46,733 bases of DNA from Candidatus Adlerbacteria bacterium (GTDB lineage: Bacteria > Patescibacteriota > Minisyncoccia > Phycocordibacterales > SBAW01), in the NCBI GenBank assembly GCA_903819895.1, contig CAIJFH010000026.1, positions 1 through 46,733 of the forward strand. Reading direction: 5' to 3'. Made by a program: the position numbers and the translations under genes. Positions 1 to 46,733 of this stretch are shown here, one piece after another (within the stretch, counting starts at the first letter, position 1; every line of letters starts with the position of its first letter). The notes below the pieces were generated by a model, which searched no databases, was not told the DNA's origin, and was given only the letters and a program-made list of their open reading frames with translations.

Positions 1-1260
1 AAGTATGAAAAAGATGTGGTCGATAGCTTTAAGCACAACGACGATGGTATCGAGATTATCATTGTCGTGGACAAGCTGCTGACCGGCTTTGATGCGCCAC
101 GCAACACGGTGCTGTATCTTGCAAAGGATCTGCGCGACCATAATCTCCTGCAAGCAATTGCGCGTGTGAACCGTCTGCACGAAAACAAGAAGCTGCCAAA
201 GACAGCGGGCTATATTATCGACTATTCCGAGAACGCCAAGAATATCAACACCGCGATGAAGCTCTTCGGCAACTACGATGAGAACGATATCAAGGGTACG
301 TTGATCGACGTGTCGGAGAAGGTACAGGAACTTGAGGAGAGCTATAGCCTTGTCCATGACATTTTCAAGGAGCTTAAGGGGTCGTCCGACGATGAGGCGT
401 TTCTGCGGGCGCTCGCTGATGCGCCTCGGCGAGAGGTGTTCTATAAATCGCTGAGCGCGTTCATTAAAAACCTCAATGAGTGCTTTGTGTTGCAGGACTT
501 TGTGCATGAGTTCAAGCATCTTGATCTTTATACTCGCGAGCTTAAGAAGTTTATGGAGCTTCGCAAGGCTGCTAGCTTGAAATATGCCGACCGCGTTGAT
601 TTGGCGGAGTACAAACAGTCACTCGTGACCATCCTCGATAAATATGTTGACGCGCGAGGTGTGGAGCTTCTGACCAAACAGATCAATATCACGGATCGGG
701 AGCAATTCGAGGAAGCGATTGCAGAGCTTGGCTCTGATAAGTCGAAAGCTGAAGCGATTGCAGCGCAGCTGGATCGAACGATTACCGAGAAGATGGATAC
801 TGATCCAGAGTTTTATGAGCGGTTTTCTCGTAAGATTTCACAGATATTGCAGCAAATGCGAGATGGCAAACTGGCTGACGTTGCGGGGCTCAAGCAGCTA
901 AAAATTATGCGGGATGATGTGGTCAACAAAAAAGACGACACCTTGCCTAGTGCTATTGCGACACAAAAGGGCGCTGATGTGTTTTACCGCAACCTGCGGG
1001 AGTGCTTCAAGAGTACGCCTGTGCCAGAGGACATCTTTGTCTCGGTGGTATTGGATATCTTCGGTATAGTGAAGCGGGGTGCAATTGTCGATTGGTATAA
1101 GAATATCGACGTTAAGCGCCGTATCATGAATACGATAGACGATTACCTCTATGATGTGGTGAAGAAAGAGAAAGGTATCGAGTTGTCGGATGAAGACATG
1201 AAGCTCGTGATCTCGGACGTTCTTGCGCTTGCCGAAAATAACCATGGAATCTTTTCCTAG
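1..1260 (+). CDS. hsdR: Type I restriction enzyme R subunit (HsdR), C-terminal part; 5' end outside window
   Basis: Frame open from base 1; motifs VDKLLTGFDAP and LLQAIARVNRLHENK typical of the HsdR helicase domain and C-terminus. Confidence 0.88.
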   Translation, partial: KYEKDVVDSFKHNDDGIEIIIVVDKLLTGFDAPRNTVLYLAKDLRDHNLLQAIARVNRLHENKKLPKTAGYIIDYSENAKNINTAMKLFGNYDENDIKGTLIDVSEKVQELEESYSLVHDIFKELKGSSDDEAFLRALADAPRREVFYKSLSAFIKNLNECFVLQDFVHEFKHLDLYTRELKKFMELRKAASLKYADRVDLAEYKQSLVTILDKYVDARGVELLTKQINITDREQFEEAIAELGSDKSKAEAIAAQLDRTITEKMDTDPEFYERFSRKISQILQQMRDGKLADVAGLKQLKIMRDDVVNKKDDTLPSAIATQKGADVFYRNLRECFKSTPVPEDIFVSVVLDIFGIVKRGAIVDWYKNIDVKRRIMNTIDDYLYDVVKKEKGIELSDEDMKLVISDVLALAENNHGIFS

Positions 1261-1960
1261 TCAGACAAAGGAATTTATCTACGGCACATTCGTCTATCAG
1301 TACGAACTCATTAGACAGGACAGAAAGACGCTCGGATTGACGATAACTCCAGACCTGCAGATATTTGTTAAGTGCCCTCGTGCGGCACATGATGAACGGA
1401 TTGAGCTGTTTCTAAAAAAGAAGTGGTTTTGGCTGCAGAAACAGCTTCACTTCTTTAAGAAATACAAGCACAAGGTGTACAAAAAAGAGTACGTCTCTGG
1501 GGAGGGTTTTCTGTATCTTGGACGGCAATACACACTGATCGTCAAACGTGCTTCGTACGAGCGTGTATCCGTCTCACGAGGGGTCATTACTGTGCAAACG
1601 AGAGAAGGTGTTGCGAACAGTGCACATACAAAACGCATGATTGATGCGTGGTATCAAGATAGAGCAAAAACGGTCTTTGTTGAGCGATACGAGGAGATGC
1701 AAAAACGGTTTGAGTATGACTCATGTCCTACGTTAGGAATCCGTACCATGGATAAGCGCTGGGGTAGCCTTCTCAAAAATACCTTACTTCTAAATCCAAA
1801 GTTGATACAAGCACCCAAGGAGTGTCTTGATTACGTTATTGTGCACGAACTGTGTCATGTCCGGCACAAAGATCATGGTAAAGAGTTTTGGAAATTGCTT
1901 GATAAAAAATATCCGAACTGGCAGAAGGTTAAAGAGAAGCTCGAGATATTGATGGCTTAG
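1244..1960 (+). CDS. YgjP/DUF45-type (SprT-like) metallopeptidase
   Basis: YVIVHELCHVRHKDHGKEFW gives HELxH plus downstream H; overlaps the hsdR end; ORF opens at 1223, the ATG at 1244 is a likely start. Confidence 0.82.
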   Translation: MESFPSQTKEFIYGTFVYQYELIRQDRKTLGLTITPDLQIFVKCPRAAHDERIELFLKKKWFWLQKQLHFFKKYKHKVYKKEYVSGEGFLYLGRQYTLIVKRASYERVSVSRGVITVQTREGVANSAHTKRMIDAWYQDRAKTVFVERYEEMQKRFEYDSCPTLGIRTMDKRWGSLLKNTLLLNPKLIQAPKECLDYVIVHELCHVRHKDHGKEFWKLLDKKYPNWQKVKEKLEILMA

Positions 1961-2405
1961 GTTTTACGGCAACACCCTGTCCGTTCTGTAGCTTCTTAAT
2001 ATCCGATGGTTTGTACCACGTCACCTTGCCTGTGTGGTCGACTGAGAGGATGTGGAGACAGGTTGCGACGGCGAATTGGTAGGGGATGCGGCGCAGGGCG
2101 ATGCCGGCGCTTGGTTTGGGGAGTGCGATGCCAAAATAGGATCGCGATTTGAGGCTCTTCATGCGGGTGACGATTTGCCCCAGTGAGTAGACGAAGGCGA
2201 CTTCTGCGCCGCTGCGATTGACCGAGCCGCCCTTGGCTTCGATGTAGAAGGTGCGGCTGTATTTGGCGTTGGTGACTTTGATGTCGACACCGTGCACATG
2301 CAGCTCGTTATACTGGAGGTTTTTGCTCCAGCCCTCGTTGGTGAGAAACTTGATGACGCTCCGTTTGACGAACTCCTCCGTCAGGACCTTGGGTGCTGTT
2401 TTCAC
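1929..2405 (-). CDS. Putative PD-(D/E)XK-fold nuclease-like protein
   Basis: 158 aa ORF; GVDIKVTNAKYSRTFYIEAKGG resembles D...ExK; adjacent to the hsdR locus. Confidence 0.5.
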   Translation of the reverse strand: MKTAPKVLTEEFVKRSVIKFLTNEGWSKNLQYNELHVHGVDIKVTNAKYSRTFYIEAKGGSVNRSGAEVAFVYSLGQIVTRMKSLKSRSYFGIALPKPSAGIALRRIPYQFAVATCLHILSVDHTGKVTWYKPSDIKKLQNGQGVAVKPKPSISRASL

Positions 2406-2457
2406 CCCGCAATCATACTGGCGTTTTTGCAGGGGGACAATGGGGTGGTCAAATAAC

Positions 2458-3153
2458 CTACTTAGAGGGGTTCAGATCGTCGTAAACTTGCCAGAAATAT
2501 GCATCAAGTAGTTTCATTGGAGTATAATTGACCCCTGGAATTACTGTAGGGATTGATACATCATATATTTTGCAGAGTTCCGCGTCTGTTCTAGACAAAG
2601 ATAAGAGTTCAGCAAATGATGCTTTGGTAAAAGAGTTGCTCAGCTTGCCACCCCTTTTTTCGAGAAAGATTTTTAGACCACTTGTGAAGTAGGTATCATA
2701 CGCAGGCACACAACCCATTGTTGCCATGATAATTTTTGTAATGAGAGTGTCTGTGGGTTTTCTGTTTTCAAAACCGCTCTTTTCTTCCATTATCTGTGTT
2801 AAGTGTTTAACGAGTTCGAACAAAAGATCTATATGTTTTTCTGGCGCATCAATATTCCATCTAATATCCCACAGCGCATCATATTTTTGATCGAGTAAGA
2901 CCTCGATGACATGCTTGTAGTATGTATAGTTTAACTGCAGCAAGAAAGTCGATCCTCGCAGCATTCCCCAACTAGCAAGAAAGAACCCCAAGTGCAGCGC
3001 TGCCTTATCGAGCCATTCTTTGTCCTCTCTATAATCCTTGTAGTTCCTAAAAAAAGCGTAACAGTATTCCCATGATTGCAGTCGGGCGCCTTCTTTTTCG
3101 TGCGCCTTTATTATATCGGCGCGTATATTCTCAATAGTAAGGAGTTTTTGCAT
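2458..3153 (-). CDS. Hypothetical protein (231 aa)
   Basis: Long ORF with balanced amino acid composition; no family recognised. Confidence 0.65.
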   Translation of the reverse strand: MQKLLTIENIRADIIKAHEKEGARLQSWEYCYAFFRNYKDYREDKEWLDKAALHLGFFLASWGMLRGSTFLLQLNYTYYKHVIEVLLDQKYDALWDIRWNIDAPEKHIDLLFELVKHLTQIMEEKSGFENRKPTDTLITKIIMATMGCVPAYDTYFTSGLKIFLEKRGGKLSNSFTKASFAELLSLSRTDAELCKIYDVSIPTVIPGVNYTPMKLLDAYFWQVYDDLNPSK

Positions 3154-3168
3154 TGGGTACTGTTCGGT

Positions 3169-3732
3169 TTAGTAGTGCTCTGGATTCTCTAGATGCATCA
3201 GTGCCATCACCACTGCACCCTTGTTGTATTCCGTTCGGTTGGTGCGCCCTTTTGCAAATACGCCGACAAATCCTTCGTGCTCGCCTAACTTTTCGTGCTG
3301 CGTCAGACCAGCGGCTTTCATCGCCTGACTACCATCCAGACCTTGATTCAAGATTCCATCGAGCACCTTTTTAGGCCATTCGTATGCTTGCGAAAGTCCC
3401 ATGTGAACTTGCTTGCCGTCAAAAATGGCACAGACGGCAACCTCCATGTATCCAGACTTAGTTTGTGGAACAGCCATGAGTCCGCTTTCGATACCAAATC
3501 CGTAGTCGTGTCCTACGCACGCCTGTTTGGCGCGATCAACTGCTCCAGCGACTGTTTCGGCAAGACTTTTTGGGTGACCAAACTGTTCGATGTGTACAGC
3601 AACGCCTTCAACTTTTGCGTCGGCAAACATAGGGTAGTCGCGCAGAATCTGTTCGACCGCATCAACTTTTGTCTTATTTTTTGAACCGACGCCTATTTTC
3701 ATATAGTAGTTTGGTGACTCACTTGTAAACAA
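3169..3732 (-). CDS. DUF84 inosine/xanthosine triphosphatase-like NTPase
   Basis: MKIGVGSKNKTKVDAVEQIL, DYGFGIESGL and NKGAVVMALMHL motifs; a likely start is the internal ATG near 3702. Confidence 0.8.
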   Translation of the reverse strand: MFTSESPNYYMKIGVGSKNKTKVDAVEQILRDYPMFADAKVEGVAVHIEQFGHPKSLAETVAGAVDRAKQACVGHDYGFGIESGLMAVPQTKSGYMEVAVCAIFDGKQVHMGLSQAYEWPKKVLDGILNQGLDGSQAMKAAGLTQHEKLGEHEGFVGVFAKGRTNRTEYNKGAVVMALMHLENPEHY

Positions 3733-3778
3733 CGGTTTTTTGTGGACAGGGATGGGTCACATCCACAGGAATCATTTG

Positions 3779-3850
3779 CTCCGGCGCCAGGACTCGAACC
3801 TGGAACCAACTCCTTAACAGGGAGCTGCTCTACCATTGAGCTACACCGGA
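3779..3850 (-). tRNA. tRNA-Asn(GTT)
   Basis: Cloverleaf on minus strand: TCCGGTG/CGCCGGA acceptor, anticodon loop CTGTTAA, T arm GGTTCGAGTCC; CCA not encoded. Confidence 0.93.
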
Positions 3851-3989
3851 ATGTATTGCTGCGTCACACAAATTGGCTACACCGGAATGTGTGTGGTCTC
3901 GACGACCGACTAAAATATACACCGATTTGGCGCATAGGGCAACGCACTGGGCGGGGTTGTCGAACGAGGCGAAATGGTATACTGGAGGC

Positions 3990-4343
3990 ATGGAGTACAA
4001 CATCAAGGGGACAGGGCTCGAGGTGACGCCGGAGATCCGCGGCTATGTCGAGAAGCGGCTCCGGGCGCTCGACAAATTTACTGGCACCGGTGTGGATGCG
4101 CGCGCAGATGTCGAGGTTGAGTTTTTGAAAGGTGAGGCAAAGGAGTATCGCGCCGAGTTGATGGTCTATGCGCCGGGGGTTGAGGTGCAGCGGGTCGAGG
4201 TGCGCGGCGCCGCTCTCCACGAGGCGATTGATATTGCGGTCGGCGAGATGTCGCGTGAGTTAGATAAGAACAAGAAAAAGCGGCAGCACCTCTTTCGTCG
4301 TGCGGCGGGGCAGATTAAAAACGCGCTACGCTTTGGGCGGTAG
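3990..4343 (+). CDS. hpf: Ribosome hibernation promoting factor (HPF/RaiA family)
   Basis: MEYNIKGTGLEVTPEIRGYVEKRLRALDKF...; TATACT 6 nt before the ATG. Confidence 0.85.
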   Translation: MEYNIKGTGLEVTPEIRGYVEKRLRALDKFTGTGVDARADVEVEFLKGEAKEYRAELMVYAPGVEVQRVEVRGAALHEAIDIAVGEMSRELDKNKKKRQHLFRRAAGQIKNALRFGR

Positions 4344-4375
4344 ATGTCCCGTTTTGGAATTAAAAGAAGAAAGAA

Positions 4376-5272
4376 CTATTTTGAGAGGCCGCGAGCAAAG
4401 TCGGCATATGCCATCTCTTTTTTCCCTTCGGGGATTACGCGGTCGAGGACGAGTGCGTCGCCCTCGATGTGCGCCTCGGTGATGGTCACTCGGCTTGGCT
4501 TGCCGTTTTTGGTGATATAAAAGTGCGCGCGCGGGCTTTTGTCGAACGCGCGGATTTTGCAGAGGTTGGTGCGTGCGTCGCCGTCAAACTGGATTGATTG
4601 CCCAACCTGTTGCGCATCAAGCAGGGCGTCTTCGTCGGTAAATTTTTTGGTATAGGTCGCGAGTGTGTCGTCCTGCGGCACAGCATCAATCTTGCCAGCG
4701 ACCCAGTCGGGGAGCACTTCTGCAAGGAGGTTACCGCCCTCGGTGGCGAGCAGGGTCTCGAACTCGCTGCCCTTTGGTGGCCACATGTCCTCCTCGAGCT
4801 CGATGCGTGCCTGCGCGACGACGGACCCCGCGTCCATCGCCTCGACGAGTTGCATCACGCAGACACCTGTTGCCCTTTCGTCTGCCAAGATTGCCGAGAG
4901 TACCGGAGAGGGGCCGCGAAACTTTGGCAGGAGCGACGGATGCACATTGAGCACGCCGCGCCGCGGCATATCGAGAATTGTTTTTGGGATCAGCTTCGCA
5001 TACATCGCGACAATAAACACATCCCAATCGGTGTTGCCGAGTATCTCTAACACGTCGGGGTCGGAGAGTTTGGCGGGTGTGATGACGTCGATGTCACGGG
5101 CTTGTGCCCATTGCTTGACTGGCGTTGGTGTTGTCTCCATCCCGCGGCCGCGCGGTCGGTCGGGCGCAGTGACCACGAGTGCCGGGAGGTAGCCCGCGCG
5201 CTCGAGCGCGTCGAGCACGTAGACAGAAATATCTGGCGTGCCAAAGAATGCAAAGAGGGGTTTAGTTTTCAT
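4376..5272 (-). CDS. fmt: Methionyl-tRNA formyltransferase
   Basis: FFGTPDISVYVLDAL, VLNVHPSLLPKFRGPSPV motifs; ATG at 5272 overlaps the def 3' end. Confidence 0.93.
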   Translation of the reverse strand: MKTKPLFAFFGTPDISVYVLDALERAGYLPALVVTAPDRPRGRGMETTPTPVKQWAQARDIDVITPAKLSDPDVLEILGNTDWDVFIVAMYAKLIPKTILDMPRRGVLNVHPSLLPKFRGPSPVLSAILADERATGVCVMQLVEAMDAGSVVAQARIELEEDMWPPKGSEFETLLATEGGNLLAEVLPDWVAGKIDAVPQDDTLATYTKKFTDEDALLDAQQVGQSIQFDGDARTNLCKIRAFDKSPRAHFYITKNGKPSRVTITEAHIEGDALVLDRVIPEGKKEMAYADFARGLSK

Positions 5273-5942
5273 GCGAGTGTTCTTCTGTGTCTTTGTTCTC
5301 GATATCCTCTGTATCAGTATCCTCCTTTGTGTCCTTGCGCAGGCGCGTTGCTTTGTCAGTATACAGGATGCCGTCGAGGTGGTCGCACTCGTGTTGGAAG
5401 ATGTGTGCGATGAGCCCCGACGCGTGGTAGTCAAACGGTTTGCCAGTGATGTCGAACGCGTGCACCGACGCCTTCTCGTGCCGCAGCACCGAGCCGTACA
5501 CATCGCGCACCGACAGGCACCCCTCGGACATCTCTTTTTTCTTTCGCGAGAGGCGGGTGATTTCGGGGTTTATGAATACCATATCTTTGCTACGGCTATT
5601 TTCGCTCGCGACAGCATCTTCCGCAAGATTCTCTTCCGCTCTCTCCTTCGGGCTCCGTAGGACAGAGCGGCCAGTCGTTCGCTTTAGAGAATCTTGCTCC
5701 AGCGTTCCGTCCTCGCCATCTTTTTTATCCGTCTCAAACGCTTTGGCCGCGATTACAAACATACGCAGCGGCACGCCGATTTGCGGCGCAGCAATCGCGA
5801 CACCAAACTCCTCTTTTGCAAGGACGCGGCGCATTTTTGCAATCGTCGCCTTAAGTTGAGGCGAGTTAAAATCCTTCTTGGCGACTGGCTTTGCCTTGTG
5901 TCGCAATACCTCTGCGCCAATCTGCACGATTAGATCTTTCAT
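5262..5942 (-). CDS. def: Peptide deformylase with an internal insertion
   Basis: FGVAIAAPQIG, EGCLSV and QHECDHLDG motifs; ~45-50 aa extra between motif 1 and FINPE. Confidence 0.92.
   Translation of the reverse strand: MKDLIVQIGAEVLRHKAKPVAKKDFNSPQLKATIAKMRRVLAKEEFGVAIAAPQIGVPLRMFVIAAKAFETDKKDGEDGTLEQDSLKRTTGRSVLRSPKERAEENLAEDAVASENSRSKDMVFINPEITRLSRKKKEMSEGCLSVRDVYGSVLRHEKASVHAFDITGKPFDYHASGLIAHIFQHECDHLDGILYTDKATRLRKDTKEDTDTEDIENKDTEEHSHEN
5623..5697. repeat. Palindromic element inside def (11-bp outer arms, 7-bp inner arms)
   Basis: GCAAGATTCTC (5623-5633) / GAGAATCTTGC (5687-5697); CCGCTCT (5636-5642) / AGAGCGG (5664-5670). Confidence 0.75.
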
Positions 5943-6007
5943 ACGTGCTCCTACTGTACCATGTTTGTCCCAAAAGGGAATGGGTGCGGGTTTGATATAC
6001 TGTCCGC

Positions 6008-6445
6008 ATGGAGCATATCAAAATGCATATTGCAGGGCAGGTGACGTCGAAGAAGTCGCGAGCGACCGAGCGCGGCGACCTGATGCGCTACTTTTTGGAT
6101 AAGATAAATCGCGCGCGCGTTGCCGACGGCTTGCCAGCGATGACGATGGGGCGGATGGGGCGGCTCTTGCTCGCGACACCGACCAAGGATTTGTACTATC
6201 TCAAAAGTATCTGCGACCAAGCGCCCAATTTTTCAAAAAAATTCTGGTGGGAGATTGATCCCAAAAAGCACACGCCCGAGGAAGAGAAAAAACGTGCCGC
6301 GTTGTTTGAGAAAAAAAATGCGGAGCGCTTTGCCAAACGATTTGGGACTCGTGTCGAAAGTCGCCCGACTAACGCCCCTCCACCATCTCGACCGACGCCC
6401 CCAGCGACGAGAGCTTTGCCGCGAGCCCCTCGTAGCCGCGGTTGA
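6008..6445 (+). CDS. Hypothetical protein, basic, Pro/Arg-rich C-terminus
   Basis: 145 aa ORF with TATACT 6 nt before ATG; 3' end overlaps murA. Confidence 0.6.
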   Translation: MEHIKMHIAGQVTSKKSRATERGDLMRYFLDKINRARVADGLPAMTMGRMGRLLLATPTKDLYYLKSICDQAPNFSKKFWWEIDPKKHTPEEEKKRAALFEKKNAERFAKRFGTRVESRPTNAPPPSRPTPPATRALPRAPRSRG

Positions 6446-7682
6446 TACTATATATATTGCGCAGGGTAGAGGTGCCTGGTGCCGCGAGCATCGCGATGAG
6501 TAAAATAGTCGCCGGTCGCAGCGCGGGCGGGCAGGTGAGGTCGGCGGCGTGGAGCGGCGTCTTGCCCGTGATAAAAATCCGGTGCGGGTCGGCGAGTAAT
6601 GTGGTCGCGCCCAGTTTGTCGAGCTCGGTAAAGTAGAGCGCGCGCTTTTCGTACGCCCAATCGTGGATGAGCGTCGTCCCTTCGGCCTGTGTCGCGATCA
6701 CGGCAAAAAAAGGTAGGTTGTCGATATTGAGCCCGGGGTAGGGGCGGCCATACAACTTCTCGGGTGAGGCGACCAAGTCGCTGCGGTGTGTCTCGATATC
6801 AACCAAGTTCACATTGCCGCCGTCGCCTTTGTAGCGGTCGAGGATGGTGTAGGAAAATCCCATCTTGGCAAGCTTCAATAATTCCAGCTCGATAAAATCA
6901 ATCGGGCATCGCTTGATGACGATAGACGAGTTGGTGACAATCGCTGCCGCGAGAAAGAACATTGCGTCGGTCGGGTCCTCGGTCACCGCGTAGGACACGT
7001 CTTGGTTGATGACGCTCTTGCCGCGGATGCGCAGTGTGGTGGTGCCGATGCCATCAATCGCGACACCAAGTTTTTGCAAGAAAAAGCACAGCTCTTGGAC
7101 TTGATAGTTTGCCGACGCGTACTTGATGACGCTCTCCTCCTCGATGCCGGCGGCGGCGAGGATCGCGTTATTGGTCGCGGTGTCGCCCGACTCGTACATC
7201 AACACCTCGCTTGCATGCAGTCCGCGGTGCGACACCTCCCAGTCGTGGTCGGTGGTCGCGATATCGATACCAAAATTCTCGAGCGCGTAGAGGTGTGGGC
7301 GCACCGTGCGGCTACCGAGCTTGCATCCGCCTGCCTGCGGCAACTTAAACGCGGGGAGTGTGTGCACGAGCGCGCCAGTAAACATAATGATGCTGCGCGT
7401 CTTCTCTGCCGCGACGCGATCAATTGCATCGAGCGAAAACTCTTTTGGCGGGGTGATGGTGATGGAAGTGTTGTTCCAAGTGACTTTCACGCCAATACTT
7501 TCGAGCACTTCGATGATGCGGTAGACCTCCTCGATCTTCGGCATATGCTCGAGCGTCGTGGTGCCGTGGTTGATGAGCGAGGCGCACAGGAGCGCGACCG
7601 CGCCGTTCTTGGACGAGTTCACGACAATCTCGCCGTGCAACTCTTTCCCGCCTTCTATTTTAAAATTGAGTGTCGGCTGCAT
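6369..7682 (-). CDS. murA: UDP-N-acetylglucosamine 1-carboxyvinyltransferase
   Basis: NSSKNGAVALLCASLI, loop Cys in QAGGCKLGSRTVRPHL, RPATILLIAMLAAPG; start MQPTLNFKIEGG at 7682. Confidence 0.93.
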   Translation of the reverse strand: MQPTLNFKIEGGKELHGEIVVNSSKNGAVALLCASLINHGTTTLEHMPKIEEVYRIIEVLESIGVKVTWNNTSITITPPKEFSLDAIDRVAAEKTRSIIMFTGALVHTLPAFKLPQAGGCKLGSRTVRPHLYALENFGIDIATTDHDWEVSHRGLHASEVLMYESGDTATNNAILAAAGIEEESVIKYASANYQVQELCFFLQKLGVAIDGIGTTTLRIRGKSVINQDVSYAVTEDPTDAMFFLAAAIVTNSSIVIKRCPIDFIELELLKLAKMGFSYTILDRYKGDGGNVNLVDIETHRSDLVASPEKLYGRPYPGLNIDNLPFFAVIATQAEGTTLIHDWAYEKRALYFTELDKLGATTLLADPHRIFITGKTPLHAADLTCPPALRPATILLIAMLAAPGTSTLRNIYSINRGYEGLAAKLSSLGASVEMVEGR

Positions 7683-7797
7683 CGTGCTCCTAGCGTACCA
7701 CGCGCGCCTGTATATAAAAAGCGAAAAGGGGAACAATGTGTGCGCGCTACTGTCAACCACTCGCCGTGCGCTCACAACTCCTGTATCATTGCCGGTG

Positions 7798-8811
7798 ATG
7801 GCATTTTTTACACAAAAGTTGGGGATTGATCTGGGTACGGCAAATACGCTCGTGTTTGTGCCCGGGCGCGGCGTCGTGCTCAACGAGCCGTCGGTGGTTG
7901 CTATATCCGAGGTCGACAAGCGCATTTTGGCGGTTGGCGTCGAGGCAAAGGAGATGATTGGCCGCACGCCGGGCGAGATTATCGCCTACCGCCCGATGAA
8001 GGATGGCGTCATCGCCGACTACCGCGTGACGCAGGCGATGCTGCGCTACTTTATCGGCAAGGCGCTTGGCAAGTTTCAGATCTTTAAACCCGAGGTGATG
8101 GTGTCGGTGCCCACGGGTGTGACCTCGACCGAGCGTCGCGCAGTGGTCGAGGCGGCAATCCGCGCTGGTGCAAAAAACGCGTACGTGGTCAAAGAGTCGA
8201 TCCTCGCTGCCATTGGTGCGGGCATCCCCATACACGAGCCGCGCGGCAACATGGTGATTGATATTGGTGGTGGCACCGCGGACGTCGCGGTGATCTCGCT
8301 GGGCGGTATTGTCGCATCGACATCGGTAAAGTGTGGTGGCGACAAGCTCGACCGCGCCATCGGTGACTATATAAAGAAGACCTACAACCTCGGCATCGGC
8401 GAGAAGACCGCCGAGGATATCAAAATTGCAATCGGCTCCGCTGTCCCGCTGGAGGAGGAGTTGGTGATGACCGTGCGCGGCCGCGACTTTATCACCGGGT
8501 TGCCGCGCTCGACCGAACTAAAAAGCAACGACATTGTCAAAGCGATGGGCAAGGAGCTGCGCGAGATTATCAAAGCGATCCGCGATGTGCTGCAAGAGAC
8601 GCCGCCCGAGTTGGCGAGCGACATCATCGACCGCGGCATCATCATGACCGGCGGCACATCGATGCTGCGACACTTCCCCGAGTTGGTGCTGCGCCGCACC
8701 GGGGTCAAAGCGGCGGTCGCCGAGGACCCGCTCTTTTGCGTGGCACGCGGCACTGGCATCGCACTGGAGCATCTCGACACCTACAAAAAAGCAGTCATAG
8801 CGAAGCGCTAG
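7798..8811 (+). CDS. mreB: Rod shape-determining protein MreB paralog 1
   Basis: LGIDLGTANTLVFVPGRGVVLNEPSVVA, MVIDIGGGTADVAVISLGG, GGTSMLRHFPE. Confidence 0.93.
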   Translation: MAFFTQKLGIDLGTANTLVFVPGRGVVLNEPSVVAISEVDKRILAVGVEAKEMIGRTPGEIIAYRPMKDGVIADYRVTQAMLRYFIGKALGKFQIFKPEVMVSVPTGVTSTERRAVVEAAIRAGAKNAYVVKESILAAIGAGIPIHEPRGNMVIDIGGGTADVAVISLGGIVASTSVKCGGDKLDRAIGDYIKKTYNLGIGEKTAEDIKIAIGSAVPLEEELVMTVRGRDFITGLPRSTELKSNDIVKAMGKELREIIKAIRDVLQETPPELASDIIDRGIIMTGGTSMLRHFPELVLRRTGVKAAVAEDPLFCVARGTGIALEHLDTYKKAVIAKR

Positions 8812-8847
8812 CCACCCGCAGGTTTAACCTGCTGTTGCACCACACGC

Positions 8848-9597
8848 ATGCTAACTCACCACGCATACTATATAGAGGGATCGCTACAGCAGTTTGCTGC
8901 GTATGTCGACCAGGTGCGCGCCGCCGCGGGGTTGGGTGCGCATGACCCGAACTTTGTCGCGCAACAGTATGACAAGTTTGGTATCGATGATGCGCGAGCG
9001 CTGCAACAGTTGGCACAACTTAAAACAACTAATGGCGCAGCACTCTTTTTTCTCGCCATCTCGTCGATGACCAGCGAGGCGCAGCAAGCACTGCTCAAGT
9101 TGTTTGAAGAGCCGCAAGCGGGAGTGGTGTTTGTGTTGCTCGTGCCGCATGGCACACTCCTCCCAACACTCAAGTCGAGGTGTTTGGCGTTTTCTCCCAA
9201 CGACGAAATTATCCATGATGCTGCTGTTGCCACGCCTACACATGCAAAATCTGCAACTGTTGCATCGAAGAATCTTGATGTAAATACTGTGCAGGCAAAA
9301 CAATTTCTCGCCGCGCCATACAAAGAGCGCAGCGAGATGATCGTCAAGATGCTCAAGCCAACTAAAACTAAAGCGGAGGCAGATACTGAAAACGCGGGCG
9401 GGGATGAGGACTCGGCCAAAGAGCAAGCACGCGAGCTACTCAACGCGCTCGAAGTGCTGTTGCACAAAGATATTGCAAAAAAAGAAATCCGCGATGCGCT
9501 CGCCGACATCGCGCACTTCCGCACCTACCTCGCCGACCGTTCGCCATCGCTCAAGATGATTCTCGAACACTTTGCCGTGACGTTGCCAAAACTATGA
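8848..9597 (+). CDS. DNA polymerase III delta'-like subunit (HolB-like), no P-loop seen
   Basis: MTSEAQQALLKLFEEPQAGVVFVLL and LKSRCL clamp-loader motifs. Confidence 0.78.
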   Translation: MLTHHAYYIEGSLQQFAAYVDQVRAAAGLGAHDPNFVAQQYDKFGIDDARALQQLAQLKTTNGAALFFLAISSMTSEAQQALLKLFEEPQAGVVFVLLVPHGTLLPTLKSRCLAFSPNDEIIHDAAVATPTHAKSATVASKNLDVNTVQAKQFLAAPYKERSEMIVKMLKPTKTKAEADTENAGGDEDSAKEQARELLNALEVLLHKDIAKKEIRDALADIAHFRTYLADRSPSLKMILEHFAVTLPKL

Positions 9598-10286
9598 CCC
9601 CCAAGAAACTCGCAGAGCGGAAGGAGCGGATACGGAGGTTGGATCGGGAGTTGAAGAAGTTGTATCCGCAGGCGAAGACGGAGCTCAATTTTAGTACGCC
9701 GTGGGAGCTGTTGGTTGCGGTGGAGCTGTCGGCGCAGTGTACCGATAAAATGGTAAACAAGATTACTGCCGAGTTGTTTCAAACATACAAAACACTCGCG
9801 GACTATGTAGCGGCGGGGAAGTCGCAGAAAGGAATTGCTGCGTTCGAGCGCGTGGTCAAGCGCAGTGGGTTTTATCACAACAAGACAAAAAATATTTTGG
9901 CAGCAGCGACGCTGATTGCGGCACCAAAGAAAGATGGTGGCTTTGGTGGCACGGTGCCCAAGACGCTCGCCGAGTTGGTGCGCGTCCCCGGTGTTGGGCG
10001 CAAGACGGCGACGGTGGTGCTGTCGGAGGCGTGGGGCATTGTCGAGGGCATCACCGTCGACACACATGTGATCCGCTTTGTGCAGCGCTACGACCTTTCT
10101 GATTACAAAGATGCGGTACGTATCGAGCGCGACTTGATGCAGCTCTTGCCGAAAAAGGATTGGGTCGGGTTTATGCATCGCGTCATTTTTTATGGCCGCT
10201 ACTTGGCACCTGCGCGCCGCTACGACACTGCCAAAGATCCGCTCATCAACATCTATCCACCAGCGGCAACGCGGTTCCGAGTGTAA
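9594..10286 (+). CDS. nth: Endonuclease III-like DNA glycosylase, no C-terminal 4Fe-4S cysteines
   Basis: ELSAQCTDKMVNKIT, VPGVGRKTATVVLSEAWG, TVDTHVIRFVQR; C-terminus lacks Cys. Confidence 0.88.
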   Translation: MTPKKLAERKERIRRLDRELKKLYPQAKTELNFSTPWELLVAVELSAQCTDKMVNKITAELFQTYKTLADYVAAGKSQKGIAAFERVVKRSGFYHNKTKNILAAATLIAAPKKDGGFGGTVPKTLAELVRVPGVGRKTATVVLSEAWGIVEGITVDTHVIRFVQRYDLSDYKDAVRIERDLMQLLPKKDWVGFMHRVIFYGRYLAPARRYDTAKDPLINIYPPAATRFRV

Positions 10287-10347
10287 CAGCAGGCATCTCC
10301 ACCAGGTGTGGCGGTGTTCGTGTGACAGTGTGGTATACTACCGGCAT

Positions 10348-10899
10348 ATGGCATACGACTTTAAACCGTTTGAGAAGAAGATTGCAGAGATTACCGACCG
10401 TTTGGGCAAAGAGCTTTCGGGTGTGCGGACAGGGCGCGCGGGCCCTGCGGTGCTCGACGGTGTCTTGGTCGAGAGCTACGGATCGCGGGTGCCAATCAAT
10501 CAGGTGGCCAACGTGTCTGTCGAGGATGCGCGCACGTTGCGCATCGTGCCGTGGGACACTAGTGTTGCCAAAGAAATCGAGAAGGCGATTTTGGCAGCCA
10601 ACTTGGGGCTGTCGGTTGGTGCCGACGACCGCGGGGTGCGCGTCTTTTTCCCCGAGTTGACCGCCGAGCGCCGTGTGTCGCTGGTCAAGTTGGCCAAGGA
10701 GCGCGTCGAGGAGCATCGCACCGCGCTGCGTGTTGCGCGCGACGAAGTGTGGTCGGATATCCAAAAAAAGGAGCGCGATGGCGAGATGCCCGAAGATGAC
10801 AAATTCCGCGCCAAAGAGGATATGCAAAAACGCGTCGACGCTGCCAACGCCGCCTTCGAGCAGGCGCTAGAGCGAAAGGAAAAAGAGATCACTAGCTAA
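10348..10899 (+). CDS. frr: Ribosome recycling factor
   Basis: GVRTGRAGPAVLDGVLVESYGSRVPINQVANVSV; FFPELTAERR. Confidence 0.95.
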   Translation: MAYDFKPFEKKIAEITDRLGKELSGVRTGRAGPAVLDGVLVESYGSRVPINQVANVSVEDARTLRIVPWDTSVAKEIEKAILAANLGLSVGADDRGVRVFFPELTAERRVSLVKLAKERVEEHRTALRVARDEVWSDIQKKERDGEMPEDDKFRAKEDMQKRVDAANAAFEQALERKEKEITS

Positions 10900-10909
10900 C
10901 CGCTCACGC

Positions 10910-12016
10910 ATGACCATCCTCCTTTTTATTTTACTGCTCGTACTGCTCATTCTCGTCCACGAGTTTGGGCACTTTATCGTGGCAAAAGCGTTCAAGATCC
11001 GCGTTGATGAATTTGGCATCTTCTTTCCGCCGCGCCTGTTTGGCTTTCGATGGGGCGAGACCGAGTACACGCTCAACAGCATCCCGCTGGGCGGGTTTGT
11101 CAAAATCTTTGGCGAGAACGGTGAGGAGTCGGACGTGCGACACAGTTTTGCGCACAAATCGCGCTGGATACAAGCCGCGGTGCTGGTCGCGGGTGTCACA
11201 TGCAATATGCTCTTTGCATGGCTCGCACTGTCGGCGGGCTATATGATTGGGATGCAGACCTCTGTCGACCATCGCGGGTTTGGCACGGTCCAACATGTGC
11301 AGACGATGATCACCGACGTGTCGCCGGGCTCGCCTGCAAGTAAGGTTGGTATTTTGCCCAGCGACGTGGTCGAGAGCGTGGGGACAGGCACCAGCGTACT
11401 TGCCGTCGCGAGTACCACCGCCGACGGCGTGCAGCAGTTTATCCGCGACCATCAAGACGAGAGTATTTTGTTGATGGTCTCGCGCGCAACATCGACCACC
11501 ACCGAGCAAAAGGTATTTGTCGCCAAGCCAGTTGCCGGGATCGCGCCCGACCACAAGGCGATCGGCATCGGGCTCGATGATGTGGGTATGCTCAAGTTGT
11601 CGCCGCCACTCGCGCTCGCCGAGGGCGCAATTTTGACCGAGAGCATGACCGTCGACTTGGCAAGTGGCTTGGGTGGCCTCGTGACCGGCATCTTCCACGG
11701 CAACGCCAACTTGAGCGAGGTCTCGGGCCCCATCGGCATCGTCACCTTTGGCGCGTCGCGCGTGACGCACGGGTTTATGGCGACCCTAGTGTTGTTGTCG
11801 ATTATCTCGATCGATTTGGCGATCATCAACCTGCTGCCGATCCCCGGGCTCGATGGCGGGCGGTTACTCTTTGTTATTATCGAGGGCATTATGCGCCGCC
11901 CGATACCAGAAAAAATTGTGTCACGCGTGACCATAGCGAGCATGGTGCTGGTTGGTGTGCTGTTTGTGGTTATTTCTATCCACGACATTCTCCATCTCAT
12001 CCACCCTGCGGTGTAG
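10910..12016 (+). CDS. rseP: Site-2 protease / RseP-family membrane zinc metalloprotease
   Basis: HEFGHFIVAK (HExxH), PDZ region, NLLPIPGLDGG. Confidence 0.92.
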   Translation: MTILLFILLLVLLILVHEFGHFIVAKAFKIRVDEFGIFFPPRLFGFRWGETEYTLNSIPLGGFVKIFGENGEESDVRHSFAHKSRWIQAAVLVAGVTCNMLFAWLALSAGYMIGMQTSVDHRGFGTVQHVQTMITDVSPGSPASKVGILPSDVVESVGTGTSVLAVASTTADGVQQFIRDHQDESILLMVSRATSTTTEQKVFVAKPVAGIAPDHKAIGIGLDDVGMLKLSPPLALAEGAILTESMTVDLASGLGGLVTGIFHGNANLSEVSGPIGIVTFGASRVTHGFMATLVLLSIISIDLAIINLLPIPGLDGGRLLFVIIEGIMRRPIPEKIVSRVTIASMVLVGVLFVVISIHDILHLIHPAV

Positions 12017-12048
12017 GGTGCTTCTCTTTTTAGTTGTACAATAGACGT

Positions 12049-12606
12049 ATGGACGACAGTACATTTGTACAACCCGCGGCAGTGTTGGCGGCAGCGGGGG
12101 TAGGCGAGGGGATGCGTGTTGCCGACATCGCCACCAGTAGCGGATTTTTTACGCGCGCGGCGGCGCGCATGGTGGGCCCCGCGGGTGTGGTGTGGGCGGT
12201 TGATATCCACCAACCCATGCTCGCGCGCGTGCATAACCTCGCCATTGCCGAGGGTTTGCATAATGTCCACGTAGTGCACGGCAATGTCGAGCAACTCGGT
12301 GGCAGCAAACTTCCAAGCAGCACCTTTGATGTGGTGATTGTCGCGAATGTGCTCTTTACGCTCGAGCATCCGGCAGGGCTCGTGGCCGAGGCGTGGCGCG
12401 TGCTGCGCCCCGGTGGTGTCGCGCTGGTGGTCGACTGGGCGGGGTCGTTTGGTGGGCTGGGGCCGCACCCGGGCCACGTGGTCGCGCGTGCGGACATGCT
12501 GCAATTGTTTTTGGCCGATGGGTTTGGCGACGTAGTCGATATCCCCGCGGGCGCCTACCACTGGGGCTTTGTTGTGCGCAAGCAGGATGCGGTTAGTGCA
12601 CAGTAG
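12049..12606 (+). CDS. Class I SAM-dependent methyltransferase
   Basis: MRVADIATSSGFFTRAAA, VVWAVDIHQPML, VLRPGGVALVVDW. Confidence 0.82.
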   Translation: MDDSTFVQPAAVLAAAGVGEGMRVADIATSSGFFTRAAARMVGPAGVVWAVDIHQPMLARVHNLAIAEGLHNVHVVHGNVEQLGGSKLPSSTFDVVIVANVLFTLEHPAGLVAEAWRVLRPGGVALVVDWAGSFGGLGPHPGHVVARADMLQLFLADGFGDVVDIPAGAYHWGFVVRKQDAVSAQ

Positions 12607-12651
12607 TACAGTGTCCGCAGCAAAACATGCGGTAGTATTGAGTATACGTAT

Positions 12652-13965
12652 ATGAAATCAACCCCATTCCAACTCATTGTCACGGGCGTCTTCGTGGTGT
12701 TTCTGCTCGTTGGTGTGGGCATCTTTGCGCTCTTTGGTGGTTCGGGGCGCAATGGTGGTGTCGGCACGGTCTCCATTTGGGGCACCGAGGATGCATCTGT
12801 GATGAACCATGTGCTTGATGATCTGCGCACCACCGACAAATCGTTTCAAAACGTGAGTTATACCCAAAAGGACACGAGCACCTACCAACAAGATCTCACC
12901 AACGCGATGGCAAGCGGCACGGGCCCCGACCTCTTTCTTGTTTCGCAGGATGATGCGCACTTTTTCGCCAACAAGATCTCTGTCATTCCCTACGCGACAC
13001 TGGCGCAGTCGACTTTTACCACCTCGTATGTCGACGAGGGGCAACTCTTTTTGACTCCCAAGGGGACGCTCGCGCTTCCGGTGCTCATCGACCCGCTGGT
13101 GCTGTATTGGAACAAAGATCTCTTCGCGAGCGCGGGCATCCCGCAGCCGCCACAGTACTGGAGCGATGTGTTGAGTATCGCGCCGCGACTCACCACGCTC
13201 GACGGCACCTCAAATGTAACCCGCAGTGCCATCGCGCTTGGGGTATGGAGCAACATCGCGCATGCGAAGGAGATTCTCGCCTCACTCTTTTTGCAAGCGG
13301 GGGACAGCATACTTTCGACCGCGGCAGATGGCAGCACCCAAGTGTCGTTTGGTATGGCGCCCACGGGCTCGAGCGAGAACCCGACTGCGTCGGCGCTCAG
13401 TTTTTATACCCAATTCTCCGATCCAACCAAGTTGAGTTATACGTGGAATCGCTCGCTCCCGCGGTCGGCAGACGCCTTTACCGGCGGCACGTTGGCGATG
13501 TATATCGGCTTTGCGAGCGACTACCCCACGCTCGCGGCACGCAACCCCAACATCCACTTTGCCGTGTCGCCCTTGCCGCAGATCCAAGGCAGCGCAACAC
13601 GGCTCACCTTTGGCGAGTTGACCGGTGTGGCAATCGCCCGCACTAGCGGCAACCCAAACGGGGCGCTCATCATTGCTCAAAAGTTGTCGAGCCAAACGGG
13701 CGTGTCGGCCTTTGTCACCCAGTCCGGCTTGCCGCCGGTGCGCCGCGATGTGGCGGTTGATACGTCGGCCAGTGCCGAGCAGACCGTCTTTGCGCAGTCG
13801 GCACTCATCGCGCGCGCCTGGCTCGACCCCGACCAAGCGGCAACCAGTGGCGTCTTCCAAACCATGGTAGAATCGGTGATAAGCGGCGCGTCGCAGTCGC
13901 TGCAGGCGGTGGGCGAGGCGCAGCAGTCGCTCCAGCGGATTGTTACTAGTAGTACTGCAAACTAA
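12652..13965 (+). CDS. Extracellular solute-binding protein (ABC family 1-like), membrane anchored
   Basis: N-terminal TM segment, GPDLFLVSQDD, LPVLIDPLVLYWNKDLFASAGI; no permease gene nearby. Confidence 0.8.
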   Translation: MKSTPFQLIVTGVFVVFLLVGVGIFALFGGSGRNGGVGTVSIWGTEDASVMNHVLDDLRTTDKSFQNVSYTQKDTSTYQQDLTNAMASGTGPDLFLVSQDDAHFFANKISVIPYATLAQSTFTTSYVDEGQLFLTPKGTLALPVLIDPLVLYWNKDLFASAGIPQPPQYWSDVLSIAPRLTTLDGTSNVTRSAIALGVWSNIAHAKEILASLFLQAGDSILSTAADGSTQVSFGMAPTGSSENPTASALSFYTQFSDPTKLSYTWNRSLPRSADAFTGGTLAMYIGFASDYPTLAARNPNIHFAVSPLPQIQGSATRLTFGELTGVAIARTSGNPNGALIIAQKLSSQTGVSAFVTQSGLPPVRRDVAVDTSASAEQTVFAQSALIARAWLDPDQAATSGVFQTMVESVISGASQSLQAVGEAQQSLQRIVTSSTAN

Positions 13966-13971
13966 TTTCGT

Positions 13972-14358
13972 ATGCTATCTCAATTGCGATACTCTCGGTA
14001 CCTGTTGCTCGGGTTTGTGGTGTACGTGCTCCCATTTGCCGCACAAGCGGGCTGCAACTCAGCCAACGGCGCTTGCCTCGACAACCCGCTCAATGTTGGG
14101 TCAATTTGTGGCTTGCTCCAGGCGATCCTCACGGCGCTCCTGACCATCGGCACGCCGGTCGCCGTGCTGTTTCTCGTCTACGCAGGGTTTAAGTTTGTGG
14201 TCGCGCGCGGCAATGCTGAAAAGTTGGGCGAGGCAAAAAATAACTTACTGTATGTCGTCATCGGTATCGCCCTGTTTATTGGTGCGTGGCTACTTGGCGA
14301 GATTATTGCCAACACGCTCAACCAGCTTGGCGTGCCCTTGGTTGGTAATTGTAAATAA
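13972..14358 (+). CDS. VirB2/TrbC-like pilin protein (signal peptide plus two TM)
   Basis: LFLVYAGFKFVVARGNAEKLGEAKNNLLYVVIGIALFIGAWLLGE. Confidence 0.72.
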   Translation: MLSQLRYSRYLLLGFVVYVLPFAAQAGCNSANGACLDNPLNVGSICGLLQAILTALLTIGTPVAVLFLVYAGFKFVVARGNAEKLGEAKNNLLYVVIGIALFIGAWLLGEIIANTLNQLGVPLVGNCK

Positions 14359-14364
14359 CTCTAT

Positions 14365-14631
14365 ATGCATTCAACGAGCGCAACCTTATCAACCGTCATC
14401 GCTGCAATCATCGGCAACGTGTTCAACCCATTGGTGTTGGCGCTCTCCACACTCGCTCTGGTCATCTTCCTGTGGGGCGGGGTGCGTTTTATCTGGGGCA
14501 GCTCCAACAAAGAGGGGCACGGCGCCGACAAGCAGCTGCTCATCTGGGGCATCATCGCGCTGTTTGTGCTCTTTTCCCTAGGCGGGTTGGTGCGGTTTGT
14601 CGAGATCGCACTCTTGGGCAAAGCAGTGTAG
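14365..14631 (+). CDS. VirB2/TrbC-like small membrane protein
   Basis: LVIFLWGGVRFIWGSSNKEGHGADKQLLIWGIIALFVLFSLGG. Confidence 0.65.
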   Translation: MHSTSATLSTVIAAIIGNVFNPLVLALSTLALVIFLWGGVRFIWGSSNKEGHGADKQLLIWGIIALFVLFSLGGLVRFVEIALLGKAV

Positions 14632-14706
14632 GTTGGTTTATCCACATTACGAGCTTGTATCTTGGTCGCGCTCTGGTACAGTTATTGCATAACCGTAATT
14701 CATCAT

Positions 14707-14988
14707 ATGCTTACAAACATCGCACAGCTTATAAACGCGTTCGGAGGCATCATCGCAATGCTGATTCCGATTATGATCGGTGTCGCGATTCTTGCTTTTT
14801 TCTATGGTCTGTACAAGTACATCAAGAGCGCGGGCGAGGGTCACACCGAGGGTATCAATATCATGATTGCCGGCATCGCCGCGCTCTTTGTGATGGTATC
14901 CATCTGGGGTATTATCGGCTTCGTACAGTCGTCGCTCAATATCTCGAACACGCAGACCGTCTCGGCACCGCGCATCCCGACACAATAG
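14707..14988 (+). CDS. VirB2/TrbC-like small membrane protein
   Basis: FFYGLYKYIKSAGEGHTEGINIMIAGIAALFVMVSIWGIIGF; ATG at 14707. Confidence 0.65.
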   Translation: MLTNIAQLINAFGGIIAMLIPIMIGVAILAFFYGLYKYIKSAGEGHTEGINIMIAGIAALFVMVSIWGIIGFVQSSLNISNTQTVSAPRIPTQ

Positions 14989-15011
14989 GCCATTAATCGG
15001 GCTAGCCCACT

Positions 15012-15272
15012 ATGCCAACTGCTACACTCAGCCCGGCGGCACTTGCAGGCAGATTGACCACAGTCATCATCTACCCACTGATGGTGCTGTTGGTCGGTTT
15101 GGCTGTGTTGGTGTTTGTGTGGGGGATCGTCGAGTTTTTGCGCGACCTGAGCAGTGGTGGCGAGCTCCAAAAAGGCAAGGACCACATGCTCTGGGGCATC
15201 GCGGGCATCTTTGTTATGGCCGCTGCGTACGCGATCTTCCAAATCATCCAAGGCACCCTCAACTCGTTTTAG
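15012..15272 (+). CDS. VirB2/TrbC-like small membrane protein
   Basis: FVWGIVEFLRDLSSGGELQKGKDHMLWGIAGIFVMAAAYAIF. Confidence 0.65.
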   Translation: MPTATLSPAALAGRLTTVIIYPLMVLLVGLAVLVFVWGIVEFLRDLSSGGELQKGKDHMLWGIAGIFVMAAAYAIFQIIQGTLNSF

Positions 15273-15358
15273 GACTCGTTTCAGATTCCTCCCACAAAAG
15301 TTGGCATACATAGGGAGCAAGAGACAACACACCGTTTTCAGAGTACAATGGCGGTCAT

Positions 15359-15440
15359 GCCCTCGTGGCGGAATTGGTATACGCGCGTGGCTTAGGACCA
15401 CGTCCCGAAAGGGTTAGAGGTTCGAGTCCTCTCGGGGGCA
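15359..15440 (+). tRNA. tRNA-Leu(TAG)
   Basis: GCCCTCG/CGGGGGC acceptor, anticodon loop CTTAGGA flanked by CGTGG/CCACG, variable arm, GGTTCGAGTCC; CCA not encoded. Confidence 0.94.
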
Positions 15441-15523
15441 CAAAACAACAGAGCTGGATGCGTAGCATTCGGCGACTTTTGTTTTGTAGTCCAGAGAGAG
15501 GGCGAGAAAGTGAGCGCGGGGCA

Positions 15524-15649
15524 CCCTGCCAGCAGGCAGGGTCGAGAAACTTTTTGGAGCGACGGCGACAAAAAGTGTTCTTGACCGAGCATCTCGGGGA
15601 GTGTGTGCAAAAGAAGAATCCGCCAGAGGTCTTGCGACATAGCGGATTC
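15524..15649. repeat. Cluster of short perfect inverted repeats downstream of tRNA-Leu
   Basis: CCCTGCC-AGCA-GGCAGGG; ACTTTTTG..CAAAAAGT; CCGAG-CAT-CTCGG; GAATCCGC..GCGGATTC. Confidence 0.65.
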
Positions 15650-15669
15650 GAAGTGGGTGGTGGACGCGT

Positions 15670-16500
15670 CTACTCGGTCGTGCGCGCTGCAAGTTTGAGC
15701 CAGCGCACGGACACAAACTCGTAGTTGATGACGCCGAGAACAGCACCTGCAAACCCGCCGACGAGAGCGCTGCCGAAAGCGTAGCCAATAGCGGCGCCAA
15801 GCGATGCGTCGACGAAGCATAGCGTGCGGCGCTTGGAGTGGATGTGGACGAACACTCCTGCTACGAACTGTGCCAGCAGCATGGCGGCTCTTGTAATGAA
15901 GGAGATGAGCTGTGTACAAAGCGACGGCGAATGAAGCACCAGCCACCAAAGTCCTTTCAGCAGATGGTACATCACGCCCAATGGGTTCGCTTTGCGTGCA
16001 ATGTTGTAACCACTGGTAATTTCATGCCGCAAGCAACTTTCGTATTCGCTGTTATAAGCAAAACGAAAGCGATCAGGGAGTCCTATCCAGACGATTGCCA
16101 GATTAAATACGATGGCCGCACACATAATCGTGGTGACACTCCACGCTCCCTCGTGAAGTGCGTCTAGCCACCCAAATCCTTTGGTAACAAGAATAGATAG
16201 TACCAGCACAACGATAACGCTTGTCGTCGCTGCGCACATGCCTATCCACTGGGCGAATAGTGCTTGCCAGTAGAGGTAATACGGTCGCCACGTGATAGTC
16301 CTGCGATAGGAATGGACGACACCCGCACAGAATTGTCGGAAGTCGGCCGCCACATAGGCAACCATGCCGCCAATCAGCGCACCAACGCTCCAAAAGTACG
16401 ACCCGTATTGGAAGCGGCTGGCGATATCGAGGGCGACGAAAGCACCCGTGAGCGCGCCCAAAGCGCACGCACCGATGATAGACCATGTCTCGCGTTGCAT
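15670..16500 (-). CDS. Hypothetical multi-pass membrane protein
   Basis: 276 aa ORF with hydrophobic segments; GGAGGAG Shine-Dalgarno upstream of ATG at 16500. Confidence 0.68.
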   Translation of the reverse strand: MQRETWSIIGACALGALTGAFVALDIASRFQYGSYFWSVGALIGGMVAYVAADFRQFCAGVVHSYRRTITWRPYYLYWQALFAQWIGMCAATTSVIVVLVLSILVTKGFGWLDALHEGAWSVTTIMCAAIVFNLAIVWIGLPDRFRFAYNSEYESCLRHEITSGYNIARKANPLGVMYHLLKGLWWLVLHSPSLCTQLISFITRAAMLLAQFVAGVFVHIHSKRRTLCFVDASLGAAIGYAFGSALVGGFAGAVLGVINYEFVSVRWLKLAARTTE

Positions 16501-16601
16501 CCTTTACTCCTCCGAGTGAGGGCTCTCTGACCTCAAAGAGCCAAGTTTGTACTATGCTAGAATCTACTACAAGAAATAAGAGTACGCAAGACCGCCTCCA
16601 G

Positions 16602-19600
16602 TTACTTCTTTTGGTTTGCTCTATAGAACAGGGTTGGGGTGAGGACAAGCGTGAGGACGATGGCGAAGGTGAGGCCAAACATGACCGCAAAGGCGAGCGG
16701 ACCCCACATGCCGCCCGAGCCCGCGAGCGGTATCATGCCGATGACCGTGGTGACGGTGGTGAGGAATATCGGGCGCAGGCGTGTTGCTGCCGAGTCGACC
16801 ACGATGTCGAGGATCGGCTTGTTTGGCTCCTCGCGCAGGTGGTGGATCATCGAGTCCATCAGGATGATGGCGTGGTTGATGATGACGCCGCCAAGCGCGA
16901 TGAAGCCGAGCAGCGAGGGGAAGGAGATCGGCTGCCCGGTAAACGCCAGCCCATCGAGCACACCAATGAGCGCCAAGGGCACGATCATCAGGAGGTAGAG
17001 CGTGTAGCGGAAGGAGTTAAACGCGATGATGAGTATCATAAACATCAGCACCAACCCTGCCACGAGCGCCAAGAGCATTTGTTGAAACGAGGTGTTGACG
17101 TCTTGGCTCTCGCCGCCGTAGGAGACGGTGACGCCCGGCGGCAGGTGGAGCTCGCCAACCCGCTTTTGAAACTCCGCGACCACTGCGGCGGTTGTTGTCT
17201 GTGTGTCGGGGTAGGCCGAGAGTGTCTCGATGCGTTTTTTGTCTTTGTGCGAGATGCTGGTGTTGCTCAGTGCGAGCGAGTCGTTGAGCACGGAGCCCAG
17301 CAAGATGCTCTGTGTTGGCCCTTGGATGGTGAGATTTTTAATCGTGTCGATGGATGTCTCGGTGGTGGTGTTGGGGTCGGTCGAGTTGGGGTTGAGGTTG
17401 AGTTTAACCACCACATCAATCGTCTGTGATGGTTGGGTAATCGTGGTTGCTTTGGTGCCGTTGATTGCGGCGCGCAGTGTTTGTGCAATTTGCACCGTCG
17501 AGAGCCCCTGTGCGGTTGCTTTGGCGCGGTTGATCGAGAGGTCAAACTCCGTGCCATTGTTTTTGGTAGTTGAGTCGATGTTGGTGACATGCGGGATGGT
17601 TGCAAGCAGTTGTCGCCCGGCGTCGGTGGCGGCGATAATCTGGTTGAGGTCATCACCTTTAAACTGAATTTGGATCGGCGCGCCAGAGGACGGCCCGTTG
17701 TTGGGCTGCAGCACCTGCACGTTAGCGTCGGTCACCACAGCAAGTTGTCGCTGCAACTCCGCGACCATTTGGGTGCTCGTCTCGGGGTGGCCAGGCGGCA
17801 GGTTGACGGTGATATTTGCCTCGTTGCTGCCCGAGGCCGAGCTGCCGCTGAGTGCCGAGCTTTGGCCCACTGTGGTTTGGAAGGAGGAGATATGTTTGTT
17901 GGCGTACAAAATCTCCTCGACCTCGCGGACGACCAGGTCGGTCTGCGCGAGTGTTGTGCCCTGCGGTTTTTCGATATTGATATACACGTAGTCGACATTG
18001 CTCTGTGGGAAGAATATCGCCTGCACGAGCCCGGTCGCTGGCAACAAGAGCGACAGGACAAACATCCCTGCTAGCGTGCGCAAAAAGATGCGCTGCCATT
18101 TGCTGCTTTGGAGGAGTGTGCGCAAGGTGTTTTTGTACCACTCGGTGGCGATGTGGGTGTACTCCTCCTGCTTTTTCTCTAGGCGGTTGGGTGCCTTTTT
18201 AGTAAAGAGCACGGCGATGACCGGTACGATGCCCAGCGCCACGACAATCGATGCCAACAGCACAAAGATGAGTGTGTAGGGGATGCCGGCGATAAACTTG
18301 CCGATGATGCCGGTGATAAAAAACAGCGGCGCAAAGACGGCCACCGTCGCCATCGTGCCCGCGATGAGCGGCCAGGCGTAATCCTTAAGTGCCGCGCGCG
18401 CTGCGACCATGATGTCGCCATAGATCGCCATGCGCGCGTGTATCGCTTCGGTAATCACAATGCCCGAGTCGACCAAGATACCAACCGCCAAGATGAGCGA
18501 GAACAAGCTGATAAAGTTGAGCGTGTTGCCGGTAAAGTAGAGGCCGATAAACGCGATAAGGAACGATAGTGGGATCGAGAGTGCCGCGATGAGCGACTCG
18601 CGCCAGCCGATGGTGAGCAAGAGTGCGAGGATGACGAGCAGCACCGTCTCGAAGCCGGTTTTGGTGAGGTCGCCCAGCTGCTTGCCCACCTGCACGCCTT
18701 GGTCGGTCGAGGGCGAGATAAGCACGTTGAGCCCGGCGAGCGTTGTGGTTTGTAGCGTGGCAATCTGCTGCTTAACCGCAGTCGAGACGCCCTGGATGCT
18801 CGCGCCGGTTTGCTTATATATAAGGAGTGTGATCGCGTTGTTGCTTGGCGTGCCGCTGGTGCTGACACGTGAGTAGGTCGACGCAGGAGCGAGCGCGTCG
18901 GATATGGTGGCGATGTCGCGCACGTACACGGGCGCGCCGTTTTTGCTGGTCACCGCGATGTTTTGGATCTCGGCGGGGTCGGTGATGCCGCCTTTAAAGT
19001 TGACCGCATACTTGACGCCATCCATCGAGATGCTACCCGCGGGCAATGCTGCATTGGATGCGCTAATGGCCGAGATCACATCGGTCAGCCGTAGGTTGTA
19101 CTGCGCGAGCTGCTCTTTGTTGACAACCACATCGACCTCGCGCGCGGGCACGCCGGTGATGTCGACATGTGACACGCCGTGCACATTTTTTAAATCATCC
19201 GACAATGTTTTGCCGAGTGTCGAGAACTCCATCGGTGATCGGTCGCCCGCAATCGAGACAACCAAAATGGGTTGATCATTAAAGTTGATTTTGCTCACCT
19301 GGGGCGCGGTCACGTCGCTGGGCAAATCGGGCACTGCCTTTGAGACCGCATCGCGCAGGTTTTGGATCGACTGGTTGACGTCCGCATTCGCGTCAAACTG
19401 CACCACCACCGAGGCGATGCCACTGCCTGACGACGAGGTAACCGTGTCGAGGTTGTCGAGGTTCTCGATCTGATCCTCGAGCTTGTCGGTCACCAAGCGC
19501 TCGGTGTCCTCGGCCGATGCGCCAGGGAAGACGGCCGTGACAATGCCGTAGGGGATCACAATCGATGGCGAATTTTCTTTGGGGATCTGCGCGACCGCGT

Positions 19601-19682
19601 ACGCACCCGCGACAATAAGCGTCACGATACAGACGTAACTAAACTGTCGCTTTTCGAGAAAGAAGTTCCAAAGAGGTAACAT
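16602..19682 (-). CDS. RND-family efflux transporter permease (AcrB-like)
   Basis: 1026 aa; IPKENSPSIVIPYG, ILVDSGIVITEAI, SFPSLLGFIALGGVIINHAIILMD. Confidence 0.93.
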   Translation of the reverse strand: MLPLWNFFLEKRQFSYVCIVTLIVAGAYAVAQIPKENSPSIVIPYGIVTAVFPGASAEDTERLVTDKLEDQIENLDNLDTVTSSSGSGIASVVVQFDANADVNQSIQNLRDAVSKAVPDLPSDVTAPQVSKINFNDQPILVVSIAGDRSPMEFSTLGKTLSDDLKNVHGVSHVDITGVPAREVDVVVNKEQLAQYNLRLTDVISAISASNAALPAGSISMDGVKYAVNFKGGITDPAEIQNIAVTSKNGAPVYVRDIATISDALAPASTYSRVSTSGTPSNNAITLLIYKQTGASIQGVSTAVKQQIATLQTTTLAGLNVLISPSTDQGVQVGKQLGDLTKTGFETVLLVILALLLTIGWRESLIAALSIPLSFLIAFIGLYFTGNTLNFISLFSLILAVGILVDSGIVITEAIHARMAIYGDIMVAARAALKDYAWPLIAGTMATVAVFAPLFFITGIIGKFIAGIPYTLIFVLLASIVVALGIVPVIAVLFTKKAPNRLEKKQEEYTHIATEWYKNTLRTLLQSSKWQRIFLRTLAGMFVLSLLLPATGLVQAIFFPQSNVDYVYINIEKPQGTTLAQTDLVVREVEEILYANKHISSFQTTVGQSSALSGSSASGSNEANITVNLPPGHPETSTQMVAELQRQLAVVTDANVQVLQPNNGPSSGAPIQIQFKGDDLNQIIAATDAGRQLLATIPHVTNIDSTTKNNGTEFDLSINRAKATAQGLSTVQIAQTLRAAINGTKATTITQPSQTIDVVVKLNLNPNSTDPNTTTETSIDTIKNLTIQGPTQSILLGSVLNDSLALSNTSISHKDKKRIETLSAYPDTQTTTAAVVAEFQKRVGELHLPPGVTVSYGGESQDVNTSFQQMLLALVAGLVLMFMILIIAFNSFRYTLYLLMIVPLALIGVLDGLAFTGQPISFPSLLGFIALGGVIINHAIILMDSMIHHLREEPNKPILDIVVDSAATRLRPIFLTTVTTVIGMIPLAGSGGMWGPLAFAVMFGLTFAIVLTLVLTPTLFYRANQKK

Positions 19683-19697
19683 ATATGTTGAGTATCG

Positions 19698-21320
19698 CTA
19701 CTGCGTGTCGACTTGTACCACTTGGCCGTCGGAGAGTCCGCGCGCGTCGGTGACAATGGCTGTCTCGGGGGTAAGTCCGTTGGTGATAGTGACTTGGTCG
19801 CCCACTACATCACCCAAGGTGACCGGATGTGCGGATAGGGTGCTGCTCGCTACGGTAAACACGGCCGCTCCTTGCGGTGTCATCTTAATTGCGATAATCG
19901 GGATGCGGATTGCACTCGTGGTGTTGGTGCTCGCGCCACTATTTTTTGTCGCGCGCTCCAGCGCAATGGTGACCGTCTCGCCATCGGTAAGCGTGTTTTG
20001 GTTGCGGTCGGGCAAGCCGATGCGCACCTCGATCTTGTTGGTGGTTGGGTCGAGCGCGGGGGCGATCGAGACAATCGTGCCCGCGATGCTGCCCTCGATG
20101 GTCGCTTTGCCCCCAACGGTGATGGTCTTTGCATCCTCGGGTGTCACATAGGTTTTGACCTCAAGCGCGTTGGGGTTGGATACAACGGCAATTTGAGACG
20201 GCACCGAGACAAAGTCGCCCTGCGACACCGGCAAGCTGATGATGGTGCCTGAAATGGGGCTGCGCACGCGGGTCTTCTCGAGGTTGGCTTTTGCTGCGTT
20301 GAGCGCGCCTTGTGCCTGCTTCACGTTCGCTTGCGCAGCAGCCAAGTCGGCGGCTTGGCCGGTGGTGCCGCCGGTTGCGTACTGTTGGTTGGTGATTGCT
20401 GCGCTCGAGACAGCAGCATCGTAGGATGTCTTGCTGCCTGCGAGCGAGGAGATCGCGCCAACAACTGCCGAGCGCCCTGCGCCCACCGACACCTGCGACG
20501 CGCTAATGGTGCCAGCCGACACGGCAGCGGTGGGGATTGCTTTGGTGAGCGCGAGCGTGATATCGCTCAGCAGTGTTTGGATGGTCTGCGCGTCGGTGGC
20601 AAGCGTCGTGATGCTGCTGTCGATGTCCGACGTGGTGCCGAGGTTTGCCACGAGCGCTGCGTCGCGGGTGAGGGTGATCTCGGCCTGCGCGCGCTCGTTT
20701 TGGATGGTGATCGCCAACTGCGAGTCGGACGCGGTGACGTTAAAAAGAGGTGAGTTGCTACGCGGGTTGGTAAAGAGGAGGTCGGCCTTGTTGTGCACAG
20801 CGTCGTCCATCGACGCGTAGGCGCTCTGCATCGTGCTCGCTGCCGACAGCCGCGCATTGGCGATTGATTGGGTTGCTTGGCCCTGCGATAGTGTGGCAAT
20901 GGTGGTGCCGCTGCCGCCTGCTTTGGCGAGCGCCGCCTGTGCTGCCTCATATGCGCCCTGTGCCTGGAGCATGGCCGCCTGTTGGGAACTGTTTTCAAAC
21001 TCGGCAATCACCTCGCCAGCGCCAACCTGGTCGCCCAGCGACACATTGAGCGCTACCAACTCGCCCGAGGTTTGTGCAAGAATAGTCGCCTCACTGAGCG
21101 AGGTCACCTGGCCGGTCACGGGCAATGGCCCCGCAGGGGTCGAGAGCCCCGCGACCGATGACAACTGCACGTGCGTCACGGCAGCGGGGAGTGATGCGCT
21201 ACTCGCGCCACTGCGCAGCAGTGCTTGTCCAACAATGAGCACGATAACAATAATAATGAGCGCACCGCCGATGCTATACACCTTCGGCAAGTGCCGAATC
21301 CAACGAAAAAGTTTCTGCAT
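19698..21320 (-). CDS. RND/HlyD-family periplasmic adaptor-like subunit
   Basis: GQVTSLSEATILAQTSGELVALNVSLGDQVGAGEVIAEFE, KTRVRSPISGTI; precedes the RND permease. Confidence 0.88.
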   Translation of the reverse strand: MQKLFRWIRHLPKVYSIGGALIIIVIVLIVGQALLRSGASSASLPAAVTHVQLSSVAGLSTPAGPLPVTGQVTSLSEATILAQTSGELVALNVSLGDQVGAGEVIAEFENSSQQAAMLQAQGAYEAAQAALAKAGGSGTTIATLSQGQATQSIANARLSAASTMQSAYASMDDAVHNKADLLFTNPRSNSPLFNVTASDSQLAITIQNERAQAEITLTRDAALVANLGTTSDIDSSITTLATDAQTIQTLLSDITLALTKAIPTAAVSAGTISASQVSVGAGRSAVVGAISSLAGSKTSYDAAVSSAAITNQQYATGGTTGQAADLAAAQANVKQAQGALNAAKANLEKTRVRSPISGTIISLPVSQGDFVSVPSQIAVVSNPNALEVKTYVTPEDAKTITVGGKATIEGSIAGTIVSIAPALDPTTNKIEVRIGLPDRNQNTLTDGETVTIALERATKNSGASTNTTSAIRIPIIAIKMTPQGAAVFTVASSTLSAHPVTLGDVVGDQVTITNGLTPETAIVTDARGLSDGQVVQVDTQ

Positions 21321-21326
21321 GTCTCT

Positions 21327-21332
21327 AGTATA
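21327..21332 (-). promoter_or_regulatory. -10 box TATACT of adaptor gene, 6 nt from ATG
   Basis: Minus strand TATACT-agagac-ATG(21320). Confidence 0.6.
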
Positions 21333-21406
21333 CAACATCGCCCCGCAGAGCTCCTATATCGCAGATGTGCTTCCGAGTTTCGCTGTAACGGTATATTATT
21401 TTTTGT

Positions 21407-21871
21407 ATGAACGATGCAGATGATTTACATGCGTGTATTGCTGCCGCAAAAGCAGTATACGAAAAACAATCAGTGTTGCGCTGTCCTTATTTTAACGAGA
21501 TGGTCACTCTCAATGCAGATGGATTTAATCATCTGTTGTATAAACCTAATCGCCAACCGCGCAACGTGAAAGAACAGCAATTAAAATTACGATTATTGAA
21601 AAAAGGTTTACGCATATTGCAGCGGGCAGGGACAGTGCAAGAGGAGCGATTGTGTTTCGAGAAAGTAGGAAAACAAAGAAGCGACGGTCTATCTGCGACA
21701 AAGGAGGTTCGGTATTGGGCGTTCCACGATATTGTTGGAGAAACAAAACGTTTTAAAATGCGCGTCATTGTGCGGAAGGTTGGAGATGGAAAAATAGCTT
21801 TTTGGAGTGTTATGCCGCACGGGAAGATTAATCGACAGCGTCTATATGATGAGGGCATAGGAGATGAGTAG
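21407..21871 (+). CDS. Hypothetical protein, possible BECR-fold nuclease-like
   Basis: 154 aa ORF with YWAFHDIVGETKRFKMRVIVRKVGDGKIAFWSVMPHGKINRQRL; TATATT 9 nt before ATG. Confidence 0.6.
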   Translation: MNDADDLHACIAAAKAVYEKQSVLRCPYFNEMVTLNADGFNHLLYKPNRQPRNVKEQQLKLRLLKKGLRILQRAGTVQEERLCFEKVGKQRSDGLSATKEVRYWAFHDIVGETKRFKMRVIVRKVGDGKIAFWSVMPHGKINRQRLYDEGIGDE

Positions 21872-21875
21872 AGAA

Positions 21876-21968
21876 TCAAAAAAGCCGCCCAGTGGCGGCT
21901 CCTTTGGTGTACCTGTCTTCAGCTTTGGAAATCCTTAGCCGAAAAGGGGCTTTCGCCCACAGGCACAC
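21876..21968 (-). ncRNA. Candidate structured ncRNA (three-way junction plus intrinsic terminator)
   Basis: P1 GUGUGCCUGU/ACAGGUACAC, P2 GGGC-GAAA-GCCC, P3 UUCGGCU/AGCUGAA, then GCCGCC-ACUG-GGCGGC-UUUUUU. Confidence 0.62.
21878..21899 (-). terminator. Intrinsic terminator of candidate ncRNA
   Basis: Minus strand GCCGCCACTGGGCGGCTTTTTT. Confidence 0.82.
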
Positions 21969-21972
21969 TGCT

Positions 21973-22001
21973 AGTATACAGTACTGGTGTTTTGTGGGCA
22001 A
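21973..22001 (-). promoter_or_regulatory. Sigma70-like promoter of candidate ncRNA
   Basis: Minus strand TTGCCC - 17 nt - TATACT. Confidence 0.65.
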
Positions 22002-22051
22002 CTACTGTTCGCCTTTGCTTGTCGCACGGTTTCCCCGTACAATGGGCGAAT

Positions 22052-23326
22052 ATGAAGCATCCTACCTACTCGGCACGGCAGTCGCAGCTGTTTACTAAAA
22101 CGCGCAAGGAGGCGCCTAAGGACGAGGTGTCCAAAAACGCGCAGCTGTTAATCCGTGCGGGCTATGTCCACAAAGAGATGGCCGGCGTGTACGCCTATCT
22201 GCCGCTGGGGCTCCGTGTCCAGAATAATATAAAAGAAATTGTTCGCGAGGAGATGGAGAAAATTGGCGGGCAGGAGATTATCATGACCTCGCTGCAACGC
22301 AAAGAGTTGTGGGAGAAGACCAAGCGCTGGGATGACGAGGTGGTGGATGTGTGGTTTAAGACCGAACTCAAAGCAGGTGGGGACATTGGCCTGGCGTGGT
22401 CGCACGAGGAGCCGATTGCCGACATGATGAAAAATTATGTTGCCAGCTTCCGTGACTTGCCGATTTTTGTGTATCAATTTCAAACAAAATTGCGCAATGA
22501 GCTGCGCGCAAAGTCGGGCATTATGCGCGGGCGTGAGTTTGTGATGAAGGATATGTACTCGTTCTGTCTCGACGAGGCAGAGCACACACGTTTTTACAAC
22601 AGCACCATTGAGGCATACAAGCGTGTGTACGAGCGGCTCGGTATCGGCGCAGATACGTTTGTTACATTTGCGTCGGGTGGTGCGTTTACGCAGTTTAGTC
22701 ACGAGTTTCAAACCATTGCCGAGACAGGCGAGGATGTTATCTACATCAATCGCGAGAAAGGGATTGCAATCAACGAGGAGGTGCTCAATGAGGCAACGCT
22801 CAAAGAACTTGCGATTACACGCGCCGATTTAGAGGAGGTAAAGACAGCCGAGGTCGGCAATATATTCAACTTTGGGACACAAAAGTCCGAGGATCTGGGC
22901 CTGTTCTACACCAACGATAAAGGCGAGCAGATACCGGTCTGGATGGGCTCTTATGGCATTGGTATCACACGTGTGATGGGCCTGCTTGCAGAAAAGTTTT
23001 CTGATGCAAAAGGGCTCGTGTGGCCCGAGCAGGTGGCGCCATTTCGGGTGCACTTGGTGGAGTTGCAAAGCGACAATGTCGATGTGCGTGCCGAGGCCGC
23101 CGAGGTGTACCGCGAGTTGACCGAGGCAGGCGTGCCGGTGCTTTGGGATGATCGCGACGTGCGCGCGGGCGAGAAGTTTGCCGACAGCGACCTGATCGGC
23201 ATCCCACTGCGCGTGGTGGTGTCCGAGAAGACGCTTGCAGCAGGAAAATTTGAGTGCGTCCATCGCCAGGGTGGCCGGGTCGAGCACAAAAGTATGTCGG
23301 AGCTGCTGGGGCAGTTGACGGCATGA
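22052..23326 (+). CDS. proS: Prolyl-tRNA synthetase (short form)
   Basis: AGYVHKEMAGVYAYLPLGLRV, MRGREFVMKDMYSF, MGSYGIGITRVMG. Confidence 0.95.
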   Translation: MKHPTYSARQSQLFTKTRKEAPKDEVSKNAQLLIRAGYVHKEMAGVYAYLPLGLRVQNNIKEIVREEMEKIGGQEIIMTSLQRKELWEKTKRWDDEVVDVWFKTELKAGGDIGLAWSHEEPIADMMKNYVASFRDLPIFVYQFQTKLRNELRAKSGIMRGREFVMKDMYSFCLDEAEHTRFYNSTIEAYKRVYERLGIGADTFVTFASGGAFTQFSHEFQTIAETGEDVIYINREKGIAINEEVLNEATLKELAITRADLEEVKTAEVGNIFNFGTQKSEDLGLFYTNDKGEQIPVWMGSYGIGITRVMGLLAEKFSDAKGLVWPEQVAPFRVHLVELQSDNVDVRAEAAEVYRELTEAGVPVLWDDRDVRAGEKFADSDLIGIPLRVVVSEKTLAAGKFECVHRQGGRVEHKSMSELLGQLTA

Positions 23327-24375
23327 GTGGCTTTTTTAATCGCCTGCTGCCGCTCGTCTCCAACGATGTGGGGATCGACTTGGGCACTGCCAACACGCTC
23401 GTGTATTTGCGCGGCAAGGGGATCGTTGTGACCGAGCCATCGGTGGTCGCGGTCAATCAAAAGACCGGCCAAGTGGTCGCGGTCGGCCAAGCAGCAAAAG
23501 ACATGCTGGGCCGCACGCCGGGGCACTTGGTCGCGGTGCGCCCCTTGGTCGATGGTGTCGTCTCCGACTTCGAGGCGACCGAGGAGATGCTTGCGTATTT
23601 GATGAACAGGGCGCAAGGCGCATCGCGCAAGATGCTCGGGCCCCGCGCGGTCATCGGTGTCCCGGCGGGGATCACCAATGTCGAGATGCGCGCGGTCAAA
23701 GATGCGGCGCAGAACGCGGGTGCGCGCGAGGTGTACATCGTCGAGGAGCCGATCGCCGCGGCGCTTGGGGTGCGCTTGCCGATACGCGAGGCGGTGGGCA
23801 GCATGATCGTCGACATTGGTGGTGGCACGGTCGACATCGCGGTGCTGTCGCTGGGCGGCATTGTCCGTGCAAAAAACTTGCGGCTCGCGGGCGACAAACT
23901 CAACACCGACATCATCAGCTATGTGCGCTCGGAGCATAAAATTTTAATCGGCGAGAAGACCGCCGAAAACGTCAAGATGGCAATCGGCTCAGTTATCCAA
24001 GGCGGCAGCAACCTCGAGGCGCTGGTGCGCGGCCGCGACCTGATCACTGGCCTCCCGCGCGAGATTGTCTTGACCGATCAAGACGTGCGCGAGGCGATCT
24101 CACAATCGATCGACACACTGGTCGAGTCGGTGCGCGAGGTGCTCGAGACCACGCCGCCCGAAATTCTTTCGGACATTATGCGCTCGGGGATCACGCTCGC
24201 GGGCGGTGGCGCCTTGCTCAAAGGGCTCGACGAGCTGCTCGCGCAGTGGCTCAAGGTGCCGGTCGTGGTAGCCGACGACCCGCTGACCGCGGTGGTGCGT
24301 GGCACCGGCGTCATTCTCGAGAACATCGACCTCTATCGCGATATCCTGCTTGAACATGAAGACGATTTCTCCTAA
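23323..24375 (+). CDS. mreB: Rod shape-determining protein MreB paralog 2
   Basis: VGIDLGTANTLVYLRGKGIVVTEPSVVAV, MIVDIGGGTVDIAVLSLGG; ATGA overlap with proS. Confidence 0.95.
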   Translation: MSGFFNRLLPLVSNDVGIDLGTANTLVYLRGKGIVVTEPSVVAVNQKTGQVVAVGQAAKDMLGRTPGHLVAVRPLVDGVVSDFEATEEMLAYLMNRAQGASRKMLGPRAVIGVPAGITNVEMRAVKDAAQNAGAREVYIVEEPIAAALGVRLPIREAVGSMIVDIGGGTVDIAVLSLGGIVRAKNLRLAGDKLNTDIISYVRSEHKILIGEKTAENVKMAIGSVIQGGSNLEALVRGRDLITGLPREIVLTDQDVREAISQSIDTLVESVREVLETTPPEILSDIMRSGITLAGGGALLKGLDELLAQWLKVPVVVADDPLTAVVRGTGVILENIDLYRDILLEHEDDFS

Positions 24376-25135
24376 CCGCTCGATGCGGCCCTACTCGCGC
24401 AGTACGCGACAATTTAAAATTGCGGCGTTCATTCTTTTGTTTACATGTATTATTGGTGGGTTGGTGCTGTGGCGTGCCAGCGTGTCATCACTGTTGCTGC
24501 AAGTGCTTGCGCCCGTGGTGCGCCTGCGCGACTCGTTCTCGGCAAACGAGGATACGCTGCTTCGCGCACAGTTGGCCTCGACCACTGCGGCACTGCTCGA
24601 TCGCGACGTGCTCTATGCAGAAAATCTTGATTTAAAAAATAGAATGGGGCGCGACGCCGGTGTCTCGACCATCCTTGCGGGTGTGCTGCTGCGCCCACCG
24701 GCTACACCCTACGACACACTGCTGGTTGATGCGGGCAAAAACGCTGGTGTCGTGGTGGGCAACGTTGTTGCTGCGGGTGGCACAACGCTCATCGGTACGG
24801 TCACCGAGGTATACGACACCACTGCGCGCGTCGAACTTTTTTCTGCGCCGGGCACGACGTTTAACGCGTTGCTTTCTTCGGGTCAGGACACGGTGCCGGT
24901 GTCGGTGCGTGGGCAGGGGAGCGGCTCGTTTGTGGCGCAGGTCCCCGCGGGCACACATGCGTCTGTGGGCGACAGCATTGTTTTGCCTGGTGTTGCGGGT
25001 GGCTACGCGGGTTCGGTGTCCGCGGTCGAGAGCACCAGTGGCGAGTCGTTTGAGACCATCTACCTCCATTTGCCGGTCGATATATTCAACCTGCGCTCTG
25101 TTGAAGTGTGGCGGCAATCTGATATAAAAAAATAA
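24356..25135 (+). CDS. mreC: Rod shape-determining protein MreC
   Basis: N-terminal TM, coiled-coil, LRPPATPYDTLLVDAGKNAGVVVGNVV; between mreB and mreD-like. Confidence 0.9.
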   Translation: MKTISPNRSMRPYSRSTRQFKIAAFILLFTCIIGGLVLWRASVSSLLLQVLAPVVRLRDSFSANEDTLLRAQLASTTAALLDRDVLYAENLDLKNRMGRDAGVSTILAGVLLRPPATPYDTLLVDAGKNAGVVVGNVVAAGGTTLIGTVTEVYDTTARVELFSAPGTTFNALLSSGQDTVPVSVRGQGSGSFVAQVPAGTHASVGDSIVLPGVAGGYAGSVSAVESTSGESFETIYLHLPVDIFNLRSVEVWRQSDIKK

Positions 25136-25428
25136 TGCAGACGCGCACCAACACACGTATCATCTCCTCGATTGCTGCCTTGGTGTGCCTCTTTGGTGTC
25201 GTGCTGCCGTGGTGGCCGCTTTCGCTTGCGGGTGTCCTTTTGGCTGCGGTGTGGGGCAATGGCGCTCTTGCGTTGGGGTTGGGGCTCGTGCTCGACCTGG
25301 TCTACGGCGCGCCAACCGGGTTGCTGCATCCTCTTGCTGCTCCATTTTTTATACTCGCACTCGTGTGCGTCGCCGTGCGCGCTGTGTTTATGAAGCAGCT
25401 GCGCCCCGGCGTGGTCGACAGAGTGTAG
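25135..25428 (+). CDS. mreD: MreD-like membrane protein (short)
   Basis: Hydrophobic 97 aa; position between mreC and mrdA. Confidence 0.7.
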   Translation: MQTRTNTRIISSIAALVCLFGVVLPWWPLSLAGVLLAAVWGNGALALGLGLVLDLVYGAPTGLLHPLAAPFFILALVCVAVRAVFMKQLRPGVVDRV

Positions 25429-25452
25429 TGCTGCTCGGTATACTGTGCGGGC

Positions 25453-27192
25453 ATGCTGTTCAATCATCGCAAGAGACGCCGCTTGGTTGAGGAGATCCAC
25501 CCGGACGAGATTTTGATCGACTCATCCAACTTGCCCGAGTTTGATCGCGACCAGATGGAGGGGCGCATCGAGCGGCCGTTTGGTCGCCGCTCGTTTATCG
25601 CCGCAGGCGCGGTGGTGGCGTTGGTGCTCATACTCCTGCTTGCTCGTGCGGGCGTGTTGCAGCTGGTGCGTGGCACCGCGTATGCAAAGATGTCGGAGGA
25701 TAATCAACTGAGCAACCAGGTGCTCTTTGCCGACCGTGGCATCATCACCGACCGCAACGGCACGCCGCTTGCCTACAACAGCCGCACCACGATGTTGGAT
25801 ACTACCGACTCGACATCAACCAACCCGACCGAGGGTGATGCATCCTCGACCCCGCAAGAGTTTGCGACGCGAGTGTATGCCGACTACCGCGGGCTCGCAC
25901 ACGTGGTCGGCTATGCGCAGCCGCCAGCCAAGGACTCCTACGGCGTCTACTTTCGCAATACGTTCTTGGGTGTCGATGGCGCAGAGAAAGCGTTTGATGC
26001 ACAACTGGGTGGGAAAAATGGCGAGAAGTTGACCGAGACAGACGCGCACCACAAGACCATCGCCGAGAGTGTGGTCAACGATGCTGTGCCGGGGCAGCAG
26101 ATCACCTTGTCGATTGATGCCGACGTGACGCAGGGGTTGTATGACGCCATTGCCGAGCGCGCGCAGTCATCCAACTTCCAAGGTGGCGCGGGTGTGCTGA
26201 TTGATGTTCAGACAGGTCAAATTTTGGCAATGACCAGCTATCCGGAATATTCGCAGAACGCGGTCGAGAGCGGTGACGCGACCGTGCTCAAGCAACTCTT
26301 TAGCAACAAGCAGCAGCCGTTTCTCGACCGCGCGGTCGATGGTCTCTATGCGCCGGGCTCAATCGTCAAGCCAGTTGTCGGCGCAGCGGCGCTCACCGAA
26401 GGGGTGATCTCGCCCGACAAGCAAATTCTTTCGACGGGTTCGATTTCGCTCCCGAACCAGTACGACCCGGCGCATCCATCCGTCTTCCACGACTGGCGCG
26501 CAAATGGGTGGGTTGATGTGCGGCACGCGATCGCCGTCTCATCCGATGTTTACTTCTACGAAGTGGGTGGTGGGTTTGAGGGTCAGCCAGGGTTAGGGGT
26601 CGATCGGCTCGACAAATATTTTAGAATGTTTGGCTTTGGCCAAGACGCAGGGCTCGCGGGCTTTAGCAGCAAGACCGGCAACATCCCCACCATTGCGTGG
26701 AAGGCAGCGACATTCCCCAACGACCCGACATGGCACGTGGGCGACACCTACCACACGGCAATCGGGCAGTATGGGATGCTCGTGACGCCGCTGCAGGCCG
26801 CGCGCGAAGCGGCGGCAATCGCCAATGGTGGCACACTGCTTACGCCGAGTGTGCTCGCAAGTTCGACGCCGCAAGGACAAAAACTCGCGATCTCACCCGA
26901 TGCGCTCGAGGTGGTGCGCGAGGGGATGCGGCTGGGTGTCACCGACGGCATCGCGCAGGCGGTCAAGCTCGATGCGGTGCATGTGGCTGCAAAAACAGGC
27001 ACCGCACAGGTTGGTATGCACAACGAGTTCGTCAACTCGTGGATGATTGGCTTCTTCCCCTACGAGCATCCGCGCTATGCGTACGCAGTGGTGCTCGAGC
27101 GCGGGCCCGCGGGCACCTTGATGGGTTCGCCCGCAGTCGTCGGCACGTTCCTGCAGTGGATGGTTGCGCACGAACCGCAGTATTTGCATTGA
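25453..27192 (+). CDS. mrdA: Penicillin-binding protein 2 (transpeptidase)
   Basis: LFADRGIITDRNGTPLAYN, APGSIVKPVVGAAAL (SxxK), AAKTGTAQVG (KTG). Confidence 0.94.
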   Translation: MLFNHRKRRRLVEEIHPDEILIDSSNLPEFDRDQMEGRIERPFGRRSFIAAGAVVALVLILLLARAGVLQLVRGTAYAKMSEDNQLSNQVLFADRGIITDRNGTPLAYNSRTTMLDTTDSTSTNPTEGDASSTPQEFATRVYADYRGLAHVVGYAQPPAKDSYGVYFRNTFLGVDGAEKAFDAQLGGKNGEKLTETDAHHKTIAESVVNDAVPGQQITLSIDADVTQGLYDAIAERAQSSNFQGGAGVLIDVQTGQILAMTSYPEYSQNAVESGDATVLKQLFSNKQQPFLDRAVDGLYAPGSIVKPVVGAAALTEGVISPDKQILSTGSISLPNQYDPAHPSVFHDWRANGWVDVRHAIAVSSDVYFYEVGGGFEGQPGLGVDRLDKYFRMFGFGQDAGLAGFSSKTGNIPTIAWKAATFPNDPTWHVGDTYHTAIGQYGMLVTPLQAAREAAAIANGGTLLTPSVLASSTPQGQKLAISPDALEVVREGMRLGVTDGIAQAVKLDAVHVAAKTGTAQVGMHNEFVNSWMIGFFPYEHPRYAYAVVLERGPAGTLMGSPAVVGTFLQWMVAHEPQYLH

Positions 27193-27270
27193 CTTGCGTG
27201 CCAAATCAGGTACACTAGTGCGACCAGAGTGCAGCACCACGGGCCATTAGTAGCTATTTTCACGAGACCT

Positions 27271-27732
27271 ATGGGAGAGCAATTGATATCACAAGAAAAA
27301 TTTGAGGAGCTGACGAAAGAGCTCGAGGAGTTGCACACGACGCGCCGCAAAGAAGTTGCCGAGCAGCTCGAATACGCTCGATCACTTGGTGACCTCTCCG
27401 AAAATGCCGAGTATCAAGAGGCGCGCGAGATGCAGGCAGCCGTCGAGGAGCGCGTGCAAAAACTCGAACTCATTTTAAAGAATGCAAAGATTGTCCGTGG
27501 CGGCAAGACCGACGCAGTCGGTATGGGCTCGACGGTCACCGTCAAAAAGCTTGTGGGCGATGACACGTTTACCTACATCATCGTTGGTGCCGAGGAGGCC
27601 GATATGCTCGCAGGCAAAATTTCCTACCACTCGCCCTTGGGCGCAGCATTGATGGGGAAGCGCAAAGGAGACGAATTTTCCTTCCACACCCCCCGCGGCG
27701 TGCAAAAATATAAAATCCTAAAGGTGGAGTAG
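27271..27732 (+). CDS. greA: Transcription elongation factor GreA
   Basis: RKEVAEQLEYARSLGDLSENAEYQEAREMQ. Confidence 0.95.
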   Translation: MGEQLISQEKFEELTKELEELHTTRRKEVAEQLEYARSLGDLSENAEYQEAREMQAAVEERVQKLELILKNAKIVRGGKTDAVGMGSTVTVKKLVGDDTFTYIIVGAEEADMLAGKISYHSPLGAALMGKRKGDEFSFHTPRGVQKYKILKVE

Positions 27733-27759
27733 GGTTGATACTAAACTAGATGAGACGAA

Positions 27760-27791
27760 GAGACCCGGCCGCGCATGCGTGGTCGGGTCTC
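27760..27791. terminator. 16-bp near-perfect hairpin between convergent genes
   Basis: GAGACCCGGCCGCGCA/TGCGTGGTCGGGTCTC pairs fully with two G-U pairs; no strong T tract. Confidence 0.5.
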
Positions 27792-27797
27792 GGTATG

Positions 27798-28112
27798 TCA
27801 GGCGTCCCACGGGAGCGAAACGCCCGGGTCGCCTTCCCCGAAGGGATTTGCTCCAGTGAGCACAATTTCCCAACCGGTTGCGATTTCCCTGGCGCAGGGT
27901 GCCTCGAGGTCTGGGTATTCACCCCTCGAGATTGGGTATACTCGGTCCGTATGATTTCCTGGATGATGCCACACCTGTGCTCCGCCGACTCGGATGGGAA
28001 CATCCGGGTGTTGCGGGGTGAGGCCGCTCAAGGCAACCGCGGCAAGCAAACCTGGTGGCGGTTCGCCCGTACCGACAAAAAGAACAGACGGACGAGTCGA
28101 ACTCTGCAACAT
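27798..28112 (-). CDS. Hypothetical protein (104 aa)
   Basis: ATG preceded by AGGGAGG; upstream TATGCT; ends just before the 27760 hairpin. Confidence 0.55.
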   Translation of the reverse strand: MLQSSTRPSVLFVGTGEPPPGLLAAVALSGLTPQHPDVPIRVGGAQVWHHPGNHTDRVYPISRGEYPDLEAPCAREIATGWEIVLTGANPFGEGDPGVSLPWDA

Positions 28113-28225
28113 CTGTACCTCCCTGTGCTGCTGCGTTTAGCATAAATCTGAAGAGCTCTTTCGCGCAAGTGCAGTCCTGTTACTTTCTCAACTATGGCGC
28201 ACAATACACATTTCAAAAACGTAAA

Positions 28226-28253
28226 ACCGGCAGTCACGAAAGTGGCTGCCGGT
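28226..28253 (-). terminator. Intrinsic terminator downstream of the 28304-28882 gene
   Basis: ACCGGCAGCCAC-TTTC-GTGACTGCCGGT followed by TTTACGTTTTT on minus strand. Confidence 0.68.
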
Positions 28254-28303
28254 CTCTCCGCGCTGTTCCCAAGGCACGGAGGGTTGGTGGTGGGGAAGAG
28301 AGG

Positions 28304-28882
28304 TTAGATTGTTGCTGTGCGCCAATACCTCTGGGAGATGTACCAGACGGCTGGCAGTTGTACCATTAGCCAGACGACGGGTGTCACGATTTCGCTGAAG
28401 CTCCATTGCTCGATGGACAGAAGTTGGCAGACGCTGCCGACTGCGGCCATAATCCACGGAAGGATTGCTTCGGCATGTGGCGTTTTGCGTACATTCCGTA
28501 TGAATGGAAACGAGCCAATTAGTGCCGCGAGCAGGCATAGCAACATCCCAATCTGTGGATTGCTAGAGTAGTACCACATCAGCATTGCACCGATGACCAT
28601 GCCGATGCAGAACGAATCCGCCGCCGTCCAGCCGAGCGCTGCTTTTTTGTACACACAGACACCAAGTACGACGCATGTGCCTCCTGCGTATGCGACCATC
28701 TGCCACGACATGCCTCCCGCGGCGATGATGCTGACGAGAATGGCGGTGTCCAGAATCCACCACGAAATCCACGAGGAAAGTGTGGGCCGCGTCCTGCCAG
28801 TAGCGATATTCCGCACATATGGGAAGTATGCACCAGCGGAGACAGCGAAGGCGAGTGAGGCGAACAGGGCGTGGTTGCCCAT
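28304..28882 (-). CDS. Hypothetical multi-pass membrane protein with internal repeat
   Basis: FPYVRNIATGRTRPTLSSWISW and FPFIRNVRKTPHAEAILPWIM resemble each other; GGGAG before ATG. Confidence 0.68.
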   Translation of the reverse strand: MGNHALFASLAFAVSAGAYFPYVRNIATGRTRPTLSSWISWWILDTAILVSIIAAGGMSWQMVAYAGGTCVVLGVCVYKKAALGWTAADSFCIGMVIGAMLMWYYSSNPQIGMLLCLLAALIGSFPFIRNVRKTPHAEAILPWIMAAVGSVCQLLSIEQWSFSEIVTPVVWLMVQLPAVWYISQRYWRTATI

Positions 28883-28987
28883 TAGTTTTCTCCCAAGAAC
28901 GGGGTTCAGTTCCAAAAAATACATTACATAATATATTTAATTACGTCAATGCTATAAAAACTTTGCAAAAAGCGGTATGCTGTGTGC

Positions 28988-30451
28988 ATGGCAGAGGATG
29001 ATATTCGCGCGCAGCGCATGGCAAAGGTGGACGAGTTGCGACGGTTGGGTATCGACCCGTACCCGCCGCGTGTCGCGCGCACGGTATCGGTCAAGCAGTT
29101 TTTGAGTTCGCTTGCCGAGCTCCAAGAGTCAAATAAAGCAGAGTCCCTCGCGGGCCGCGTGATGTCTATCCGCCAACATGGAGGGATTATTTTTGCCGAC
29201 CTGTTCGACGGCACAGCGCGCGTGCAGCTGGTGCTCAAGCAGGGCGAGACAGACGAGCAGGTGTTCGACCACTTTGTGTGCTTTGTCGACGCGGGTGATT
29301 TTGTGTCAGCAACAGGTACCGCCTTTACCACCAAGCGCGGCGAGCCGTCACTTAAAGTCGACACATGGCAGATGGCGGCAAAGTCGCTGATGCCGCTCCC
29401 GAGCGAGTGGTACGGCATCAAGGACGAAGATCTGCGCTTCCGCCAGCGCTATTTAGATATTTTATTAAACGAGGAGACGCGCGCGCTGTTTGAGCGCAAG
29501 TCGAAGTTTTGGCAAACCATCCGAAACTTTTTGATTGCACGCGAGTTTATCGAAGTTGAGACACCCATTATCGAGACAGAGCCCGGTGGCGCCGACGCGC
29601 GCCCGTTCGTGACGCATCACAACGCGCTCGACATGCAGGCATACCTGCGCATCTCGGCGGGTGAGCTGTGGCAAAAGCGCCTGCTCGTCGCGGGCTTCCC
29701 GCGCGTGTTCGAAATCGGGAGGATTTTCCGCAACGAGGGGATGTCCAACGAGCACCTACAGGACTACACACAACTGGAGTTCTATCAGGCATTTTCTGAC
29801 TTCAAAGAGGGGATGCAAATGTTGCAAGATCTCTATCGCACGATTGTGCGCGAGGTGTACGGCACGACGAAGTTCGTCATCCGCGGGCACGATGTCGATT
29901 TTGCAGCCGAGTGGCAGCAGCTCGACTACGCGACCGAGATACAAAAAAAGTTTGGTATCGACCCGGTACATTGTACAGAAGACGAGGCGCTTGCTGCGGC
30001 AAAAAAAGCAGGCATCGCGCTTGATGAGGGGGATGCAAACAAGTCGCGCGCAGTCGACTTGTTGTGGAAGAAGATTCGCCACGAGATTTCTGGCCCTGCG
30101 TTCTTGACCGGCGTGCCAGTGTTCTTGGAGCCCTTGGCCAAACGCGACCCAGCGCGGCCAGACGTCGTCGAGCGGTTCCAGATCGTCATCGCGGGCTCCG
30201 AGCTCGGCAAGGGTTTTAGCGAGCTCAACGACCCTGTCGACCAACGTGGGCGTTTCGAGCAGCAGCAGGGCATGCGCGACGCGGGCGACGACGAGGCGCA
30301 GCGCATGGATGAAAGTTACGTCGAGGCGCTCGAGTTTGGCATGCCGCCAGCGTTTGGTTTTGGTATGAGCGAGCGCCTGTTTAGCTTCCTCGAAAACAAA
30401 AATGTCCGCGAAACCCAGCTCTTCCCCCTCCTCCGCCCCAAAATCGACTAA
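28988..30451 (+). CDS. lysS: Lysyl-tRNA synthetase, class II
   Basis: FRQRYLDIL, FIEVETPIIETEPGGADARPFVTHHNALD, GMPPAFGFGMSERL. Confidence 0.95.
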   Translation: MAEDDIRAQRMAKVDELRRLGIDPYPPRVARTVSVKQFLSSLAELQESNKAESLAGRVMSIRQHGGIIFADLFDGTARVQLVLKQGETDEQVFDHFVCFVDAGDFVSATGTAFTTKRGEPSLKVDTWQMAAKSLMPLPSEWYGIKDEDLRFRQRYLDILLNEETRALFERKSKFWQTIRNFLIAREFIEVETPIIETEPGGADARPFVTHHNALDMQAYLRISAGELWQKRLLVAGFPRVFEIGRIFRNEGMSNEHLQDYTQLEFYQAFSDFKEGMQMLQDLYRTIVREVYGTTKFVIRGHDVDFAAEWQQLDYATEIQKKFGIDPVHCTEDEALAAAKKAGIALDEGDANKSRAVDLLWKKIRHEISGPAFLTGVPVFLEPLAKRDPARPDVVERFQIVIAGSELGKGFSELNDPVDQRGRFEQQQGMRDAGDDEAQRMDESYVEALEFGMPPAFGFGMSERLFSFLENKNVRETQLFPLLRPKID

Positions 30452-30514
30452 GTCGCAATGCAGGTGGTGCGCTTGCGTAGCATCTTGACACAGCACTATA
30501 TTCATGTGTATTCT

Positions 30515-30878
30515 CTAAAAAGCCCAACAGAAAAAGGTTCTTCCGATGATTGACTTCTTCGTCGTCCCCACCGGTCTCTTCCAATGGTTGGGGTTTGCCC
30601 CGGTCCTCGTGTTTGCGGTGTGGCTTCATGGAGCCACACTCTTCCATGTGGCAGAGGGGCGGAGTCAGTATATATTTTTGCACCCAATCAATCTCTTGCT
30701 TCTCATTGTCGCCACGCTCCTGCTCGCTGTTTGGCTCGGGATTGTTGACGTGGTGTACAATGAGGAGCTCGTGCTTGGTTTATCCATGGCGCCGCCATAC
30801 GAGGTTGGGATTGCTGTCGTATCCTTCCTCGTTAGTCTTCTGGTGGTGCTGGCACGCAGCGAGCCAAACACCCGCTGA
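30515..30878 (+). CDS. Small hypothetical membrane protein (ORF 30546-30878)
   Basis: 110 aa hydrophobic ORF; TTGACA-N18-TATTCT promoter just upstream; the start coordinate given here includes leader sequence. Confidence 0.5.
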
Positions 30879-30916
30879 AAAAACAGGGGATTGAGACCCC
30901 CACAACAACTCACTCC

Positions 30917-30940
30917 GCCGCATCCTCCCCAGGATGCGGC
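30917..30940. terminator. Perfect 10-bp hairpin GCCGCATCCT-CCCC-AGGATGCGGC
   Basis: Perfect inverted repeat between ORF110 and the RAYT locus. Confidence 0.55.
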
Positions 30941-30949
30941 GCTCTTGAT

Positions 30950-30970
30950 TACGGAGGTCCGTCCTCCGTA
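30950..30970 (+). repeat. REP-like palindrome copy 1
   Basis: TACGGAGGTCCGTCCTCCGTA. Confidence 0.85.
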
Positions 30971-30994
30971 TCGTGGGTGTATACTATTGTTGTT

Positions 30995-31657
30995 ATGCAA
31001 CGGAAGATGGCGTTTGGTGTTGGCGAGTATTATCATCTGTACAGTCGAGGTGTGGAGAAACGCGACGTATTTCTTGATGCGCACGATCGAGAACGTTTTA
31101 TGCGTCTGTTATACATAGCAAATGGAGAACGCTCGTTTGAGTATCGAAACATACAAGACAAACCACTTGGTGCAATAGACAGGGGAGACGCACTGGCTGC
31201 CATCGGCGCGTATGTCCTGATGCCAAACCACTTCCACTTGTTGGTTCGCGAGACGCGAGAGGGAGGAATTACAAAATATCTACGAGGGTTGCTTACTGGT
31301 TATTCGTCCTACTTTAACAAGCGCCACAATCGTGTCGGGTCGTTGTTCCAAAGCAGATTTAAAGCCGAGCATGTGGATCGAGACGAATATTTGCGCTATT
31401 TGTTTGCATACATACACTTAAACCCCATAAAACTGCTCGAACCGAAATGGAAAGAGGTCGGGATACAAAACCTCGAGCGGGCAGAGGTGTTTCTATGTTC
31501 ATATCAATACTCAAGCTATGCCGAATACGGAGGTCCGTCCTCCGTACCGAGGGAGGAGGTGGCGATTCTGTCGCCCGAGGTGTTCCCAGAGTATTTTGCC
31601 AAGCGCAAAGAGTTCGACAGTTTCGTTCGGGAATGGTTGGATTACAAAACCGACTAA
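30995..31657 (+). mobile_element. REP-associated tyrosine transposase (RAYT, Y1/IS200-like)
   Basis: GEYYHLYSRGVEKRDVFLD, LMPNHFHLLV (HUH), SYFNKRHNRVGSLFQSRFKAEHV, YIHLNPI. Confidence 0.92.
31526..31546 (+). repeat. REP-like palindrome copy 2, in frame inside the transposase ORF
   Basis: TACGGAGGTCCGTCCTCCGTA encoding YGGPSSV. Confidence 0.85.
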
Positions 31658-31658
31658 C

Positions 31659-31679
31659 TACGGAGGACGGACCTCCGTA
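31659..31679 (-). repeat. REP-like palindrome copy 3, inverted
   Basis: TACGGAGGACGGACCTCCGTA, reverse complement of copies 1 and 2; starts 2 nt after the stop codon. Confidence 0.85.
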
Positions 31680-31713
31680 TAGAAGGGTAATAACTCCCAC
31701 CAAACTGCAAGTA

Positions 31714-31742
31714 TTGACTTTTATGCATATTGTGCATATACT
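31714..31742 (+). promoter_or_regulatory. Near-consensus promoter with spacer palindrome
   Basis: TTGACT - 17 nt - TATACT; TATGCA-tattg-TGCATA inverted repeat in spacer/-10. Confidence 0.75.
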
Positions 31743-31806
31743 GTAGGTCGCGTTTGTATGCTACATGCACATATACCGTCCAAAAACCCCATGAGGAGGT
31801 TTCGTT

Positions 31807-32193
31807 ATGGCTCTGTTTCTGCTTGAGCACATGCTCGGATGCACTCCGATCAAGCCGTGTCTTTCGTGCCAGGCCGTCGCCATCTTGCACGAAAAACTGG
31901 ATAACTCGGAAATCAACACGTTGTTCGGGCTGGCGCGACAGGCGGCTTCGCCCGAGGGGGAGGATCAGGATGCTTCGTCGGGAAACACCGTCCTTGCACG
32001 GCGGCTCGACGAGTTCGAGCTCTCCCCCGCCACCACGAACGCCCTCAAGGGGAATGAGATCGTGACGTTGGGCGACCTGATCTGTCGGACGGAATCGGAG
32101 ATGCTCCGCATTCCTGGTTTTGGTCGCAGATCCTTGAACGAAATCAAGGTGGTGTTGCAGTCGCTTGGTCTCAGTTTCGCCAGCAGCGGGTGA
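31807..32193 (+). CDS. Stand-alone RNA polymerase alpha C-terminal-domain-like protein
   Basis: LSPATTNALKGNEIVTLGDLICRTESEMLRIPGFGRRSLNEIKVVLQSLGLSF matches the alpha-CTD pattern; N-terminus HMLGCTPIKPCLSC. Confidence 0.82.
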   Translation: MALFLLEHMLGCTPIKPCLSCQAVAILHEKLDNSEINTLFGLARQAASPEGEDQDASSGNTVLARRLDEFELSPATTNALKGNEIVTLGDLICRTESEMLRIPGFGRRSLNEIKVVLQSLGLSFASSG

Positions 32194-32211
32194 GAACCGC
32201 TGCAGCAGTGT

Positions 32212-32251
32212 CCCCGGTCCGCACGTTTGCGGATCGGGGCTTCGTCTTTTT
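32212..32251 (+). terminator. Intrinsic terminator
   Basis: CCCCGgTCCGC-acgttt-GCGGATCGGGG followed by cttcgtcttttta. Confidence 0.75.
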
Positions 32252-32291
32252 ATGCGTTAGTAGGGGTTTGTGGATAACTGATGATGGTGAG

Positions 32292-32337
32292 TGGGGGAAA
32301 GTGGCGTATACTGGGTAACTAGTGGGGCAGAGTGGGA
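32292..32337 (+). promoter_or_regulatory. MraZ operator-like array of five TGGGN-type boxes around the mraZ -10
   Basis: TGGGG, TGGCG, TGGGT, TGGGG, TGGGA with first T at 32292, 32302, 32312, 32323, 32333; TATACT at 32307. Confidence 0.72.
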
Positions 32338-32356
32338 TGTCCTTCGAAAAACCCTT

Positions 32357-32791
32357 ATGTTGATTGGCGAATATCTCCATACACTCGATAACAAAAAGCG
32401 CATCTCGCTGCCTGCCAAGTTTCGAAAGGAAGTTGGCGAGAAGGTGGTCATCACCCGTGGGCTCGACACGTGTCTCTTTATGTTCCCCGAGCATGCGTGG
32501 GCGAATATCGCGGAGAAGTTGGCATCGCTGCCGTTTGGCCAAGCCGATACGCGCGGCATGAGCCGATTTTTGCTCGCGGGCGCGGTCGAGACCGAGGTCG
32601 ACAGCGCGGGGCGCATCTTGGTGCCCGAGTATCTCAAAGAGTTTGCGGGCCTGGGCTCGCGCGTGGTGCTCGCGGGTGTGTCCGACCGCATCGAAATTTG
32701 GGATGAAAAGAACTGGAGCGAGTACAAGCGTCATATCGAAAAAAGTGCCGACCAAATGGCCGAGAAGTTGGGCGACCTGGGCATCCTATAA
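32357..32791 (+). CDS. mraZ: Transcriptional regulator MraZ
   Basis: MLIGEYLHTLDNKKRISLPAKFRKEV; DSAGRILVPEYLKEFAGL. Confidence 0.95.
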   Translation: MLIGEYLHTLDNKKRISLPAKFRKEVGEKVVITRGLDTCLFMFPEHAWANIAEKLASLPFGQADTRGMSRFLLAGAVETEVDSAGRILVPEYLKEFAGLGSRVVLAGVSDRIEIWDEKNWSEYKRHIEKSADQMAEKLGDLGIL

Positions 32792-32795
32792 ACCT

Positions 32796-33830
32796 ATGAG
32801 TACACTTGCATTCATTCCTGTTCGTGCGCACACGCATCTCCGTCGAGAGGAGGATGTGTTTGCTCGCGAGCAGGAATCAGTGCGAGTGGCAGTGCTCGAA
32901 GACGAAATAGAAGATACAGAAAGTCCAACGATACAAACACACGTGAGCGTGCTGCTTGCAGAGTCGATCGACGCGCTCAATCTCAAAGCGGGGAGCGTGG
33001 TGGTTGATGCGACCGCGGGGCAGGGTGGGCACAGCGAGGCGATACTGCTGCGCGAGCCGTCGTGTCGCCTCGTTGCACTTGATGCCGACCCCGAGTCGGT
33101 GCGCCTTGTGCGCGAGCGCCTCGCGCGTTTTGGGAGCCGCGCGCAGGTGGTCGAATCCAATTTTGGCGACATTGCCACGGTGCTGGCAACGCTTGATATA
33201 CAAAAAGTAGATGCTGTGTTGTTTGATTTGGGGTGGAACTCGGGGCAGCTCGCGTCTGGTCGCGGTTTTTCCTTTTTGCGCGATGAGCCACTCAACATGA
33301 GTTTTGGCGTTGCTCCGGCGTCGAGTTTTGATGCAAAAGAAATTGTAAACACCTGGGATGAAGAGACGCTTGCCAATGCGCTCTATGGCTATGGCGAGGA
33401 GAAGTACGCGCGCCGCATCGCCAAAGCGATTGTCGACCGCCGCGCGCACGCGCCAATCGAGACAACCGCACAGCTGGTGGCAATCATCAGCGACGCGGTG
33501 CCCGCGCTCTACCGCCGCGGGCGGCTCCACTTTGCCACGCGCACCTTCCAAGCGCTGCGTATGGCAACCAACGACGAGCTGGGCGCGATTGAGCGCGGTG
33601 TCGCGGGTGCGTGGAGTGTGCTCGCGGAGGGTGGGCGCATCGCGGTCATCACCTTTCACAGCATCGAGGACCGCGTGGTCAAGCGGCTCTTTGCGGCGCA
33701 GGTTGCCGAGGGCGCCGCGCGGTTGGTGTACAAAAAGCCGCTCGCGCCAACCCAAGCCGAAATTATTTCTAACCCGCGCGCACGCAGCGCAAAACTTCGC
33801 GTGATTGAAAAACTATGCAACGAACACTAA
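32796..33830 (+). CDS. rsmH: 16S rRNA (cytosine(1402)-N(4))-methyltransferase
   Basis: HVSVLLAESIDAL, VVDATAGQGGHSEAIL, LFDLGWNSGQL, FHSIEDRVVKRLF. Confidence 0.95.
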   Translation: MSTLAFIPVRAHTHLRREEDVFAREQESVRVAVLEDEIEDTESPTIQTHVSVLLAESIDALNLKAGSVVVDATAGQGGHSEAILLREPSCRLVALDADPESVRLVRERLARFGSRAQVVESNFGDIATVLATLDIQKVDAVLFDLGWNSGQLASGRGFSFLRDEPLNMSFGVAPASSFDAKEIVNTWDEETLANALYGYGEEKYARRIAKAIVDRRAHAPIETTAQLVAIISDAVPALYRRGRLHFATRTFQALRMATNDELGAIERGVAGAWSVLAEGGRIAVITFHSIEDRVVKRLFAAQVAEGAARLVYKKPLAPTQAEIISNPRARSAKLRVIEKLCNEH

Positions 33831-34171
33831 CCACCGCTCTGCGCTACGACGTCTATGTGCTGCGTACCACCGTGGCGCTGGCGGCCATGTGTGCGTTGTC
33901 GGTATTTCTCTACTGCTCGTTTTTGTTGCTCGCAGTGGTACACACCGCACAGCGCACCGACGCCGGGCGACAGATCACCGCCGTGACCTCGCGGCTGAGC
34001 GATCTTGAAGCACAATATTTGGCTGATACCAAAGAGTTGACTCCCGACCGCGCAACCGCGCTTGGCTTTGTCGCACCAACCGCGATGGCAACGGTCTTTA
34101 CCGCGCCCTCGGGTGTGCAGCTTGGCTATAACCAACCGGCGGGCGCGCTTTCGATTACGGCAAATGAATAG
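33815..34171 (+). CDS. FtsL-like septum protein
   Basis: Small single-TM protein between rsmH and ftsI. Confidence 0.6.
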   Translation: MQRTLTTALRYDVYVLRTTVALAAMCALSVFLYCSFLLLAVVHTAQRTDAGRQITAVTSRLSDLEAQYLADTKELTPDRATALGFVAPTAMATVFTAPSGVQLGYNQPAGALSITANE

Positions 34172-35873
34172 ACGGTTTCTTGGTCGGGTACGGATGTTGA
34201 CGGTGTGTATCATCGCCATCGCGCTCGTGATTGTCGGGCGGCTGTATGTGTTGCAGATGATGCGCGGTGGCAGCTATGCCTCCAAGGCAGACGCGCAGTT
34301 TGTCGCGCCGCCGAGCCCCTTGCTCGACCGTGGCTCAATCTACTTTACCGACAAAGACAATGCGCAGATTGTCGCCGCCACACTCAAAGATGGATTCTCG
34401 CTCGCGGTCAATCCGTCCAAGGTGACCAATGTCGAGCAGCTGTACGCCGCGCTCAAGAATATCATCCCGCAGACGCACGACGAGTTTGTCGCCAAGGCGA
34501 CCAAGCAGGGGAGCCAGTATCAACTCTTGGCGCAGCATCTGGACAGCAGTATTGGTGTGGCGCTCGAGAAGCAGCAGCTCGCAGGGCTGACTATCTCACA
34601 AGACCGCTGGCGCTTGTACCCGGGCGACTCGCTCGCGGCGCAGGAACTGGGGTTTGTTGCCTACAATGGTGATGGACAGGAGGGGCGCTATGGCTTGGAG
34701 CGGCAGTACAACGAGACACTCGAGCGCAACGACAGCGACTTGTACGCCAACTTTTTTGTCGAGCTGTTTGGCGGCGTGCAGTCGCTCATCCAAGGCGACC
34801 CGCAGCAGGGCGACGTGATAACGACCATCGAGCCGTCGGTGCAAGCCGAGTTGGAGCGGCAGCTGGTTGCCTACGACCAACAATGGCACCCCAAGCTCGC
34901 GGGCGGCATCATCATGAACCCGCAAGATGGCGAGGTGTACGCGATGGCGGTGTCGCCCACGTTTGACCTCAATAGTTTTAATACGCAGACCGACCCATTG
35001 ATGTATGCAAACCCGATGGTGCAAAATGTGTACGAGATGGGCTCTATCATCAAGCCACTCACCATGGCAGCGGGCATCGACTCGGGTGCAGTGACCGAAG
35101 CCACAACCTACAACGACACGGGCTGTATCACGATTGATACAAAAAAGATTTGCAACTTTGACTTTAAAGCGCGCGGGGTGATCCCGATGCAGCAGATCTT
35201 GAGCCAGTCGCTCAACGTGGGTGCATCGTTTGTGGCAACGCAAATGGGCTCGACCACCATGCGCCACTACTTCCTCGACGAGTATCAGCTGGGCACCAAA
35301 ACGGGGATTGATATGCCCGGCGAGGTGCATGGTATCGTCGACAACTTGCACAGCCCGCGCGCGGTCGAGTATGACACCGCGTCGTTTGGGCAGGGCGTCG
35401 CGATCACTCCGGTCGAGACCGTGCGCGCATTGGCGACACTCGCCAACGGTGGCTACTTGGTGACGCCACACCTGGTGCGCGATATCCGCTACACGACCGG
35501 CGTCAGCTCGCCACCCCAGGCGTGGCCAAAAGTGCAGGTGCTCAAGCCCGACACGACCACGACCGTAAGCCGCATGTTGACCACGGTTGTAGACACGGCG
35601 CTTGCGCATGGCGCGGACAAGCTCGACCACTACAGCGTCGCGGCCAAGACCGGTACGGCGCAGATTGCGAACCCGGCTGGCGGCGGCTACTATACAGACA
35701 AGTGGCTGCACAGTTTTGTCGGCTACTTCCCATCCTACGACGCGCGGTTTATCGTCTTTCTCTTTGCGGTCGAGCCGGTAGGCGCGCCGTATGCATCGAC
35801 AACACTCGCGCCACCGTGGCATGCGCTGACACAATTTCTTATCAACTATTATGACGTGCCACCCGACCGGTAA
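34164..35873 (+). CDS. ftsI: Penicillin-binding protein FtsI/PBP3-like
   Basis: YEMGSIIKPLTMAAGID (SxxK), SQSLNVG (SxN), AAKTGTAQIA (KTG). Confidence 0.92.
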   Translation: MNRRFLGRVRMLTVCIIAIALVIVGRLYVLQMMRGGSYASKADAQFVAPPSPLLDRGSIYFTDKDNAQIVAATLKDGFSLAVNPSKVTNVEQLYAALKNIIPQTHDEFVAKATKQGSQYQLLAQHLDSSIGVALEKQQLAGLTISQDRWRLYPGDSLAAQELGFVAYNGDGQEGRYGLERQYNETLERNDSDLYANFFVELFGGVQSLIQGDPQQGDVITTIEPSVQAELERQLVAYDQQWHPKLAGGIIMNPQDGEVYAMAVSPTFDLNSFNTQTDPLMYANPMVQNVYEMGSIIKPLTMAAGIDSGAVTEATTYNDTGCITIDTKKICNFDFKARGVIPMQQILSQSLNVGASFVATQMGSTTMRHYFLDEYQLGTKTGIDMPGEVHGIVDNLHSPRAVEYDTASFGQGVAITPVETVRALATLANGGYLVTPHLVRDIRYTTGVSSPPQAWPKVQVLKPDTTTTVSRMLTTVVDTALAHGADKLDHYSVAAKTGTAQIANPAGGGYYTDKWLHSFVGYFPSYDARFIVFLFAVEPVGAPYASTTLAPPWHALTQFLINYYDVPPDR

Positions 35874-35876
35874 TAT

Positions 35877-37217
35877 ATGAAAACACTTCTTAAACGTTTG
35901 CTCGTGTCGATACTGTTGCTCGAGGCGCGCGCCGTGGTGCGCAAGTACAAACCACATATTATTGCGGTGACGGGGAGTGTCGGCAAGACCTCGACCAAGG
36001 ACGCCATTTTTTCTGTCGTCGCAGCAGGGCACCATGTGCGCCGGAGCGACAAAAGTTTTAACAGCGAAGTCGGGTTGCCGCTCACCATCTTGGGTTGCCC
36101 CAACGCGTGGAATAATCCGTTTGCATGGCTGCAAAATATACTCGATGGATTGCTGCTGATTATCTTCCCGGCACGCTACCCTGAGTGGCTGGTGCTCGAG
36201 GTTGGTGCCGACAGGCCTGGCGATATCAGTTCGCTCGCATACTGGCTGCCGGTTGACATCGCGGTCATCACGCGGCTGCCCGAGGTGCCGGTGCATGTGG
36301 AATATTTCAAATCGGTCGACGCGGTGGTGGAGGAAAAAGCGTCGCTCATTAACGCGCTCAAGCAGGGCGGCACGCTGGTGCTCTATGCCGACCAACGCGC
36401 AGCATTTTTGCGCGAGCGTGCAGAAAAACAGGGGGCAAAAGTTATCACCTTTGGCTTTGATGGTGGTGTCGATGTGCGCGGCAGCGACTTCGCACCAATG
36501 TTCGAGACAGAGCAGGGCAGGCAGTATCCCATCGGCATGTCCTCGATGGTGACGGTGGGCGGCACGTCGGCACCGCTGTCGACGATGGGCGTTGTCGGCG
36601 CACATGCGACGCTCTCGACCTTGGCGGCGGTGGCGGTTGGTAGTGTACTCGGGATGCGTGTCGAGGAGAGTATCGCGGCGCTCGGCACCTATGAGCCGCC
36701 GCTGGGGCGGATGCACCTCCTGCGCGGCAGCAAAGATACGGTTATCATCGACGATACCTACAACGCATCGCCCGCGGCAGTTGAGGCGGCATTGCGCACG
36801 TTCGCGATTCTTAAAAAGGAGAAGAATTTTCCCGAAGAGGCGGGCCTGCCCGGTGGCAAGCAAGTCGCTGTCTTGGGCGACATGCTTGAGCTGGGGCGAC
36901 ACTCGGTCGACGAGCATCGCAAGGTGGGTGCCTTGGTGGCACAGACCGCCGACCTGTTGGTGACGGTTGGATTTCGCGCGCGCGACATCGCGCAAGGCGC
37001 GCTCGACAACGGTATGCTCGACGCAAACATTTTGCAATATGAGGATGCAACAATGGTGGGGGAGGAGCTCCTGCTGCGTCTCCAGCCAGGCGATGTGGTG
37101 CTGGTCAAGGGCTCGCAGAGTATGCGCCTCGAGCGTGTCGTCGAGCAGCTCATGGCCGAGCCCGAGCGCGCACACGAGCTCTTGGTGCGCCAAGATGCCG
37201 AGTGGAAGAGGCGGTGA
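35877..37217 (+). CDS. murF: UDP-N-acetylmuramoyl-tripeptide--D-alanyl-D-alanine ligase
   Basis: IIAVTGSVGKTSTKDAI, DDTYNASPAAVEAAL, VAVLGDMLELG. Confidence 0.92.
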   Translation: MKTLLKRLLVSILLLEARAVVRKYKPHIIAVTGSVGKTSTKDAIFSVVAAGHHVRRSDKSFNSEVGLPLTILGCPNAWNNPFAWLQNILDGLLLIIFPARYPEWLVLEVGADRPGDISSLAYWLPVDIAVITRLPEVPVHVEYFKSVDAVVEEKASLINALKQGGTLVLYADQRAAFLRERAEKQGAKVITFGFDGGVDVRGSDFAPMFETEQGRQYPIGMSSMVTVGGTSAPLSTMGVVGAHATLSTLAAVAVGSVLGMRVEESIAALGTYEPPLGRMHLLRGSKDTVIIDDTYNASPAAVEAALRTFAILKKEKNFPEEAGLPGGKQVAVLGDMLELGRHSVDEHRKVGALVAQTADLLVTVGFRARDIAQGALDNGMLDANILQYEDATMVGEELLLRLQPGDVVLVKGSQSMRLERVVEQLMAEPERAHELLVRQDAEWKRR

Positions 37218-37270
37218 TGCACTAAGATACTATATAAGAGCGCACGGGGAGTTCTCGCTCCCGGGTGCTG

Positions 37271-37471
37271 CTACATTTTAGAGGAGAGCGGGAAGACGGT
37301 ATACACCGCCGCGAGGCCGACGAGCGTGTAGACCGTGCGGCTAATCACGGTCATATCGCCAAAAATGGACGCAACCAGGTCGAAGCCAAAGATGCCCACG
37401 AGGCCCCAGTTGATGCCGCCGATAATCAGGAGCACAAAAGCCAGCCAGTCGAACGCGTTGAGATTGTTCAT
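37271..37471 (-). CDS. DUF378 family small membrane protein
   Basis: FDWLAFVLLIIGGINWGLVGIFGFDLVASIFG. Confidence 0.88.
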   Translation of the reverse strand: MNNLNAFDWLAFVLLIIGGINWGLVGIFGFDLVASIFGDMTVISRTVYTLVGLAAVYTVFPLSSKM

Positions 37472-37546
37472 TGCGATAGGGTTTAAGAATAATCGTCACA
37501 CGCATCATCGCACACCTGCCGTGAGCAATGAGTGAATAGCAGAAAG

Positions 37547-37572
37547 ACCGACAATGCGCGCGCATCGCCGGT
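37547..37572 (-). terminator. Terminator hairpin downstream of the 37584 gene
   Basis: Minus ACCGGCGATGCGC/GCGCATTGTCGGT (13 bp with mismatch/G-U) followed by CTTTCT. Confidence 0.5.
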
Positions 37573-37583
37573 CCCGTTGGGTG

Positions 37584-37937
37584 TTACTCTACTTCGTTGC
37601 GTTGCAGATGGGGTTTAACTTCTTTAGGCCACATTCCGCTGCACAACAGGTATCCAATGATAGCGCCGAGTGGAAATAGGAAGATGTGGCGCACCCCGGG
37701 TGTGTGCCAAAAGAGAAGTATTGCCGTCAGTCCGCCTACAACAATAGCCAGACCCATTGCCGTAAAAAAGCGTCGCCGTGCTTCTGGGCTGTTTGGATAC
37801 GTCTGCACGTATTCCGCTGCTGCTGCAGCATCTTCCAGCTTATAAAGGATATTGAACTTCCAGTGCGCGATTATTATCAGCGCAGCCAATACTGACAGTA
37901 GTATGACAGTGAGTATCCATAAGATGATGACCAACAT
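37584..37937 (-). CDS. Hypothetical membrane protein
   Basis: ORF to 38033; GGAGG places a likely start at 37937 (MLVIILWIL). Confidence 0.6.
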   Translation of the reverse strand: MLVIILWILTVILLSVLAALIIIAHWKFNILYKLEDAAAAAEYVQTYPNSPEARRRFFTAMGLAIVVGGLTAILLFWHTPGVRHIFLFPLGAIIGYLLCSGMWPKEVKPHLQRNEVE

Positions 37938-38121
37938 GTCCGGACCTCCGCAGCACCAGCACCATTGCTGTGTGCTTTCTAATTCCATATAAACACAATA
38001 GATTTGTTTTGTACATAGACCACTTTTACTCATCGCGTGTTATATTCCGGGGTAGCGTGCCGGGCGTATATAGTACTAACCGAGGATGTTCCTCGGCTAG
38101 AAATCGCAGGAGGATGCAGAA

Positions 38122-38271
38122 GTGAACCAAGATCTTTTTGCTTCGCGGCGTTGCGGCTTCTGGTATTGGTGGGGGGTCACCTTTGTTGTGGGTACAGCCC
38201 TGGTCTCGGCGGTTATTTGCGATGCTGCGGGGTTGTCTACTGCGAAAAAGGGGAGGAATGGTCACGTTTGA
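38122..38271 (+). CDS. Candidate small membrane protein (49 aa, GTG start)
   Basis: AGGAGG 8 nt before GTG; VNQDLFASRRCGFWYWWGVTFVVGTALVSAVICDAAGLSTAKKGRNGHV; GC-rich hairpin downstream. Confidence 0.45.
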   Translation: MNQDLFASRRCGFWYWWGVTFVVGTALVSAVICDAAGLSTAKKGRNGHV

Positions 38272-38279
38272 TGTTCGAC

Positions 38280-38303
38280 AGCCGCGCCCCAAGGGGCGCG
38301 GCT
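38280..38303 (+). terminator. Strong GC hairpin AGCCGCGCCCC-AA-GGGGCGCGGCT
   Basis: Perfect inverted repeat between the 49-aa ORF and the convergent Nudix gene; weak T tract. Confidence 0.5.
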
Positions 38304-38318
38304 GCATCGTGTCTGTTG

Positions 38319-38825
38319 TTATTGTTGCAGATACTTCCTAGCTTCTTCCAAAAAAATTGATTCTCTCTGGACAATATAGTCGCCCTCCCATTGGGTTGGC
38401 CGACATCGCTTGAGGATCTCTATTGCATCGTCGAAGCTAAGCCAGACCGTTTCAAATCCGCGCTCTTTTTCGCTCTCTGTAAGAGTTGGAGTCCCTTTTG
38501 CTCCTACAACGCTGGCGATATAGCAATAGGAAATCTGTTTCTCTTTGTCCTCCTTCCAGTACTCAACAGTGGAACCGATTTCTTGTATTGTTTCAACATC
38601 GCATCCAATTTCCTCCAAGCACTCGCGTTGCAAAGCAATATGTCTGTCTTCAGTGCCCTCCAGCCCGCCACCAGGCAATTTGTAATAGGCATCTCTGGTC
38701 ACGTGCAGAAGTGCAACCAGTCGTGTGTCATCTAATACGATTGCACGAGCCGCCTCTCGCAGCGAATAGGTGGCAACCTCTGCATCAGAAACATTACGAG
38801 GATTAATTAGTGCGAGTTGTTTCAT
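38319..38825 (-). CDS. Nudix hydrolase
   Basis: GGGLEGTEDRHIALQRECLEEIGCDVE Nudix box-like. Confidence 0.85.
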   Translation of the reverse strand: MKQLALINPRNVSDAEVATYSLREAARAIVLDDTRLVALLHVTRDAYYKLPGGGLEGTEDRHIALQRECLEEIGCDVETIQEIGSTVEYWKEDKEKQISYCYIASVVGAKGTPTLTESEKERGFETVWLSFDDAIEILKRCRPTQWEGDYIVQRESIFLEEARKYLQQ

Positions 38826-38849
38826 ATCATCTTTTGTTGTCTTATCTTG

Positions 38850-38920
38850 CTACGGGACATGGACTCGAACCATGATTCACGGCTTCAAAGGCCGCTGTCC
38901 TACCATTAGACGATCCCGTA
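38850..38920 (-). tRNA. tRNA-Gln(TTG)
   Basis: TACGGGA/TCCCGTA acceptor, anticodon loop CTTTGAA, GGTTCGAGTCC; CCA not encoded. Confidence 0.93.
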
Positions 38921-39012
38921 CTGTGGTGGCACGCACAGGTAGAGAATAGCAAAAAATGGCGAAAATGCTACCACACGCAATCATCAGTATTCAACTGTAG
39001 TATAGTGTAGTA

Positions 39013-40728
39013 ATGCGTGGTGGATTGTTTTCGGTATTGCGCCCGTACCGCGGCATGGTCGCGTTGTTGGTGCTGCTCACAGTCGCGAGCAACGCGCTCA
39101 ACTTGGCGGTGCCCACGTTGATCGCCAAAGCGATCGATGCCTACAGTGCGGGGCGATTTGTAGCCGACTCGGTGTTGCTCGAGTTCTCGCTCGTGGCAAT
39201 TGCGGTCTTTGTGTTTGTATACCTGCAGAGTATTGTGCAGACCTATTGCTCCGAGCGCGTGGCGCGCGACCTGCGTCGCGAGGTTGCAGAAAAAATTTCT
39301 GTAGAGGAGTATGCCTACATCGACCAGGTAACGCCCGCCAAGTTGCTCACCAACCTCACCTCCGACATCGATGCGGTCAAAAACTTTATCGCGCAGGCCA
39401 TCCCCTCCATCGTCTCGTCGGCATTTTTGATTATCGGCGCGAGCACCTTGCTGCTTATTTTGGATTGGCGGCTCGCACTTACGGTCTTGGCAGTGCTGCC
39501 GGTTATTGCGGTAACTTTTTTCTTGGTGCTGCGTCGCGTGCGGCCGCTCTTTCGCAAGACACAAGAGACCATCGATTGGCTTAATCGGATAATCAACGAG
39601 AGTATTCTTGCAGCGGCGTTGGTGCGCTTGGTCAACTCGCAGCAGTATGAGTACGAAAAATTTTTAGAGGCAAACACGCAAGCCAAGCAAATCGGCTTTC
39701 GTATCATCCAACTGTTTGCGGGGCTCTTGCCGATTATCACTTTTTGCACCAACGTAGCGACGCTGAGTATCGTGCTGCTTGGTGGGCGATTTGTGATCGA
39801 TGGCTCGATGTCGCTCGGGAGTTTTACCGCGTTCAACACCTACCTTGCGATTTTAATTTTCCCCATCCTCATTATTGGTTTTATGAGTAACGTCATTGCG
39901 CAGGCGAGTGCCTCGTGGGGGCGTGTTGCTGAGGTGCTCTCGCGTGAGGAGATGCAAGATGTTGGAACAACCGTTGCTGACCTTTCTGGCGCAGTCGAGG
40001 TGTCGGGAGTGTCGCTCCGCCTGGGGGAGAAGCAGGTGCTCAACAATGTCTCCTTTTCGCTTGTACCAGGGACGCGCAACGCGATTGTTGGCCCCACTGC
40101 CGCGGGCAAGACGCAGCTGCTCTACCTGGTTGCGGGTTTGCGCGCGCCGAGCGTGGGCTCGATTACCTACGACGGCAGAGCAATTGGCACCTATGACAAA
40201 GAGTCGCTGCACAGCCAAGTGAGTATCGTCTTTCAAGACAGCAGCGTATTCAACTTGTCGCTGCGCGAGAATATTGCCTTTAGTGCCAGCGCAAGTGATG
40301 ACTCGTTGCAAAAGGCAATCGACACCGCCGAGCTGGGTGACTTTGTTGCGTCGCTGCCCGAAGGGCTCGACACGGTGGTCTCCGAGCGTGGCACGTCGCT
40401 CTCTGGTGGGCAAAAGCAGCGCATCATGCTCGCGCGCGCCTTGGCACAAAACCCGCGCGTACTCTTGCTTGACGACTTTACCGCGCGTGTCGATACGGCG
40501 ACCGAGCATAAAATCTTGGCAAACGTCGAGCGCACCTACCCAGGGATTACGCTTTTGTCAGTGACGCAGAAGATTGCATCGGTCGAGCACTATGACCAGA
40601 TCATTGTGTTGATGGAGGGCGAGGTGGTTGCCCAGGGCACCCACGAGGAGCTGCTCGCCACGTCGCCCGAGTATGTCCAAATCTATCAATCGCAGCAAAG
40701 CACCAACGCCTATGAACTACAAGCTTAA
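39013..40728 (+). CDS. ABC exporter half-transporter 1 (non-catalytic Walker B)
   Basis: GPTAAGKTQL Walker A, LSGGQKQR signature, LLLDDFTARVDT Walker B with D instead of E. Confidence 0.92.
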   Translation: MRGGLFSVLRPYRGMVALLVLLTVASNALNLAVPTLIAKAIDAYSAGRFVADSVLLEFSLVAIAVFVFVYLQSIVQTYCSERVARDLRREVAEKISVEEYAYIDQVTPAKLLTNLTSDIDAVKNFIAQAIPSIVSSAFLIIGASTLLLILDWRLALTVLAVLPVIAVTFFLVLRRVRPLFRKTQETIDWLNRIINESILAAALVRLVNSQQYEYEKFLEANTQAKQIGFRIIQLFAGLLPIITFCTNVATLSIVLLGGRFVIDGSMSLGSFTAFNTYLAILIFPILIIGFMSNVIAQASASWGRVAEVLSREEMQDVGTTVADLSGAVEVSGVSLRLGEKQVLNNVSFSLVPGTRNAIVGPTAAGKTQLLYLVAGLRAPSVGSITYDGRAIGTYDKESLHSQVSIVFQDSSVFNLSLRENIAFSASASDDSLQKAIDTAELGDFVASLPEGLDTVVSERGTSLSGGQKQRIMLARALAQNPRVLLLDDFTARVDTATEHKILANVERTYPGITLLSVTQKIASVEHYDQIIVLMEGEVVAQGTHEELLATSPEYVQIYQSQQSTNAYELQA

Positions 40729-42505
40729 CACCTCCAAAGACGTACCAAAGGGCACACTCCTCACCGCGCTCGCGCGGCTGGTGCCCTTGATGGCGGGCGA
40801 GCGGCGCTCGGTGGTCGTGGCGGCGGTGGCAATCTTGCTCAACTCGGGCGTGACGCTCGCAGCCCCTGCGCTCATCGCCTACATCGTCGACCACTTTTTG
40901 CTGACGCACAACTATGCCGGTGTGATGCAGTTTTCGCTCGTGCTCGTTGGGTTGTATCTGGTGGGGCTCGTTGCTGCGTATGTGCAGACGTTGACGATGG
41001 GGCGCACGGGGCGGCGTGTGCTGTTTGCACTACGCAATAGTTTGTTTACCAAGTTGCAGGAGTTGCCGATTGCCTTTTTTTATCAAAACAAAGCGGGTGA
41101 TTTGATCTCGCGCATCAACAATGATACGGATCGGCTCAACCAGTTTTTTGCACAAGCGCTAATGCAGTTTATCGGCAATGTGGCGCTCATCGCGGGCTCG
41201 GGTGTCTTTTTGCTCGTGCTCAATTGGCGACTTGGGGTGGCGACGCTCATTCCTGCTGCGTGCGCACTCATCATCACGCAACTAATTTCGCCTTGGGTGC
41301 AGCGCAAAAATCTGACCAACATGCAGTCGCAGGGTGGGATGAGCGCCGAGGTGCAAGAAAGTTTAGAGCACTTCAAGGTGGTGGTTGCGTTCAATCGGGC
41401 CGACTACTTTCGCACGCGCTTCGACGAGGTGAATCAAAAAAATTATCGATCGGCGACGGTTGCGGGTGTTGCCAACAACATCTTTACACCAATCTACGGT
41501 TTGTCCTACAACGTGGCGCAGGTCGTGGTGCTCGTGTATGGGTTGTCGCTGGTGCATGCGGGCGTGATGACCATCGGCTTGCTGGTCGCGTTTCTCTTGT
41601 ATGCAAACAGTTTTTACAATCCGCTGCGCCAACTCGCGAGCGTGTGGGCGTCGCTCCAGCAGGCGCTCGCCGGGCTCGACCGCATCTCCGAAGTGTTGTC
41701 GATGCGCTCAGATATGCAAGTGCTCGACGCTGCCTCGTGGTCCGAATCACACAGTGCTTCTGGTGCGGCACAGAGTGATGTGCCGGTGCCAGTCATTTCA
41801 TTTAAAGATGTGGTGTTTGGGTATGTTGCGGGAAACGAGGTGCTGCATCATGTCTCCTTCGACCTCTTGCCCGGCAAAACATACGCGTTCGTGGGGCCAA
41901 CCGGTGGCGGCAAGACCACCACTGCGTCCTTGATGGCTCGGCTCTATGATGCCGCCGCGGGCGCGATCTATCTGCGTGGCGAAGACATCCGTTCGCTGTC
42001 GCCCAGCGAGCGTGCCGACAAAATCGGATTTATCTTGCAGGAACCGTTTCTCTTTAGCGGCACAGTGGGCGAAAACATTTCCTACGGCAACACGCGCTAT
42101 GCGCATGCGAGCGCAGCGGATCTGGCACAGGTGTTGGCCGAGCGCGGGCTCGAGGGCTTGCTGGAGCGATTCCCCGACGGGCTTGGCACAGTAGTGGCAA
42201 CTTCGGGCGACGCGATGAGTTTGGGGCAAAAGCAAATCATCGCCTTTTTGCGCGCGGTCTTGCGCGAGCCAGAGCTCCTCATTCTCGACGAGGCGACCGC
42301 CAACATCGACACGGTGACCGAGCAGGTGCTCGAGGATATTTTGCAAAAGCTACCAGCCACGACAACCAAGGTGATTATCGCGCATCGGCTCAACACCATC
42401 AGTGCTGCGGACGACATCTTCTTTGTCAACGCGGGTTCAATCACTCGCGCGGGCTCGCTCGAGCATGCGGTCGACCTCCTTTTGCACAACAAGCGTCAAA
42501 GTTAG
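40712..42505 (+). CDS. ABC exporter half-transporter 2 (degenerate signature)
   Basis: GPTGGGKTTT Walker A, MSLGQKQII signature, LLILDEATANIDT Walker B. Confidence 0.92.
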   Translation: MNYKLNTSKDVPKGTLLTALARLVPLMAGERRSVVVAAVAILLNSGVTLAAPALIAYIVDHFLLTHNYAGVMQFSLVLVGLYLVGLVAAYVQTLTMGRTGRRVLFALRNSLFTKLQELPIAFFYQNKAGDLISRINNDTDRLNQFFAQALMQFIGNVALIAGSGVFLLVLNWRLGVATLIPAACALIITQLISPWVQRKNLTNMQSQGGMSAEVQESLEHFKVVVAFNRADYFRTRFDEVNQKNYRSATVAGVANNIFTPIYGLSYNVAQVVVLVYGLSLVHAGVMTIGLLVAFLLYANSFYNPLRQLASVWASLQQALAGLDRISEVLSMRSDMQVLDAASWSESHSASGAAQSDVPVPVISFKDVVFGYVAGNEVLHHVSFDLLPGKTYAFVGPTGGGKTTTASLMARLYDAAAGAIYLRGEDIRSLSPSERADKIGFILQEPFLFSGTVGENISYGNTRYAHASAADLAQVLAERGLEGLLERFPDGLGTVVATSGDAMSLGQKQIIAFLRAVLREPELLILDEATANIDTVTEQVLEDILQKLPATTTKVIIAHRLNTISAADDIFFVNAGSITRAGSLEHAVDLLLHNKRQS

Positions 42506-42547
42506 CGCGGTGGCGGCGGGGTAGGGTTGTAGAGTATACTGGCCAGC

Positions 42548-43180
42548 ATGGACATGGGGAGTATTACGCATCTGATTATCGATTATCGCTATTGGGTGCT
42601 TGTCCCGTTGTCGATGTTGGAAGGGCCGATTGTGGCGTTTGTGGCGGGCACGCTTGCGGCATCGGGCTACTTTAGCATTGTTGGGCTCGGGATATTTTTC
42701 TTTTTGCGAGATATATTTATGGATGCGGGCTACTACGCGCTTGGTTACTTTGGTGGGCGGACGCAGTTGGCGCAAAAGTTGATGCATAAAATCGGCGTGC
42801 GGCAGGAGCACATGGAAGAGATCCGCATTCTGTGGGAAAAACATGCAGGCGAGACGATGTTTTTTGGCAAGCTCTCCTACGGTATCGCCTCCAGTTTTAT
42901 TGTTGCAGCAGGGACGGTGCGCATGTCGCTCGTGCGCTTTTTTGCCTACGGCGCCCTGGTAGCAATCCTGCAGTACGGCGTACTTTTGATGCTTGGCTAC
43001 TACTTTGGCAATGCGCTTGGCGGCAAGATCTCAACCATCCTCAGCCACTTCCAGTACGCAATCGCGGGCATCGCGCTTGTCGCGACGGGGTACTACTTCT
43101 TCAGTCGCGCAATGCGTCGTAAATTACTCAAAGAAGAAGAAAAAGTTGCTGAGGAGTATTTGCATGATAAGAGCGTATAA
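42548..43180 (+). CDS. DedA family membrane protein
   Basis: PLSMLEGPIVAFVAGTLAASGYF; TATACT 7 nt before ATG. Confidence 0.85.
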   Translation: MDMGSITHLIIDYRYWVLVPLSMLEGPIVAFVAGTLAASGYFSIVGLGIFFFLRDIFMDAGYYALGYFGGRTQLAQKLMHKIGVRQEHMEEIRILWEKHAGETMFFGKLSYGIASSFIVAAGTVRMSLVRFFAYGALVAILQYGVLLMLGYYFGNALGGKISTILSHFQYAIAGIALVATGYYFFSRAMRRKLLKEEEKVAEEYLHDKSV

Positions 43181-43200
43181 TTGTTCGAACCTGTAATTGT

Positions 43201-44346
43201 ATGCGTATTGCTATTTGTACTGATCAATATCTTCCGCTTCTGTCTGGAATTGCAGATTCTATAGAGACGTTGAAAAATGGTCTCAAGGATCGTGGGCACG
43301 AGGTGCGTATTTATGCGCCAGCTATTCCTGGATGTGTTCCTGACCCGGACATTATGCATTTGCCGCAGGTTTCAATCCCAGGGAGTGCAAACTCACTTGC
43401 TGTTGTTGCTCCGGTAGGTATGTTGCGCGATTTGCGCGATTTTAATCCAGACGTCATTCATACCCATACAACGGGTATTACTGGTTTATGTGGTTTGTAT
43501 GCATCGCGTGTACTCAAAGTGCCGTTGGTTGGCACGAGTCATACACTCCCCGCGTCGTATCTCCATTATTTTAAATTAGACAGCATGCTCGGACGATATT
43601 TGATTAGAAAATATACTGCGTGGTATTTCGATCGTTGCGCTGCGCTCTCAGCGCCTAGTCAGGCGATGCTCAATGAGTTGAGTACCTACGGTGCGAAAAC
43701 CCCAATGCAAGTGATCTCGAACCCTATTCGCACCGATATATTTCGACCGCTCACTGAAAAAGACGAACTTAAAAAGAAATGGCGGATACCGTCTCGCTCA
43801 ATGTTGCTGTTTGGACGCATTGCATTGGAGAAGGATGTTGATGTTGCGCTTGAGGTGTTTGCACGAGTGTCACGAGAGTCGGACACAACGCTTGTTGTGG
43901 TTGGTGATGGTCCGTATCGAGAGGAGTTTGAGGCCCATGTTCGCGCTCGTCGTTTAAATAAACGTGTCATGTTGCTTGGTTTGCGACGGGGGATTGAATT
44001 GGTTGAGATTATAAATGCGTGCGACGTATTTTTGATTACGAGCAGGTCGGAAAACCAACCGCTCACCTTGTTGCAAATAATGACTTGCGGGATCCCTGCT
44101 GTGGCAGCAAAAGCTGGTGGATTGCCAGAATACGTTGCCGACAATGTGACTGGTTTTGTTGTAGAAGCAAATGATGTTAAGGGATTTGCGCGGCGTCTTC
44201 AGCAGTTGCTTAGCAATAAAGAGCTATCTCGTCAGTTTGGTCACGCCGCTCACGACGCGTCGGTGCAATTTTCTGCAAAAAAGAGCGTCGATGGTTTTGA
44301 GCAGTTTTATACAAACACTCGCTCTGTTTTTAGTGAGAGAGAATAA
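43201..44346 (+). CDS. Glycosyltransferase family 4
   Basis: YLPLLSGIADSIETLKNGLKDRGHEVRIYAP, FGRIALEKDVDVALEVFARV, SRSENQPLTLLQIMTCGIPAVA. Confidence 0.92.
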   Translation: MRIAICTDQYLPLLSGIADSIETLKNGLKDRGHEVRIYAPAIPGCVPDPDIMHLPQVSIPGSANSLAVVAPVGMLRDLRDFNPDVIHTHTTGITGLCGLYASRVLKVPLVGTSHTLPASYLHYFKLDSMLGRYLIRKYTAWYFDRCAALSAPSQAMLNELSTYGAKTPMQVISNPIRTDIFRPLTEKDELKKKWRIPSRSMLLFGRIALEKDVDVALEVFARVSRESDTTLVVVGDGPYREEFEAHVRARRLNKRVMLLGLRRGIELVEIINACDVFLITSRSENQPLTLLQIMTCGIPAVAAKAGGLPEYVADNVTGFVVEANDVKGFARRLQQLLSNKELSRQFGHAAHDASVQFSAKKSVDGFEQFYTNTRSVFSERE

Positions 44347-44347
44347 T

Positions 44348-45082
44348 ATGACCATCAGTATTGTGATCCCGGCCTACAACGAGGAGCACTACTTGGGTGC
44401 GTGTTTGGAGAGTGTGCTCGCGGAGGTTGCACGTGCAGGGGTGGAGGCCGAGGTGATTGTCGTCAACAACGCATCGACCGACCAGACAAAAGAGGTTGCG
44501 CAGAAATACGCGGGTGTGCGCGTAGTTGACGAGAGTCGCAAGGGGCTCGTGTGGGCGCGCAAGGCAGGGTGGGACGCGACACAGAGTGATTTGGTGGCTA
44601 ACATCGACGCCGACGTGCGTATGCCCACGGGCTGGCTCACCACCGTGGTGCGCACCTTTGAGCAGGATACACGACTCGCGGCGTTGTCAGGCCCGTATCG
44701 CTATTATGATTTATCGTGGCGTCAAAATGTATTGGTCGCATTATTTTATCTGCCTGGATATCTGTTTGATGCAGTGGCGCAACCGTTGACCGGCCGCGCG
44801 ACGATGCTCCAGGGTGGCAACTTTATTTTGAAGCGTGCTGCGTGGGACAAGGCAGGTGGGTTTGATACGAGCATCGCCTTTTTTGGCGAGGATGCTGACA
44901 TTGCGCGGCGCATCAGCGCGCGAGGTCGCGTGCGCTGGACCTGGTCGCTGCCGATGCACACCTCGGGTCGTCGCCTACAAAAAGAGGGCATCATCACAAC
45001 CGGCTATCGCTACGCAATCAACTTGTTTTGGATACATCTCACCGGCACGCCGCATACTACGACATATACCGATCACCGATGA
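44348..45082 (+). CDS. Glycosyltransferase family 2
   Basis: ISIVIPAYNEEHYLGACLESVL, VNNASTDQTKEVA, NIDADVRMPTGWL. Confidence 0.92.
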   Translation: MTISIVIPAYNEEHYLGACLESVLAEVARAGVEAEVIVVNNASTDQTKEVAQKYAGVRVVDESRKGLVWARKAGWDATQSDLVANIDADVRMPTGWLTTVVRTFEQDTRLAALSGPYRYYDLSWRQNVLVALFYLPGYLFDAVAQPLTGRATMLQGGNFILKRAAWDKAGGFDTSIAFFGEDADIARRISARGRVRWTWSLPMHTSGRRLQKEGIITTGYRYAINLFWIHLTGTPHTTTYTDHR

Positions 45083-45138
45083 GAAAAGAGTTGCAGGAAT
45101 CTTTTCCCTATACAACAAAATAAGAAGAGGTGAGGCGA

Positions 45139-45978
45139 CTACACCAAAAAGAAACTAAGGGTGCCTGCGATGAGACAGTAAATCGCAAAAGGGAGTAAGG
45201 TGTTGGTTTTGAAGTAGTGCGTGAGAAAGCGGACAGAGAAAAATGCGGCGACCGCGGCGCAAACAGCACCCACAAGCGCGGGGACAAGCGTTGCCGACGG
45301 TGCGTGCAAAATGTGCGGCACCTTGAGCACTGCCGCAGCGAGGATGATTGGCGTGGCGAGGAGGAAGGAGAACCGCGCTGCGTCTTCGTGCGCCAAGCCC
45401 GCCACGAGCCCGCCACCAAGCGCCGCGCCTGTGCGCGAGAAGCCGGGCAACAGCGCGAGCGCTTGCATCGTGCCTACGCCGAGTGTTTGGAGAAAGGAGA
45501 GCCGAGCGATGCGCGCGTCGCCACCAGCAAAGAGTTGTGACCCGCGACGGCGCAGCAGCTCAATCGCGCCCAGCAAGACGCCGTTGAGCGCGAGAAATAT
45601 CGCCACTGTTTTGGGGTCGGCAAACAGCGCAGCAAGTTTGGTTTGGAAGATGAGCCCCAAGAGCCCCGCGGGGATGGTGCCCACAATGAGCATCCAGCCG
45701 AGTTTTGCATACGGGTCGCCCTTGAGCGAGCGCGTAAAGAAACTACGCAGCACACCCTGTGCCAGGTAGAGCCAATCGCGCCAAAAGAATCCGAGCAACA
45801 CCAGCGCGGTCGCCAAGTGGGTCAGGACGAGAAACGGCAAAAAGTAGTCGCTCGTTTGATCTATCTGCCAATGGAGCAACCCGGGCAAGATGACGCTGTG
45901 CCCCAAACTAGAGATGGGGAAGAGCTCGGTGACGCCCTGGAGTAACCCGAGCAGTGCCGCTTGGAGTGTGGTGAGCAT
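45139..45978 (-). CDS. uppP: Undecaprenyl-diphosphatase
   Basis: LLGLLQGVTELFPISSLGHSVILPGLL; LLPGFSRTGAALGGGLVAGL. Confidence 0.95.
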   Translation of the reverse strand: MLTTLQAALLGLLQGVTELFPISSLGHSVILPGLLHWQIDQTSDYFLPFLVLTHLATALVLLGFFWRDWLYLAQGVLRSFFTRSLKGDPYAKLGWMLIVGTIPAGLLGLIFQTKLAALFADPKTVAIFLALNGVLLGAIELLRRRGSQLFAGGDARIARLSFLQTLGVGTMQALALLPGFSRTGAALGGGLVAGLAHEDAARFSFLLATPIILAAAVLKVPHILHAPSATLVPALVGAVCAAVAAFFSVRFLTHYFKTNTLLPFAIYCLIAGTLSFFLV

Positions 45979-45993
45979 TGCATCACTCTACCA

Positions 45994-46578
45994 CTAGCGC
46001 AGCACTTCTGTCGAACCGTCTTCGTGGAGGCGCAACAGTCGCGATGGTGGAGTGTCGAGCGTGCTGCCGTCGATATAAAAGTCAACCGTATCACCAAAAT
46101 AGTTGCGCGCCTCTGCTATTGTTTTTGCAATTGGCAACCCGTGCGGGTTGGCGCTGGGGGCCACCAATGGTCCAACTTCTTGCAGCAGTTTTTGTAGTGA
46201 TGTGTGTTGTGGAATGCGAAATGCAATCGATTTTTTTCCTCGGTGTATATAGGTAAACGTCTCTTCTGGGCAGGGCAAGATACTACTTGCCGGGCTCTCT
46301 GTGGTATGTACAAAAAGTTTTCGGATTTTTTCTGTCGCAGGTATGCCAAACTCTTGTAGTGAGTCGAGCGATGGTATGAGTACAATATATGGCTTGTTGT
46401 CTTGACGTTGTTTGATTGTATACATTCGCTCCACCACCTCCGGTACACGAGCCGAGCCGACAAGCCCATAGACCGTGTCGGTGGGGATGATGCCAACCTT
46501 GCCTGCTTGTAAAAGCGCGGCGGCCTCCTCCCAGGTTGTGGCTTGTTGGTTAGTTGTCGTTGCGTTGTTCGTGCTCAT
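45994..46578 (-). CDS. tsaC: L-threonylcarbamoyladenylate synthase (Sua5/YciO/YrdC family)
   Basis: GKVGIIPTDTVYGLVGSA, KQRQDNKPYIVLIPS, PLVAPSANPHGLP. Confidence 0.9.
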   Translation of the reverse strand: MSTNNATTTNQQATTWEEAAALLQAGKVGIIPTDTVYGLVGSARVPEVVERMYTIKQRQDNKPYIVLIPSLDSLQEFGIPATEKIRKLFVHTTESPASSILPCPEETFTYIHRGKKSIAFRIPQHTSLQKLLQEVGPLVAPSANPHGLPIAKTIAEARNYFGDTVDFYIDGSTLDTPPSRLLRLHEDGSTEVLR

Positions 46579-46680
46579 ATATGGTATACTGTCGCGGTTA
46601 TTACCATACTACAAAATAGCAAAAATACGAACCGTATGACGATACAGAAAAAGGCAGAAAAGGGTGTTGCGAAAAAAGGA

Positions 46681-46733
46681 AGATCGGAAGAGCGTCGTGT
46701 AGGGAAAGAGTGTCTTCGCCTGTGTAGATCTCG
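46681..46733 (+). other. Illumina TruSeq adapter contamination at contig end
   Basis: AGATCGGAAGAGCGTCGTGTAGGGAAAGAGTGT + CTTCGCCT (i5) + GTGTAGATCTCG. Confidence 0.98.

Follow-up and report, generated by a model that had tools for sequence, protein, structure and literature searches.

The described arrangement nearest in layout to the locus studied here is the DUF3800 protein with its convergent DUF3800 RNA, in which a compact structured RNA converges on the 3' end of a small protein gene, as in the module described below. The DUF3800 protein has an RNase H fold (PMC10910872). In AbiF/RCd22 of Clostridioides difficile, a separate structured RNA neutralises the toxin by binding it directly (PMC12373285). 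In type III toxin-antitoxin systems (ToxIN, CptIN, TenpIN, AbiQ), the RNA consists of tandem repeats and lies upstream of the toxin gene in the same transcript, with a terminator between them.

Here we describe an RNA-protein pair from the Patescibacteria, a phylum of tiny bacteria whose genomes are very small. We analysed 46,733 nt of the forward strand of Candidatus Adlerbacteria contig CAIJFH010000026.1 (assembly GCA_903819895.1), hereafter the window. A first-pass annotation had placed an undescribed, structured and independently transcribed RNA on its minus strand, next to the gene ORF154. That reading is upheld by the absence of an above-threshold match in Rfam 15, by covarying homologues and by a conserved promoter position. 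The RNA is real and previously unnamed, as judged by sequence comparison with Rfam 15 and by the open-access literature. The features of the locus are as follows, with the evidence for each in brackets.

21407-21871, plus strand: ORF154, the partner protein, LPD3-like and a predicted BECR-type RNase (conserved residues, Pfam, AlphaFold2 model, Foldseek)
21973-22001, minus strand: sigma-70-type promoter of the RNA, TTGCCC (22001-21996), 17 nt, TATACT (21978-21973) (sequence; position conserved among homologues)
21878-21968, minus strand: predicted small RNA of ~90 nt (promoter and terminator positions; covariance-model match)
21959-21968, minus strand: 5' strand of P1, GUGUGCCUGU (pairing, fold, covariation)
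21947-21958, minus strand: P2 hairpin, GGGC-GAAA-GCCC, with a GNRA tetraloop (pairing, fold, covariation)
21918-21943, minus strand: P3 hairpin, with a CGGC...GCYG core (pairing, fold, covariation, conserved core)
21907-21916, minus strand: 3' strand of P1, ACAGGUACAC (pairing, fold, covariation)
21878-21900, minus strand: intrinsic terminator of the RNA, stem AGCCGCC-ACUG-GGCGGCU and U-run (sequence, fold; terminator-like for ORF154 on the plus strand too)

A predicted small RNA with its own promoter and terminator

The window promoter is the sole sigma-70-like match within 300 bp (0.3 expected). Read on the minus strand, P1 comprises 10 bp including one G-U, P2 abuts it directly without an unpaired base between them, and P3 is formed by UUCGGCU (21943-21937) paired with AGCUGAA (21924-21918). 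Among folds of 21968-21900, this three-way junction has the lowest energy (-32.7 kcal/mol, z -5.5, with 0/200 shuffles as good). Folding of 21873-22001, promoter DNA included, gives a different winning fold, so the junction holds only if the transcript begins near 21968, as the promoter position predicts. The terminator stem sits between P1 and the stop codon of ORF154 (21869-21871), and it is terminator-like when read on the plus strand as well.

The first-pass annotation had described most of this architecture, and its details stand: the TTGCCC-17-TATACT promoter, which recurs at the same relative position in 53/58 homologous loci; the P1 helix with its single G-U, supported by sequence, fold and covariation; the P2 hairpin stacked on P1 (21958-21947) and the P3 pairing (21943-21918); and the stem and U-run that follow the junction (21900-21878). 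The transcript size of ~90 nt that it gave agrees with the predicted span of 21968-21878, and the suggestion that the RNA converges on ORF154 and may share its terminator is borne out by a stem that is terminator-like on both strands.

No Rfam 15 family scored above its gathering threshold at the window RNA or at the RNAs of the other loci. The sraL model (RF01408) reached 26.2 bits against a threshold of 39, in a match spanning promoter DNA and the terminator, and we rejected it together with the Phe leader and other weak matches, which are below threshold with alignments running over the terminator. The window RNA is not a DUF3800 RNA (best match DUF3800-XI, 11 bits vs 37.8), and its counterparts at other loci also gave no match to the DUF3800 Rfam models.

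Homologues and covariation

A DNA search of 41 related genomes recovered two clear further copies, one in the same genome as the window (G000:C24, 77%) and another in a member of the same genus (G027:C15), both tail-to-tail with an ORF154 homologue. The RNAs fall into two subtypes that differ in linkers and loops: subtype A includes the window, C24 and most of L051-L063, and subtype B includes C13 and most of L069-L098. We built separate covariance models for subtype A (R1) and subtype B (R2), because a mixed-subtype alignment misplaced P3. R1, built without the window copy, matches 21908-21966 at 56.9 bits (E 4e-14). A covariance-model search of relatives, as proposed at the outset, does find covarying homologues.

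Pairs changed on both sides number 12/19 in the hand-chosen seed of subtype B and 13/21 in that of subtype A. Among 56 distinct model-aligned sequences, 14/19 pairs changed on both sides, the both-side-changed cells number 151 (0/500 shuffles as good), and 96.7% of cells are paired, in an alignment that is biased towards the model to which it was fitted, with slid controls (at most 49% paired) and shuffled controls far off. The compensatory stem changes therefore indicate selection for RNA structure. Beyond pairing, the CGGC/GCYG core of P3, the A closing the P3 loop and an A in the P3-P1 junction are conserved, and variation is found in the covarying stems and the P3 loop.

The transcription signals are conserved together with the fold. 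A sigma-70-type promoter (spacing 16-19 nt) has its -10 element ending 4-8 nt before P1 in 53/58 loci, and P1 is thus the likely 5' end of the RNA; the mean promoter score is 10.5, against 8.65 in shuffled sequence and 8.7 on the antisense strand. Terminator-like hairpins follow the RNA in 52/58 loci (35% in shuffles). P1 lies 0-59 nt (median 36) past the stop codon of the gene and does not overlap it; at L034 and L038 the stop codon is inside the terminator.

The RNA is paired with the ORF154 family

A family-level protein search identified nine loci spread over six genomes. The window's own genome holds three of the nine, and the RNA is directly downstream and convergent in 8/9. A profile search of the phylum found the protein in 33/380 genomes, with the RNA accompanying nearly all of 29 phylum loci, and independent scans of the 380 genomes with the RNA models recovered mostly the same loci. 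A one-genome-per-species scan (GTDB) found 31 loci, all of Patescibacteria type where they bear names, and the RNA is present in 30/30 of those having downstream DNA. The queries for this contig scan were close protein subsets, since the first eight proteins, once aligned, formed too diverse a set, and the scan for this reason reaches mainly subtype B. Searches of phage, plasmid and viral collections, sensitive to near relatives alone, found none, and we dropped an origin in such elements on the strength of this near-relative search.

Altogether we examined 76 loci, 65 with an intact gene and 62 of these non-redundant (L072, L073 and L076 duplicate L042, L041 and L043). The RNA converges on the gene end in 61/62 non-redundant loci with an intact ORF154-family gene, recognised by covariance model in 55 (E 1e-3 or better) and by eye in six (L049, L064-L068). 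The exception is L033, where no RNA was found and the subtype A model finds none in that genome. The RNA had been called an autonomous sRNA: the possession of its own promoter agrees with this, but it does not stand alone, being half of a module with ORF154.

RNA and protein distances are strongly correlated (Mantel r 0.86, n=57, 0/5000), as is expected of any linked sequences inherited together, and the correlation is no proof of binding. The window's genome carries two type A pairs and one of type B, and each RNA fits the subtype of its own protein.

The immediate neighbours of L069-L098 include two PemK/MazF toxins, RhuM, MmeI-type restriction-modification genes and DprA, some of them defence-type, in an uncontrolled tally.

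The partner protein

The two ORF154-family proteins of the window's genome considered here, ORF154 and its C24 homologue, are 41% identical. Searched alone against Pfam, PADLOC and NCBIfam, ORF154 gave no credible family match and none to LPD3. At the family level, Pfam LPD3 (large polyvalent protein-associated domain 3, PF18798) is matched with E < 0.1 by 19/29 proteins (best 5e-6), and two members pass its cut-off (27.1 vs 27 bits). By these sequence scores, the family is at the margin of Pfam LPD3.

The AlphaFold2 model of ORF154, which is confident (pLDDT 91, pTM 0.83), has as its best Foldseek matches large phage proteins, and two of the top three viral-protein matches are named LPD3 or polyvalent protein-associated (probability 0.99-1.00, TM about 0.5). 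None of the solved structures matched significantly; 6cp9, a contact-dependent-inhibition toxin and BECR tRNase, matched weakly (E 0.9, TM 0.31-0.37).

G39, H42 and R52 never change within the family, and P27, F132 and S134 are nearly invariant. H42 falls in helix 37-44 and S134 in the last strand (130-138). RNases of the BECR and PBECR groups, active in toxin-antitoxin and polymorphic toxin systems, carry a His in a helix and a Ser or Thr in strand 4 of the core sheet (PMC5512222), and the ORF154 family has this combination of helix His and last-strand Ser. The conserved residues and the model make ORF154 a probable metal-independent RNase with the BECR fold, an assignment that is our own, since LPD3 was not classed as BECR in that survey (PMC5512222).

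Most subtype B and several subtype A proteins also share an acidic C-terminal tail that is conserved (GxPEED, GDLEED or similar) and whose codons adjoin the common terminator. At L033 (G007:C1:85586-85990), the LPD3-like C-terminus is replaced in frame by a serine-recombinase-like segment, which may be an insertion or an assembly join.

Possible functions of the module

What the sequences show is the pairing in a convergent layout, the structure of the RNA, the conservation of its promoter and terminator, and a protein with an LPD3-like fold and invariant His, Arg and Ser. Given the near-constant tail-to-tail pairing with RNase-like proteins, the locus is most likely a toxin gene with its RNA antidote, and we hold with somewhat better than even confidence that ORF154 and the RNA form a two-part toxin-antitoxin module, type III-like in its logic. 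The toxin would be the small LPD3-like protein, a predicted BECR-fold RNase that is probably toxic. The convergent RNA, driven by its own promoter, would start at the base of P1, fold into the compact junction of P1, P2 and P3, and end at the terminator that it shares with the end of the toxin gene. It would most likely bind and block the protein directly, as type III antitoxins do; AbiF/RCd22 sets a precedent for such neutralisation by a structured RNA encoded separately. Were transcription to stop, the RNA would decay faster than the protein and the toxin would be freed, perhaps on stress or phage infection. The patchy distribution (33/380 genomes) and the several copies per genome are consistent with toxin-antitoxin genes.

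Nine loci carry the RNA but lack an intact gene. The gene is frameshifted or partly deleted and the RNA kept at L095, L097 and L128; the gene is gone, with its last codons still beside the RNA, at L109, L130 and L133; and no trace of a gene is left at L107, L112 and L123. We rejected this asymmetry as proof of a toxin-antitoxin relationship, as it is not significant given the lengths of gene and RNA: with a gene about eight times the length of the RNA core, chance would give loss of the gene in about 9/10 decayed loci. At L112 (1501-1614; G073:C5:6231-6344), two distinct subtype B RNAs lie in tandem and no LPD3-like gene is close by; these RNAs may be antitoxins that were retained. At L133, where the LPD3-like gene was lost, the RNA is followed on its own strand by a different small protein (1636-2112) with the motif YFSTRCLKHLYDKK, which may likewise be a BECR-like nuclease.

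Alternatively, the RNA may be the required cofactor, guide or scaffold of a ribonucleoprotein effector whose complex cuts or binds other nucleic acid, for example in defence. Obligate pairing and co-divergence would be equally expected of such a complex, and the DUF3800 modules, alike in layout, have a protein of RNase H fold (PMC10910872). We regard it as unlikely, however, as the RNA has no obvious variable guide-like segment, its variation being confined to the covarying stems and the P3 loop. Retention of the RNA after loss of the protein, needless for a cofactor, also speaks against it, if not with statistical decisiveness.

It is less probable still that the protein is a non-toxin and the RNA a sensor, or a mimic of the protein's real target such as a tRNA or rRNA stem, which the protein binds or cleaves to tune its own expression or activity. 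The conserved P3 core and the junction A could imitate a natural substrate in this way, but the RNA has its own promoter on the opposite strand and is therefore neither a leader nor a UTR of the gene.

Antisense control, in which the RNA would pair with the convergent mRNA in a type I-like manner, seems improbable. The convergent gene ends do overlap at the terminator, and in some loci the stop codon lies inside it; P1, however, lies 0-59 nt beyond the stop codon, clear of the gene, and the compensatory stem changes show selection on structure. Pairing of the RNA with the start region of the gene was ruled against, as cognate combinations show no excess (-23.3 vs -22.7 kcal/mol mean, mean rank 0.47). 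Finally, a functionless chance fold over a bidirectional terminator, which would borrow part of its stability from the terminator, is refuted by covariation in homologues across the phylum, with the conserved promoter spacing and phylum-wide pairing also against it.

Comparison with known systems

We compared the toxin-antitoxin module proposed here with the DUF3800 RNA motifs RF02961 (DUF3800-II), RF02964 (DUF3800-V) and RF02968 (DUF3800-IX), the DUF3800 genes being recognised by FIDESG-type motifs and the adjoining RNA, not by family search. DUF3800 RNAs (V and II) at L063, L067, L135 and L138 converge on their genes like the LPD3-associated RNA, and a general class of convergent protein-sRNA pairs is possible. 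The RNA overlaps the end of the frame at L067 and lies 23 nt from the gene at L135 and L138 and about 40 nt at L063; the DUF3800 modules of L063 and L067 are neighbours of LPD3-like modules. The DUF3800 RNA of L137 has no adjoining DUF3800 gene, and DUF3800-IX in L041 shares the strand of its neighbours, so the convergent layout is not universal in that group. The two kinds of module differ in both parts: the RNAs do not match each other, and the partner is LPD3-like in one and of RNase H fold in the other. It seems to us an evenly balanced question whether the pairs form a new, phylum-wide class in Patescibacteria, in which a stand-alone LPD3/BECR-type RNase would be checked by a convergent three-way-junction RNA, within a wider convergent protein-sRNA group that includes the DUF3800 pairs. 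The resemblance suggests that the RNA-based conflict modules of ultra-small bacteria include, as one type of organisation, convergent protein-RNA pairs, both LPD3-like and DUF3800.

LPD3 is also carried in phage polyvalent proteins; here it is represented by a stand-alone chromosomal protein with an RNA partner, and the domain thereby gains a partner and a testable function, along with a new RNA family of strong covariation. With AbiF/RCd22, the module has in common a computationally found structured RNA motif (there, the abiF RNA motif) beside a protein, whereas the AbiF RNA lies ahead of its gene and contains two hairpin motifs, and its toxin belongs to the Abi_2/AbiD/F family.

With the type III systems, the module shares a protein and a specific structured RNA, a predicted RNase, a patchy distribution and the proposed logic. 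In contrast to the repeats of type III RNAs, the RNA here is a single three-way junction (two occur in tandem only at L112, where there is no protein gene), and it lies downstream, on the opposite strand and under its own promoter. The ORF154 family has no match to ToxN/AbiQ, CptN or TenpN in Pfam, PADLOC or NCBIfam, its nearest family being LPD3. As both the defining layout and the toxin family differ, we do not file the module as type III: RNA, protein and layout are all new relative to these systems. If the RNA is an antitoxin, type III-like systems would be widened in RNA fold, toxin fold and gene order together.
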